Source of the DNA: Rhodocyclaceae bacterium
Lineage (GTDB): Bacteria > Pseudomonadota > Gammaproteobacteria > Burkholderiales > Rhodocyclaceae
Assembly (NCBI GenBank): GCA_025353195.1
Contig: JANXRC010000165.1
Coordinates: forward strand, 1 to 56,099
DNA length: 56,099 nucleotides
Direction of reading: 5' to 3'
Part shown: in pieces, positions 1 through 56,099 of the stretch
Position numbering within the stretch: the stretch's first letter is position 1
Layout of the letters: the number at the start of each line of letters is the position of its first letter
Position numbers and translations under genes: made by a program
The notes under the pieces: model-generated
Database searches by the model: none
Seen by the model: only the letters and a program-made list of their open reading frames with translations
Told to the model about the DNA's origin: nothing

Positions 1-215
1 ATGACCCAGATCAGCAGGCCGACCGGCAGATTGCCCCGCGCCACTTCCAGCTTGCCCAGCATCTGGAAAGGCGCCGGCAGCCACTGCCCGAGTGCAATGC
101 CGATGACGATGCAGAGAAAGACCCAGACCGTCAGGTAGCGCTCGAAGGTGGGCATGGCGCCGTTGCCATCCTTTTCGGCGGCGACCTTGACGATGACTTC
201 GCATTGGGCGGACAT
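1..215 (-). CDS. acr3: Acr3-type arsenite efflux transporter, N-terminal part (runs off the window)
   Basis: Reading leftward from an ATG at 215 gives an open frame to the window edge, about 71 residues. An acidic and polar N-terminus leads into FERYLTVWVFLCIVIGIALG, a transmembrane segment, and then an amphipathic stretch with NLPVGLLIWVM. This order matches the start of Acr3 arsenite permeases, inner-membrane exporters of As(III). The catalytic Cys and the remaining membrane segments lie outside the window. It starts 3 bases after the stop of the arsC remnant, so it is the last visible gene of an arsR-arsC-acr3 cluster. An internal Met just before FERYL is an alternative start. The family call is from motif memory. 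Confidence 0.85.
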   Translation of the reverse strand, partial: MSAQCEVIVKVAAEKDGNGAMPTFERYLTVWVFLCIVIGIALGQWLPAPFQMLGKLEVARGNLPVGLLIWV

Positions 216-218
216 GGC

Positions 219-680
219 TCAGCTTCCCGTGTGAATTCGCCGTGCCGCCAGCGCCGACTTTTCCGCCGTCATGGTTTCCAGCGGCAGCGCGAGAAAGGCT
301 TCGATGCGTTTCTTCAAGGATCGATAGGCTTCCTCGAAGGCCGCGCGCCGCGGCTCGACCTGGGCCGGATCGAGAATGCCCCAGTGGGCAGTGGTCGGGT
401 GGCCGGGCCAGACCGGGCAGGCTTCTGCGGCCGCGTTGTCGCAGACGGTGAAGATGAAGTCGAAAGTCGGCGCTGGCGAGACGGCGTTCGCGGCAAATTC
501 GTCCCAGGATTTGCTGCGTGCACCTTCGCAGGGAATGCCGTGCTTTTGCAGCGTCTCGATCGCCACCGGGTTCACCTGCCCGGCCGGCTTGCTGCCCGCG
601 GACCATGCCTTGATGCGGCCCTTGCCCAAATGCTTGAACAGCATTTCGCCGAGAATCGACCGGACGGAAGCGCCAGCGAC
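219..680 (-). pseudogene. arsC: Arsenate reductase ArsC (thioredoxin-coupled type), 5' end and catalytic Cys deleted
   Basis: From Met at 644 the frame reads FKHLGKGRIKAWSAGSKPAG and continues to the normal ArsC end. It includes TVCDNAAAEACPVWPG, which carries the two resolving cysteines of the thioredoxin-coupled class. Upstream of 644 the same frame still reads SVRSILGEM, the second half of the P-loop (normally CTGNSxRS). It then turns into unrelated sequence GA, AV, FD that is out-of-frame arsR. The catalytic N-terminal Cys is therefore missing. Normal ArsC is about 155-165 residues. Reinitiation at 644 could make a 141-residue protein, but it should not reduce arsenate. An assembly artefact is possible. 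Confidence 0.8.
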
Positions 681-799
681 TCGGAAATCGCGCCGGCTTT
701 CAAGCCGTCCGGTCCCTGTTCGACCAAAAGGCGGAAGATGCGCAAGCGGGTCTCCTGCGCAAGCGCGGCCAGCTTATCGACGGCCTGGATGGTTTCCAT
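572..799 (-). pseudogene. arsR: ArsR-family regulator, truncated by fusion into arsC
   Basis: ATG at 799 starts METIQAVDKLAALAQETRLR and reads a normal winged-helix N-terminus for about 45 residues, to ALPS at about 668-675. That point is the middle of the recognition-helix region, where ArsR proteins normally read PSTLSFHL. After it the frame runs through arsC sequence out of frame and stops at 572, giving 75 residues in all. The C-terminal half of the DNA-binding domain and the dimer region are lost. The junction with arsC lies in a short stretch (TTCCGTC) that would fit both parent genes, as expected for a microhomology deletion. The palindromic operator upstream is intact. Confidence 0.8.
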
Positions 800-812
800 G
801 AGCTTCGCTTTG

Positions 813-836
813 ATATTTCCAGAAATGTGGAAATAT
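813..836. promoter_or_regulatory. ArsR operator (perfect inverted repeat)
   Basis: ATATTTCCA, a 6-base spacer and TGGAAATAT form a perfect 9-bp inverted repeat 14 bases upstream of the arsR start. The position and AT-rich palindrome are typical of ArsR/SmtB operators that control their own cluster. Because the regulator is now truncated, this site may be unoccupied or bound by another ArsR. Confidence 0.7.
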
Positions 837-873
837 TTTATGCGTCGACCTTCGCTTCAGGGATGCCTCCATT

Positions 874-2139
874 TCATTTTTCCCGGGTGCTTCTTCCTGC
901 AACGTAAGTGACCAGTCCTGCAACGGCCATCAAGCCGAAGGCGACGCCGACCTGGCTCACCCGTTCGGGAGCAAGGAGCAGCAGCGCGCCGAGTTCGAGC
1001 ATCATCACGCCGGACATGAGCTTCAGCAGCCGGCCTTCGCGCTCGCTGAGCTTGCGTGCGCCGAGGCTGCGGGCGAAGACGACGACGATGGCGGCCAGCG
1101 GCAGAACGTAGATCAGGTTGTAGAAGGCGAGATAACCGTAGCGCGCGGCAGGCGACAAATCGGCCAGTGTCAGCAGGCGCGTATAGACCATCGGAAAGCC
1201 GGCGGTGCATAGCAGCTCGTAGAAGTTGGCGGCGATGGCCAGAAAGGCCGTGGCGGCGATCATCGCCGGCAGATTCTCGGCGCCGAGGATGCTGCGCGTG
1301 CGGCGGAAGATGTCGGGCTTTTTCGATTCGGGGATCGACAGCGTGAGCCCTTTTTCGAAGGCGAAAAAATCCTTCACGTTCACCGCGCCGACGAACACCG
1401 CCAGCGCGCCGGCGGCCAGCGTCACCCAGGCCAGATGACCGAAGAGCTGGAAGACATTCAGCCAGGCCGCCATGAAGGCGAAATACATCAGGCCGGAAAT
1501 GGCAACGAAGACACCGCCGATGAGCAGCATGCGCGTGCGGCTCTTCTGGTGCGCCATCATCGAGAGCAGGAACAGCAGGACGAAGAAGGCGCAGGGGTTG
1601 AAGGCATCGAGCCCGGCCAGCACCAGCGTCAATGCGGGCAGCGACAGGCTGGCGGGATCGAGCGCGCCGATCAGCGGCAGATGGATGGCCGCGGCGGCTG
1701 CGGTGGCTGCAGGCTTCGCGGCGGTCGCTGCGCCCGCGATGGCGCGTGCGCGGCAAGCGTCGAGACGCTGGCGGATGACCGCCCCGGTGGTCGCGTCATC
1801 ATCCCAGCCGACATGCATTTCGCCGCAGAGCAATAAGGCCGGAACGCTGGTCGCCTCTTCGCCGAGCGCACCCGCCATGGCCTGGTAGCGCTCCACGTTC
1901 TCGGGATGGCGCGAGAGTTCCAGCGCGTGCAGCCTGACCCACGGCTTCGCCTGCGGGATGGCGTCGATGTAGGGATGCGCGGCCGTGCAATGCGGGCAGG
2001 TCAGCGACCAGAAAAAGTAGAGCTGCACTTCGGGCTTGCCGTCGTCGCCGCTGCGCAACCAGGGCTCGCCGGCGCTGGCGGGCAGCGACGCGAAGGCCAG
2101 CAGGCTGGTCAGCAACAAGGCGCGCAGCGCAGCGATCAT
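874..2139 (-). CDS. Thioredoxin-fold protein fused to a CcdA/DsbD-type membrane domain
   Basis: The start is taken as the Met at 2139 (MIAALRALLL), which gives a clean signal peptide ending ASLPASA and removes overlap with the ATPase gene. A periplasmic thioredoxin-like domain follows, with CPHC near residue 49 and a cis-Pro loop TSVPAL. From about residue 165 there are six to eight membrane helices with DAFNPCAFFV and LLCTAGFP, the paired Cys-Pro motifs of CcdA/DsbD electron conduits. It probably carries thiol reducing power across the inner membrane to its own thioredoxin domain. It lies 13 bases after the ABC ATPase and is the last gene of the TetR-controlled operon. About 421 residues. 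The substrate is unknown. Confidence 0.8.
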   Translation of the reverse strand: MIAALRALLLTSLLAFASLPASAGEPWLRSGDDGKPEVQLYFFWSLTCPHCTAAHPYIDAIPQAKPWVRLHALELSRHPENVERYQAMAGALGEEATSVPALLLCGEMHVGWDDDATTGAVIRQRLDACRARAIAGAATAAKPAATAAAAAIHLPLIGALDPASLSLPALTLVLAGLDAFNPCAFFVLLFLLSMMAHQKSRTRMLLIGGVFVAISGLMYFAFMAAWLNVFQLFGHLAWVTLAAGALAVFVGAVNVKDFFAFEKGLTLSIPESKKPDIFRRTRSILGAENLPAMIAATAFLAIAANFYELLCTAGFPMVYTRLLTLADLSPAARYGYLAFYNLIYVLPLAAIVVVFARSLGARKLSEREGRLLKLMSGVMMLELGALLLLAPERVSQVGVAFGLMAVAGLVTYVAGRSTREK

Positions 2140-2152
2140 GCCAGCTTTGGCC

Positions 2153-2869
2153 TCAAGAGATGTCGCGGCCTTCGCCGGCCTCTTCGACCGTTCGCCCATC
2201 GCGGATGTGATAGATCCGCTTGAAGATGGGAATGATCTTTTCGTCGTGGGTGACGACGATGATCGCGGTCTGGAATTGACTGGCCATCTGATTGAGGATG
2301 CGCATCACGGCCAGCGCCCGCTCGCTGTCGAGCGGCGCTGTGGGTTCGTCGGCGAGGATTACCGGCGGCTGGTTGGCCAGCGCGCGGGCAATCGAGACGC
2401 GCTGCTGCTCGCCGCCGGAAAGTTCGCTCGGCTGCGCTTTGGCGCGATGCGCCACATCGAGCGCCTGCAACAGCTCCTGTGCCCGCGCCCGCGACGGCCC
2501 GTTTGCGCGCCCCGCCAGCATCGGCAGCAGGGCCACGTTGTCGGTGACGTCGAGAAATGGAATCAGGTAGGGAGCCTGAAAGATGAAGCCGATCCGGTCG
2601 CGCCGCAAGGCGCGCAGATCGGCGGTCTTCCAGCCGTCCTGCGCGCTGTCGTAGATCACCTCGCCGCCCAGGGTCATGCGGCCGCGGGTCGGTTCGATCA
2701 CGGCGCCGAGACACTTGAGCAGCGTGGTCTTGCCCGAGCCGCTGGGGCCGACCAGGCCGACGACCTCGCCGGGAGCGATGCTCATGTTCACATCCTTCAG
2801 CGCATCGACGGCGGTGTCGCCCTCGCCGTAGCGCTTGCTGAGGCCTTCGATGCGGATTCCTTCGTCCAT
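2153..2869 (-). CDS. ABC exporter ATP-binding subunit (MacB/DevA type)
   Basis: A 238-residue ABC ATPase starting MDEGIRIEGLSKRYG. It has Walker A GPSGSGKTT, Q-loop IFQAPYL, signature LSGGEQQRVSIARAL, Walker B VILADEPTAPLD and H-loop VVTHDEK. These place it in the LolD/MacB/DevA group that powers FtsX-like permeases. The start at 2869 is chosen because it lies 1 base after the stop of the permease gene and begins the conserved region. A longer frame extends upstream but only overlaps the permease. It works with the adjacent permease and HlyD-type adaptor as a three-part exporter. Confidence 0.92.
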   Translation of the reverse strand: MDEGIRIEGLSKRYGEGDTAVDALKDVNMSIAPGEVVGLVGPSGSGKTTLLKCLGAVIEPTRGRMTLGGEVIYDSAQDGWKTADLRALRRDRIGFIFQAPYLIPFLDVTDNVALLPMLAGRANGPSRARAQELLQALDVAHRAKAQPSELSGGEQQRVSIARALANQPPVILADEPTAPLDSERALAVMRILNQMASQFQTAIIVVTHDEKIIPIFKRIYHIRDGRTVEEAGEGRDIS

Positions 2870-2870
2870 C

Positions 2871-4064
2871 TCAGCCTCCGATCGCCGTGGCCGGATCAAC
2901 CCTGAGCGCCGCGCGGATTGCCAGCGTGCTGGCCAGCGCGCAGACCACCATGATGATGACAAGCGCACGCACGGCATCGCCAGGCTCGAGCAACACATAC
3001 TTGGGAAATGCCGGGCCCCACAAGGTCGCGGAGAGCTTGCCGACCACGAAGCCTATCAAGCCGAGCCCGAGGGCCTGCTGCAGGATCATCCCGGCAATGG
3101 TTCGGTTGCGGGTGCCGATCAGTTTCAAAACCGCAATCTCGCGAATCTTGCCCAGCGTCATGGTGTAGATGATGAAGGCCACGATGGCCGCGCTGACGAT
3201 GGTCAGGATCGCCAGGAACATGCCGATCTGTTTGGCCGAAGTGGCGACCAATTTGACGATCAGGATCTCTTCCATCTGCTCGCGGGTGTAGGCCTGCAAG
3301 TGCTTCCAGCGGCGGATTTCCTGCGCCACCTGCTCGGCCGGAATGCCGTCGGCGACCCTCACCAGCACGGCATTGACGCTGTGGTTGACGGTCTGCGCGG
3401 CATTTACGGCGTCGAGCAGGCCGGGCACGCCGGGGCGATTCAGGGCGGGGTTGGTCGCCGTGCGTGCACGCTCGCTGATGATGGCGTCGTTGTCCTTGAG
3501 GAATTGCGCTTCCTGGGCGTCCTTGAGCGGAATGAAGACCATCGGATCGCCGCCCGTCGACACCATGCGCCGCGTCAGGCCGACCACTTCATAGTCGTGG
3601 CGCCGGATGCTGATGCGCTCGCCCAGCCGGAAGCCGGTCTTCACGTCGGCGATGGCCTCGAAATGGCCGCGCAGCAGGCGCCGCCCCGCCAGCAGATTCG
3701 GCGGCTCGCCGGGCTGCCCCGGTTCGAAGCCGACCACCATGGTGCGCTCGTCGCGCGCGCCATGGCGCACCTGCATGGTCAGGTAGGTCACATTGGCAGC
3801 CTGCGCCACGCCCGGCAGGCCGAGCACGCCGCGGTAGGCATCGTCCCTGATGCTCGACGCTTCGGCATACGGCCCCTGAGTGTCCTTCTGCACCACCCAG
3901 ATGTCGGCCCCGCTGCTGGTGAGCAGGACCTTGGCGTCATCGACCATGCCGCGATAGACGCCGGCCATGGTCAGCGTGGCGCCGATCAGGAGGCCCAGGC
4001 CCATCCCGGTGAGGACGAATTTGCCCCACGAATGCAGGATGTCGCGGCCGGCAAGACTGATCAT
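2871..4064 (-). CDS. ABC exporter permease, FtsX/DevC type
   Basis: A 397-residue protein starting MISLAGRDILHSWGKF, with one N-terminal membrane helix (VLTGMGLGLLIGATLTMAGV). A periplasmic domain of about 230 residues follows, then three C-terminal helices, the FtsX/MacB core topology. The opening sequence and SSGADIWVVQ resemble DevC-type permeases of DevBCA glycolipid exporters. The upstream gene is an HlyD adaptor and the downstream gene the ATPase, in the order of devBCA loci. The ATG at 4064 is used because residues before it look like read-through of the previous gene. The substrate cannot be inferred. Confidence 0.88.
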   Translation of the reverse strand: MISLAGRDILHSWGKFVLTGMGLGLLIGATLTMAGVYRGMVDDAKVLLTSSGADIWVVQKDTQGPYAEASSIRDDAYRGVLGLPGVAQAANVTYLTMQVRHGARDERTMVVGFEPGQPGEPPNLLAGRRLLRGHFEAIADVKTGFRLGERISIRRHDYEVVGLTRRMVSTGGDPMVFIPLKDAQEAQFLKDNDAIISERARTATNPALNRPGVPGLLDAVNAAQTVNHSVNAVLVRVADGIPAEQVAQEIRRWKHLQAYTREQMEEILIVKLVATSAKQIGMFLAILTIVSAAIVAFIIYTMTLGKIREIAVLKLIGTRNRTIAGMILQQALGLGLIGFVVGKLSATLWGPAFPKYVLLEPGDAVRALVIIMVVCALASTLAIRAALRVDPATAIGG

Positions 4065-4071
4065 GGCGGGC

Positions 4072-5256
4072 CTACGATCCGGCAGGCGCGAGCGTTGAAA
4101 CGACCTTGATGCGGCTGTCCTCGCTGAGGTCACGCTCGCTGTGCACGATCACCGCATCGCCTTCCTTGAGTCCCTCGAGGATCTGCACTTTGCCGTCGGC
4201 GCCGCTGGTGCCCGCCTTGACCGCGACGAAGCCGAGCTTGTCGGCCAGATGAACCCAGACGCCGGTCTTGCCCCCGCGCAGGCGCAATGCCGCGTTCGGT
4301 AGGGTCAGCGCCTGTTTGACTGGCGGCGGGCGCAAGGTGATTTCGCTCATTTCGCCAACGGAGATATCCCTCGGCGGCGTATCGAAGGCCACCTGTGCGA
4401 TGCGCTCCTCGGTGACGCTGTCGCTCAGCATTTCGATGCGCGCGACTTTTCCTGACAGCACCTGGCCCGGTCGCGAGCGCAAGGCGATTTCAGCCGGCAA
4501 CCCCACTTGCAGACCCGCCGAGCGATTCTGATCGAGACGCAGCTTGACCCACAGGCTGTCCGCAGCGACCAGTCGCAGCACGGCCTGCCCGGCGACGACC
4601 GTCGATCCCGGCTCGGCATCGCGCGCGGTCACCACGCCGTCAGCCGGCGCCAGGAGGCGCAGGTTGCTGCGTTGCTGTTGCGCGCCGTCACGTTCGGCAT
4701 TGAGGCGGGCCAGATCCTGGCGCGCGCCGGCCAGCGCGGCGTCGGCGCTGGCAAACTGGGCCGCTGCGGACTTCAGTTCCTGCGCCTTGCCCTCGGTTAC
4801 GCTGGAACTGACGAAGCCCTTCTGTCCCAGGTCCTCGTAGCGGCGCGCATTGGCGGCTGCCACTTCGCGCCGCGCGATGCTGTCGGCAAGCTGCGCCGCG
4901 GCAGTATCGACTGCACTCTGCGCCCGGTTGGCGGCCGCGCTCGTCGCGGCAAGACGCTGATCGAGGTCGACCGGGTCCATCTCCGCCAGCAACTGGCCGG
5001 CCTGCACCCTATCGCCGACATCGACTGCCACCCTGCGGACACGGCCAGCGGTGGTAGGTCCGACCAGATAGCTGCGCCGCGCTTCGACCACACCGATGCC
5101 GAACAGCAGCGGCGCAAGATCGGCGCGCGCGACCTGCGCGACCGTGACCCGCACCGGCGCCAGCGGCCCGCTGCGCGCCACAACCCAGATGAAAGCGAGC
5201 AGCAGCGCGACGCCGGCAAGGATGAAGGCGGAACGTCGGCTAATCGAAATGCTCAT
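4072..5256 (-). CDS. HlyD/DevB-type membrane fusion protein
   Basis: 394 residues from ATG 5256 (MSISISRRSAFILAG). There is one N-terminal membrane anchor, then a split biotinyl-lipoyl domain (VGPTTAGRVRRVAVDVGDRV and LLAPADGVVTARDAEPGS). A long alpha-helical hairpin rich in Ala and Gln spans about residues 100-190, followed by a beta-barrel and a membrane-proximal domain. This is the periplasmic adaptor linking the ABC permease to an outer-membrane channel. The start overlaps the stop of the upstream membrane gene (ATGA), so the two are translationally coupled. No outer-membrane TolC homologue lies in the window. Confidence 0.9.
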   Translation of the reverse strand: MSISISRRSAFILAGVALLLAFIWVVARSGPLAPVRVTVAQVARADLAPLLFGIGVVEARRSYLVGPTTAGRVRRVAVDVGDRVQAGQLLAEMDPVDLDQRLAATSAAANRAQSAVDTAAAQLADSIARREVAAANARRYEDLGQKGFVSSSVTEGKAQELKSAAAQFASADAALAGARQDLARLNAERDGAQQQRSNLRLLAPADGVVTARDAEPGSTVVAGQAVLRLVAADSLWVKLRLDQNRSAGLQVGLPAEIALRSRPGQVLSGKVARIEMLSDSVTEERIAQVAFDTPPRDISVGEMSEITLRPPPVKQALTLPNAALRLRGGKTGVWVHLADKLGFVAVKAGTSGADGKVQILEGLKEGDAVIVHSERDLSEDSRIKVVSTLAPAGS

Positions 5257-5660
5257 GGCTGGCTGCTCCCCGCCACCGTTCGTCGCACGGCACGCGACGC
5301 AACAAGCGCGACCACGATCCAGAACAGCGAGCGGATCGACATGGCGCCGACGGTGCGCGCCTCGAACGCGCCGCCGGTGAGGATGTGGGCTGCAAAGGCC
5401 AGAAAGACCAGAACCGTCGCCACCGCCAGAAAAATGGCGAGTTTGGCGGCCCAGGGTCTGGACTGCAGCAGCGCGACCCCGGCGAGCACATAGACAAAGC
5501 CGGCCGTAAAGTTGAACCACAGTACGAAGGGCACGACGTTGCCGAGCCCGGCGCGCGCCTCGGCGTCGCCGAACAATGCCCGGCCGCCGCTAAACACGGT
5601 GAGGACGCCAAAGACGATGGCGGCGATGGCCAGCCATTTCAACTTTCGCTCGGACATCAT
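5253..5660 (-). CDS. Small four-helix inner-membrane protein, unknown function
   Basis: 135 residues with four predicted membrane helices (IAAIVFGVLTVFSG; FNFTAGFVYVLAGVALL; AIFLAVATVLVFLAFAAHI; SLFWIVVALVASRAV). It has no enzymatic motif that I recognise. It sits between a TetR regulator and an HlyD adaptor, overlapping each by 4 bases, and so belongs to the exporter operon. It may help the exporter or sense membrane state, but that is inference only. Confidence 0.75.
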   Translation of the reverse strand: MMSERKLKWLAIAAIVFGVLTVFSGGRALFGDAEARAGLGNVVPFVLWFNFTAGFVYVLAGVALLQSRPWAAKLAIFLAVATVLVFLAFAAHILTGGAFEARTVGAMSIRSLFWIVVALVASRAVRRTVAGSSQP

Positions 5661-6271
5661 TTGACACTCCCGATTCCACGACGGTAAATGGCGAACACGA
5701 CAGGGGCGTCGGCGCGCATTTGTGCCGCCCTGCCACTCAGGAGAGATTGCATGACCAATCCCTGGATGCTGCCAATGAAAGAAAGGGAAGCGGCTGCAGT
5801 ATCGATCTCCGTCGCCACTTCACCACGGAGTTTCGCCGCGTCGATCAGGCCGCTCAGGCGCTTCCGATAGGCGCTCATCAGGGTGCGCGCCATGCGCTTG
5901 GCGGGAGTGTCCTCGGCACGCTGCAACTCGCCGAACAGCAGGCGCGGCACTCCGGGGTGCGCGACGACAAACTCGATGTGAGTCATGAACACCGCTTCCA
6001 GTGCCTGAAGCGGCGATGCCGCGCCTTGAATGGCGCGATCCACCCGCTGCAGCAGTCGCTCGGCCACCCACTCCATGACCGCCTGCCAGATCGCGTCCTT
6101 GCTGGGAAAGTGACGGAACAGCGCGCCCTGCGTCAGATTCATTCGTTTCGCAATGGCGGCAGTAGTGATGTCGCCGGGATTCTGCTCGGCCGTCAGTTCG
6201 ACGACCGCTTCGACCGTAACGGCCCGACGCTGGTCCGCAGGCAGATTTCGTGGTTTGACTTTGGCGTCCAT
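5657..6271 (-). CDS. TetR/AcrR-family transcriptional repressor
   Basis: 204 residues from ATG 6271 (MDAKVKPRN). The N-terminal HTH reads ITTAAIAKRMNLTQGALFRH followed by FPSKDAIW, the classic TetR DNA-binding helix-turn-helix. The C-terminal half (HIEFVVAHPGVPRLLFGEL and onward) matches the ligand-binding domain common in regulators of HlyD/ABC exporters. It is the first gene of a six-cistron operon, and a perfect palindrome lies 17 bases upstream, so autorepression is likely. An upstream Met at 6355 would put the palindrome inside the coding region and is rejected. Confidence 0.9.
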   Translation of the reverse strand: MDAKVKPRNLPADQRRAVTVEAVVELTAEQNPGDITTAAIAKRMNLTQGALFRHFPSKDAIWQAVMEWVAERLLQRVDRAIQGAASPLQALEAVFMTHIEFVVAHPGVPRLLFGELQRAEDTPAKRMARTLMSAYRKRLSGLIDAAKLRGEVATEIDTAAASLSFIGSIQGLVMQSLLSGRAAQMRADAPVVFAIYRRGIGSVK

Positions 6272-6287
6272 TGCTTCCCAGTTCAAT

Positions 6288-6309
6288 AGATAGTAATCAG
6301 TTACTATCT
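6288..6309. promoter_or_regulatory. TetR operator (perfect 9-bp inverted repeat)
   Basis: AGATAGTAA, spacer TCAG and TTACTATCT form a perfect inverted repeat directly upstream of the TetR start at 6271. It is markedly AT-rich against the GC-rich background. The arm length and spacing suit a TetR dimer, and the site probably overlaps the promoter of the exporter operon. Confidence 0.75.
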
Positions 6310-6368
6310 TATCGGGACTTTTCGGGCGGGTCAAGCAAGACGTGCCGGGCCGCAAACTTCAGGACGGG

Positions 6369-7427
6369 CTAGGGATGGGGTTGCAAGAGTTTGCCGCTCG
6401 CCACGCCGCCGATGGTCTTGATCAGCGTCAGTGTCCAGATGGCGGCGAGCAGGGCCCACGCCAGCCAGCCGAAGGCCAGCGGCGTAGTCAGCCCGGTAGC
6501 CTCGCTCAAACGTTGGCTGCCGAGCGTGAATGCGCCCAGCGGAAAGGTGAAGGCCCACCAGATGAGCGAGAACGGCACCGGGGCGATCTTCCTCACCGAC
6601 CAGGTGAACAGCATCGCCAGCAACAGCCAGAAGGCACCGAAGCCCCAGATCAGGAAGGCAGCCATCAGGTAGGCCGATTTGTCGCCGGCGAACGGTACGG
6701 CCGCCACCAGATTGAGTACGCTGACCACGATCACGCCCAGCGGCGCCAGATTGATCCAGAAGGTCGGCGCCATCGTCGGCGGCAGGCGCTTGTGCACATA
6801 GAAGCGATGGAAGGCCAGCGCCAGCAATGCCATATACATGAAGATGCCGGCCCCCAGGCCGATGCCGTTGATCGTCAGCGCCAGGTCGCGCAGGGCCTCG
6901 GGCTGGGCGGCCAGCAGCGGCGCGCCGGCCACCGGAATCACTACCAGCCCCACCGGCGGCATGAAGATGCCGGGCGTGATGTGATCGAGGGTGACGTGCT
7001 CGCCCTCGAAGATCGCGATCAGCACGGTCAGCGTCAGGCTGAACAGCAGCGCCACGCCCAACCACCAGGCGACCAGCGCCGCAGAGTCATGGCCGCCGAA
7101 GGCACGCAGTTCGCCCGCCAGCACCAGCAGCGCAATGCCGTAGGTGGGATAGAAGTTGGCCGCCACCGGATGCTTGAACGTCGCCGCGACTGCGGGCCAG
7201 GCCATGAGCCAGCGCAACAGCCAGGGAACGCTGATCAGTGCGAACAGCATCAGGTTGAACCAGTGCAGTGCCCAGGCCAAGCCAGCCAGCATCGGCCACT
7301 GATGGGAGAAGTGCAGCGTCGCCAGGGCGAAAGCACCGGTGCCCATGACGGCAGCCGGCCAGCCGGGGGCGAAGGCCTTGACGATGAGCTGGAAGTTCAT
7401 GGGGGCCGGCGAAGTGGGGCTATTCAT
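6369..7427 (-). CDS. TDT/TehA-family membrane transporter (SLAC1-like)
   Basis: 352 residues with about ten membrane helices. It opens VKAFAPGWPAAVMGTGAFAL, the N-terminal signature of the tellurite-resistance/dicarboxylate transporter family (TehA, Mae1, Ssu1, plant SLAC1). It also has HITPGIFMPPVGLVVIPVAG and FWINLAPLGVIVVSV, conserved family blocks. The transported anion is unknown; sulfite, dicarboxylates and tellurite-related functions are all known in the family. Its ATG at 7427 overlaps the stop of the CDF exporter gene by 4 bases, so the two are co-translated, which suggests a shared metal or metalloid stress role. Confidence 0.85.
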   Translation of the reverse strand: MNSPTSPAPMNFQLIVKAFAPGWPAAVMGTGAFALATLHFSHQWPMLAGLAWALHWFNLMLFALISVPWLLRWLMAWPAVAATFKHPVAANFYPTYGIALLVLAGELRAFGGHDSAALVAWWLGVALLFSLTLTVLIAIFEGEHVTLDHITPGIFMPPVGLVVIPVAGAPLLAAQPEALRDLALTINGIGLGAGIFMYMALLALAFHRFYVHKRLPPTMAPTFWINLAPLGVIVVSVLNLVAAVPFAGDKSAYLMAAFLIWGFGAFWLLLAMLFTWSVRKIAPVPFSLIWWAFTFPLGAFTLGSQRLSEATGLTTPLAFGWLAWALLAAIWTLTLIKTIGGVASGKLLQPHP

Positions 7428-8347
7428 GTCGGAAGGCCAGTGAGTGGCTGGGCGCAGCCGTGATCGAGTCCATTGAACTCGATCTGAATCGTCGGATGCG
7501 TGATGTGGAAGTGCTGGTGCAGTTCGTGCGCAATCTGTTCCAGGAATGCGTCGCCCGGATGGCCGCCGGGCATCACCAGATGCGCAGTCATTGCGATGTC
7601 CGTAGTACTCATGGCCCAGACATGCAGATCGTGCACATCCCCTACTCCGGGCAAGGCTCGCAGCATGGCGTCGACTTCAGCGAGGACAACGCTTTCCGGC
7701 ACGCCGTCGAACAGCAGGTGCAGGGACTGCCGGAACAAACCCCAGGTGCCGGCGATGATCACCAGGGCGATCGCCATGCTGGTCACCGGGTCGAGCCAGG
7801 CCCATCCGGTCCACAGATAAAGTGCGCCGGCAGCCACCACGCCGAGCGAGACCAGGGCATCGGCCGCCATGTGCAGGAAGGCGCCGCGAATGTTCATGTC
7901 GCCCTTGCTGCCGGACATGAACAGCGCGGCTGTCGCGCCGTTGACCAGCACACCGATGGCGGCGATGGTCATGATGGTGAAGCCATCGGTCGGCGCCGGG
8001 GATTGCAAGCGATGGCCCGCTTCCCAGAGCAGCGAACCCATCGCCACCAGGAGCAGCACCGCATTGGCGAAGGCGGCAAGAATCGAGGCACGTTGCCAGC
8101 CGTAAGTATGACGGTGATCGGGTAGCCGACTCGCGGCCAGCGCGGCGCCCCAGGCCAGCACCAGTCCGGCGACATCCGACAAATTGTGACCGGCATCGGC
8201 GAGCAATGCCAGAGAGCCGACCCGCCAGCCATAGAACGCTTCGACGGCAACAAAACCGATGTTGAGGACGATGCCGATGGCGAAGGCGCGGCTGAAGTTC
8301 GCCGCACCTTGGTGCTGGCCGTGATCGTGCTGCGCGGGTTTTGGCAT
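7424..8347 (-). CDS. Cation diffusion facilitator (CDF) metal exporter
   Basis: 307 residues. A short His-rich N-terminus (HDHGQHQ) precedes six membrane helices with the HxxxD metal-site motifs LLADAGHNLSD (helix 2) and HMAADALVS (helix 5). A cytosolic metallochaperone-like domain follows with VHDLHVWAMS. This is the CzcD/ZitB architecture, a proton-driven Zn/Co/Cd exporter of the inner membrane. It lies 11 bases downstream of a truncated permease gene and an ArsR gene, so it is probably transcribed from the ArsR promoter. Confidence 0.93.
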   Translation of the reverse strand: MPKPAQHDHGQHQGAANFSRAFAIGIVLNIGFVAVEAFYGWRVGSLALLADAGHNLSDVAGLVLAWGAALAASRLPDHRHTYGWQRASILAAFANAVLLLVAMGSLLWEAGHRLQSPAPTDGFTIMTIAAIGVLVNGATAALFMSGSKGDMNIRGAFLHMAADALVSLGVVAAGALYLWTGWAWLDPVTSMAIALVIIAGTWGLFRQSLHLLFDGVPESVVLAEVDAMLRALPGVGDVHDLHVWAMSTTDIAMTAHLVMPGGHPGDAFLEQIAHELHQHFHITHPTIQIEFNGLDHGCAQPLTGLPT

Positions 8348-8358
8348 GCCGGGCGCCT

Positions 8359-8658
8359 TCAGAACCAGCCTTCGACCATGGTCCGCGTGCGCTCGGGCGA
8401 GACAAAGGTATGCACCACGCCCATGAAGAAAACGACGCCGGTAAGCAGCAACAGAACCTTGGGCGTATCGTAGAAGAAGAAATGCACGGCGTCGCCCAAA
8501 TGCGTCTGCCGCGTCAGGCTGAGTGCGGCCATCGCGCTACCGGCAACGGGAATCAGGCTGGCGTAGGCGGCGATCCACGCGGCGAAACCGAGAACCAGCC
8601 AGCCCCAAGGGGGATGACGTGGCTCGTTGCCGTTGTCAGTCAAGGCATTCAGGTGCAT
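8359..8658 (-). pseudogene. ArsP/DUF318-type permease, only the first quarter remains
   Basis: 99 residues. The two membrane segments and the block HLGDAVHFFFYDTPKVLLLL then VVHTFVSPERTRTMVEG match the N-terminus of the DUF318/ArsP/YraQ permease family. These are normally about 300-350 residues and continue with REGVGN and a CSCS motif. Here the frame stops after EGWF at 8359, and the CDF gene begins 12 bases later. The gene is therefore truncated, most likely by a deletion that joined it to the CDF gene. The family call is from motif memory; a functional short protein is unlikely. Confidence 0.65.
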
Positions 8659-8659
8659 T

Positions 8660-8998
8660 TCAGGCGGCGCAGCGCTCGGGGCGTCCGGCCATGCCCTTCA
8701 GTCGCTTCAGATCGGCCTTGAGTTCCGGCGCGGCACCTCTCGGCAAGGTTTCCAGCAAGGCGTCGACCCATGCCGGCAGGGTGGCGACAAGCCGGTAAAA
8801 CATCCACGTTCCTTCCCGCCGCGGCACCACTATCCCGGCGTCCTTCAACACACCCAAATGGCGCGAGACCTTGGGTTGGATGTCATCCAGCGCGGCGGTG
8901 AGTTCGCAGACGCACAACTCGCCCTGCGCCACCAATAAAGCCAGAATGCGGCGACGCGTGGCATCGGCGACAGCGTCGAATATCAATTGAGTATCCAT
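8660..8998 (-). CDS. arsR: ArsR-family metal/metalloid-sensing repressor
   Basis: 112 residues from ATG 8998 (MDTQLIFDAVADATRR). The winged-helix domain contains ELCVCELTAALDDIQPKVSRH, with the paired CVC cysteines of the As(III)/Sb(III) site in the recognition helix (ELCVCDL in ArsR). The C-terminus is RPERCAA. An ATG at 9010 is in frame, but a promoter fits so closely that transcription would start near 9000. That favours 8998 and a leaderless message. The gene stops 2 bases before the permease remnant. Confidence 0.88.
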   Translation of the reverse strand: MDTQLIFDAVADATRRRILALLVAQGELCVCELTAALDDIQPKVSRHLGVLKDAGIVVPRREGTWMFYRLVATLPAWVDALLETLPRGAAPELKADLKRLKGMAGRPERCAA

Positions 8999-9005
8999 AG
9001 TTTTG

Positions 9006-9035
9006 AACATACGCGTAGCGCCATATATGCGTCAA
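9006..9035 (-). promoter_or_regulatory. Sigma-70 promoter of arsR
   Basis: On the minus strand TTGACG (9035-9030) is followed after 18 bases by TATGTT (9011-9006). The predicted start point falls about at 8999, on or next to the arsR ATG, so the mRNA would be almost leaderless. Direct repeats of ATGCGTC around 9027 and 9044 may form part of the operator. Confidence 0.55.
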
Positions 9036-9089
9036 GGAATATTTATGCGTCTGTACGCCGTAACCGCAATCTGCGCGAACCGATGCGCT

Positions 9090-9533
9090 CTACGAGCCGA
9101 GCACAGCGACGGCAACGGTGACAAAGCCGAGTACCAGATTGATCAGCACCAGTTTGCGAATCGCGTTCATCGCCACTCCCGCCGCCGGCCAGTCCTGGCT
9201 TGCCACGCCTGCAATCATCCGGCGGTGAAAACGGAACACGATCAAACCGAAGATGACGGTCATCACGGCCGCAATCCCGACCATGGGGAACCAATTCCAG
9301 GGAATCGCGGCGCCAACCTGCGCGAAGCGGATCAGACCGCTGCCCCACAGCAGCAGCAGCGCCCAGCCGACCGCGGCAAAAAAGCGCCCGAGAACGGCGG
9401 CCAGCAGTTGCAGGCGCTGCGGCGCCTGCAACTGAACCGCGGCAACGGGCCGCAGGCAGACATTGGCGAAGAACATGCCGCCGATCCAGACAATCACGGC
9501 CGCAAGATGGATCAGGATCAGGACACGGTTCAT
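9090..9533 (-). CDS. CopD-like four-helix membrane protein
   Basis: 147 residues from ATG 9533. LILIHLAAVIVWIGGMFFAN is the His-x-x-Ala-x-x-x-x-Trp-x-Gly-Gly-Met-Phe-Phe motif seen in the CopD domain family. Three further membrane helices follow, with GLIVFRFHRRMIAG and LVLINLVLGFVTVAVAV. Members bind copper or heme in the membrane, but many are uncharacterised. It stands alone between the ArsR region and napF. A frame extending upstream to 9683 has no membrane or signal character and is ignored. Confidence 0.7.
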   Translation of the reverse strand: MNRVLILIHLAAVIVWIGGMFFANVCLRPVAAVQLQAPQRLQLLAAVLGRFFAAVGWALLLLWGSGLIRFAQVGAAIPWNWFPMVGIAAVMTVIFGLIVFRFHRRMIAGVASQDWPAAGVAMNAIRKLVLINLVLGFVTVAVAVLGS

Positions 9534-9721
9534 GATGCGTCTCCAGCAAGGACAAACGGGCGCAAGACTCCTGCGCCGGAGGGGATGGCCGCGATTATAG
9601 AGATGCGGCGGCGGCTGCCGGAGATCGCGTTCATCGAGTTGCGGGCGATTGCGACAAACAATCCGACACGATTGCCCGCGCACAGGCAGAATCGCGTCAT
9701 GAGTTCGACCAGATACGGGGC

Positions 9722-10195
9722 ATGATCAGCCGCCGACAATTCATGCGGGGCGATTTCAAGACCCGCAAAGCCCCGCAACGGCCGCCTTGGGCGCTGGCCG
9801 AGGAAGCCTTTCGCGATGCCTGTTCGCGCTGCGGCGAGTGCTTGCCGGTCTGCCCGACGCAGATCATCGTGTTGGTGCGCGGCTATCCGGAGGTGGATTT
9901 CAGGCGCGGTGAATGCACGTTCTGCGGCGCGTGTGCCGCCGCCTGCAAGGATGGCGCCTTGCTGCGTGGCGAAGACCATGCCTCTGCCTGGACGATCAAG
10001 GCGCGGATAGCCGAAAGTTGCCTGCCGCGACGCGGCGTCGAGTGCAGGATTTGCGGCGATCACTGCGCAGCGGCAGCCATCCGCTTCAGCCCTCGCCTCG
10101 GCGGGCCGCCCGCGGCGGAGGTCGATTTCGACTCGTGCACCGGTTGCGGCGCCTGCGTGGCGCCCTGTCCGGTGGCCGCGATCAGCCTGGCCTGA
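9722..10195 (+). CDS. napF: NapF-type ferredoxin (periplasmic nitrate reductase accessory)
   Basis: 157 residues beginning MISRRQFMRGDF. Cysteine clusters CSRCGECLPVCP, CTFCGACAAACK, CRICGDHC and CTGCGACVAPCP make three or four [4Fe-4S] sites, the pattern of NapF. NapF is a cytoplasmic iron-sulfur protein that interacts with NapA during its maturation. No napDABC lies in the window. The neighbouring ccm operon makes the c-type cytochromes that Nap needs, so the placement is sensible. The gene is convergent with ccmI, 8 bases apart. Confidence 0.9.
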   Translation: MISRRQFMRGDFKTRKAPQRPPWALAEEAFRDACSRCGECLPVCPTQIIVLVRGYPEVDFRRGECTFCGACAAACKDGALLRGEDHASAWTIKARIAESCLPRRGVECRICGDHCAAAAIRFSPRLGGPPAAEVDFDSCTGCGACVAPCPVAAISLA

Positions 10196-10203
10196 CGCCT
10201 TCG

Positions 10204-11493
10204 TCAGGGCTCGATCTGGTCGATCACGATCCGCAGTCCTTTGGCCCCGGGCTTTACGGCGGCACTCTTGCCGGTGAGATCGCCCTTGCCCGCCTTCGCC
10301 TGCCCGGATTTCGAAACGCGCACTTCAACGCGTACCTGCGGCACCGAGGAGATCGTGGCCCCCGGCATCACCGCCTGTGAATCGTCGAGCAAGAAATCGA
10401 GCGGCAGATCTGCTGCCCGCACGCGTTTCGCGGCAAGCGGCATGCGCGGGCCATCAATGGCACGGGCAAAGATGAAGACCACATCATCGGGACTGGCCTT
10501 GTCCTTCAGCGCAGGAGAAAGTTCGACTCGGCCGCTGACCGATGTCGCGGTCGGAGTGGCCGCCGGAGTCGCCTCGCCTTGCGCCGGCCTGGCCGCATTC
10601 CGATGCACTTCATCCTGAGGAGCGACGGCTCCAGCCATGACTTCTGCCTTGGGACCTGCCGGTCGGGCGCCGCCACTGCGCTCGCGCGCCTTGGCAATAC
10701 TTGATTCGACCATGCGCGCGTCTTCTCCACCGGGCTCGAGTTGGGGCAACAGCCGTTCCCAACGCGCTACCGCCTCGGCGTAGCGCCCGCTCTCGAAGGC
10801 ATCGCCGCCGCCCATGAACAAGGCGAGCATGTTTTCGGGTTCGAGGCGCAGCGCCTGTTGAATCAACTCGCGGGAACGCTGGGAAAATCCGTTGTCTTTC
10901 TGCACCAGCATTTCTGCATACTCGGCCAGCAACTCGGCGTTGTTGTTTAGAGTCGGCCCGATACGGGCAAACGCGGCCTCGGCATCATCCCAGCGGCCCA
11001 GCGATTTGTAAGAGCGCGCCAGCATCGCCCAACCTTCCGGATTGGCGGGATTCTGGTCCAGCTTTTTCGCCAGCTTGACGACGAGTTCCTCCATGTCGGC
11101 ACTGGCACGCTGCGTCTGCGCCTCGCCGGGAAGCACTGCCCGGGGGCTGCCCAGCATCGCGTACATGGCAACGGCGATCAGCGGCAGCAGGATGACTATG
11201 GCGATGGCGCTGCTGCGACCGAACCTGTCGGCAGTCACGACTTCGGTGGCCGCGGTATCGTCGAGCAGTTGCCGCTGCAACTCCTCGCGCGCCTCGGCCA
11301 GGTCGGCAGCGGACAAGGTACCATTGCTGCGATCGCGTTCCAGTTCGCCAAGGCGGTCGCGATGGATCGCGGCATTGAGTCCCGGCAAGGAGTCGGCGCC
11401 GGTGATACGGCGAGCGGAGCGCCACCACGGACGCAGCAGGAGCGCCAAAGCGACGACGACCAGCGTCGCCGCTGCAAGATAAAAGTAGGTCAT
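10204..11493 (-). CDS. ccmI: Cytochrome c biogenesis protein CcmI (TPR-containing)
   Basis: 429 residues from ATG 11493. Two membrane helices (TYFYLAAATLVVVALALLL and IAIVILLPLIAVAMYAM) flank a short cytoplasmic loop with LGELERDRSNGTLS, conserved in CcmI. TPR repeats (NPANPEGWAMLARSYKSLGR and following) then a C-terminal domain (SPDDVVFIFARA) complete the family layout. CcmI holds apocytochrome c for heme ligation. Its ATG overlaps the ccmH stop by 4 bases. It is the last gene of the ccm operon. Confidence 0.93.
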   Translation of the reverse strand: MTYFYLAAATLVVVALALLLRPWWRSARRITGADSLPGLNAAIHRDRLGELERDRSNGTLSAADLAEAREELQRQLLDDTAATEVVTADRFGRSSAIAIVILLPLIAVAMYAMLGSPRAVLPGEAQTQRASADMEELVVKLAKKLDQNPANPEGWAMLARSYKSLGRWDDAEAAFARIGPTLNNNAELLAEYAEMLVQKDNGFSQRSRELIQQALRLEPENMLALFMGGGDAFESGRYAEAVARWERLLPQLEPGGEDARMVESSIAKARERSGGARPAGPKAEVMAGAVAPQDEVHRNAARPAQGEATPAATPTATSVSGRVELSPALKDKASPDDVVFIFARAIDGPRMPLAAKRVRAADLPLDFLLDDSQAVMPGATISSVPQVRVEVRVSKSGQAKAGKGDLTGKSAAVKPGAKGLRIVIDQIEP

Positions 11494-11954
11494 GAGTTGG
11501 ATTGGTCCAGCAAGGCCGCAGCGCGGCGGTGTTCTTCTTCGGATAGTTCGGGTGCAGCGGCTTCCCTGGCACGCCGCCGCAGGAATGCAATCAACGCAGC
11601 GATGCCGCCTGCCATCAGCAGGAAGGGTCCGCCCCACAGCAGCCAGGTGGTCGGTTTCATCGGCGGCCGGTAGCGCACGAAGTCGCCGTAACGTGCCTCC
11701 ATGAAGTCGAGAATTTCCTTGTCCGTCTTGCCTTCGCCGATCATCTTGCGAATCTCGCGACGCAAGTCCTGCGCCAGTTCGGCATGCGAACCGGCCAGCG
11801 ACTCGTTCTGGCAAACCAGGCAGCGCAACTCTTCGCTGATAGCTACCATGCGCTTTTCCACTTCCACATCGGCCGCCATCGGCGCCGCTTCCTTCGCCAT
11901 TGCCGCACCGGTGAACATCAAAGCGCAACAGACCAATAAGCTACGCAGCTTCAT
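11490..11954 (-). CDS. ccmH: Cytochrome c biogenesis thiol reductase CcmH
   Basis: 154 residues. A signal peptide (LLVCCALMFTGAAMA) precedes LRCLVCQNESLAGS, the redox motif that reduces or resolves apocytochrome disulfides. A C-terminal membrane anchor (TWLLWGGPFLLMAGGIAALIAF) follows. Full-length for the short CcmH type, which works with a separate CcmI. Both ends overlap neighbours by 4 bases (ATGA), so translation is coupled to ccmG and ccmI. Confidence 0.96.
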   Translation of the reverse strand: MKLRSLLVCCALMFTGAAMAKEAAPMAADVEVEKRMVAISEELRCLVCQNESLAGSHAELAQDLRREIRKMIGEGKTDKEILDFMEARYGDFVRYRPPMKPTTWLLWGGPFLLMAGGIAALIAFLRRRAREAAAPELSEEEHRRAAALLDQSNS

Positions 11955-12535
11955 TTCGACAACTCCGCGACCAGTGGCAGGATCTGCTTTTTCATTGATT
12001 CGGAGGTGATCGGACCGGTGTGCTTCATGCGAATCATGCCGGTCTTGTCGATGACATAGGTTTCCGGTACGCCGTAGACACCGTAGTCAATGCCGACGCG
12101 GCCGTCGACGTCCAGCGCCACCGTGGTATAGGGATTGCCGCGCTCGGCCAGCCACGCGCTGGCACGGCGGCGCGTCAATCTCAGTTCGTCGTCCGGTGAC
12201 AGCTTGCCTGCATCGATGTCACTGTCGCCGCGGACTTCCTTGTAGCTCAAACCGACGAGGGGCAGCTTGCTCTGATTGGCAAAGGCCACCAGTACCGGAT
12301 GCTCGGCCCGGCAGGAGACGCACCACGAAGACCATACGTTAAGCAGCCAGACCTTGCCCATCATGTCCGCCGGCGAAAAGTTCTTGTCGCCCGCGGCCAG
12401 TTGCGGCAACGTGAATGCGGGCGCCGGCTTGTCCTTCAGCGGCGAGGGCACATCGTGCGGATCACGAGTCAGGCCGATGGCAAGAAAAATCACCAGGACG
12501 AAAAACGCAGCCAGCGGAATCAGAAAACGCTTCAC
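11951..12535 (-). CDS. ccmG: Thiol:disulfide oxidoreductase CcmG/DsbE
   Basis: 194 residues from a GTG at 12535 that overlaps the ccmF stop as GTGA. The N-terminal anchor is FLIPLAAFFVLVIFLAIGL. The thioredoxin fold carries WSSWCVSCRAEHP (CxxC active site) and YGVYGVPETYVIDKTG, the CcmG-specific block. It supplies electrons to apocytochrome thiols in the periplasm. No ATG is available near the conserved start, so GTG is the likely initiator. A longer frame upstream lies only inside ccmF. Confidence 0.94.
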   Translation of the reverse strand: MKRFLIPLAAFFVLVIFLAIGLTRDPHDVPSPLKDKPAPAFTLPQLAAGDKNFSPADMMGKVWLLNVWSSWCVSCRAEHPVLVAFANQSKLPLVGLSYKEVRGDSDIDAGKLSPDDELRLTRRRASAWLAERGNPYTTVALDVDGRVGIDYGVYGVPETYVIDKTGMIRMKHTGPITSESMKKQILPLVAELSK

Positions 12536-14475
12536 GCCGGAACCCCCCCCGGGATACTGGCGCCGGCTCTGACCCGCAGGCGGTAGCGACGGTCCAGCAT
12601 GGCGATGAAGCCGCCGAGGCCCATCAACAGGCACCCGCTCCAGATCCAGTCGACGAAGGGCTTGTAGTAAACCCGCACGCTCCAGGCGCCCATCTTGTCG
12701 AGCGGTTCGCCAAGCGAAACATAGACATCCCGCGTGAATCCCGCGTCAATGGCGGCTTCGGTCATCGGCATCTGCGACGAGAAATAGTTGCGCTTTTCGG
12801 GATGCAAAGTCATCAGCATGCGGCCGTCCTTCGACACCTCGACACTACCTACAGAAGCTCTGTAGTTGGGCCCGGGGGCCTCCGTAACCCCCGTCAGGCG
12901 AAAGCCGTAGCCACCCACATGCACGGTGTCGCCCGGCTCCATGCGAACGTCCTTCTCCTCCTGATAGCCACCGACCATCGACACGCCGATGACAAATACG
13001 GCGATTCCAAAGTGCGCCAGCTGCATGCCCCAGAATGAAGCGGAAGGCTTGCCTGTCCTGGTGCGGTCGATGATCTGGAAAACGCCGCTGGCGGTGATCC
13101 ACACGGCCAGCAATGAACCCATCGCGGTGAGTGGCGTCCAGGCCCCCATCAGCAGCGGCAAAGCGATACCGGCAATGACGGCCAGTACCATGCTTGCCCG
13201 CAAACGGCGCGCAATGGCTTTCAGGTCGGCGTGCTTCCAGTGCGCCAGGGGGCCAACGGCCATCAGCAGCAGCAACGGCACCATGACCGGCACGAAGACC
13301 GAATTGAAATAGGGCGGCCCCACCGAAAGCTTGCCTAGGTTCAGCGCGTCGATGATCAGCGGGTAGAGGGTTCCCAGCAGCACGCTGCCGGCCGCAACTA
13401 CCAGCAATACGTTGTTCATCAATAACATGGTTTCGCGCGACACCAGGCCGAAACTGCCGCCGGCATTGACCTTGGGCGCCCGCCAGGCAAACAGCGTCAA
13501 CGAGCTGCCGACGACGAGGGCGAGCAGTACCAGGATGAATACGCCGCGCCGCGGGTCCGAGGCGAAGGCATGGACCGAAGTCAGCACGCCGGAACGAACC
13601 AGGAAGGTACCCAGCAGCGAGAGCGAAAAAGCCGCGATGGCCAGCAGCACTGTCCAGTTCTTGAAAGCCCCCCGCTTCTCCGTCACGGCCAGCGAATGAA
13701 TCAGCGCCGTGCCCACCAGCCAGGGCATGAAGGATGCATTTTCCACCGGATCCCAGAACCACCAGCCGCCCCAGCCCAGTTCGTAATACGCCCACCAGCT
13801 ACCCAGCGCAATGCCGAGCGTGAGGAAGACCCATGCCGCCGTGGTCCACGGTCGCGACCAGCGCGCCCACGCCGCATCGAGCCTGCCGGAAATCAGCGCC
13901 GCAATGGCGAAGGCGAAGGCGACCGAGAAGCCGACATAACCCATATAGAGCATGGGCGGATGGAAAACCAGGCCGGGATCCTGCAACAGCGGGTTGAGGT
14001 CACGTCCTTCCGCGGCGGCGGGCAACAAGCGGTCGAAGGGGTTGGACGTGAACAGGATGAAGGCCAGCAAACCGATACCGATCAGTCCCATCACGGCGAG
14101 CACGCGCGCCACCATGACCTCTGGCAACTGGCGCGACGCCAGCGATACGGCCGCACCCCAGCCGGTGAGCATCAGCATCCACAGCAGCAGGGAGCCCTCG
14201 TGGCCGCCCCATACCGCAGCAAACTGGTAGACCTTCGGCAGTTGGGTGTTGGAATGCTGGGCGACGTAGCTCACCGAAAAATCGTTGCCGAGAAAACTCT
14301 GCGCCAGACAACCAAAGGCTATGGCGATCAGCAGGAATTGGGTTTGCGCCGCCGGCCGCGCCAGGGCGATCCATTGCGCCTGGCCGCGTTGCGCGCCGAC
14401 CAGCGGCACCACGCCCTGCAGCAGGGATACGACGAAGGCGAGAATGAGGGCGAAGTGTCCGAGTTCGGGAGTCAT
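12532..14475 (-). CDS. ccmF: Heme lyase subunit CcmF
   Basis: 647 residues with about 15 membrane helices starting [14 protein letters not shown]. The tryptophan-rich WWD motif reads [20 protein letters not shown], the heme-handling segment of the CcmF/CcmC family, followed by the conserved [15 protein letters not shown] large periplasmic loop near the C-terminus and a final helix are present. It carries out the stereospecific thioether ligation of heme to apocytochrome. Length is normal. It is coupled to ccmE upstream (ATGA) and ccmG downstream (GTGA). Confidence 0.98.
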
Positions 14476-14945
14476 GGTTTTTTCGGTGCCTGGTCTATGG
14501 CGGGCTTGGCTTCCGCCGCGCTCTGGTTCATCTGTGCCTGTTTGAGTGCCGCGGCGGCCTCGGGAGGCATGTAGTTTTCATCGTGCTTGGCCAGCACTTC
14601 GCTGGCGACAAAAATGCCATCGCTCCCCAGCCGGCCCTGCACCACCGCGCCCTTGCCATCACGGAACAGGTCGGGAAGAATGCCCGTGTACGCAACAGGG
14701 ATATCCTTGACCATGTCGGTAACGACGAAACGTACCGTCATGTCCTGGCGTTTGACGGAGCCTTCCTTGACCAGCCCGCCGATGCGGAACGCTTTCCCTT
14801 GCGGCGACTTGCCGGCAGCCACTTCTGACGGCGTCACGTACATGGCGATGTTGCTGTCGAGGGCATTCAGCGAAAGTCCGGCGGCAACGGCCAGAGAGGC
14901 GAGTCCGCCGACTATCAGGGCGATGCGCTTGTGTCTCGGTTTCAT
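14472..14945 (-). CDS. ccmE: Heme chaperone CcmE
   Basis: 157 residues. One N-terminal helix ([19 protein letters not shown]) is followed by an OB-fold with [12 protein letters not shown] and [16 protein letters not shown]. The heme-binding motif is [12 protein letters not shown], whose His covalently holds heme in the periplasm. Length and motif are standard. Overlaps of 4 bases exist with both ccmD and ccmF. Confidence 0.98.
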
Positions 14946-15136
14946 GAAGTCTTCTGTTGGAGTTCGAGTTCGTCGGCGAGTCGTTCGCGGATCAGGCTCT
15001 GGCGAACCTCGCTAAGACGCCGCTTGGCCAGAAAAGGTTCCGCCAACATGAGCAAGGCGCAGGCACCGAAGCTGCCCCAGACGTAGAAGGCGTAGCCACC
15101 CATTGCGAAGAATTCACCTGCGCTATTCCACTGCAT
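14942..15136 (-). CDS. ccmD: Heme exporter accessory protein CcmD
   Basis: 64 residues with one membrane helix preceded by [17 protein letters not shown], the CcmD signature. A basic and acidic cytoplasmic tail rich in Arg and Glu follows. CcmD helps release holo-CcmE from the CcmABC complex. The reading frame overlaps the end of ccmC by 14 bases and the start of ccmE by 4. Confidence 0.93.
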
Positions 15137-15863
15137 GTTTCACCCAATCCGTGTGTCGCTCGCGTTCAAGAATAATGGCGCGCACCCTGGTCAGCGCCAC
15201 TGCGATGGAGTACATCCAGAAGCACAGCGCCATCAGCAGCATGCCCCAAAGCATGGTGTGCGCCATTGAAGGTGCCTTGGTGAGATTGATCGTGGAGCCC
15301 TGATGCAGCGTGTTCCACCACTTCACCGAAAAATAGATGATGGGAATATTCACCACGCCGACCAATGCCAGAATCGCCCCGGCCTTGTCAGCACGGCGCG
15401 GGTCATCAATGGCCGCCTGCAGCGCCATGAAGCCCAGATACAAGAAGAACAGGATCAGTTCGGAAGTCAGCCGCGCATCCCACACCCACCATGCGCCCCA
15501 CATCGGCTTGCCCCACAGGGCTCCGGTCCACAGCGACAGGGCAGCCATCAAGGCGCCGGTGGGCGCCAGCGACTGCGCCATCATTCCCGAAAGCCGCGTA
15601 TTGAGTGCCAGCCCGAGACCGGCCCAGAAGGCCATCACCAGATAGATGAACATCGACATCCACGAGGCTGGCACATGCACGAAGATAATGCGGTATCCCT
15701 CCCCCTGCTGCGCATCGGTCGGCGCGACGAAGAAGGAAATCCACAGACCGGCAATGCCAAAGGCGGCGGCGGCGGCCCAGAACCACGGGATCATGCGCCC
15801 AGCGAGCGGATAGAAGGCCTGCGGGCTGCCAAACTTGAACCACTGAATAATCGACTGATTCAC
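15123..15863 (-). CDS. ccmC: Heme transporter CcmC
   Basis: 246 residues from a GTG at 15863 that overlaps the ccmB stop as GTGA (VNQSIIQWFKFGSPQAFY). Six membrane helices are present, with FVHVPASWMSMFIY and the tryptophan-rich motif GKPMWGAWWVWDARLTSEL that presents heme to CcmE. The C-terminus has VKWWNTLHQG. An open frame extends another 117 codons upstream, but it runs inside ccmB and lacks membrane-protein character. Confidence 0.97.
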   Translation of the reverse strand: MNQSIIQWFKFGSPQAFYPLAGRMIPWFWAAAAAFGIAGLWISFFVAPTDAQQGEGYRIIFVHVPASWMSMFIYLVMAFWAGLGLALNTRLSGMMAQSLAPTGALMAALSLWTGALWGKPMWGAWWVWDARLTSELILFFLYLGFMALQAAIDDPRRADKAGAILALVGVVNIPIIYFSVKWWNTLHQGSTINLTKAPSMAHTMLWGMLLMALCFWMYSIAVALTRVRAIILERERHTDWVKHAVE

Positions 15864-16525
15864 TCCAACGCAATCCTCAAAGCGGCCGTAGTCGCCCACG
15901 GCGCAAAAAACACTGCCAAAGCCAGCATCGCTGCCAGCAACGACAAATGACCACCCGCACCAAGACCGGCGATGTGGGCCTCCACCGCCCCTGCGCCGAA
16001 GATCAGCGCCGGAATGTAGAGCGGCAATACCAGCAACGCCAGCAACACGCCGCCGCCCCGCACTCCCAGCGTCAGCGCGGCACCAATCGCCCCGATCAGG
16101 GACAGCAATGGCGTGCCCAGCAACAGCGCCAGCGTAAGAATAACCAGTGCCGACGCGTCGAGATCGAACTGCAGACCTAGTACCGGTGCCAGCAACACCA
16201 GCGGCAAACCACACAGCAACCAGTGGGCCAGTATTTTACCTGCAACCAGCAGCCCCAATGAAGATGGCGACAAGGCCATCTGTTCCAGCGTGCCATCCAC
16301 ATGATCGGCCGCAAACAGGCGCGGCAAGCCGAGCAGGGTCGCCAGCAGCGCGGCAACCCACAGAATGCCGGGAGCGATCTTCTTCAGCAGCACGGGCTCC
16401 GGCCCTATCCCCAGGGGAAACAGGCTAGTGACGATGACGAAAAAGAACACCGCCGTCAGCACCTCGCTTTTGCGCCGCAGCGCCAGCAGCAAATCGCGGC
16501 GTACCGTGGCCAGAAGTGCGTTCAT
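15860..16525 (-). CDS. ccmB: Heme exporter membrane subunit CcmB
   Basis: 221 residues with six membrane helices from ATG 16525 (MNALLATVRRDLLLALRRK). FFVIVTSLFPLGIGPEP and ADHVDGTLEQMALSP are characteristic CcmB blocks. It is the permease partner of the CcmA ATPase in the complex that releases heme-loaded CcmE. The start overlaps the ccmA stop by 4 bases. Confidence 0.97.
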   Translation of the reverse strand: MNALLATVRRDLLLALRRKSEVLTAVFFFVIVTSLFPLGIGPEPVLLKKIAPGILWVAALLATLLGLPRLFAADHVDGTLEQMALSPSSLGLLVAGKILAHWLLCGLPLVLLAPVLGLQFDLDASALVILTLALLLGTPLLSLIGAIGAALTLGVRGGGVLLALLVLPLYIPALIFGAGAVEAHIAGLGAGGHLSLLAAMLALAVFFAPWATTAALRIALE

Positions 16526-17121
16526 AGCACCAGCGCCTTGCCGCCCGGCACGGGCAGCGGCTGGTGGCTGGTCAGCACCGCCATCCCGCCCGCGGACAGA
16601 TGCTCGGCAATCAATTCCCCGAGCAGTTTCACGGCGGCGACATCCAGCGCATTGAAGGCTTCGTCGAGCACCCACAGCACCGCCGGGCGCGTCAACAGGC
16701 GGGCCAGCAGGACGCGCCGCTTCTGCCCGGCTGAAAGCACGCGGACCGGCAACTCCTCGCGGCCGCGCAAGCCGAGCCTGATCAAGGCGGCCATGGATGC
16801 ACGCTCATCGAGCGCAATGCCGTCCAGCGCGGAAGCGAGCCGCAGATTTTCCAGCGGCGTCAGGTCTTCCTTGACCGCGGCATGGTGCCCGAGATAGATC
16901 AGGTCGCGGCGGAATTCGGCCGACGGCGTCGGCTCGTCGCGCCAGCGTATCAGCCCGGCATCGGCCGGCGAGAGTCCTACCAGCAGGCGCATCAGGCTAG
17001 TCTTGCCGGACCCGTTTTCTCCCTGCACATGCAACCATTCGCCTGCGGCGAGCGAGAAGCTGACGTCGGAAAAAAGGCGGCGTTCACCACGCGAACAGGC
17101 AAGACCTGAAACATTGAGCAT
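16522..17121 (-). CDS. ccmA: Heme exporter ATP-binding subunit CcmA
   Basis: 199 residues from ATG 17121 (MLNVSGLACSRGERRLFSDV). Walker A is GENGSGKTSL, the signature VLSAGQKRRVLLARLL, and Walker B VLWVLDEAFNALD. It is the first gene of the ccmABCDEFGHI operon, which runs leftward to 10204. A longer frame to 17433 reaches into the neighbouring EamA gene and is discounted. Confidence 0.97.
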   Translation of the reverse strand: MLNVSGLACSRGERRLFSDVSFSLAAGEWLHVQGENGSGKTSLMRLLVGLSPADAGLIRWRDEPTPSAEFRRDLIYLGHHAAVKEDLTPLENLRLASALDGIALDERASMAALIRLGLRGREELPVRVLSAGQKRRVLLARLLTRPAVLWVLDEAFNALDVAAVKLLGELIAEHLSAGGMAVLTSHQPLPVPGGKALVL

Positions 17122-17165
17122 GGGCCAATTGTGCCCGAAACCGCTTCGCTGCGCCTTGCGTCGGG

Positions 17166-18056
17166 TCAAGCCGACGGTCGCGCCGGCAGCAATACGGTGC
17201 CGATTGCCGTTAGAACCAGCACCAGCGCTGCAAAGTCCTGCCAATGCGGAGTTTCGTTCAGAAAGACCATACCGCTGAAGACGCCAACCACGGGAACGAT
17301 CAGCGAGCCAAGCGAGGACACCGCGGCCGGGACCATCTGGACCAGCTTGTTCCATGCCCAGTAGCAGAACAACAGGCCAATGAAGACGTTGTACCAGAAG
17401 CCGAACATGGGCCAGAAACCGATGCGTCCCCATTCAACACTTTCCAACGCATGGCCGGACAAGGCGATGGGTATTCCACCGAGCAGAGCCTGCCAGGCCG
17501 TCAGTGAGGTGATGGGCATCGGTGGCGGGTCGCGCTTGTAGAGCACCAGACCGCCAGCCCAGAAGACGGCGGCGATCAGCATCAGGATCACACCAATCGG
17601 CGCGCTGCCCAGTTTCTCGAACTCGGCACCAATCAGCAGCGCCATGCCGCTCATGCCGAGTACCAGACCGATCAGCCGGCGCCGGGTCAGTCGTTCATCG
17701 AGAAGCCACACCGAGAGCAGCGCACTCCAGATCGGCATGGTGTAGCCGAGGATGGCGGCACGCCCTGACGGCAAGAGGCTTACGCCATAAATGGCAAACA
17801 TGTTCCAGCCGACGATGTTGCATGACGCCAGACCGAGCAGTTGTGGCCAGCGTCCCCGGGGTACTTTCAAGGACTGACCGGAAAACCAGGCGATGCAAAA
17901 AAGTCCGATGGACGCCAGCAGGATGCTGTCGCCACGAAATATCCAGCGCGGAATCTCGGTGATCACGACTTTCATGATCGGCCAGTTGAAGCCCCAGCCG
18001 AGAGACAGCAGGCCGAGCAGGAGGAGCCCGGCGCGCGGGATGGGGGCGGACGACAT
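17166..18056 (-). CDS. EamA/DMT-family transporter
   Basis: 296 residues from ATG 18056 (MSSAPIPRAG), with ten predicted membrane helices in two EamA repeats. LSLGWGFNWPIMKVVI opens the first repeat, VSLLPSGRAAILGYTMPIW its end, and VSSLGSLIVPVVGVFSG the end of the second. The family exports metabolites or amino acids; the substrate here is unknown. It lies 44 bases upstream of ccmA on the same strand and may be co-transcribed with the ccm operon. Confidence 0.88.
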   Translation of the reverse strand: MSSAPIPRAGLLLLGLLSLGWGFNWPIMKVVITEIPRWIFRGDSILLASIGLFCIAWFSGQSLKVPRGRWPQLLGLASCNIVGWNMFAIYGVSLLPSGRAAILGYTMPIWSALLSVWLLDERLTRRRLIGLVLGMSGMALLIGAEFEKLGSAPIGVILMLIAAVFWAGGLVLYKRDPPPMPITSLTAWQALLGGIPIALSGHALESVEWGRIGFWPMFGFWYNVFIGLLFCYWAWNKLVQMVPAAVSSLGSLIVPVVGVFSGMVFLNETPHWQDFAALVLVLTAIGTVLLPARPSA

Positions 18057-18100
18057 GGTGCGCGAGTGTCGCATGGTGTTGCGACCATTACAATCCGCCA

Positions 18101-19177
18101 ATGTCGCCCCTCACCCTGTTGCCATTGCTGGCAATTGCTGCCCTGCTGTCGCTGGCGACTGCGGGCGTATTGCTGATCGCGGGACAGGGTGCGCCGCAAC
18201 TCGCTGCCCACGTAGCCTTCGCCCTGGGAGTACTGCCGCTGATCCTGGCGGCAATGAGCTATTTCGTTCCGGTGCTGACGCGAGGCGCCGGAGCAGGAGT
18301 TGCGGCATGGTGGCCTCCTTTGCTGGCTTGGGCCGGCGGGATGCTGGCGGTCTTCTCGTTCGCCAGCGATTTTTCGCCGACGCGGCTGAGTCTTGCGGCA
18401 ACACTGGGCGGGCTTGCCGCACTCAGTCTTGGCGGCTGGACCCTGAATCGGGCGCGCCACATGTTCGGTCCGCGCCATCGAGGGCTGGACTGGTACCTGG
18501 CCGCGCTCGGCTTCCTGCTGCTGGCACTTTTCGCGGTGGTCCTGATGCCCCTGTTCCCCGCCCAGCGCAATGCCCTCCGCTTGTTCCACCTGCATGCCAA
18601 TCTGCTCGGCTTTGTCGGACTTACCGCGCTGGGTACCTTGCAAGTATTGCTTCCCACCTGCATGGGAAAGGGCGACCCCGGTGCCGCCTTGCGCCTGCGA
18701 CGCGACCTCAAATGGGCGGCAGCCGGCGCGCTGCTGATCGCAGTCGGCGTGTCTTTGCCGCTGCCGCCCTCCGTTTCAAGGATAGCGTCGGCGCTTGCGC
18801 TGTCGGGCGCCGCCCTCTACGGCTGGGTTGTCCTGCGCATGCTGCGCGGCTGGCAATCCCGGTTTGGCAAGGCTCTGCTGCAATTGCACGGAGCGGCACC
18901 GTCGCTGACAGCTGCCGCACTGGGATTGCTGGGTCTGCTGGCATTGGGTGTTGCGCATGGGTTCGGCTGGCTGCCGGCGCGTCCCGCGGTTGCCGGTTAT
19001 GTCATTGCGTTTCTGCTGCCGCTGGTAAGCGGGGCCGCCGCTCATCTATTGCCGGTCTGGCTGCGACCAGGTGTCCAAGGCCCATGGCATCAGGTGTTGC
19101 GTACACGACTGTGCCGCTGGGGCGGAGCACGCGGCCTGTTGCTGCTGCTGATCGGATTGGTGATCAGCCTATCTTGA
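18101..19177 (+). CDS. Polytopic membrane protein of unknown function, about ten helices
   Basis: 358 residues, almost entirely hydrophobic, divergent from the EamA gene with 44 bases between. His residues sit within or beside helices (AAHVAFALGVLPLILA; RLFHLHANLLGFVGL; GVAHGFGWL; SGAAAHLLPVW). This pattern recalls heme- or metal-binding membrane proteins such as NnrS or cytochrome oxidase subunit I relatives. I cannot match it to either family with confidence. The start MSPLTLLPLL at 18101 fits the first helix. Confidence 0.75.
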   Translation: MSPLTLLPLLAIAALLSLATAGVLLIAGQGAPQLAAHVAFALGVLPLILAAMSYFVPVLTRGAGAGVAAWWPPLLAWAGGMLAVFSFASDFSPTRLSLAATLGGLAALSLGGWTLNRARHMFGPRHRGLDWYLAALGFLLLALFAVVLMPLFPAQRNALRLFHLHANLLGFVGLTALGTLQVLLPTCMGKGDPGAALRLRRDLKWAAAGALLIAVGVSLPLPPSVSRIASALALSGAALYGWVVLRMLRGWQSRFGKALLQLHGAAPSLTAAALGLLGLLALGVAHGFGWLPARPAVAGYVIAFLLPLVSGAAAHLLPVWLRPGVQGPWHQVLRTRLCRWGGARGLLLLLIGLVISLS

Positions 19178-19328
19178 TCAAAGTGGTGGAATGCAGCCGA
19201 GATCAGGCATGGCGCAAGGCATGAACTTCACCACGAATGCACCGCCGACGAGGACTGCCGTCACCCAATGCAGGGTTTGAAAAAAAACGATAGCATAGCG
19301 TCTTGACCACCCACAGCAGGAGAACGTC

Positions 19329-19547
19329 ATGGCCCGCAAAAAGAAACTGGATTTCAGCGACATCGCCACAGATCGCAAAAAGGAAAACCTTAATCAGAAG
19401 GATTTCTGGGTGAGGTATGGCGTCACTCAGTCGGGCGGCTCCCGATATGAATCCGGCCGCAATATCCCCAAACCGCTGGCGATCCTCCTTTGGCTGCATC
19501 GCTCGGGAAAGATCAGCGACAAGGATCTCAACGACGCTCTGAAGTAA
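19329..19547 (+). CDS. Small helix-turn-helix (XRE-like) protein
   Basis: 72 residues, strongly basic at the N-terminus (MARKKKLDFSD). QKDFWVRYGVTQSGGSRYES resembles the recognition helix region of Cro/XRE proteins, followed by IPKPLAILLWLHRSGKISD. A GGAGAACGTC Shine-Dalgarno region precedes the ATG. No partner gene is adjacent. It may be a stand-alone regulator or a remnant of a larger element, and function is unassigned. The 150 bases before it carry no recognisable feature. Confidence 0.65.
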   Translation: MARKKKLDFSDIATDRKKENLNQKDFWVRYGVTQSGGSRYESGRNIPKPLAILLWLHRSGKISDKDLNDALK

Positions 19548-19681
19548 TCGGTTGCGGGCGAGGATTTGCGCTGAGAATCATCGCTTGCCAACCTCGCGGG
19601 AATCGAGTGCATCCGATGACGGTACGTGCCATTATCCGGCTAGTCCGGCCATGGCGTTATGCGTCATCAATACGCACGGAA

Positions 19682-19714
19682 AAGCCGAACCAACCGGTTA
19701 AGTTGGTTCGGCTT
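19682..19714 (-). terminator. Terminator after the tRNA-Lys genes
   Basis: A perfect 13-bp hairpin (arms 19682-19694 and 19702-19714, 7-base loop) lies 6 bases beyond the 3' end of tRNA-Lys(CTT). On the minus strand the stem ends in GGCTTTTCC, a short T-run. It would end the tRNA transcript. Confidence 0.7.
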
Positions 19715-19720
19715 GATTTT

Positions 19721-19796
19721 TGGTGGGCTGTGAGTGGCTCGAACACTCGACCTACGGATTAAGAGTCCGCTGCTCTACCAACTGAGCTAACAACCC
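19721..19796 (-). tRNA. tRNA-Lys (anticodon CTT)
   Basis: A 76-base cloverleaf on the minus strand with encoded CCA. The acceptor stem GGGTTGT pairs with ACAGCCC (one G-U). The D-arm is GCTCAGTTGGTAGAGC and the T-arm GAGTG-TTCGAGC-CACTC. The anticodon loop CTCTTAA places CTT at positions 34-36. It lies 23 bases from the second tRNA-Lys gene, so they are probably one transcript. Confidence 0.97.
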
Positions 19797-19819
19797 GAAA
19801 AACAGATTATATATTACGG

Positions 19820-19895
19820 TGGTGGGTCGGCCGAGATTCGAACTCGGGACCAACGGATTAAAAGTCCGCTGCTCTACCGACTGAGCTACCAACCC
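19820..19895 (-). tRNA. tRNA-Lys (anticodon TTT)
   Basis: A 76-base cloverleaf on the minus strand with encoded CCA. The acceptor stem GGGTTGG pairs with CCGACCC (one G-U pair). The T-arm is CCGAG-TTCGAAT-CTCGG. The anticodon loop CTTTTAA gives TTT, which reads AAA and AAG. It resembles the neighbouring CTT gene in the D-arm and anticodon stem, suggesting old tandem duplication. Confidence 0.98.
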
Positions 19896-19991
19896 AGCCT
19901 AGAAGGGCGCGAATCCTACAGACCTTCCCCGAGGCTGTCAAACCGGCATTGAGAATCCGACCACTCTCAAGTATCGTCTGAAAATCAGCGC

Positions 19992-20150
19992 AAAAAAAAC
20001 GCAACCCGAGCGGGGCTGCGCTTAATCCACACCAAAGGAGGAGGGTGGAGGAGACAAGGGTCAAACACGGACTGACTCAAACATCTTGCTGCGTCAATCG
20101 GCGTTCAGTTGCACAAATTGTTGCATAGCCTTTGTTGCGATGCAAGACTT
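19992..20150 (-). ncRNA. Candidate small RNA with CU-rich anti-Shine-Dalgarno segment (minus strand)
   Basis: In the 484-base gap between the tRNAs and osmC, the minus strand carries an intrinsic terminator. Its stem CGCAGCCC/GGGTTGCG spans 20020-20000 and is followed by eight T. The stem pairs fully only when read on the minus strand, through a G-U. Just upstream lies a C/U tract with CTCCTCC twice (about 20026-20057), complementary to ribosome binding sites. A weak promoter, TTGCAT-17-AACAAT, could start it near 20110. No minus-strand gene precedes the terminator for about 770 bases. The remaining part of the gap (20150-20370) is AT-rich and shows nothing else that I can name. Confidence 0.4.
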
Positions 20151-20379
20151 TTTTGTGCGTTGCGCAATTGCCGCGTTCCACAAGAGCCTGCTTGAGCTAA
20201 AGTTAATTGATTACATTGATTATTAACAGATTCATTCTGTATTACGCGTCAGCAGGTTTGTCTATATCGTCACTGGGCAACAGCCTGAAGCCGTATTTCC
20301 GCTCAGTTTGGTGCGATGCCATATTCGCCCGTCGGCGCCACCGCTAGAATGCTGACTATTGCTTGAGGGAGTGAATGGA

Positions 20380-20796
20380 ATGGAATGCACGGTACGCTGG
20401 CATGAGGGCATGAGCTTTGTCGCCGAGACCGGTAGCGGCCATTTGGTCTGCATGGACGGCGCGCCCGACGCGGGTGGTCGCAACCTGGCGCCACGGCCTA
20501 TGGAACTTCTGTTGGCCGGAACCGGCGGCTGCACGGCCTTCGATATTGTCCTCATCCTGAAACGCGGCCGCCATGAGGTCAGCGGATGCGAAGTGAGGCT
20601 TCAGGCGGAGCGCGCGGAACTGGATCCCAAGGTATTCACCAGGATCAACATGCACTTCGTGGTGACCGGGAAGAATCTGAAGCCCGCGGTTGTCGAGCGC
20701 GCAGTGAAAATGTCCGCGGAGAAATACTGCTCGGCGTCGATCATGCTGGGCAAGACCGCCGCGATCGAACACACTTTTGAGGTGGTGGAGAGCTAG
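20380..20796 (+). CDS. OsmC-family protein (YhfA-like)
   Basis: 138 residues from ATG 20380 (MECTVRWHEGMSFVAET), preceded by GAGGGAG at good spacing. PRPMELLLAGTGGCTAFDIV is the first redox-Cys block of the OsmC fold and SAEKYCSASIMLGKTAAIEH the second. The YhfA/OsmC branch includes thiol-dependent peroxidases and uncharacterised relatives. An upstream GTG at 20371 is an alternative start. It is convergent with coq7, with no gap. Confidence 0.9.
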   Translation: MECTVRWHEGMSFVAETGSGHLVCMDGAPDAGGRNLAPRPMELLLAGTGGCTAFDIVLILKRGRHEVSGCEVRLQAERAELDPKVFTRINMHFVVTGKNLKPAVVERAVKMSAEKYCSASIMLGKTAAIEHTFEVVES

Positions 20797-21417
20797 TCAG
20801 GCAACGTAGGACAGCCTCGTCATCACCTTCGATGACATCTTCATGGCCAGTTTGACCGGCGGCGGCAGCTCGCGGGCGCCGAAATGATTTGCCGTTTGCG
20901 CATGGCGAACCTCGTCGGCTTGCATTTGCTGCAGTACTTCCCATGACTTCCGGTCCTGTGCCGGCAGGCTGGCCATGTGGCTCTCGAGGTGCCCTTCGAC
21001 CTGCCGCTCCGTTTCGGCCAGGAAGCCCAGACTCCAGGCATCACCGAATTTTCCGGCAAGCAAGCCGATTGCCAGAGAACCGGCATACCAAAGTGGATTG
21101 AACAGGCTCTTGCGGCCACCTAGCTCGGCAATGCGTCGTTCAGTCCAGTTGAGATGCTCGGTTTCCTCCCATGCCGCCTGCTCCAGTTCGCGCTTGACGG
21201 CAGGATCTCGCGAACTCAGTGCCTGACCCTGATACAAGGCCTGGGCGCAGATTTCGCCGCAGTGATTAACCCGCATCAGCGCAGCGACGTGACGCCTCTC
21301 GCCCTCGCTCATCTCGGCTTCGGGCAGATCCTGGCCAGGCATTTGGCGGCGGGTCGGGGCGGCGGCAAAGACGGCCCTTAACGCCTTGTCCAATTCCGGA
21401 ATGATGGTGTCGATCAA
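20797..21417 (-). CDS. coq7: Ubiquinone biosynthesis hydroxylase Coq7
   Basis: 206 residues. The diiron four-helix core has MRVNHCGEICAQALYQGQ and WEETEHLNWTERR in the first half, then ETERQVEGHLESH and QMQADEVRHAQTA in the second. These contain the E-ExxH-E-ExxH ligands of the Coq7/CAT5 family, which hydroxylates C-6 of the demethoxyubiquinol ring using O2. The first codon in this frame is TTG (21417). Length matches family members of about 205-215 residues. Confidence 0.95.
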   Translation of the reverse strand: MIDTIIPELDKALRAVFAAAPTRRQMPGQDLPEAEMSEGERRHVAALMRVNHCGEICAQALYQGQALSSRDPAVKRELEQAAWEETEHLNWTERRIAELGGRKSLFNPLWYAGSLAIGLLAGKFGDAWSLGFLAETERQVEGHLESHMASLPAQDRKSWEVLQQMQADEVRHAQTANHFGARELPPPVKLAMKMSSKVMTRLSYVA

Positions 21418-21433
21418 CTGGCATTCCCTGATA

Positions 21434-21979
21434 TCAATTTGCGTTGGGGTGCTTGCCCAGGCGCAAGGCGTTGCGTCCTTCGTCAGCCGTGTTGATGGCG
21501 ATACCCGCCGGGCAAAACAGGTCGTGGCTCAGTGCCGCGTGGTACCGATTGACCATCTTGGTTTCGATCGGCCGCCACTCGATTCGGTTGGCGCGGGACT
21601 TCGCCCAGGTGCCGTCGCTGCGACCTGTTGCGTAATGCTTCCAGCTGAGCGCCTTGCAATTGATGCCCTCGAAACTGACGTTGGTCGCTCCTCCTGAAGT
21701 CTGGACCACCAGCACGTAACGCACCACACGGTCGGCGCCGACAGCCAGCGTACTGGCGTCAATGAAGTACTTGTTGATGGTGGCCGCACTGACGTAGAAC
21801 TCGCGCAGGTTTTCCTGCTTGGGGAATGCGGGTGGCTCAATCGCCAATTCCTGCCAGGGCTCTTCGTCGTCGCCCTGGTATTTGTTCGGCGCTGGAAGCC
21901 CCATCATGGGCGAGCCGAACTGCGCGGCCGCACTTCCCACCACGCCTGCCAAGAGCAGAAAAGCCCACCAGCGTTTCAT
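21434..21979 (-). CDS. CNP1-like secreted protein
   Basis: 181 residues with a signal peptide ([16 protein letters not shown] then QFGSP). The mature part contains [20 protein letters not shown] and [20 protein letters not shown], then [14 protein letters not shown] and the late block [11 protein letters not shown] with a second Cys. This is the CNP1-like family of beta- and gammaproteobacteria, with no known activity. Its ATG overlaps the rppH stop by 4 bases, so it is co-translated with the RNA pyrophosphohydrolase gene. Confidence 0.82.
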
Positions 21980-22503
21980 TTCGTATTACCCACGGTATCT
22001 GTCTCCCAGCGCGGTACGCGCTCGTCTGGATGCACGAACAGAAGGCGCGCCAACTCGAGCAGAGCGGTTTCATACACCCCGCGCTTGAACTCGATCACGC
22101 TGCCCAGCGGCACCCAGTAGCTGTTCCAGCGCCAGGCATCGAATTCCGGATGATCGCTGGCACGCAAACAAACGTCGCTGTCACGGCCGACCAGACGCAG
22201 CAGAAACCAGATCTGTTTCTGCCCCTTGTAGGTGCTGCGCCATTCGCGGCGAATCCAGTGTTTCGGCACTTCGTAGCGCAACCAGTCGCGCGTGCGGCCG
22301 ATAATCCGCACATGTTCAGGCTTGAGGCCGGTTTCCTCCTGCAGTTCGCGCAGCATGGCCTGTTCGGGCGTTTCGCCTTTCTTGATGCCCCCTTGCGGGA
22401 ACTGCCAGGAATGTTCGCGGATGCGCTTGCCCCAAAAGACCTCGTTTCGACTGTTGACCAGAACGATGCCGACGTTCGGGCGAAAGCCTTCACGATCGAG
22501 CAT
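21976..22503 (-). CDS. rppH: RNA pyrophosphohydrolase RppH
   Basis: 175 residues from ATG 22503 ([17 protein letters not shown]). The Nudix box [20 protein letters not shown] (GX5EX7REUXEEXGU) is complete. SWQFPQGG and [14 protein letters not shown] are typical RppH blocks. It removes pyrophosphate from 5'-triphosphate mRNA and so triggers RNase E decay. The longer upstream frame overlaps the divergent proS promoter region and is excluded. Confidence 0.95.
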
Positions 22504-22635
22504 GATGCATATATCCAATGATTGACTGGTGAACATTCTTTCACAATCGCGCCTCGCTGGAAAGCTGCATCTGCCGAGTCTGCAAATTCCTGGTCGAAGG
22601 TAAAATGCGCACTTTCCGCTTTTCGGCCTACCGCC

Positions 22636-24348
22636 ATGCTCGCCAGCCAGTTCTTCGTCGCCACCCTCAAGGAAGCCCCCTCCGACGCCGAAATCGTCAG
22701 CCACCAGTTGATGCTACGTGCCGGCCTGATCCGCCGCCTCGCCGGCGGCATCTATACCTGGATGCCGATGGGGTTGCGCGTGTTGCGCAAAGTGGAGGCC
22801 ATCGTGCGCGAGGAAATGAATCGAGCTGGAGCCATTGAACTGCTCATGCCGGCGGTGCAACCTTTTGAATTGTGGGAAGAATCAGGTCGCGGCCCGAAGT
22901 ACGGTCCGGAGCTTCTGCGTTTCAAGGACCGTCACCAGCGCGAGTTCGTGATCGGCCCTACCCACGAAGAGGTCATCACCGACGTCGTGCGCCGCGAAGT
23001 GAAGAGCTATCGCCAGCTTCCGCGCCATTTCTACCAGATCCAGACCAAGTTCCGCGACGAGATCCGGCCGCGCTTCGGCGTCATGCGTGGACGCGAGTTT
23101 CTCATGAAGGATGGCTATTCCTTCCACACCTCGTATGCCGATCTGGAACGCGAATACCGCAACATGTACGAAACCTATACCCGCATCTTTACCCGCCTAG
23201 GGCTGAAGTTCCGCGCCGTGGCGGCGGATACCGGCGCCATCGGCGGCACCGGCTCGCACGAATTCCACGTGCTGGCGGACTCTGGCGAAGACGCGATCGC
23301 CTTCTGCCCGGCGTCGGACTACGCGGCCAACGTGGAACTCGCCGAGGCCGTAGCCCCGCCGACAGTAGGCGCTGACGACACGGCGGCAATGATCAAAAAG
23401 GCCACGCCGGGCAAGACGAAATGCGAGGACGTGGCGGCTTTCCTCGGTCTGCCGCTGACGCAGACCGTCAAAGCCATCGCCGTGATGGCTGAACAGGAGG
23501 GCGGCAGCGAATTTGTCCTGCTGCTCCTGCGCGGCGATCACGATCTGAACGAGATCAAGGCGCAGAAAGTGGTCGGCGAATTCCGCTTCGCCCGCGACGA
23601 GGAAATCATCGCGGCGCTCGGCTGCAAGGCCGGGTACATAGGCGCGGTCGGCTTTGCCGGTAGAGTCGTGGCGGATCGTAGCGTGGCGGTAATGCGCGAC
23701 TGCGTTTGCGGCGCCAACGAAGAGAATTATCACCTCACCGGCGTTAATTTCGGCCGCGACCTGCCGCAGCCGGCAACGGTTGCCGATATCCGCAACGTCG
23801 TCGAAGGCGACCCATCGCCCGATGGCAAGGGCGCGCTGGAACTGTGCCGCGGCATCGAAGTCGGCCATATCTTCCAGCTGCGCACCAAGTATGCCGAAGC
23901 GCTGAAGTGCACCTTTCTCGATGAGCAGGGCAAGGACCAGGTGATGGAAATGGGCTGCTATGGCATCGGCGTTTCGCGCATCGTCGGCGCCGCCATCGAG
24001 CAGGGCTACGATGAGCGCGGAATTATTTTCCCCGCCAGCATCGCACCCTTTGTCGTCGCCGTCGTACCGATGAATTACGCCAAGTCAGAAGTCGTCCGCA
24101 CCGCAGCCAATGCACTCCATGGCGAACTGCTCGCTGCCGGCATCGACGCGATTCTGGATGACCGCGATGAGCGGCCGGGCTCGATGTTTGCCGACTGGGA
24201 ACTGATCGGCGTCCCGCATCGTGTGGTGGTCGGCGAGCGCGGCCTGAAGGAAGGCAAGCTCGAATACAAAAGGCGCGGCGACGCCGAGGCCACCATGGTT
24301 ACTGCAAACGCAATGGTAGCTTTCCTGAATCAGAAGTTGTGCGGCTGA
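22636..24348 (+). CDS. proS: Prolyl-tRNA synthetase (bacterial type, with editing domain)
   Basis: 570 residues from ATG 22636 ([15 protein letters not shown]). Class II motif 2 is [21 protein letters not shown] and motif 3 is [13 protein letters not shown]. An INS editing domain spans roughly residues 225-390 ([20 protein letters not shown]). The anticodon-binding domain closes the protein ([20 protein letters not shown]). It charges tRNA-Pro. A -10-like TAAAAT lies at 22601-22606. The downstream transglycosylase frame overlaps its end by 10 bases. Confidence 0.97.
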
Positions 24349-24953
24349 TTTCTGGTCTTGCGCTGAGTCTTGCCGCCGCCCTTTTGCCCGCGGCGGCCTA
24401 CGCCGGCGCGCAGCAGTACGAGCCGCTGGCGGCCAGCGTACAGGCAGCATTGCACGAATCGATTGCCGACCGCGCTGCACCTGAACCGCAATTCCCGTCG
24501 ATCCAGGAAAAGGTCGACTGGCTGACCGACATGTCGTCGCGCCTGAGTCGCCGCATGCCGGACCGGCAGGCACGACTGGAGTTTCTCAAGACCGTGTATT
24601 ACGAAGCCAAGCGCGCCGGCCTCGACCCGCAGATGGTGCTCGGTCTGATCCAGGTGGAGAGCGGCTTCAAGAAATACTCGGTATCTGCGACCGGCGCCCG
24701 CGGCTATATGCAGGTGATGCCCTTCTGGGTGCGCCTGATCGGCAGCCAGGACAGCAACCTGTTCCACATGCGCACCAACCTGCGTTTCGGCTGCACCATC
24801 CTGCGCCACTATCTGAACATCGAAAACGGCGATATCTACCGCGCGCTTGGCCGCTACAACGGCAGCCTGGGCAGGCCCGAGTATCCGAACATGGTGCGCG
24901 GGGCATGGGAGAAGCAGTGGGGCTGGGGGCCGCGAGTGATCGGGCCGCGGTAG
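24339..24953 (+). CDS. Lytic transglycosylase (SLT domain), periplasmic
   Basis: 204 residues from a GTG at 24339 inside the end of proS. A signal peptide ends LLPAAAYAG. The goose-lysozyme-like SLT fold carries [20 protein letters not shown] with the catalytic Glu, then [12 protein letters not shown] and [16 protein letters not shown]. It cleaves peptidoglycan between MurNAc and GlcNAc with anhydro formation. The overlap implies coupling to proS, an arrangement I recall from betaproteobacteria. Confidence 0.92.
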
Positions 24954-25010
24954 CCGCTGCACCGAGGCACAACGACTGCAAGAGTCGGCGCTGGCGATAC
25001 GGCGAGTACG

Positions 25011-26366
25011 TCAGCGCATGCCGGGCAACATTCCCTTCATGCCGCGCATCATCTTCTGCATCCCGCCCTTGGAGAACTGCTTCATCATTTTCTGCGTCTG
25101 CTCGAACTGATTCAGCAGTCGATTGACTTCCTGCACCGACACGCCGGCGCCGGTGGCGATGCGGCGCTTGCGGTTGGCCTTGATTAATTCCGGTTTGGTG
25201 CGTTCCATCGGGGTCATGGAATTGATGATGCCCTCCAGACGCCGAACGGTCTTGTCCTCCATGCCACCGCCGGCCTTTTGCGCCATCGCACCGAACTGCG
25301 CCGGCAGTTTGTCCAGCATGGCGGCCATGCCGCCCATCTTCTTCATCTGGCCAATCTGCTCCTTGAAATCGTTGAGATCGAAGCCCTTGCCGGACTTCAT
25401 CTTCTTGACGAACTCCTGCGCCTTGTCCTGGTCGACGCCACGCTGGGCATCCTCGACCAGGCCGAGGATGTCACCCATGCCGAGGATGCGCGAAGCCATG
25501 CGCTCGGGATGAAACTCCTCGAGGCCGGTGAGCTTTTCGCCGACGCCGGCAAACTTGATCGGCTTGCCGGTGACATGACGCACCGACAGCGCGGCACCGC
25601 CCCGGGAATCGCCGTCGAGCTTGGTGAGGATGATGCCGGTCAGCGGCAGCGCTTCGTTGAAGGCCTTCGCCGTATTCACCGCATCCTGGCCGAGCATGGC
25701 ATCGACCACGAACAGCGTCTCGATGGGCTTCAGCAGCGCATGCAGTTCCTTGATTTCGGCCATCATCGCTTCGTCGATGGCCAAGCGCCCGGCGGTGTCC
25801 ACGAAGATCACGTCGTAGTAGTGCCGCTTGGCGTAATCAAGTGCCGCCGCGGCAATGTCGGCCGGCTTCTGCTCACCGGAAGAGGGGAAAAAGTCGATCC
25901 CGGCCTGGGCCGAAACAGCCTTCAATTGTTCGATGGCGGCGGGGCGATAAACGTCGCAACTGACCGTCAGCACCTTCTTCTTCTGCCGTTCCTTGAGCCA
26001 CTTGCCGAGCTTGGCCGTGGTCGTCGTCTTGCCCGCTCCCTGCAGTCCGGACATCAGGATCACGGCCGGCGGCTGCGTGGCAAGATTGAGGCCGACGCTG
26101 GCGCCGCCCATCAATTCGGTGAGTTCGCGGTGTACGACGCCGACCAGCGCCTGGCCCGGGGTGAGCGACCCGATGACTTCCTGTCCGAGGGCCTTTTCCT
26201 TGACGCGGGCGATGAAGTCCTTGACCACCGGCAGGGCGACGTCAGCTTCGAGCAAGGCCATGCGCACTTCGCGCAGCATGTCGGAAATATTGTCGTCGGT
26301 CAGGCGTGCTTGTCCGCGCAGGTTCTTTACGACGCGGCCGAGGCGCTGGGTAAGGTTATCTAGCAT
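25011..26366 (-). CDS. ffh: Signal recognition particle protein Ffh
   Basis: 451 residues. The N domain opens MLDNLTQRLGRVVKNLRGQ. The G domain has GLQGAGKTTTTAKLGKWL, DVYRPAAIEQL, FVDTAGRLAID, TKLDGDSRGGAALS and FAGVGEKLTGLEEF. The C-terminal M domain is methionine-rich and ends KMMRGMKGMLPGMR, with the RNA-binding GAGVSVQEVNRLLNQF. It binds signal sequences with 4.5S RNA at the ribosome. Divergent from the CcsA-like gene. Confidence 0.98.
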   Translation of the reverse strand: MLDNLTQRLGRVVKNLRGQARLTDDNISDMLREVRMALLEADVALPVVKDFIARVKEKALGQEVIGSLTPGQALVGVVHRELTELMGGASVGLNLATQPPAVILMSGLQGAGKTTTTAKLGKWLKERQKKKVLTVSCDVYRPAAIEQLKAVSAQAGIDFFPSSGEQKPADIAAAALDYAKRHYYDVIFVDTAGRLAIDEAMMAEIKELHALLKPIETLFVVDAMLGQDAVNTAKAFNEALPLTGIILTKLDGDSRGGAALSVRHVTGKPIKFAGVGEKLTGLEEFHPERMASRILGMGDILGLVEDAQRGVDQDKAQEFVKKMKSGKGFDLNDFKEQIGQMKKMGGMAAMLDKLPAQFGAMAQKAGGGMEDKTVRRLEGIINSMTPMERTKPELIKANRKRRIATGAGVSVQEVNRLLNQFEQTQKMMKQFSKGGMQKMMRGMKGMLPGMR

Positions 26367-26420
26367 GAATGAAGGGGGTAGGTCTGAAAAGAGAGGGGAG
26401 GCTTGGTGTAGACTTCGCCG

Positions 26421-27245
26421 ATGCCCGCAATCTTAATGCATCTGCTGGCCGCAGCCCTCTATGCCGGCCTGGCGGTACATCTTTGGCGCACCCGCTGGCG
26501 CGGACCGGCGCTCGACCAACCTACCGGCGGACTCAAGCTCGGCGAGCGCATCCTGCTGCTGGTGGCGCTGGCGGCGCATGCCGTCAGCCTGCGCATGGCG
26601 ATATTCGATGGCAGCAGCATGCACTTTGGTTTTGCCATTGCGCTTTCCGTGATGCTTTGGGCGGCGATCGCGCTTTACTGGATCGAGAGTTTCTACGCCC
26701 GAATGGACGGTTTGCAGGTTCTCGGTCTGCCGGCGGCGGCCGTGGCAGCCCTGCTGCCGGCAATCTTCTCTGAGCCCCATGTGCTGGCCAATGCCGGCTC
26801 GGTGGCTTTTCGCCTGCATTTCCTTATGGCCATGCTGGCCTACAGCCTGTTCACTCTGGCGGCCTTGCACGCCCTGCTGATGGCGGCAGCCGAAAAGGGC
26901 CTCCATCGCGGCCGCATCTCCCCGTTCCTGGCCGGCCTGCCGCCCTTGCTGACGATGGAGAAGCTGCTATTCCGCCTGATCCATGTCGCCTTCGTCCTGC
27001 TCACATTGACGCTGATTTCAGGCGTGTTCTTCTCCGAAACCCTGTTCGGCAAGGCGCTGGCCTTCAATCACAAGACGGTGTTCGCGATACTGTCCTGGCT
27101 GATTTTCGCCGCACTGCTGGCCGGCCGCCACTTGCGCGGCTGGCGTGGCCGCGTGGCATTGCGCTGGACGCTGGCTGGCTTTGCCGCGCTACTGCTGGCC
27201 TATGTCGGCAGCCGCTTCGTGCTTGAGGTAATCCTCGGCCGCTGA
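26421..27245 (+). CDS. CcsA/HemX-like cytochrome c assembly membrane protein
   Basis: 274 residues with eight membrane helices. FRLHFLMAMLAYSLFTLAAL and LLTLTLISGVFFSETLFGKA followed by FNHKTVFAILSWLIFAALLAGRH match the CcsA/ResC/YpjD family. Conserved His residues in these blocks could hold heme. Since a complete System I (ccm) is present, it may be an inner-membrane heme handler of other use, as with YpjD next to ffh in many proteobacteria. It overlaps the following gene by 1 base. Confidence 0.87.
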   Translation: MPAILMHLLAAALYAGLAVHLWRTRWRGPALDQPTGGLKLGERILLLVALAAHAVSLRMAIFDGSSMHFGFAIALSVMLWAAIALYWIESFYARMDGLQVLGLPAAAVAALLPAIFSEPHVLANAGSVAFRLHFLMAMLAYSLFTLAALHALLMAAAEKGLHRGRISPFLAGLPPLLTMEKLLFRLIHVAFVLLTLTLISGVFFSETLFGKALAFNHKTVFAILSWLIFAALLAGRHLRGWRGRVALRWTLAGFAALLLAYVGSRFVLEVILGR

Positions 27246-28516
27246 TGGACGAAATTCCGCTTTCGGCGCAATTCGTAGCGCTCGCTGTATTGCTGATCTG
27301 CTCGGCCTTTTTTTCCATGGCGGAAACCGCCATGATGGCCTCCAATCGCATTCGTCTGCGGCATCTGGCGCAGGAGGGACATCGCGGCGCGCGGCTGGCC
27401 GTCGCCCTGCTGGGAAGAACCGACCAGTTGCTGGGCGTGATCCTGCTGGGCAACACACTGCTCAATTCCATTGCCGCCATGTTGACCGGCAGCATTGCAC
27501 TGCGGGTTTTTGGCCACGAAAAATGGGCTCTGGAAACAGGCGCCTTGGTCGTTACGTTTTGCCTGCTGGTATTTTCCGAGATCACACCCAAAGTGGCGGG
27601 AGCGACCTACCCCGACTGGCTGGCGCTGCGCATTGGCTACATCCTGACACCGTTGCTGCGTGTTGCCTATCCGGTAGTCTGGCTGGTCAATTTGTTCGTT
27701 CAGCCGTTGCTCAGCGTGCTGCATCTGCAACCGAAGCCAGGGCACGAGTCGTCCCACCTTTCGCCAGAGGAACTACGTGCCGTGGTGCTTGAATCCGGCC
27801 AGTTCATTCCGCAACAACACCGCTCCATCCTGCTCAACCTGTTCGAACTGGAGCAGTTGACGGTAGCCGACATCATGACGCCGCGCGGTGAAATCGAGGC
27901 TATCGATATTGCCGCCCCCATCGAAAGCATCAAGACGCAACTGGCGACCAGCTTTCACACGCGGGTCGCAGTATTCGAGAACGATCCGGCCAATATCGTC
28001 GGCGTCTTGCACCAACGACGGCTGCTGGCCGAGGCCTTTGCCGGAGAGATCGCCCACGCGACCCTGCGCGAACGCATGTCCGAACCCTATTTCATTCCGG
28101 CAGCAACACCGATCTACACCCAGCTTCAGTTCTTTCGTGAAAACCGGCAGCGCATGGGCCTCGTGGTGGACGAATATGGTGAGATAGAGGGGCTGGTCAC
28201 GCTGGAAGACATCATCGAAGAACTGGTCGGGAAATTCACTACGCGCCAGTCCGATTTCGGCGGTTCGCTTTCCTGGAACAATGACGGCGTGGTGCTGGTG
28301 GACGGTGCGACCAGTCTGCGGGAACTCAATCGCCTGCTGGACCTAAATTTTCTCCTGGACGGGCCGCGTACGCTCAACGGGCTGATTGTAGAGCACTTGC
28401 AGGATATTCCCGAGGTAGGCGTCGGCGTACGGGTAGAAGGCGTACCGATGGAGATCGTTCAAACACAGGATCGAAAAGTCAAGATGGTACGTCTTCACCG
28501 CCCCGCCGTAGAGTGA
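27245..28516 (+). CDS. CNNM/CorC-type ion transporter with CBS pair (HlyC/CorC family, YfjD-like)
   Basis: 423 residues. The N-terminal DUF21/CNNM membrane domain has FFSMAETAMMASNRIRLRHL and VFSEITPKVAGATYPD. A CBS pair follows (MTPRGEIEAIDIAAPIESIK; MGLVVDEYGEIEGLVTLED). A CorC_HlyC transporter-associated domain ends with GARVEG-type residues (VGVGVRVEGVPMEIVQTQDR). These proteins are linked to Mg or Co efflux. It shares a TGATG junction with the CcsA-like gene, the same pair seen in many proteobacteria. Confidence 0.92.
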   Translation: MDEIPLSAQFVALAVLLICSAFFSMAETAMMASNRIRLRHLAQEGHRGARLAVALLGRTDQLLGVILLGNTLLNSIAAMLTGSIALRVFGHEKWALETGALVVTFCLLVFSEITPKVAGATYPDWLALRIGYILTPLLRVAYPVVWLVNLFVQPLLSVLHLQPKPGHESSHLSPEELRAVVLESGQFIPQQHRSILLNLFELEQLTVADIMTPRGEIEAIDIAAPIESIKTQLATSFHTRVAVFENDPANIVGVLHQRRLLAEAFAGEIAHATLRERMSEPYFIPAATPIYTQLQFFRENRQRMGLVVDEYGEIEGLVTLEDIIEELVGKFTTRQSDFGGSLSWNNDGVVLVDGATSLRELNRLLDLNFLLDGPRTLNGLIVEHLQDIPEVGVGVRVEGVPMEIVQTQDRKVKMVRLHRPAVE

Positions 28517-28570
28517 TACTCTCGGCATACTCAAGGCGTAGAATCACCACAACGGAGTTTCAGTGCAGGC

Positions 28571-28632
28571 TAACGCCGGTTTTATGTCCCCGCAGGAAGC
28601 GGGGACGGTATCCCTTGCGGATATCGGCGTTA
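28571..28632. repeat. Nested palindromic element between the corC-like gene and pilC
   Basis: Outer arms TAACGCCG (28571-28578) and CGGCGTTA (28625-28632) enclose inner arms GTCCCCGC (28586-28593) and GCGGGGAC (28599-28606). All arms are perfect. The 62-base element could fold into one long cruciform or RNA stem. The inner hairpin resembles REP-type palindromes of betaproteobacteria. It lies 41 bases before the pilC start and could form part of the 5' leader. Confidence 0.65.
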
Positions 28633-28672
28633 AGTGCGGCGGCCGAAACTAAAATTCATGCGGGGGAAGCCG

Positions 28673-29908
28673 ATGGCCACAGCAGGCAAGCAGGAGAAAA
28701 AGAAGGAAGGCCCAAAGGAACTCAATTTTTCCTGGGAAGGCAAGAACAAGACCGGCAAGGTGGTTCGCGGCGAACTCAAGGCAGCCAGCGAAGCAGCGGC
28801 GAACGCTGCACTACGGCGGCAAGGCGTCAGCGTCACCAAGCTCAAGAAGCAGAAAGTCGGGTCCGGCGGCAAGGTCTCGGACAAGGACATTACGCTTTTC
28901 TCCCGCCAACTCGCCACCATGGTCAAGTCCGGTGTGCCGCTGCTGCAGTCTTTTGACATCGTTGGCAAAGGCACCAACAATCCGGGTCTGGCCAAGCTTT
29001 TGTTCGACATCAAGGCCGATGTAGAAACCGGTTCCAACCTGGCCTCGGCCTTCCGCAAGTATCCACTGTATTTCGATGCCCTGTACTGCAATCTGGTCGA
29101 AGCCGGAGAGCAGGCGGGTATTCTCGACACGCTGCTGGATCGTCTGGCGACCTACAAAGAGAAGATTCAGGCGATCAAGTCGAAGATCAAGAGCGCCCTG
29201 ACCTACCCGATCGCCATCCTGATCATCGCCTTTATCATCACCGCGGTAATCATGATCTTTGTAGTACCCGCGTTCAAGGGCGTGTTTGCAAGTTTCGGCG
29301 GCGAACTGCCTGCGCCGACTCAAATCGTGATCGCAATTTCCGATTATTTCACGGCCAATTGGTACATCATCTTTGGCAGTATGTACGCAGTCATCTACGG
29401 CATTGGCCAGGCTTTCAAGCGTTCAACGGCGTTGCAGATCGCAAAAGACAAGTATTCGCTAAAACTGCCCGTCTTCGGCGACATGCTGACCAAGTCCTCC
29501 ATTGCGCGCTGGACGCGAACCCTGTCCACCATGTTTGCCGCCGGTGTGCCGCTGGTCGACGCCCTGGATTCGGTCGGTGGCGCTGCGGGCAACTACGTCT
29601 ACACGATGGCGACCAAAAAGATCCAGGACGAGGTGTCCACCGGTTCCAGCCTGACGGTGGCCATGGAAAATTCTGGCGTCTTTCCGCCGATGGTCACGCA
29701 GATGGTCGCCATCGGCGAAGAATCCGGCCAGCTGGATTCAATGCTGGGCAAGACCGCAGACTTTTTCGAAGCGGAGGTCGACGAGGCGGTCGAAGCGCTA
29801 TCGAGCTTGATGGAGCCGATGATCATGGTCTTCCTTGGCGGACTTATCGGCGGTCTGGTGGTGGCCATGTACCTGCCGATCTTCAAACTCGGTTCCGTCG
29901 TTGGCTAA
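28673..29908 (+). CDS. pilC: Type IV pilus inner-membrane platform protein PilC
   Basis: 411 residues from ATG 28673 (MATAGKQEKKKEGPKEL), with GGGGGAAG before it. Two T2SF domains are present: SRQLATMVKSGVPLLQSFDI with VEAGEQAGILDTLLDRLATY, then TRTLSTMFAAGVPLVDALDS with VAIGEESGQLDSMLGKTADF. Three membrane helices end in MVFLGGLIGGLVVAMYLPIF. PilC couples the PilB/PilT motors to pilin assembly. pilD follows directly. No pilB is in the window, because the upstream genes are unrelated. Confidence 0.97.
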   Translation: MATAGKQEKKKEGPKELNFSWEGKNKTGKVVRGELKAASEAAANAALRRQGVSVTKLKKQKVGSGGKVSDKDITLFSRQLATMVKSGVPLLQSFDIVGKGTNNPGLAKLLFDIKADVETGSNLASAFRKYPLYFDALYCNLVEAGEQAGILDTLLDRLATYKEKIQAIKSKIKSALTYPIAILIIAFIITAVIMIFVVPAFKGVFASFGGELPAPTQIVIAISDYFTANWYIIFGSMYAVIYGIGQAFKRSTALQIAKDKYSLKLPVFGDMLTKSSIARWTRTLSTMFAAGVPLVDALDSVGGAAGNYVYTMATKKIQDEVSTGSSLTVAMENSGVFPPMVTQMVAIGEESGQLDSMLGKTADFFEAEVDEAVEALSSLMEPMIMVFLGGLIGGLVVAMYLPIFKLGSVVG

Positions 29909-29917
29909 GCGCGGGCA

Positions 29918-30772
29918 ATGATCGCCCAGTTCGCCGACCCGGCGGCGTTTGCCGTCGTCGCCGGATTATTCGGCCTGATCGTTGGCAGTTTCCTCAATGT
30001 CGTCATCCATCGTCTGCCGATCATGATGGAGCGCGACTGGGAGACGCAGTGTGCCGAACTACGGGGCGAAGCTGCACCCGCTTTCGAACCACTTTCGCTG
30101 GCCCGCCCGCGTTCGCGTTGCCCGCAGTGCGGGCATTCGATCACCGCCATGGATAACATCCCCGTCGTCAGCTGGCTTGTACTGCGCGGACGGTGCAGGG
30201 GCTGCGCCGCTCCGATTTCCTTCCGCTATCCGCTGGTCGAAGCGCTGACAGCATTGTTGTTCGCCTTTGCCGCCTGGCATTTTGGTTTCACGGCTGCAGG
30301 ATTGGGCGCCATCGCATTGATCGCAGCGCTGGTGGCCTTGACCGGCATCGATTTCGATACCCAGCTATTGCCCGACGACATTACCCTGCCTTTGCTCTGG
30401 CTGGGCTTGGCACTGAATGCGTTCAGCGTCTACACGGATTTGAAGAGTGCGGTGATCGGCGCCATGGCGGGCTATCTGTCGCTGTGGTTGGTTTACTGGT
30501 TGTTCAAGCTCGCCACAGGCAAGGAAGGCATGGGCTATGGTGACTTCAAGCTCCTGGCGGCACTCGGCGCCTGGCTGGGATGGCAGGTGCTGCCATTGAC
30601 CATCCTGCTTTCGTCCCTCGTCGGCGCAGTGGTCGGCATCGCCCTGATGGTCTTTGCCCGTCACGGCCGCAACGTACCCATTCCTTTCGGCCCATATCTG
30701 GCTGCAGCAGGCGCCATTGCCCTTGTCTGGGGCAAACCGCTGACCCGCGCCTATCTCGGCGTCAGTCTCTAG
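29918..30772 (+). CDS. pilD: Prepilin leader peptidase/N-methyltransferase PilD
   Basis: 284 residues, eight membrane helices. LIVGSFLNVVIHRLPIMMER opens the protein, and a cytoplasmic zinc-binding loop has CPQCGHS and CRGCAAP. The two catalytic aspartates are in ALTGIDFDTQLLPDDITLPL and GKEGMGYGDFKLLAALGAWL. It cleaves and N-methylates prepilins. It lies 9 bases after pilC and is followed by a hairpin. Confidence 0.97.
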   Translation: MIAQFADPAAFAVVAGLFGLIVGSFLNVVIHRLPIMMERDWETQCAELRGEAAPAFEPLSLARPRSRCPQCGHSITAMDNIPVVSWLVLRGRCRGCAAPISFRYPLVEALTALLFAFAAWHFGFTAAGLGAIALIAALVALTGIDFDTQLLPDDITLPLLWLGLALNAFSVYTDLKSAVIGAMAGYLSLWLVYWLFKLATGKEGMGYGDFKLLAALGAWLGWQVLPLTILLSSLVGAVVGIALMVFARHGRNVPIPFGPYLAAAGAIALVWGKPLTRAYLGVSL

Positions 30773-30786
30773 CCCCTTGCAAATCA

Positions 30787-30806
30787 GGGGTCAGGCCCCA
30801 TTTTTC
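30787..30806 (+). terminator. Hairpin with T-run after pilD (REP-like)
   Basis: GGGGTC (30787-30792) and GGCCCC (30794-30799) form a compact hairpin followed by ATTTTTC, 14 bases beyond the pilD stop. It can act as a terminator for pilCD. The GGGGTCAGnCCCC core is also a common dispersed palindrome in betaproteobacteria, so it may be a REP element used as a terminator. Confidence 0.5.
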
Positions 30807-30890
30807 AAGCGTCGGGATGGCGCTGTCGTGGCTGGCGCGCCAAGGGCTTCAGCTATAATCTCCCTCTTTGCCAGAATGCCGGAGAATGTC

Positions 30891-31154
30891 ATGCCGATCT
30901 ACGCTTATCGCTGCACCGAATGCGGCTTTGAGAAAGATGTCATGCGGAAAGTCAGCGATCCGCTGTTGACCACCTGCCCCGAATGCAAGACCGAGAACTT
31001 CGCCAAGCAGCTGACCGCACCAGGTTTTCAGCTCAAGGGGAGCGGCTGGTACGCCACCGACTTCAAGGGAGGCGGCGGCAAGCCAGCGGTGGCCAAGAGC
31101 GATAATCCGCCGCCGTGTCAGGGCGGAACAGGTAGTTGCGCTGCCAACAGCTGA
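30891..31154 (+). CDS. FmdB-type zinc-ribbon regulatory protein
   Basis: 87 residues from ATG 30891 ([18 protein letters not shown]). Two CxxC pairs (CTEC and CPEC) make a zinc ribbon, followed by [13 protein letters not shown], the family signature. FmdB-like proteins are short putative regulators. A -10 element TATAAT lies at 30854-30859. It heads the group FmdB, DUF502, aspS, a frequent arrangement in betaproteobacteria. Confidence 0.88.
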
Positions 31155-31165
31155 CCCCGTCTGCC

Positions 31166-31786
31166 TTGAAAAAGTACTTCATTACGGGACTCCTGATCTG
31201 GATCCCGGTGGCAATCACCGCATGGGTGTTGTCCATGATCGTCCGTTCCATGGATCAGACCCTGTTGCTGTTGCCGCAGGCGATTCAGCCGGAGCACCTG
31301 ATGGGAATATATATCCCCGGCCTCGGCGCGCTGATGACTCTGCTGGTGGTATTCATCACCGGCCTGGTGACGACGAACATCGTCGGCCAGAAGCTGGTGC
31401 GTTTCTGGGAACGGGTGCTCGCCCGCATTCCAGTCGTGAAGTCGATCTATTACAGTGTCAAACAGGTCAGCGATACGCTGTTCTCGGGCAGCGGAGTCGC
31501 ATTCCGCAAGGTGCTGCTGGTCCGCTATCCACATCCCGAAGCGTGGTCGGTAGCGTTTCAGACCGGGCATCCGGCCCGCGATGTCGCCGATATGCTGCCC
31601 GACGAACACGTCGGAGTCTTCATCCCGACCACGCCCAGCCCGGTCAATGGATTCTTCTTCTTCGTCAGAAGAAAAGATGTCATCGAACTCGACATGAACG
31701 TCGACGAAGCCTTGAAATACATCGTCTCCATGGGCGTCGTCGCCCCGCCCATGAGAAATCCCCGCGGGCGCGCCCAGAATCAGTAA
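31166..31786 (+). CDS. DUF502 family membrane protein
   Basis: 206 residues, two membrane helices ([20 protein letters not shown] and [20 protein letters not shown]), then a soluble domain with [20 protein letters not shown] and [19 protein letters not shown]. These blocks define DUF502, of unknown function. The conserved start KKYFITG is initiated by TTG at 31166. An in-frame ATG at 31136 would overlap the previous gene by 19 bases and cannot be excluded, because no strong Shine-Dalgarno marks either site. Confidence 0.88.
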
Positions 31787-31821
31787 CCGCCCTACGGGCA
31801 TCACAACAGTCCGGAAATCCT

Positions 31822-33633
31822 ATGCGTACCCACTACTGCGGCGAGGTCAATGCCTCCCATGTCGACCAGATCGTCACCCTGTGCGGCTGGAATCACCGCC
31901 GTCGCGATCACGGCGGCGTGATCTTCATCGATCTGCGCGATCGCGCCGGATTGACGCAAGTTGTTTGCGATCCGGATCGCCCCGAGATGTTCAGGATTGC
32001 CGAGGATGTGCGCAACGAATTCGTGCTGAAGGTTACCGGCAAGGTTCGCCGTCGCCCCAAGGGCACGGAGAACCCCAATCTGGCCTCGGGCGAAATCGAA
32101 ATTCTCTGCCATGAGTTGGAAGTCCTCAATACGGCCGTCACGCCGCCTTTCCAGCTTGATGAAGAAAACCTCTCGGAGACCGTGCGGCTCACTCATCGCG
32201 TCATCGATCTGCGTCGCCCGCAGATGCAGAAGAATCTGATGCTGCGCTACAAGGTGGCGATGGCCTTCCGCCGTTTCCTCGACGAAAACGGCTTCATCGA
32301 CATCGAAACGCCGATGCTGACCAAATCGACGCCCGAGGGTGCACGAGACTATCTGGTGCCTTCGCGAGTGCATCCCGGCAAGTTCTTCGCCCTGCCGCAA
32401 TCGCCGCAGCTGTTCAAGCAGCTGCTGATGGTGGCCGGCTACGATCGCTACTACCAGATCACCAAGTGCTTCCGCGACGAAGACTTGCGTGCCGACCGCC
32501 AGCCGGAATTCACCCAGGTCGATATCGAGACCTCCTTCCTTGGCGAGGAACAGATTACTGCGCTGATGGAGGAAATGATCCGCAGCGTGTTCAAGCAGTC
32601 GCTGGCCGTCGATCTGCCCAAGCCCTTCCCGCGCATCGGTTATGCCGAAGCAATGAATCGTTACGGGTCCGACAAGCCTGACTTGCGCGTCACGCTGGAG
32701 CTCACCGACGTCACCGATGCGGTGGCCGACGTCGCCTTCAAGGTCTTCAGCGGTCCGGCGACTTCCGGCGGCCGCGTCGCGGCGCTGCGCGTACCGGGCG
32801 GCGCCAGTGGGGCAACCGCGCTGACCCGCGGCGAGATCGACGGCTACGCCGAGTTCGTCAAGATCTACGGTGCCCGGGGATTGGCCTACATCAAGGTCAA
32901 CGATGCAACGAAGCTGAACGAAGAGGGCATGCAGTCGCCTATCGTAAAGAATCTTCACCCGGCAGCCCTGAAAGCCATTATCGAACGCACCGGGGCGCAA
33001 TCCGGAGACCTGATCTTCTTTGGCTCGGACAAGACCAAGATCGTCAACGACGCGCTGGGCGCCTTGCGCACCAAGCTCGGCCACGAGAAAGGCTACGTTG
33101 ATGGCTCGGTCTGGCGACCGCTGTGGGTGGTCGATTTCCCGATGTTCGAATACGACGAGGACAACCAGCGCTGGGCGGCCTGCCACCATCCCTTCACCAG
33201 CCCCAAGGACGGTCACGAGGCATTGCTGGCGACCGATCCCGGAGCCTGTCTGGCCAAGGCCTATGATCTTGCCTTGAATGGCTGGGAAATGGGCGGCGGT
33301 TCGGTCCGCATCCATCGTGCGGACGTCCAGGAAAAAGTATTCCAGGCGCTTGGCATCGGCCCCGAGGAGCAGCAGATCAAGTTCGGCTTCCTCCTCGACG
33401 CACTGAAGTATGGGGCGCCACCCCACGGCGGGCTGGCTTTCGGTCTCGACCGCATCGTCACCATGATGGCCGGCGCCGAGTCGATCCGCGATGTGATCGC
33501 ATTCCCCAAGACGCAACGTGCTCAATGCCTGCTGACCGATGCGCCATCGGATGTCGATGAAAAGCAGTTGCGTGAGTTGCACATCCGTCTGCGGCAGAAA
33601 GTCGAAACCCAGGTCGAGGTCGACAAGGGTTGA
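31822..33633 (+). CDS. aspS: Aspartyl-tRNA synthetase
   Basis: 603 residues from ATG 31822 ([16 protein letters not shown]). The OB-fold anticodon domain includes [20 protein letters not shown]. Class II motif 2 is [20 protein letters not shown] and motif 3 [12 protein letters not shown], with the bacterial GAD insertion domain around residues 290-430. It charges tRNA-Asp, and bacterial forms without AsnRS may also charge tRNA-Asn. An open frame extends upstream from 31222 but is out of phase with known starts. Confidence 0.97.
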
Positions 33634-33635
33634 GC

Positions 33636-33992
33636 ATGCTGCGCCGTTTTCTCGCGCTGCTATGCATGGGTCTTGCGCTGCCGGCGGCGGCACTCGATAC
33701 CAGTATTGCCGAGGCAACCCTACCGTCGGAAGCACGCGAAACCCTGCGCTTGATCGACCGCCGAGGCCCCTATCCCTACCACCGCGACGGTGTCGTCTTC
33801 AAGAACCTTGAGCAGCGCCTGCCGCAGAAGCAGCGCGGCTACTATCGCGAATACACGGTATCCACCCCCGGCAGCCGTGATCGCGGCCCGCGGCGCGTCA
33901 TCACAGGCGACCAGCCACCCGCCGTGTTCTATTACACCGACAATCACTACCGCAGCTTCAGCAAGATCAAGCGCCAGGACCAAAAAAGATGA
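33636..33992 (+). CDS. Secreted barnase-type ribonuclease
   Basis: 118 residues from ATG 33636 with signal peptide LRRFLALLCMGLALPAAA. The mature domain shows RRGPYPYHRDGVVFKNLEQR, then GYYREYTVSTPGSRDRGPRR and YYTDNHYRSFSKI. It retains the Glu, Arg and His expected for the RNase T1/N1/barnase active site. It cleaves single-stranded RNA at guanines. The gene overlaps its barstar partner by 4 bases and lies 2 bases after aspS. Confidence 0.88.
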   Translation: MLRRFLALLCMGLALPAAALDTSIAEATLPSEARETLRLIDRRGPYPYHRDGVVFKNLEQRLPQKQRGYYREYTVSTPGSRDRGPRRVITGDQPPAVFYYTDNHYRSFSKIKRQDQKR

Positions 33993-34444
33993 GCGCCATT
34001 GAACACTACCGGGCCCTGTTTGCCGATGCCGGAAAGGCGGGAGTCCATCATTTGCCGCACGGCAATCTGGAGCCGCTGATTGCCGGCGCCGAAGCCGCCG
34101 GCTGCCTGGTGCAGCGCGTCAACCTGGCGCACGCACGCAACAAGAATGAGATGCTGGATGCTATAGGCAAGGCCCTTGGTTTCCCTGATTGGTTCGGTCA
34201 CAACTGGGATGCCCTGAATGACTGCCTGCTCGACATGGGCTGGCGCCCGGCCGAGGGCTACGTGACGCTTCTCGATCATTGCGATGGCATCCATGGCCGT
34301 GCCGAGGCCGATTTCGTCATGCTGATGCAGACCTTCCAGTCGGCCGCAGAAGAGTGGCGCGAGGATGGTGTGCCCTTCTGGTGCCTGGTGGATATGCACG
34401 CAGACGGCATTGCCTGGTTGCCGACGGTCCCCCAGCCCGCCTGA
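33989..34444 (+). CDS. Barstar-family ribonuclease inhibitor
   Basis: 151 residues. The barstar core appears in VNLAHARNKNEMLDAIGKAL, then GFPDWFGHNWDALNDCLLDM, where Trp and Asp residues plug the barnase active site, and GYVTLLDHCDGI. No signal peptide, so it protects the cytoplasm from the ribonuclease before export. Translationally coupled to it (ATGA). The C-terminal half is longer than Bacillus barstar (about 90 residues), as in other proteobacterial members. Confidence 0.9.
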   Translation: MSAIEHYRALFADAGKAGVHHLPHGNLEPLIAGAEAAGCLVQRVNLAHARNKNEMLDAIGKALGFPDWFGHNWDALNDCLLDMGWRPAEGYVTLLDHCDGIHGRAEADFVMLMQTFQSAAEEWREDGVPFWCLVDMHADGIAWLPTVPQPA

Positions 34445-34905
34445 TGCACTACAAGAAACCAGTCTCGGTGCTGGTTGTGATCCACACCCCGGCGCTGGAC
34501 GTGCTGCTGCTGGAACGCGCCCGTCACCCCGGTTTCTGGCAATCGGTCACCGGCAGCCAGGAAGACGACGAGCCGCTGCTCGAGACGGCCCGCCGCGAAG
34601 TGCGCGAAGAGACCGGCATTGATGCCGCCGCAGCCGATTTCATCGACTGGCAGTTGACCAACCGTTACGAGATTTTCGCCGAGTGGCGCTACCGCTACGC
34701 ACCCGGCATTACGCACAACACCGAGCACGTCTTCAGCCTTCGCCTGCCCGATCAGATCCCCGTGACCATCACGCCCGAAGAACATCTTAGCTATCGCTGG
34801 CTGCCCTGGCGCGATGCCGCAGCCGCCTGCTTTTCCTGGAGCAACCGCGATGCGATCCTCGAATTGCCGGACCGGCTTGCCCGAGGAGCCGCCCCGCCCT
34901 CGTAG
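34444..34905 (+). CDS. nudB: Dihydroneopterin triphosphate pyrophosphatase NudB
   Basis: 153 residues. The Nudix box GSQEDDEPLLETARREVREE is complete, and the surrounding KPVSVLVVIHTPALDVLLLE and FWQSVTGSQ match NudB of folate synthesis. It removes pyrophosphate from dihydroneopterin triphosphate. The ATG overlaps the barstar stop by 1 base (TGATG), so it shares the aspS transcript. Confidence 0.9.
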   Translation: MHYKKPVSVLVVIHTPALDVLLLERARHPGFWQSVTGSQEDDEPLLETARREVREETGIDAAAADFIDWQLTNRYEIFAEWRYRYAPGITHNTEHVFSLRLPDQIPVTITPEEHLSYRWLPWRDAAAACFSWSNRDAILELPDRLARGAAPPS

Positions 34906-35007
34906 CGGGCGGTGCCAGGCCGCGGCTCCTGCGGCGGAGATGCGCACGCAATGTCCGGGCGGCAAGTTTGCCGTGTCCCGACTTGCGCCGAAGCCAATGT
35001 CGAAGCT

Positions 35008-35035
35008 CTTGAAATTTGCAGGCGGGCGCTCATGT
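35008..35035 (+). promoter_or_regulatory. Heat-shock (sigma-32) promoter of hsp20
   Basis: CTTGAAA (35008-35014), a 14-base spacer and CTCATGT (35029-35035) match the sigma-32 consensus CTTGAAA-N14-CCCATnT closely. It lies 58 bases before the hsp20 start. No CIRCE inverted repeat is seen. Confidence 0.75.
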
Positions 35036-35092
35036 AATGGGCAAGGCCCCGCTTGGACGGCGGCCGCAAATTGAATTGAAAAGGAGAATGAA

Positions 35093-35506
35093 ATGAGCAA
35101 CCTGATTCGTCGCGACCCTCTCGATGACTTGTTCCGTGGTTTCTTCGTTCGCCCGGTCGATTTTGGATCCCAGCCTGACGCGCCCGCCCTCGCAATTGAT
35201 GTCGAGGAGCGGGAGAACGGCTACGTGGTCCATGCCGAAATTCCCGGCGTCAAGAAGGACGATATCCATGTCGCCGTCGATGGCGCAGTGGTTTCCATCA
35301 CCGCCGAGCGGCGCGAGGAAAAAAACGTCAAGGACGATGCGCGGGTCCTGCGTGCCGAGCGGTATTTCGGAAAGGTGTCGCGCAGCTTCCAGTTGGCGCA
35401 GGAAATCGACGAGGCGCAGGTCACTGCCAAGTATGCCGACGGGGTGCTGGAACTCGCGCTGCCGAAGAAGGCGGCGACCCAGGCCCGCAGAATCACCATC
35501 CAGTAA
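35093..35506 (+). CDS. Small heat-shock protein, Hsp20 family
   Basis: 137 residues (MSNLIRRDPLDDLFRGFF). The alpha-crystallin domain begins PALAIDVEERENGYVVHAEI and has PGVKKDDIHVAVDG, then VLRAERYFGKVSRSFQLAQ and YADGVLELALPKKA. The C-terminal RRITIQ supplies the I-x-I anchor for oligomers. It holds unfolding proteins in an ATP-independent way. AAGGAG precedes the ATG. It has its own heat-shock promoter and terminator. Confidence 0.96.
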   Translation: MSNLIRRDPLDDLFRGFFVRPVDFGSQPDAPALAIDVEERENGYVVHAEIPGVKKDDIHVAVDGAVVSITAERREEKNVKDDARVLRAERYFGKVSRSFQLAQEIDEAQVTAKYADGVLELALPKKAATQARRITIQ

Positions 35507-35594
35507 CACTCGGCGCTTGCCGGCCTGCGAAGCGGAATCCCCGGCAGACCGAGTCCGCCGCACCGAAGCAAGGACTTTGCGGCAAACCAAGTAA

Positions 35595-35636
35595 CGGGGC
35601 AGCCTGCCACTATCCCGGCGGGCTGCCCCGTTTTGT
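35595..35636 (+). terminator. Terminator after hsp20
   Basis: CGGGGCAGCCTGCC (35595-35608) pairs with GGCGGGCTGCCCCG (35617-35630) apart from one mismatch, followed by TTTTGT. This is a strong intrinsic terminator 88 bases beyond the hsp20 stop, ahead of the argB promoter region. Confidence 0.85.
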
Positions 35637-35650
35637 CGGCCGGCCGGTAG

Positions 35651-36571
<921 letters not shown>

Positions 36572-36578
36572 GCCCGCC

Positions 36579-37166
36579 ATGAATGAAGCCCGCGCCGCCA
36601 AAGTTGGCGAAAAGAAACTTCAGATTCTGCAAACCATTGCCGAAATGCTGGAACGCCCGACCGTGGAAAAGGTCACCACGGCGCTGCTCGCCAAACAGCT
36701 CCAGGTTTCCGAGGCAGCCCTCTACCGCCACTTCGCAAGCAAGGCGCAGATGTACGAGGGGCTGATCGAGTTCATCGAGAGCGGCGTGTTTTCGGTGATC
36801 ACCCAGATCGAGGCGTCCGAGGAATCCGGCCTCAAGCAGGCCGAGGCCGTGGTGGCGTCGCTGCTGCGCTTTGCGCAGAAGAACCGCGGTCTGACGCGGG
36901 TACTGGTGGGTGATGCGCTGGTGCACGAGAACCCACGCCTGCAGGCCCGCATCAACCAGTTGCTGGACCGGATCGAATCGACCCTCAAACAGTGTTTGAA
37001 AGTGGCCTCAGCGCAGGGGGCACTGACCAACGAGCACGATTTCGGCGCGCACGCCGACCTTCTGGTTTGCTACACCATGGGCCGCTGGCAGCGCTTTGTG
37101 AAAAGCGGCTTCAAGCACGACCCGCTGGCGGACTGGCCGGCGCAGTGGCCGATACTCGCGCGTTAA
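36579..37166 (+). CDS. slmA: Nucleoid occlusion factor SlmA (TetR fold)
   Basis: 195 residues. The N-terminal HTH reads LAKQLQVSEAALYRHFASKA and the body QMYEGLIEFIESGVFSVITQ, with RWQRFVKSGFKHDPLADWP at the end. These are hallmarks of SlmA, which binds palindromic chromosome sites and blocks FtsZ assembly over the nucleoid. It lies 7 bases after argB, a placement I recall from other betaproteobacteria. Confidence 0.93.
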   Translation: MNEARAAKVGEKKLQILQTIAEMLERPTVEKVTTALLAKQLQVSEAALYRHFASKAQMYEGLIEFIESGVFSVITQIEASEESGLKQAEAVVASLLRFAQKNRGLTRVLVGDALVHENPRLQARINQLLDRIESTLKQCLKVASAQGALTNEHDFGAHADLLVCYTMGRWQRFVKSGFKHDPLADWPAQWPILAR

Positions 37167-37202
37167 CCTCAGCGGCAATCGCCGTACCGTCAGCACCGAC
37201 TC

Positions 37203-38273
<1,071 letters not shown>

Positions 38274-38279
38274 AGTAAC

Positions 38280-38399
38280 CAGATGGTGGTGGACTTTTGT
38301 TCACGCTGTCTCCCGCTTACCTCCCTGAGCGGGTACCTTGAACACTTCAAGGTGTTTTGCCCTCGACCTCCTCCCCTTTGGTCGAGGGCTTTTATTTTT
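38280..38399 (+). ncRNA. Candidate small RNA with CCUCC hairpin loops
   Basis: A 120-base plus-strand unit with a promoter, three successive perfect hairpins and a terminator, in the 228-base gap between hemB and engB. Hairpin 1 is CCCGCT/AGCGGG (38312-38333) with loop UACCUCCCUG. Hairpin 2 is ACCUUGAA/UUCAAGGU (38335-38353). Hairpin 3 is GCCCUCGACC/GGUCGAGGGC (38359-38389) with loop UCCUCCCCUUU and tail UUUUAUUUUU. Loops 1 and 3 both expose CCUCCC, complementary to Shine-Dalgarno sequences, as in C-rich-loop sRNAs (CcsR-type and 6C). No protein frame fits. I do not recognise a named Rfam family. Confidence 0.72.
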
Positions 38400-38409
38400 G
38401 GCTTCGCCG

Positions 38410-38429
38410 AAAATAAAAGCCCTGCGGGC
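38410..38429 (-). terminator. Terminator after engB (minus strand)
   Basis: On the minus strand GCCC-GCA-GGGC (38429-38419) is followed by TTTTATTTT, 13 bases beyond the engB stop. The same DNA also pairs with the tail of the small-RNA terminator (38385-38398 with 38410-38423, 14 bp), so the two convergent transcripts end against a shared palindrome. Confidence 0.6.
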
Positions 38430-38441
38430 GAATTCTGTGGG

Positions 38442-39104
38442 CTATCCCCCCGGCCCCCTTTCAGAGAAAGGGGGTGACTGATTTGACTGCGTCAGGGTGC
38501 TGGAACAGGCGTCGCCACTCAACCAGTTGCCGACCACTTTTTCCGCTTCTTCCATTCCGGTCTTCTTCAGGCTGGAAAACATTTGCACGGTGATTTGCTC
38601 GCCAAAATCGGCCAGCGCCGCGCGCGTTTCGCGCAAGGTCTTGGTTTGGTCCTGGCGCGTGAGTTTGTCCGACTTCGTCAGCAGGCAGTGGATTGGCCGT
38701 CCGGTGGAACCGAACCAGCCGATCATCTTCCAGTCGAGTTCGGTCAGCGGGCGACGCGAATCCATGATCAGCACCAAGCCGACGAGATTCGAGCGGCACG
38801 TCAGGTAATGTTCCAGCAAGCCTTGCCATTGCAGGCGCACCGCCAACGGCACCTGGGCATAGCCATAGCCTGGCAAATCGACCAGAGCCGCGCCGTTCTT
38901 CATGCGAAACAGGTTGATCAGCTGGGTCCGGCCCGGCGTCTTGGAAACGAAGGCAAGCCGGGTGTGCCCTACCAGGGTATTGATGGCACTCGACTTTCCT
39001 GAGTTTGAACGGCCAGCAAAGGCGATCTCCGCACCCTCCGGCGGAGGCAGGCCGCTGGGCTTGGCTACGGAAATTTCGAAGGTGGCGTGGCGGAATAGGG
39101 ACAT
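38442..39104 (-). CDS. engB: Ribosome-biogenesis GTPase EngB/YihA
   Basis: 220 residues from ATG 39104 (MSLFRHATFEISVAK). P-loop FAGRSNSGKSSAINTL, then TPGRTQLINLF (G2), VDLPGYGYAQVP (G3), LLTKSDKLTR (G4) and FSSLKKTG (G5). It assists 50S subunit assembly. The last residues, SPPFSERGPGG, come from a palindromic repeat (38454-38474), so the C-terminus is about 10 residues longer than the conserved domain needs. Confidence 0.95.
   Translation of the reverse strand: MSLFRHATFEISVAKPSGLPPPEGAEIAFAGRSNSGKSSAINTLVGHTRLAFVSKTPGRTQLINLFRMKNGAALVDLPGYGYAQVPLAVRLQWQGLLEHYLTCRSNLVGLVLIMDSRRPLTELDWKMIGWFGSTGRPIHCLLTKSDKLTRQDQTKTLRETRAALADFGEQITVQMFSSLKKTGMEEAEKVVGNWLSGDACSSTLTQSNQSPPFSERGPGG
38454..38474. 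repeat. Short perfect palindrome at the end of engB
   Basis: CCCCCTTTC, AGA, GAAAGGGGG: a 9-bp perfect inverted repeat lying inside the last codons of engB. Such C/T-rich palindromes are commonly dispersed in betaproteobacterial genomes. It may have been inserted near the original stop. Confidence 0.55.
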
Positions 39105-39222
39105 GGGCGATACGTCAGAGGCACGCCGCCATGACTGGCTGACGTAGAGAAATCGGGAGAGCTGGGATAGAATATCAGGTTTACAATTTCCGAATCCTGC
39201 AGTTTCCGAGGAGTTTTTGTTC

Positions 39223-39864
39223 ATGAAGCGTTCCCTGCTTGTTCTGTTGTGCTCGATGACTGCATTCGGTGCCCATGCATCCGACGCCACCAAGGCCACC
39301 CCCAAAGGTGATGCCGCACGCGGCCAAGCCATCGTCTCTACCGTCTGCATTGCCTGCCATGGCCCCGATGGCAACAGTCCGCTTCCCGTCAACCCGAAGC
39401 TGGCGGGACAACATGCCGACTATCTGCTCAAGCAGATGAAGAACTTCAAGGGCACCGACGGCAAGCCGCCTGAGCGCACGAATCCAGTCATGAACGGCAT
39501 GATCGCAGCCTACGATGAAGGCCAGATGCGTGACTTGGCGACGTATTTTTCGGCGCAAACCCAGAAGGGCGAAACAGCGAAGAATCGCGAAACCATCGAA
39601 CGCGGCCAGAAGTTGTATCGCGGTGGCGATCAGGCCAAAGGCCTGCCTGCCTGCGCCGGGTGTCATGGCCCGACCGGTTCCGGCATTCCAGCCCAATATC
39701 CGCGTATCGGCGGCCAGTTTCCGGAATACATGGAAGCGCAGCTGAAAAGCTTCCGTGAGGGCACCCGCACCAACGACCCGAACAAGATGATGCGGACGAT
39801 CGCACTCAAGATGACCGACGCAGAAATCAAGGCGGTCGCCGACTACATCGCCGGGCTGCGCTAG
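39223..39864 (+). CDS. Diheme cytochrome c4
   Basis: 213 residues from ATG 39223, with GAGGAG upstream. A signal peptide ends FGAHAS. Two heme sites, CIACHGPDGNS and CAGCHGPTGSG, sit in two similar halves of about 90 residues. Each half ends in a Met-ligand helix (NPVMNGMIAAYDEGQMRDLA and MMRTIALKMTDAEIKAVADY). Cytochrome c4 carries electrons to terminal oxidases or denitrification enzymes. A -10 element TAGAAT is at 39168-39173, divergent from engB. Confidence 0.95.
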   Translation: MKRSLLVLLCSMTAFGAHASDATKATPKGDAARGQAIVSTVCIACHGPDGNSPLPVNPKLAGQHADYLLKQMKNFKGTDGKPPERTNPVMNGMIAAYDEGQMRDLATYFSAQTQKGETAKNRETIERGQKLYRGGDQAKGLPACAGCHGPTGSGIPAQYPRIGGQFPEYMEAQLKSFREGTRTNDPNKMMRTIALKMTDAEIKAVADYIAGLR

Positions 39865-39915
39865 GAATTCGCTCTAGCCGCGATGGCGGTCCCGCAAGGT
39901 TCCGCCCGTAGCAGC

Positions 39916-40329
39916 CTAGGCTGGGCGCCTGCCGAAAAGCGCCGGAAACTCCTCTTTGACATAAGCCGCGTATTCCCGGTCGCTGCTCAGAACGTGGCGA
40001 ATGAACCAGTCCTCGAAGAACGCGACCAGGTTCTCACCCGTTGCTTTCTTCTTTAACTGGTCTTCCAGTTCGACGATCTGGTCCAGAAGCCTTGCGTGCG
40101 CCTCACCGTGATTCGCACGATCCGGGTAGGTGACGATTTCCAGCAGGGACTCCTCCACGGCGAAGTGAAACTTCATGTACTCCGTCAGTTGCGCCAGGTG
40201 GAAGCGCAGAATATTCCAGGGATCCCGTTTTGCCACGGCGTTTTCGATGGCAAGCAGATGTTCGAAGATTTTCTTGTGCTGGTTGTCGATGGCTTCAATG
40301 CCGACCGCGAAACTGTTATCCCACTTCAT
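39916..40329 (-). CDS. Bacteriohemerythrin
   Basis: 137 residues. A four-helix diiron protein with ligands in GIEAIDNQHKKIFEHLL, MKFHFAVEESLLEIV, YPDRANHGEAHARLL and DWFIRHVLSSDREYAAYV, the H-HxxxE-HxxxH-HxxxxD series. It binds O2 reversibly and may store or sense oxygen, useful to a denitrifier. It stands alone between cytochrome c4 and prmC. Confidence 0.94.
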   Translation of the reverse strand: MKWDNSFAVGIEAIDNQHKKIFEHLLAIENAVAKRDPWNILRFHLAQLTEYMKFHFAVEESLLEIVTYPDRANHGEAHARLLDQIVELEDQLKKKATGENLVAFFEDWFIRHVLSSDREYAAYVKEEFPALFGRRPA

Positions 40330-40436
40330 CGTGTCTTCCTTCTCGCGGCCAAACGCGCTGCCGGGTCGCGTTTGCTTTACATCTCAAATTGTAGCGGTAA
40401 CGGCCGGCCCACGCGCACGACACGCCAGATTCCTTT

Positions 40437-41330
40437 CTATTTGGCCCGGCCGCCGCTGACGCGAACTATGCCCGCGAGATCGCGGTGTTGTTCGATGCCG
40501 AGCAGGCCCGCTGCCGCAAGCAGTTCGCGCACCGCCTCGGCCTGATCGTAGCCGTGCTCCAGCCAGAGCTGCCCGCCGGGCGCCAGATGCGCCGGCGCGG
40601 CAGCGATGATGCGGCGAATGGCGTCGAGGCCGTCCGCCCCGCTGCAAAGCGCCGCGGGCGGTTCATAGCGCAGATCACCGGCGGCAAGGTGCGGATCGGC
40701 GGCGGCGATGTAAGGCGGGTTGGCCACAATCAGGTCGAAGCATTCGCCGGCCAGTTCGTCAAACCAGTCGCTCTGCAGCAGGCGCAGCTGCGCGCCAAGC
40801 CGTTCTGCATTCTTTCGCGCCACCTCCAGCGCCGCCGCTGAAGCATCCACCGCGCTTACCTGCGCCTGCCCGGCTTCCAGCGCCAGCGTAATCGCAATGC
40901 AGCCGCTACCGGTACCGAGATCGAGAATCCTCGCCGTTACCTGCCCGCGGTCTCGACACACCCGGGATTCCGCTTCGCGGCGGGCGAGCGGATTCCCGGG
41001 TACGCAGAGCGAGCCAACGCCGACTCCCGTGTTCAGGGCAATCTCGACCAGCAATTCGGTCTCCGGGCGCGGGATCAACACGGCAGACGAGACAGCGAAC
41101 TCACGGCCGAAAAACTCGCGGTTTCCGACGAGATAGGCCACCGGTTCGCCGCCCGCGCGTCGCGCCACCAGCGAGGCAAAGCTGAGCAGTGCAGCCGCAT
41201 CCAGGACCCATTCATCGTGGGCGATCAACCAGGCCGCTGGCCGGTCGAGGACACGCCCCAGCAGCAGGCGCGCCTCGCTCGCCGGCAGCTTCGCTCTCGC
41301 CGCTGCCAACGCCGCGGCCAACGTCGTCAT
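40437..41330 (-). CDS. prmC: Release-factor glutamine methyltransferase PrmC
   Basis: 297 residues. The SAM motif [20 protein letters not shown] and catalytic [19 protein letters not shown] (NPPY) are clear, and the N-terminal five-helix domain has [20 protein letters not shown] and [16 protein letters not shown] short insertion ([18 protein letters not shown]) interrupts the region before the SAM motif, longer than in E. coli. It methylates the GGQ Gln of RF1 and RF2. Overlaps prfA by 4 bases. Confidence 0.95.
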
Positions 41331-42403
41331 TCGGCCAGTGCCTCCAGCAGTTCGGCCTGATGTTCGGCCGTCAGGGCACTCACCAGTTCATCAAGATCTC
41401 CGTCCATGATGGCGTCTATCTTGTACAGCGTCAGGTTGATGCGATGGTCGGAAATGCGTCCCTGCGGAAAGTTGTAGGTGCGGATACGCTCGGAGCGGTC
41501 GCCGGACCCGATCAGGGACTTGCGCTCGGATGCGATCTTCTGCTGCTGCTCGCGCTGCTTGGCATCGTTGATTCGTGCCGCCAGAACCGACATGGCCTGG
41601 GCCTTGTTGCGATGCTGCGAGCGGTCGTCCTGGCATTCGACGACGATGCCGGTGGGAATGTGGATGATGCGTACCGCCGAGTCGGTCTTGTTGATGTGCT
41701 GGCCGCCGGCGCCCGAGGCGCGGAAGGTATCGATGCGCAGGTCGGCCGGATTGATGTCGATATCAACCAGTTCATCGGCTTCCGGCATCACGGCCACCGT
41801 GCACGCCGAGGTGTGGATGCGGCCCTGGGTCTCGGTGACCGGTACGCGCTGCACGCGATGGCCGCCCGATTCGAACTTCAGCTTGGAGTAAGCGCCTTTG
41901 CCGTCGATGCGGGCGATGATTTCGCGAAAACCGCCGAGATCGGATTCGCTGCGCGAGACGACCTCGACCTTCCAGCGTTGACGTTCGGCATAGCGGCTGT
42001 ACATGCGGAACAGATCGGCGGCAAACAGCGCGGATTCGTCACCGCCCGTCCCGGCGCGGATTTCCAGAAACAGGCTTCTGTCGTCATTCGGATCCGTCGG
42101 CAGCAGCGCGCGTTGCAGTTCCACTTCGAGCCGGGCCATTTCGGCGCTGGCAGAATCCTGCTCGGCAACGGCAAGTTCTTTCATTTCAGGGTCGCCGAGC
42201 ATTTCAGCCGCGCTTGAAAAGTTGGCGCTGGCGCTGCGGTAAGCATGGAACAGCTCGACTACGGGCGTGATGTCAGCGCGCTCGCGGGTGAGCTTGCGAT
42301 AACTGTCCATGTCGCGGGCGGCGTGTTCGCCGCCGAGCAGGCCGTCGATTTCGGCCAGGCGCTCGCTCAAGCGTTCGAGTCTTTCGAGAATGCTTTTCTT
42401 CAT
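41327..42403 (-). CDS. prfA: Peptide chain release factor 1 (RF1)
   Basis: 358 residues from ATG 42403 ([16 protein letters not shown]). The GGQ loop is [19 protein letters not shown], and the stop-codon reading region contains [19 protein letters not shown] (PxT motif near TETQ). It decodes UAA and UAG. The next gene is prmC, its modifier, and hemA lies farther upstream with plsB between. Confidence 0.97.
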
Positions 42404-42434
42404 GGGTAGATGTGTGAGCTGGACGGGCGGCGGA

Positions 42435-44918
42435 TCATGGGCTGGCAGGCGATGCAGCGCGGGCAATGCGCTCGATGCTGTGACGCACGTCCGCCGCCAG
42501 CAGCAGCTCGGTCTGTGCCGCAGCCAGGGTTATCCGCTCGTCGAAGCGCAGCAGCCCGGCATTATCAGCCTCCAATATTCCGGCATCGATCAGGTTGCGG
42601 ATGACATTGGCGAACAGCAGCTTTTCCGAGAACTCTGCCGAGTTGAATTCGTAGAGCATGGCCAGCCGCTGCGCCAGCAGATGGGTGGCGTCTTCGAGCG
42701 CGGCGCGGGTCAACTGTCCGCTGCCATGGTGTTGCAACAGGGCCAGTGTAAGAAACTGCCGCTCCAGCGTGGGGCGAATGATTTCGCCCAGTTGCTGCAG
42801 TTCCGGACTGGCCTCGGTGCTGGGCGGCGGCGCGCGCAGAATCCCGGTCTGGCTGTCGATGAGTAGCAGACCGCGCCGGCACAGCGCGGCTTCCGTGCGG
42901 TCAATCACCGCATCGAGTTCCTCCGCTTCCCAGCGCAAAAACAGTTCGGCGCGCAGCAGCCCGTAGATGCCCTTGATCGCCTCCCTGGCACGTTGCCGCG
43001 TGAGCACCTGATTGTGGCTGAGCAGGCACGCGAGCAACGCGGGCAGGGCCAGCAGATGCAGCACGTTGTTGCGGAAATAGGCCAGCAACGCCGCCCGCTG
43101 CTCCGTCGCCCGGATCATGTCGCCCATGGGGTGCGGAAGGCACTCCACCAGATCGAGCTGGCGCACGTAGTCGATTACCTCCCTGGCCGTCAGATTGCAC
43201 GGAATAACCGACTCGGCATAGGGCGTCTCGGTCAGCAGGTACTGCACATGCTCGATCTGCTTCTGCAACAGGCGCAGATCCGCGGCGTGCTTGGGTGTCG
43301 ACAGCAGCGTCACGGCAAGCAGATTGACCGGATTGACCACCGCCAAGGCATTGATGCTACGTGCCAGCGCCGTCGCCGTGGCGTCTACTGCGCCGCGTAG
43401 CCAGGGAGTCTGCGGGTCAAGGTCTGCGTCGCGCCAGGAAGGTTGATGCGCATCGAGGAATTCAGCGAGTGCCAGCGGCGCGCCGAAATTCACATGCACC
43501 CTGCCGAAGTTGCGCTTCAGCAGCCGCACAGCACCCACCAAATCGATCAGCGATTCGGATTTCTTGGGCCGGCCATGGAGTTCGGCCAGATAGCTGGTCC
43601 CCTCCATCAACTTTTCGTAGCCGATATACACCGGCACGAACACCAGGGGCCGTGAGTGGCTGCGCACGAAGCTTTGCACCGTCATGGCCAGAATGCCGGC
43701 CTTGGGCGGCAGCATGCGCCCGCTGCGGCTGCGCCCGCCTTCGATGAAATATTCGATGGGGAAGCCCCGATCGATCATCAGGTGCAGGTATTCCTGAAAC
43801 ACCGTCGCGTAGAGCGGCTCGCCCTTGACCTTGCGACGCAGGAAGAAGGCTCCGGAGCGCCGCAGGATCACTCCGACCAGCGGCAGGTTCAGGTTGGCCC
43901 CGGCCGCGATGTGCGGCACCATGAGACCCCGGTTGAAGATGAGGTAGGAGATCAGCAAGTAGTCCACATGGCTGCGGTGGCAGGGCACATAGACGATGCC
44001 ATGACCCGGCGCGACCGCAGTCACGCGCTCAAAGTTATGCACCTCGATACCCTTATAGACCTTGTTCAGGACCCAGGTCATGAACAGGGAAAACGCCCGC
44101 ACCACTGAATAGGTGTAGTCCGAAGCGATTTCGAGTGCAAACGCTCGGGCTGATCGCTGCGCAGCGGCCAGGGAAATCGACTTGGTCGTCGCTTCGATGG
44201 CGATTGCATTGCGCACCGAGGGCATGTTCAGCAACGCGCGCAACTGGGTGCGGCGGTGGGACAAATCGGGACCGATCGCCATTTCGCGCTGACGCCGGAA
44301 GTGCACCCGCAGAACCCGCCCCAGCATGCGTACCGCGCGGGCCTCGTCGATGCCGTCGTTCAGCGCTTCGCGCAGGGAGATCGGCGCATTGAAACGCACC
44401 ACGGTATGGCGGCCATGGATCAATATTGCAAAAAATTGCCGCAACGTGCTGACCGATTGCCATGTCTCGGCGAACAGCGCTTTCAGTATCGAGTCCTGCT
44501 TGTCCGGCTCGCGGCCCCAAAGTATCGTCACCGGCACGAGCTGGACATCGAAGCGGGGGTCGGCGAATGCGTTTCTCACCAAGGCCTTGAGCAGCTGCGA
44601 ATGATAATTGCGCGGATTGGGTACCAGGCGGCCACGCTCGTTGCGCGAGAGAAAAAAGAAGGATCGTGGCGAAGTGAACGCAGCGTCCCGCAAGGGTCGC
44701 AGGGCCGGTGGCAGGCCCAATTGACGACACTCGTGATCAAGCACCAGCAGATTCGAAAGGTGGTGCTCGTGGAGCACATAGCAAACCGCCAGATCGGGCC
44801 GCAGGCCCAGCATCTCAGGTGCTTCCGGAAACACCCGCGTCCGCGTCACCAGATAAAGAATCCGGCGCATGACGTCCAGCGCCCATCTCGTGAAATCGAA
44901 AAAGGGCAGCCTGCTCAC
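42435..44918 (-). CDS. plsB: Glycerol-3-phosphate 1-O-acyltransferase PlsB
   Basis: 827 residues, first codon GTG ([14 protein letters not shown]). Acyltransferase motif I is [19 protein letters not shown] (HxxxxD), motif [23 protein letters not shown], and motif [22 protein letters not shown]. This is the long PlsB type, which starts phospholipid synthesis at the inner membrane. It lies between hemA (44964) and prfA (42403), on the same strand, separated by 45 and 31 bases. Confidence 0.96.
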
Positions 44919-44963
44919 TGGCGGCCGAACCTGCGCCCGGGCGATCGATGCAATTCCAAGCAG

Positions 44964-46217
44964 CTACTCCCCGGAATTGAGGCGATAGATGCGGGAGATC
45001 AGCGACGAAACCTCGGCACGCTCCGAGCCTTCAGCCTGATTCAGGGCATGGGTCGGTGCATGCAACAGCTTATTGGTAATGCCGTGCGAAAGCGCGTCGA
45101 GTACCTTGGCCGGATCGTCGCCGCGCGCCAGCAGCTTTAGCGCGTGTTCCAGTTCATGGCGACGGGCGCGTTCCGCAGCATCACGCAGGGCGCGGATGGT
45201 CGGCACCGTCTCCCGCGATTCCAGCCAGTGCAGAAAGCCGGAGACGCGGTCGGTGATGATTGCCTCGGCCTCGACCACGGCAGCCTGGCGCGATTCAAGA
45301 CCGGATTCGACAATCTGACCGAGATCGTCGAGGGTGTAGAGAAAGACATCGTCCAGCCTGGCCACTTCCTCTTCAATGTCGCGCGGAACGGCCAGGTCGA
45401 CCATCACCATCGGCCGGTGCCGGCGCGCTTTCAGGGCGCGCTCGACCATGCCCAGGCCGATGATGGGCAGCGAGCTGGCGGTGCAGGAAACGACGATGTC
45501 GTACTCCGCCAGGCGTTCGCCGAGCTGGTCGAGGCGCATGGCGTCTCCGGAAAAGCGCGCGGCCAAATCGGCGCCGCGTTCCAGCGTGCGATTGGCGATA
45601 GTGAGTCGTTTCGGGTTCTGCGCGGCGAAATGCGCGGTACACAACTCGATCATTTCGCCGGCGCCGATGAACAACACCTTTTGCTCTGCGAGGCTGTCGA
45701 AAATGCGCGCTGAAAGATGTACTGCGGCCGCCGCCATGGAAACCGTATTGGCGCCAATGGCCGTGGTCGAACGCACTTCCTTGGCCACGGCAAAAGTGCG
45801 CTGGAACAGCTTGCCCAGCAGCGTGCCCAGCGTGCCGGCCTCTTCGGCGGCGCGCGCCGCCTGCTTCATCTGGCCGAGGATCTGCGGCTCGCCCAGAACC
45901 ATCGAATCCAGCCCCGCAGCGACGCGAAACATGTGGCGTACGGCATCCTGCTGCGGATGCTGGTATAGGTAGGGATTAATCTTCTGCGGCGACAGCGAGT
46001 GGTATTCTGCCAGCCAGTCGGCGACGCCTTGCGGGTGTTCGGCTGCGCAGTAGAGTTCGGTGCGATTGCAGGTCGACAGGATCGCTGCTTCGCGCACATT
46101 TTTCGCCCGCAACAGGTCGTGCAGAGCCTGTCCCATGTGCAATGGGTCGAACGCCACCTGCTCGCGCACTGCCAGCGGGGCCGTATGATGGTTGATGCCA
46201 AGAGCGAACAACTGCAC
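44964..46217 (-). CDS. hemA: Glutamyl-tRNA reductase HemA
   Basis: 417 residues starting at GTG 46217 (read as [15 protein letters not shown]), with AAGGTC at good distance. An in-frame GTG at 46241 would add eight residues. Catalytic Cys in [16 protein letters not shown], tRNA-binding [22 protein letters not shown]-fold [13 protein letters not shown] and the dimer domain at the C-terminus are complete. It makes glutamate-1-semialdehyde from Glu-tRNA, the first heme-pathway step. It heads hemA-plsB-prfA-prmC. Confidence 0.96.
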
Positions 46218-46333
46218 GGCGAGATGACCTTGAGACGACACAATGAAGACCAGTAGCGGCCATTAGAAACCGATAAGGCCCAAACAACAAGCCGACTCCG
46301 CCGGACCTTGGCCGGAACTGCCTTGAAGTTCGC

Positions 46334-46339
46334 ATTATA
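46334..46339 (-). promoter_or_regulatory. -10 element of the hemA promoter
   Basis: TATAAT on the minus strand about 117 bases before the hemA start, in the divergent gap (46218-46418) with the DyP gene. No clear -35 is visible at 17 bases, so activation or an extended element may be needed. Confidence 0.4.
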
Positions 46340-46418
46340 TTAGGGTGACGCGATATTCGGGCGGTGATGCCTGGCCAAGGCCCCGACCCAAGCTGCGGAA
46401 TTCAGACAAGGAGACGAG

Positions 46419-47300
46419 ATGAACGATGTTCAGCCCGGCATACTGGCTCCCGTGCCCCGATTGGCACGGTATCTATTTCTGGTCGCCATCCCCGATGCCG
46501 ATCTAGGCGCCGCCCTCAGTGCGTTGCAGGGTCTGGCGGACGGCGATCAGACTGTGGTTGGCTTGGGGCGCTCTCTGGTGCTGGCGCTCGGCCATGAAAT
46601 TGAGGGGCTGGCCACCTTCCCGCATCATGCGGAAGCGACCGTCGAGGTGGCATCGACGCCTGTGTCCCTCTGGTGCTGGCTGCGAGGCAATGATCGCGGC
46701 GAACTGGTGCATCGCTCGAGACAAATGGAGAAAGCCCTGTCTGGCGCGTTTAGCGTGTACCAGACCATTGACGCCTTCCGGCACCAGTCAGGGCGTGATC
46801 TGACCGGCTACGAGGACGGCACCGAAAATCCCAAGGGCGAGGCCGCCATTCAAGCCGCCATCGTTCGCGCCCAGGGCAGCGGATTCGATGGCGCCAGTTT
46901 TGTCGCCGTTCAGCAATGGATACATGATCTTGACGCGTTCGAAGCCATGACCGACGAAAGCCAGGACAACGCGATCGGCCGCCGCAAGTCTGACAACGAG
47001 GAACTTGACGACGCGCCGGCGTCGGCCCACGTCAAGCGAACGGCTCAGGAAAGCTTCAATCCCGAAGCCTTCGTTCTCCGCCGCTCGATGCCATGGGCAG
47101 ACGGCGCAGCGGCCGGCCTGATGTTTGTCGCCTTCGGCAAATCGTTCGCCGCCTTTGACGCCCAGCTGCGCCGGATGGTCGGCGCCGAGGACGGCATTGC
47201 GGATGCCCTGTTCAGGTTTACGCGGCCCGTATCCGGCGCCTACTTCTGGTGTCCGCCGATGAAAGGCCGCCGTATCGATCTGAGCGCCATAGGCCTTTGA
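46419..47300 (+). CDS. Dye-decolorizing peroxidase (DyP family)
   Basis: 293 residues, cytoplasmic (no signal peptide). DLTGYEDGTENPKGE holds the GxxDG catalytic Asp motif. The proximal His is in SAHVKRTAQESFNPEAFVLR, and RRSMPW with the heme Arg is downstream. The C-terminus has MVGAEDGIADALFRFTRPVS and GAYFWCPPM. This is the short type B DyP often packaged in encapsulins, but no encapsulin gene is adjacent. GGAGACGAG precedes the ATG. Confidence 0.94.
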   Translation: MNDVQPGILAPVPRLARYLFLVAIPDADLGAALSALQGLADGDQTVVGLGRSLVLALGHEIEGLATFPHHAEATVEVASTPVSLWCWLRGNDRGELVHRSRQMEKALSGAFSVYQTIDAFRHQSGRDLTGYEDGTENPKGEAAIQAAIVRAQGSGFDGASFVAVQQWIHDLDAFEAMTDESQDNAIGRRKSDNEELDDAPASAHVKRTAQESFNPEAFVLRRSMPWADGAAAGLMFVAFGKSFAAFDAQLRRMVGAEDGIADALFRFTRPVSGAYFWCPPMKGRRIDLSAIGL

Positions 47301-47434
47301 ACAGCGCGTCGCAGCGGCCAGCCGACGCGCCGCTACGAGGCGGGAACGGCTCCAAACAGGTAGAATCGCGCCCGTTCATGGCGCATGCCAACGCCAAGTG
47401 GCGCGCCACCAGCGCCGACTCTCGGAGAATTTCA

Positions 47435-48043
47435 GTGCAACTCGTCTGTCTCGATCTCGAAGGCGTCCTCGTTCCCGAAATCTGGATCGAGTTTTCCAAA
47501 CGCACGGGCATCCCGGAACTGTCCCGCACCACACGCGACGAGCCGGACTACGACACGCTCATGAAGTATCGCCTGGCCTTGCTGAAGACCCATATGCTGG
47601 GCCTGCCGGATATCCAGAAGGTGATTTCCGACATGGGGCCGATGGCAGGCGCCAGGGACTTTCTCGATGCCCTGCGGCGCGACTATCAGGTCATCATCCT
47701 GTCCGATACGTTCTATGAGTTCGCCATGCCGCTGATGGCGCAACTGACCATGCCGGTCTTGTTCTGTCACCAACTGGAGACTGATGCCGCCGGCTTTGTG
47801 GTGAACTACCACCTGCGCATGCCAAACCAGAAGAGGGAGTCGGTCAAGCGCTTCAAGGAACTCAACTTCAAGGTCATTGCCGCCGGCGACTCCTACAATG
47901 ACACGGCCATGCTGGCCGAGGCCCACGCCGGCATCCTGTTCCATCCACCGCAGAGCGTGATCGATGCCTTTCCGCAATATCCGGTAACCATGAACTATGC
48001 CGAGTTGCGCAGCGAAATCGACAAGGCTTCGGCCCGCATCTGA
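47435..48043 (+). CDS. thrH: Phosphoserine phosphatase/homoserine phosphotransferase ThrH
   Basis: 202 residues from GTG 47435 (VQLVCLDLEGVLVPEIWIEF) with GGAGAATTTCA upstream. HAD motif I is DLEGVLVP, motif II VIILSDTFYEFAMPL, and motifs III and IV VIAAGDSYNDTAMLAEAHAG. ThrH dephosphorylates phosphoserine and can move phosphate to homoserine. A -10 element TAGAAT lies at 47361-47366. It overlaps purU by 1 base. Confidence 0.95.
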   Translation: MQLVCLDLEGVLVPEIWIEFSKRTGIPELSRTTRDEPDYDTLMKYRLALLKTHMLGLPDIQKVISDMGPMAGARDFLDALRRDYQVIILSDTFYEFAMPLMAQLTMPVLFCHQLETDAAGFVVNYHLRMPNQKRESVKRFKELNFKVIAAGDSYNDTAMLAEAHAGILFHPPQSVIDAFPQYPVTMNYAELRSEIDKASARI

Positions 48044-48903
48044 TGCACCACGCGCGCTTCTACACGCTGACTGCGTCCTGCCCTGATCAGGTCGGCATCA
48101 TTGCACGCGTCACCGGCTTCATCGCCGAACACAAGGGCTGGATTCTCGAGTCCAGTTTTCATGCCGACGACCTCGACGGGCGCTACTTCATGCGCATCGA
48201 GGTCAAGGCCGATTCGCTGCCCTTCCAGCTCGCCGAGTTCCGCAGCCGCTTCCAGCCCCTGGCCGACGAACTGCAGATGGACTGGCGCATCAATGATTCG
48301 GCGGTCAAGAAGCGCGTCGTGGTACTCGTCTCGCAACAGGAGCATTGCCTCTACGACCTGCTGGCGCGCTGGCAGTCGAAGGAACTCGATATCGAGATCG
48401 CCTGCGTGATCTCGAATCACGACACCTTCAGGGGCTTTGTCGAGTGGCATGGGATCCCCTTCCATCACGTGCCGGTGCCGGCCGACCACAAGGCTGCAGC
48501 CTACGCCAAGGTTCAACATCTGTTCGCGGACGCGCAGGGCGACACGATGGTCCTGGCGCGCTACATGCAGATTCTCTCGCCCGACCTGTGCGCCGCCTAT
48601 CCAGGGCGGATTCTCAACATCCACCACAGCTTCCTGCCTTCGTTTGTCGGCGCCAAGCCATACCACCAGGCCTACACGCGGGGTGTCAAACTGATCGGCG
48701 CAACCTGCCACTATGTGACCGAAGCGCTCGACCAGGGCCCGATCATCGAGCAGGACGTGATTCGGATCGACCACTCGGATTCGGTCGAGGATATGGTGCG
48801 CTATGGCAAGGACATCGAAAAAACCGTCCTGGCGCGCGGTTTGCGCTATCACCTGGAAGATCGCGTGCTGGTTCACGGCAACAAAACCGTGGTGTTCCGC
48901 TAA
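48043..48903 (+). CDS. purU: Formyltetrahydrofolate deformylase PurU
   Basis: 286 residues. An N-terminal ACT domain (YTLTASCPDQVGIIARVTGF) precedes the formyltransferase-like hydrolase domain with PFHHVPVPADHKAAAYAKVQ, LNIHHSFLPSFVGAKPYHQA and GVKLIGATCHYVTEALDQGP. These hold the catalytic Asn/His/Asp set (HHS, D in QGPIIEQD). It hydrolyses 10-formyl-THF to formate and THF, balancing one-carbon units. Coupled to thrH (TGATG). Confidence 0.97.
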   Translation: MHHARFYTLTASCPDQVGIIARVTGFIAEHKGWILESSFHADDLDGRYFMRIEVKADSLPFQLAEFRSRFQPLADELQMDWRINDSAVKKRVVVLVSQQEHCLYDLLARWQSKELDIEIACVISNHDTFRGFVEWHGIPFHHVPVPADHKAAAYAKVQHLFADAQGDTMVLARYMQILSPDLCAAYPGRILNIHHSFLPSFVGAKPYHQAYTRGVKLIGATCHYVTEALDQGPIIEQDVIRIDHSDSVEDMVRYGKDIEKTVLARGLRYHLEDRVLVHGNKTVVFR

Positions 48904-48962
48904 GGTCTTCAGCTAGGCCGTCCAGCCAACGCGGCGTCAAGTTGACTGCTGAGGTTGAATAC

Positions 48963-49100
48963 TTAAGCGCCCGGCAGCGCAAACAGCACCACCGTCTTGC
49001 CCTTGAACAAGGCATCGCTATCTACCTTCTGCCACTCATCATTGACCCGAATCGGGAAAGTGACTTGGGAGACTGCCTGACCTTCTCGTGACTTGAGCAT
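48963..49100 (-). pseudogene. Peroxiredoxin (Prx5/AhpE-like), N-terminal stub lacking the catalytic Cys
   Basis: From ATG 49100 the minus strand reads MLKSREGQAVSQVTFPIRV, then NDEWQKVDSDALFKGKTVV and LFALPGA before a TAA at 48963, 45 residues in all. This is the exact start of Prx5/glutaredoxin-type peroxiredoxins, which continue PGAFTPTCS with the peroxidatic Cys and reach about 160-240 residues. The gene is cut right before the active site. The sequence beyond the stop is unrelated. It lies between purU and the oxidoreductase operon, so it marks a deletion or insertion border. Confidence 0.7.
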
Positions 49101-49144
49101 GGCTATATTTCCGCTGGTTCGTACTGAGGCTGGAAGGTGGAAAA

Positions 49145-49360
49145 TTACGCGTCGGCGCAGGGATCATCTGTTCGCTGGCGAACCATCCAGCGCGTTCCCG
49201 CGGCACTGACACTCGCGATCATTCCGACACCATCACTGATCGGATGATTCGCCGTGTCGCCAGCACCGACTTTCATCTCCTGGCTGATGGCCGCCCAAAT
49301 CGCCGCCACAGTTGCAAGGGACTTGCCGCCGCAGCCGGACAGCGCACCGATGGATAACAA
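49145..49360 (-). other. Short open frame of doubtful status in the purU-korA gap
   Basis: 71 residues from a TTG with GGAGG upstream (LLSIGALSGCGGKSLATVAA and onward). LSGC looks like a lipobox, but the preceding signal stretch is only about seven residues with no positive charge. No family is recognised. The 586-base gap (48904-49489) otherwise holds the peroxiredoxin stub and the operon promoter. Treat this frame as unproven. Confidence 0.2.
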
Positions 49361-49365
49361 ATAGT

Positions 49366-49394
49366 TTGACCTCCACCTAATAAGCGTTTATCCT
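49366..49394 (+). promoter_or_regulatory. Sigma-70 promoter of the korAB-rbr-fdx-aor operon
   Basis: TTGACC (49366-49371), 17 bases, TATCCT (49389-49394). The predicted start near 49401 leaves a 90-base leader before the ATG at 49490. No other promoter is seen inside the operon, whose genes are closely spaced. Confidence 0.6.
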
Positions 49395-49489
49395 CGAGCT
49401 TGGTAGGGTCTTTGCAGTGGCTGACTCAAGCAACGGGGCTCGACCAGGCTTCGGATCGATGCTTGCTCGATGGGCGTGAGGATGAACAA

Positions 49490-51226
49490 ATGACTGTACA
49501 AAGTGTCTCGCTGGTAATCGCCGGCAGCGGTGGCGCGGGAGTCGTCACCGCGGGCTCCCTGCTGCTGGACGCGGCTGCCAATGCCGGCTGGTATGCGTTG
49601 ATGAGCCGCTCGTCCGGGCCGCAGATTCGGGGCGGCGAGGCCGCCGCCATGCTGCGCTTCGCGACCGAGCCGATCATGTCGCACGATGACAGCTTTCACC
49701 TGCTGATGGCCGTCGATTGGGAGAACATCACCCGCTTCTCGGCCGAAATACCGCTGGTTGCCGGCAGCCTCATCGTCGGCGACCCGGCCCATGGCGATGC
49801 CCCGGTTGCCTTGCTCGGCGGCAAGCCGCGCCAGGCTGCGCTGGCGATGACCGAGATTGCCGGCAAGATCGAAAATGGTCGGCCGAACATGGTTGCCCTG
49901 GGCGCCATCGCCGCCTTGATCGGCCTGCCTCCGCAAGCGATGCAAGCCGTCGTCGAGAAGAATCTGCGGCGCAAGGGACAGGCCGCGATCGATGCCAGCA
50001 TGGCCGCATTCCACGCCGGCATCGCAGCCGCTGCGGACCTGCCCGCGATCCCGAAACTGCCTGCGGTCACCGCGGTGTCCGAGCCGCGCTGGAGCATCAC
50101 CGGCAACGAAGCCACCGGGCTCGGCGTGATACGCGGCGGCGTGCGCTTTGTCGCCGCCTACCCGATCACTCCCGCCACCGAAGTACTGGAATGGCTGGCG
50201 CCGTCACTGGCGAAAGTGGGCGGCGTGCTGGTTCAGGCCGAGGACGAACTGGCTTCGATCAACCAGATCATCGGTGCGTCCTACGGCGGCGTGCCGGCGA
50301 TGACCGCCACCTCCGGTCCGGGTCTTTCCCTGATGATCGAATCCCTCGGGCTGGCCGTTGCCGCCGAAGTGCCGATCGTCGTCGTCGACGTCATGCGGGT
50401 CGGGCCCTCGACCGGAATTGCCACCAAGTCGGAGCAGAGCGACCTCAACATCGCAGTTTATGGTTTGCACGGCGACGCGCCGCACATCGTCGTCGCGTCC
50501 AATTCGGTGGCCGACTGTCTGTTCACCACGCAATGGGCGGTGCATCTGGCCGAAAGCATGCAGGCGCCGACCATCGTTCTCAGCGATCAGGCGATGGGCC
50601 AGGCGCGGGCGATCATTCCGCGTCCGGCCGAACTGGCCTTCATCGGCCAACGCGAAACCGCCAAGGCGGCCGTCGAGGGCGAACGTTACCAGCGCTATGC
50701 CGTGACGGCCTCCGGTGTTTCGCCGATGGCGATACCCGGCACCGCGGGCCTGACGCATACCGCGGACGGGCTGGAGCACAACGAGTTCGGCACGCCGTCC
50801 TCGCAGGCGTCGGATCACCAGGCGCAAATGGACAAGCGCAGCCGCAAGCTGACGCAATTCAACTACGGCGACCACTGGGCCGACATCGAGGACGCGGAGG
50901 GCGGCGCCGGCGACATGGCGATCATCACCTGGGGCTCCTCGACCGGGCCGGCGCGCGAAGCCCTGCGCCGGTTCTCGGATGCGGGCGGCAAGGCGCGCCT
51001 GATTTCGGTGCGGCTGATCGCGCCGGTGCAGCCGGAACGAATGGCGGCCGCGCTCCATGGAATTACCCGCGCCCTTGTCGTCGAGCAGTCGCACAGCGGC
51101 CAGTTCCATCGCATGTTGCGGGCATTCTATGACCTGCCGCGCGAAACGCGTTCCCTGCATCAGGCCGGCCCGCTGGCATTCGGCCCCGGCCGGATCCTCG
51201 AACAACTCAAGACCTGGAGAGCGTGA
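49490..51226 (+). CDS. korA: 2-oxoacid:ferredoxin oxidoreductase, fused gamma-alpha subunit (KorA-like)
   Basis: 578 residues from ATG 49490, with GTGAGGA before it and a promoter upstream. The N-terminal gamma domain reads SVSLVIAGSGGAGVVTAGSL and SSGPQIRGGEAAAMLRF. The alpha domain begins about residue 210, with GGVRFVAAYPITPATEVLEW and MTATSGPGLSLMIESLGLAV, and ends with GKARLISVRLIAPVQ. This gamma-alpha fusion with a separate beta subunit is the KorAB layout of 2-oxoglutarate or other 2-oxoacid:ferredoxin oxidoreductases (as in Thauera). It decarboxylates a 2-oxoacid to acyl-CoA, reducing ferredoxin. The substrate is not evident. Confidence 0.9.
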   Translation: MTVQSVSLVIAGSGGAGVVTAGSLLLDAAANAGWYALMSRSSGPQIRGGEAAAMLRFATEPIMSHDDSFHLLMAVDWENITRFSAEIPLVAGSLIVGDPAHGDAPVALLGGKPRQAALAMTEIAGKIENGRPNMVALGAIAALIGLPPQAMQAVVEKNLRRKGQAAIDASMAAFHAGIAAAADLPAIPKLPAVTAVSEPRWSITGNEATGLGVIRGGVRFVAAYPITPATEVLEWLAPSLAKVGGVLVQAEDELASINQIIGASYGGVPAMTATSGPGLSLMIESLGLAVAAEVPIVVVDVMRVGPSTGIATKSEQSDLNIAVYGLHGDAPHIVVASNSVADCLFTTQWAVHLAESMQAPTIVLSDQAMGQARAIIPRPAELAFIGQRETAKAAVEGERYQRYAVTASGVSPMAIPGTAGLTHTADGLEHNEFGTPSSQASDHQAQMDKRSRKLTQFNYGDHWADIEDAEGGAGDMAIITWGSSTGPAREALRRFSDAGGKARLISVRLIAPVQPERMAAALHGITRALVVEQSHSGQFHRMLRAFYDLPRETRSLHQAGPLAFGPGRILEQLKTWRA

Positions 51227-52058
51227 TGGAAGCGGCTGCGCGAAAATACAAAGCCAAGGATTACAAGTCGGAGCTCAAGCCGATCTGGTGTCCGGGCTGC
51301 GGCGACTACACGGTACTCAACGCGCTGACCAGGGCGTTGGCCGAACTCGGATTGCCGCCGGAACAGGTCGCGGTAGTCTCGGGCATCGGCTGTTCGTCGC
51401 GCATCCCTGCCTATACCAGCGTGTATGGCTTCCATGGCGTGCACGGCCGGGCCTTGCCGGTGGCGACCGGGCTCAAGCTGGCGCGCCCCGATCTGACGGT
51501 GATTGTCACCGGCGGCGACGGCGACGGCTTCTCGATCGGCGGCAACCATTTCCTGCACGCCTGCCGGCGCAATGTGGACATGACCTACATCGTCATGGAC
51601 AACCAGGTGTACGGCATGACCAAGGGCCAGGCGTCGCCTACCACCGCTCCCGACTGGGAAGGCAGCAAGCTGACTCCGGAAGGAACCGGGATCAATCCAT
51701 TTCAGCCGCTGGTGGTCGGCCTGGCGTCGGGGGCTAACTTCATTGCCCGCGTCTCGAGCAGCGACCCGGTCAACATGGCGCAGATCATCGTCGAGGCCAT
51801 ACGGCATCCCGGGTTTTCGCTGGTCCAGGTGCTCAGCCCTTGCGTGACGTTCCGACCCGAACAGGCGGAATGGCGTGACATCGTGCGCACCGCGCTGGTC
51901 GACTACACCGACGATGCCGCGCGTGCGGCGCGCCGCCTGATGACCGACGACGGCTTCAACGTCGGCAAGGTCCTGTACAAGGGCGAACGCCCGCCATTCC
52001 GTCCCGAGTTCGAAAACACCGACGGTTCGATCGCCGAGCTTGAAGCGAAGTTCTCGCT

Positions 52059-52062
<4 letters not shown>
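51226..52062 (+). CDS. korB: 2-oxoacid:ferredoxin oxidoreductase beta subunit (KorB-like)
   Basis: 278 residues from ATG 51226, which shares its first base with the last base of the korA stop. It binds thiamine diphosphate through VTGGDGDGFSIGGNHFLHAC and MDNQVYGMTKGQASPTT. Cysteines WCPGCGDYTV, GIGCSSRI and LSPCVTF provide the [4Fe-4S] ligands. It forms the catalytic pair with KorA. The next gene overlaps its end by 4 bases. Length is normal for KorB (about 280). Confidence 0.94.
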
Positions 52063-52917
<855 letters not shown>

Positions 52918-52942
52918 TCAGGCAAACTGAAGGAGTTCGGAA

Positions 52943-55267
52943 ATGGGTATCAGGGACAAACTCGAGCGACTCGTCGCCCGCATGCACGACACGCCGCAGT
53001 ACAACTCGCAGGGCGCGGTGCTCTTCGTCGATCTCGAACAGCGCAAGACGCTGAAGAAGTATCTGCCTCTGGATGTCCTGCGCAATTTCCTCGGCGGACG
53101 CGGCGCCAACATGTGGTTGCTCTACAACCTGGTGGAAGAGGAACGCGATGCGCTAGATCCCGAGATTCCCCTGATCTTCGGTTCCGGCGTACTGACCAGC
53201 AGCATGCCATCGGCCACGCGCGGCAACATCACCAGCAAGTCGCCCGACAGCTATGCGATTCTCGACGCCAACGCCGGCGACTATTTCCCGTCCTTCCTGC
53301 GTTGCCACGGCTACGACCATGTCGTCCTGTACGGTCTCGCCGCAAACTGGACCCTGCTCAAGCTCTCCTATGGCAAGGAGGAATTTGTCGACGCCGCGCC
53401 CTACGTCGGCCTCGACAACCTCGACATGGCCGCAGCGATTCAACGCGACTTCAATTGCGTCGAGCGCGAGGACATGGCGCTGGCCCGGATCACCAGCTCA
53501 GGCGAGAATCAGGTCCTGTGCAGCGGCATCATGGGTGGCATCAAGGCGATCTGGGCGCGCGGCGGCGGCGGCGCCAAGATGGGTTCGCTGAAGCTCAAGG
53601 CCATCATGATTCATGGCGCGCCGAAGGATCTGCAACCCGTCGAGCCGATGGCCAAGTACAACAAGATCATCGGCAAGAAGATCATCTCGACCAGCGTGAT
53701 CAAGAATGCCCTGAAGATGGTCGGCACGCCTTTCCTCTACAAACCGAGCCGCGTCCTGTCCGCCCTCGGCACCAAGAACAATCAGGAGACGAGCTGGACC
53801 GCAGCGCTCGACGCCGACAATTTCGATCCCTATCGCCCCGGCATGGACGGTTGCTATCTCTGTCCCGTGCATTGCCGCAACCAGAACGACATGACGCCCG
53901 AAGCCGAGGGCGGCTGGGGCGCCGCGGCGCTCAAGGGGCTGACCGGCAACGCCAGCTACGACAAGGACCAGGCCTTGGTCGAGCACGGCAAGCAGCGCAC
54001 TTACAACGGCATCCACGGTGACGGCAAGTACGACAAGTACGACAAGGGCGACGGTCCGGAATACGTCACGCTCGGCAAGTTCGGCCCGATGATCGGCATC
54101 AAGGAGCCCGAGCAGGTGCTGCGCCTGAACAACATCCTCAACGACCTGGGACTGGATTCGGCATCCACCGGCAGTTCGATCGCCTGGGCCATGGAACTCT
54201 ACCAGCGCGGCATCATCACGCAGAAGGAAACCGGCGGGATCGACCTGACCTGGGGCAACTACGAGGTCATCGAGAAGCTGTTGTTCATGACCGCGAAACG
54301 TGAAGGCTTCGGCGACACCATCGCCGACTCGGCGCGCGCGGTCGAACGCGGCAAGTACCCGGCCGCCGCGCTCGACTACCGCATGGCAGTCAAGGGCCTG
54401 TTCCAGTCCGACCCGCACGATTCGCGCATCCTCAAGGCCTTCGCCCTCGGACTTTCGGTGGCGACCCGCGGCATGGATCACCTGCGCAACCGCGTCACCC
54501 TGGAAATCAACGCGCGCATCAACGATGACCCCGCGTTCAAGACGGCCCTGTACAACGGCACCGTGTCCGCCGCGCCGAACAGCTACGAAGGCAAGGAGTA
54601 TGCCGTTCGCAAGTGCGAGAACAATTACGCGGTGGGCGATTCGGTCGGCATGTGCCGCTTCAATACCAAGCTGTTCAACTCGCCGACCCTGCCCGACCTG
54701 AATGATTTTGCGACCCAGCTGACCTCGCTGACCGGCCAGGCCTTTGTCGAGCAGGAACTGGACGAGATCGGTCGCAATGTCACGGGTATCGAGCGGATGT
54801 TGAACTTCCGCTTCGGTCTGCGCGCCAAGGACGACACCTTGCCCCGTCGCTGGTTCGAGGAAGCCCTGGCGACCGGGCCCTTCGCCGGCGAGAAGATCGA
54901 CCGCGCCGAGTTCGAGGGCATGAAGGCGCGCTTCTACAAGCTGACCGGCCTCAACGCGGAAGGCACGCCGGCGGTCGAATGGCACGAAAAGCTGTCGCGC
55001 CTGATCACCGGATTTGCCGTCCGTGTCGAGTTGCCGAAGCAACTGCCGGGCGCTCCGGAACAGATCGTCGTCATCGACGAGAAGGTGAGCGACGTGGCAG
55101 GACTGCGCAAGGCCCTGTTGCGCAAACTTCCGGAGGCCGCAGGAGAGTTGAATGACAGCACCTGGAACGTTGCCGTCAACGGCGGCATGGTGCTTTCGGG
55201 AGAAAAGGCGGTACACATTTCCAGCGGCGACCGGGTCGCCCTGGTTCCGATCATCGCCGGCGGCTGA
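52943..55267 (+). CDS. aor: AOR-family tungsten-type oxidoreductase with C-terminal MoaD/ThiS-like domain
   Basis: 774 residues, well above the usual about 600-650. Residues 1-685 are the aldehyde:ferredoxin oxidoreductase fold: FLGGRGANMWLLYNLV (pterin binding), GNITSKSPDSYAI, [4Fe-4S] ligands GCYLCPVHCRN (Cys304, 307, 311) and Cys571 in VGMCRFN. A final segment (about 690-774) has a beta-grasp pattern, TGFAVRVELPKQLPG, VAGLRKALLRKLPEAA, WNVAVNGGMVLSG and VHISSGDRVALVPIIAGG. It ends in Gly-Gly, as MoaD and ThiS do. It would reduce ferredoxin on aldehyde oxidation or the reverse. AAGGAG precedes the ATG. The substrate is unknown. Confidence 0.9.
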   Translation: MGIRDKLERLVARMHDTPQYNSQGAVLFVDLEQRKTLKKYLPLDVLRNFLGGRGANMWLLYNLVEEERDALDPEIPLIFGSGVLTSSMPSATRGNITSKSPDSYAILDANAGDYFPSFLRCHGYDHVVLYGLAANWTLLKLSYGKEEFVDAAPYVGLDNLDMAAAIQRDFNCVEREDMALARITSSGENQVLCSGIMGGIKAIWARGGGGAKMGSLKLKAIMIHGAPKDLQPVEPMAKYNKIIGKKIISTSVIKNALKMVGTPFLYKPSRVLSALGTKNNQETSWTAALDADNFDPYRPGMDGCYLCPVHCRNQNDMTPEAEGGWGAAALKGLTGNASYDKDQALVEHGKQRTYNGIHGDGKYDKYDKGDGPEYVTLGKFGPMIGIKEPEQVLRLNNILNDLGLDSASTGSSIAWAMELYQRGIITQKETGGIDLTWGNYEVIEKLLFMTAKREGFGDTIADSARAVERGKYPAAALDYRMAVKGLFQSDPHDSRILKAFALGLSVATRGMDHLRNRVTLEINARINDDPAFKTALYNGTVSAAPNSYEGKEYAVRKCENNYAVGDSVGMCRFNTKLFNSPTLPDLNDFATQLTSLTGQAFVEQELDEIGRNVTGIERMLNFRFGLRAKDDTLPRRWFEEALATGPFAGEKIDRAEFEGMKARFYKLTGLNAEGTPAVEWHEKLSRLITGFAVRVELPKQLPGAPEQIVVIDEKVSDVAGLRKALLRKLPEAAGELNDSTWNVAVNGGMVLSGEKAVHISSGDRVALVPIIAGG

Positions 55268-55268
55268 G

Positions 55269-56057
55269 TCAGTCCCGGCGCGCGGGCTGGCGCAGCAGCA
55301 GCCAGAGTCCGACCAGGATCATCGGCAGGCTCAGCCACTGCCCCATGCTGACCGTATAGGAAAGTCCGAAGATTCCGGCATCGGGCTCGCGGAAGAACTC
55401 GGCGACAGAGCGCAGTACGCCATAGCCGATCAGAAAGATTCCGGACACCTGCCCCACCGCGCGTTGCCGCGCTGAGAGCAGCCAGAGAATCACGAACAGC
55501 AGCAGTCCCTCGCCTGCCGCTTGATACAGCGGCGAGGGGTGGCGCGGCAGCCGGTCGACCTGCGGGAAAACCATCGCCCAGGGCAGCGTCGCATCGGCCA
55601 CCCGGCCCCACAACTCGCCGTTGATGAAATTGCCGATGCGTCCAGCGAAAAGGCCCAGCGGTACCAGCGGCGCGATGAAATCGGTGACCTGGAAGAACGT
55701 CTTGCCGGCCTTGCGGCCCCACAGCCACATCGCCACCAGCACGCCGAGAAACCCCCCGTGAAAGGCCATGCCGCCCTTCCAAACCGCAAGGATCTCCAGC
55801 GGATGCGAAAAATAGTAGCCCGGCTCATAGAACAGCACCTGCCCCAGCCGGCCGCCGAACACCACGCCGAGCACGCCGTAGAACAGCAGATCATCGACGT
55901 CCTGCGCATTCATGCCGTGCCACGGCTGCGATTGTGCGCGCCGCTTGCCGAGCCAGAGGAAGGCGAGGAAGCCGGCCAGGTACATCAGGCCGTACCAGCG
56001 CACGGCGAGCGGGCCTATGGAAATGGCGATGGGGTCGAACTGGGGATGGATCAGCAT
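55269..56057 (-). CDS. lgt: Prolipoprotein diacylglyceryl transferase Lgt
   Basis: 262 residues, seven membrane helices. The family signature [20 protein letters not shown] is complete, along with [19 protein letters not shown] and [20 protein letters not shown] and [11 protein letters not shown]. It transfers diacylglycerol to the lipobox Cys of prolipoproteins. It is convergent with the AOR gene (1 base between stops) and probably marks the original chromosome edge of the inserted operon. The remaining 42 bases of the window show no feature. Confidence 0.97.
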
Positions 56058-56099
56058 GGTGGCCGGATTCTAACCGTCCGGCAAAAGTCGGCGCCGGCG

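Follow-up and report, generated by a model that had tools for sequence, protein, structure and literature searches.

An AOR-family protein with a conserved C-terminal MoaD-like domain ending in Gly-Gly, a candidate in-cis sulfur carrier

What pairs a given sulfur carrier with one particular tungsten enzyme is an open question. The usual cellular form of such carriers is a separate small protein, whereas at the locus described here the putative carrier is the enzyme's own tail, and a carrier and its client joined in one chain would represent an extreme form of client-specific sulfur supply. The locus lies at the end of the window, by which we mean the whole 56,099-nucleotide stretch of Rhodocyclaceae bacterium DNA that was analysed. 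Is the fusion real, and what might the tail do for the enzyme that carries it?

The encoded protein (Table 1) is, judged by its sequence, a member of the AOR family, with the AFOR_N and AFOR_C domains and all four cluster cysteines present; the Cys motif was placed using the ligand residue numbers of PfAOR, which we assumed. The ORF reads without interruption, has a GC3 of 0.85 and ends in Ile-Ile-Ala-Gly-Gly (IIAGG). A preliminary description of this DNA had proposed a single AOR-family protein of about 774 residues with four Cys ligands, which the ORF, the Pfam matches and the conservation of the cysteines bear out, and its placement of the gene and of the IIAGG end was right, the tail starting at about residue 689 (55007). 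In the stretch where the fused protein has its conserved insert, 1aor has about 5 residues (301 to 307); many insert residues are invariant among the aligned members, and the AF2 model has low confidence there. At the other end of the protein, the Pfam ThiS family (PF02597) matched residues 710-774 with 27.7 bits when the full-length protein was scanned, above its cut-off of 22.5, and with 32.6 bits when the tail was scored by itself.

Table 1. Features of the fused protein and of the genes upstream of it (positions are those of the window).
Feature	Position	Strand	Basis
2-oxoacid:acceptor oxidoreductase alpha subunit	49490..51226	+	TIGR03710, 549.6 bits, cut-off 482.75
2-oxoacid:acceptor oxidoreductase beta subunit	51223..52062	+	TIGR02177, 273.3 bits, cut-off 261.9
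Rubrerythrin/ferritin-like protein	52059..52592	+	Pfam PF02915
YfhL-type 2x[4Fe-4S] ferredoxin	52660..52917	+	NF033683, 110.9 bits, cut-off 86
AOR-family protein (774 aa) with MoaD-like domain fused at its C-terminus	52943..55267	+	ORF, ATG start; last codon ends 55264, then stop
AFOR_N domain, residues 25-225	53015..53617	+	Pfam PF02730, E 1.1e-42
AFOR_C domains 2 and 3, residues 241-684	53663..54994	+	Pfam PF01314, E 1.5e-87
First three [4Fe-4S] Cys ligands, C304, C307, C311	53852..53875	+	Align with PfAOR Cys motif; 48/48 members
Conserved insert of ~50 residues (318-367), from Cys motif to GPEY motif	53894..54043	+	Alignments
V375, at the place of PfAOR Glu313 / AorB Glu331	54065..54067	+	Alignments
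H492, at the place of PfAOR Tyr427	54416..54418	+	Alignments
H513, at the place of PfAOR His448	54479..54481	+	His in 48/48
C571, fourth [4Fe-4S] Cys ligand	54653..54655	+	48/48 members
MoaD-like beta-grasp domain, residues 689-774 (86 residues)	55007..55264	+	AF2, Pfam ThiS, hhalign, fold search
Terminal Gly-Gly, free C-terminus	55259..55264	+	93/93 distinct complete proteins

To be counted as complete, a homologue had to align to query residue 770 or beyond, and all 93 distinct homologues of this kind end in Gly-Gly. The same end was found in 110 of 114 family ORFs (members in the first 106 loci, all at least 59.7% identical, duplicates counted), the other four being cut by contig ends, such that no full-length member among the 114 lacks the tail; more distant tail-less forms may lie beyond the best 80 of 203 relatives. 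Every one of 48 aligned tails matched ThiS at an E-value of 0.01 or better. Across these 48 members the tail is about twice as variable as the core (mean entropy of 1.34 versus 0.70 bits), with both terminal glycines invariant, and core and tail distances are correlated (Mantel r 0.79, with 0 of 2000 permutations as high), indicating that the tail travelled together with the core. We found no conserved internal start for a separately made tail in the aligned members: the commonest, codon 660, is a start codon in 22/48 and has an SD-like 4-mer in 7, and codon 709 is a start codon in 18/48, again with an SD-like 4-mer in 7, compared with an SD-like 4-mer in 40/48 at the real start, counted over a slightly different stretch than for the internal codons. 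The covalent fusion of an AOR with a predicted beta-grasp domain is confirmed beyond chance. The preliminary description had claimed a covalently attached MoaD/ThiS-type domain whose GG end is free, and this is upheld by Pfam ThiS, by two AlphaFold models and by the GG count, and the other AORs with this tail, for which it had suggested a search, form a conserved family rather than carrying a variable extension without a conserved GG.

Relatives were collected by using an alignment of eight members to search genome contigs, and the best 80 of the 203 relatives correspond to 77 loci, at which the best segments are 66-95% identical. Hosts include Sulfuritalea-like and other beta-proteobacterial MAGs, Aromatoleum and Azoarcus, as well as Motiliproteus, Amphritea, Geothermobacter and other Desulfuromonadales or deltaproteobacterial MAGs; we take the Sulfuritalea-like hosts and Aromatoleum to be beta-proteobacteria, and Motiliproteus and Amphritea to be gamma-proteobacteria. 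Of 24 other genomes in the genus, 20 have a fused-type match (at least 70% identity), as does 1 of 16 genomes from other families in the order. The fused family is sparse across the wider samples, with 9 of 369 genomes in the class sample, its own included (E 1e-60 or better), and 1 of 398 in the phylum sample, namely its own (E 1e-45 or better).

The window's genome also carries a second fused paralogue on contig C46 (L161:9718-12042), which is about 74% identical and ends in IAGG as well. Its two neighbours are a MarR-like gene and a small gene that we take to be dodecin-like, with UbiX- and PaaK-like genes near, and we take part of this locus to be phenol-degradation genes.

The beta-grasp fold anticipated for the tail is the one predicted, both in an AF2 model that includes the core and in a tail-only AlphaFold model, with strands at residues 693-696, 708-711, 741-745, 748-750 and 764-769 and helices at 718-728 and 730-736. 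A fold search of the PDB described the predicted tail as MoaD/CysO/SAMP1-like: MoaD (1fm0, 1nvi) was the best Foldseek match, CysO was as close as MoaD, and SAMP1 was near. Comparison of profiles against MoaD and ThiS, which had been named together at the outset, placed the fused tails nearest MoaD, with hhalign probabilities of 96.6 for MoaD, 35.4 for ThiS, 28.5 for AorD-like and 0.2 for AorE-like proteins. The comparison sets (18 MoaD, 10 ThiS, 15 AorD-like and 11 AorE-like) are free proteins of related genomes and were chosen by C-terminal motifs, so that their GG ends follow from the selection. For 12 of the 15 AorD-like places an AOR match is present on the contig, the remaining three, two from genome G007 and one from G011, being located close to the end of a contig, and the AorD-like comparison covers these 15 sequences of related genomes. 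Among NCBIfam models the best for the window's tail was moaD (TIGR01682), at 22.8 bits against a cut-off of 66.15, which the free MoaD of the same genome passes with 87.8 bits; 40 of 48 tails matched this model at an E-value of 0.01 or better. Since hhalign favours MoaD, yet the score lies well under the cut-off, the tail belongs by profile to the MoaD branch, outside the MoaD equivalog, and it is apparently not a captured AorD.

On balance we infer, with moderate confidence, that the tail is an in-cis MoaD-type sulfur carrier, activated by MoeB, for the protein's own tungsten-pterin cofactor, the core being probably a bis-pterin metalloenzyme of the AOR family with tungsten as its metal. In such a scheme, the cell's MoeB would adenylate the C-terminal Gly of the tail, which would become a thiocarboxylate and deliver sulfur for the pterin dithiolene, with MoaE as a likely partner and with the delivery repeated to provide four sulfurs for two pterins. 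A carrier tethered to the apo-enzyme would reserve sulfur, or one step in assembling the cofactor, for a single client, as separate AorD and WorX proteins may do for other AORs, and the mature core would work in anaerobic aromatic or 2-oxoacid metabolism, with the product of the ferredoxin gene directly upstream as its electron acceptor. That a flexible GG end stays invariant in a fast-changing domain is most readily accounted for if the terminal Gly is activated, and as MoeB, MoaE and a TupA-like protein are present, the simplest use of an activated tail would be to supply sulfur for the enzyme's own pterin cofactor. The preliminary description had offered three functional ideas, namely an enzyme supplying its own pterin sulfur, a tail acted on by MoeB/ThiF-type activators and a ubiquitin-like mark; supply of the enzyme's own pterin sulfur through a MoeB-type activator appears the best supported of them.

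We examined which carrier and cofactor genes are available in trans. The window's genome encodes a moaD-moaE-moeA group (contig C68), thiS (C226) and MoeB (C143), together with an AorB-type AOR (C269), which is followed within 3 kb by an AorD-like ORF; as a complete moaD/moaE pair is already present, the tail would not be needed for pterin synthesis in general. Short ORFs at the 77 fused loci drawn from the best 80 of 203 relatives, 54 of which extend at least 2 kb beyond the fused gene in each direction, gave no match to the MoaD, AorD-like, ThiS or AorE-like profiles, and the MoeB locus had no match at these loci. Applied to the fused tails, the MoaD profile picked out only 32, compared with 83 for the tail profile, and a divergent free carrier could therefore escape detection. 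Within the genus, then, a separate GG-ending small protein lies near the tail-less AorB-type AOR and none was recognised at fused genes, a pattern that fits the tail doing the separate protein's job.

Three further observations on this genome and its relatives concern neighbouring systems. Beside the AorD-like genes (L167-L180, e.g. L167, + strand) stands an AorE-like protein of about 90 residues that ends in Gly-Gly-Gly, and its profile is unrelated to MoaD despite this end. A third AOR type, 654 aa long and located near the end of contig C202 (L164), clusters with genes for ferredoxin-like and large redox proteins, and we assume that it is perhaps of the BamB type. A ThiF-like protein of contig C277 was considered as an activator and rejected, its nearest relative being TcdA, below whose cut-off it falls.

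Several results weigh against an in-cis carrier. A single MoaE was found in the window's genome (G000), BLAST of the MoaE locus against the fused loci revealed no MoaE linked to a fused gene (the sole match was the MoeA-like gene of locus L092), and a fused-gene genome that is 99% complete (G008) gave no MoaE match. The tail also remains far below the equivalog cut-off that the free MoaD passes, and in Thermococcus Ubl mutants, according to passages of PMC11323500, elemental sulfur restored the defective syntheses. The low equivalog score, together with the free MoaD and MoaE in the genome, would suit a tail that is a docking module only, which binds MoaE, MoeA or another maturation factor and recruits the cofactor without ever being activated. 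We consider this unlikely, because a docking module has no need of the terminal Gly-Gly, which is kept in every complete homologue although most tail columns vary.

The core, too, departs from its better known relatives in a feature that was absent from the preliminary description and came out of this analysis. As reference residues of aldehyde-oxidising AORs we used Thr243, Glu313, Tyr427 and His448 (PfAOR numbering), and the Glu313 and Tyr427 positions are conserved in most aldehyde-oxidising relatives. In all 48 aligned fused members V, I, T, S or A stands at the Glu313 position, and never Glu, and His stands at the Tyr427 position; the Thr243 equivalent (T262), the His448 equivalent and the four Cys are kept throughout. 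At the GPEY motif this is borne out by HMMER alignments of five PDB AORs, and the genome's own AorB-type protein, which served as a control, has Glu and Tyr at these places in the same alignment. With both residues replaced in 48/48, aldehyde oxidation should not be assumed for the fused family, and the alignments suggest that this branch may catalyse something different from standard aldehyde oxidation. For the in-cis carrier these replacements are a weakness, as the core may be atypical. They count in favour of a reading in which the tail thiocarboxylate would act on the finished enzyme, directly sulfurating its metal site, or a substrate as CysO does, in a non-aldehyde reaction, and so does the fold of the tail, which is as close to CysO as to MoaD. 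However, sequence profiles favour MoaD, and no sulfur-metabolism enzyme was noticed among the nameable recurrent neighbours, a minority of clusters being annotated, making such a role rather unlikely in our estimate. We are equally doubtful of a self-sulfurating metalloenzyme, in which the tail thiocarboxylate would reach its own pterin or metal site after the apo-cofactor has bound, completing the dithiolene or a metal sulfido ligand, and the remodelled site, with Glu and Tyr replaced, would perform non-aldehyde chemistry; if true, this would be the in-cis case of a client-specific route suspected by the T. kodakarensis authors in passages of PMC11323500.

Ubiquitin-like conjugation, in which Gly774 would modify lysines on other proteins, or the tail would mark the enzyme for turnover, finds some encouragement in archaeal Ubls, which serve both as modifiers and as sulfur carriers (PMC11323500, in part), and in the nearness of the tail fold to SAMP1, but a chain of 774 residues would be an unlikely modifier and nothing among the present observations points to ubiquitin-like use, leaving this reading highly improbable. 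Least credible of all is a relic, an old fusion whose tail is now functionless, since a tail more variable than its core and a separate MoaD in the genome are set against an invariant GG and the lack of any tail-less full-length member among the 114 ORFs, in a family that spans beta-, gamma- and Desulfuromonadales lineages.

The gene neighbourhood may indicate the metabolism that the enzyme serves. The window ends in a plus-strand run of genes for the 2-oxoacid oxidoreductase alpha and beta subunits, the rubrerythrin-like protein, the ferredoxin and the AOR-MoaD protein, after which we take the next gene to be lgt; the starts of the alpha subunit (49490, the longest ORF beginning at 49400) and of the ferredoxin (52660, inside ORF 52546-52917) were chosen by us. 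The YfhL-type ferredoxin is a possible electron partner of the AOR-MoaD protein. Counted over 79 sources, made up of the window, L161 and the 77 loci (best 80 of 203 relatives), the recurrent neighbours are KorA-like (33), PaaK-like (32), MarR (27), ferredoxin (25), DctM (23), rubrerythrin-like (21) and KorB (19), the KorA, KorB, rubrerythrin and ferredoxin labels coming from the window members, PaaK and MarR from one representative each, and the rest being assigned by eye. One PaaK representative scored 671.4 bits against the phenylacetate-CoA ligase cut-off of 646.3, and 8 of the 79 sources contain two fused genes. These neighbours point to aromatic or 2-oxoacid metabolism, and we suggest a substrate step on an aryl aldehyde/acid or a related compound that would feed a CoA ligase, with electrons passing to the operon's ferredoxin.

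In a Geobacteraceae MAG (L092, 11242-14928) the fused gene is followed by one gene and then by ABC ATPase, TupA-, TupB- and MoeA-like genes, and L077 carries a TupA-like gene, all Tup and MoeA matches at these two loci being below equivalog cut-offs. Together with L086, which was called by clustering with these two profile-based cases, a tungstate-transporter-like gene was recognised at just 3 of the 77 loci (best 80 of 203 relatives), where few locus proteins were scanned, and this scarcity counts against the in-cis carrier. A TupA-like protein was found in 11 of 13 genomes searched, in each case below the family cut-off.

The novelty of the fusion that the preliminary description had implied is reduced by an earlier record, as Iyer, Burroughs & Aravind noted in 2006 that MoaD 'might be fused' to an AOR in Azoarcus, and their Table 1 gives the position as C-terminal (PMC1779556). 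The architecture is the same, and Aromatoleum and Azoarcus members fall in the present family; in the passages of that source cited here the fusion is a mention only, and the conservation, structure and active-site analysis come from the present work. The same passages describe an actinobacterial sulfite reductase with a C-terminal ThiS, another redox enzyme with a sulfur-carrier tail, which we liken to AOR-MoaD by its description and which differs in enzyme family and cofactor. Our search of the open-access literature, a scope that most subscription journals fall outside, found no experimental study of an AOR-MoaD fusion, and a text search of PMC12096430 for MoaD terms gave no match.

Comparable systems include the small MoaD- or ThiS-like proteins AorD, WorX and UblC, which are encoded beside AOR genes and are thought to serve the pterin cofactor (PMC6365974, PMC13328260, PMC11323500; each in part). 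In Arndt et al. 2019 (PMC6365974) aorD and aorE are distinct genes for putative maturation factors, and a 2026 WOR paper describes a ThiS-like WorX of unknown function (PMC13328260), the functions of AorD and WorX being unproven in the portions of these sources cited here; the main text of the latter nowhere mentions MoaD, and its single 'fused' refers to ModBC. Unlike these separate proteins, the tail described here is part of the enzyme, and by profile it lies nearer to canonical MoaD than to the AorD-like proteins of related genomes. MoaD, the small subunit of MPT synthase (1fm0, 1nvi), resembles the tail in fold, GG end and profile, but is a free protein, and the tail fails its equivalog cut-off. 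From class I WOR/PfAOR (1aor) and AorB (8c0z) the fused family differs by the replaced Glu313 and Tyr427 equivalents and by the extra C-terminal domain, and from 1aor also by the insert of about 50 residues.

In T. kodakarensis, passages of PMC11323500 report that one Ubl alone activates GOR and that all three can activate FOR and AOR, and its authors suggest that the pterin might receive sulfur after binding its target. As carrier and client share one chain in the fused family, also in named isolates (Aromatoleum), removal of the GG or swaps of the tail would directly test client-specific delivery.

Elsewhere in the window, a pair of neighbouring tRNA-Lys genes, one with the anticodon CTT and the other with TTT, lies at 19721-19895.
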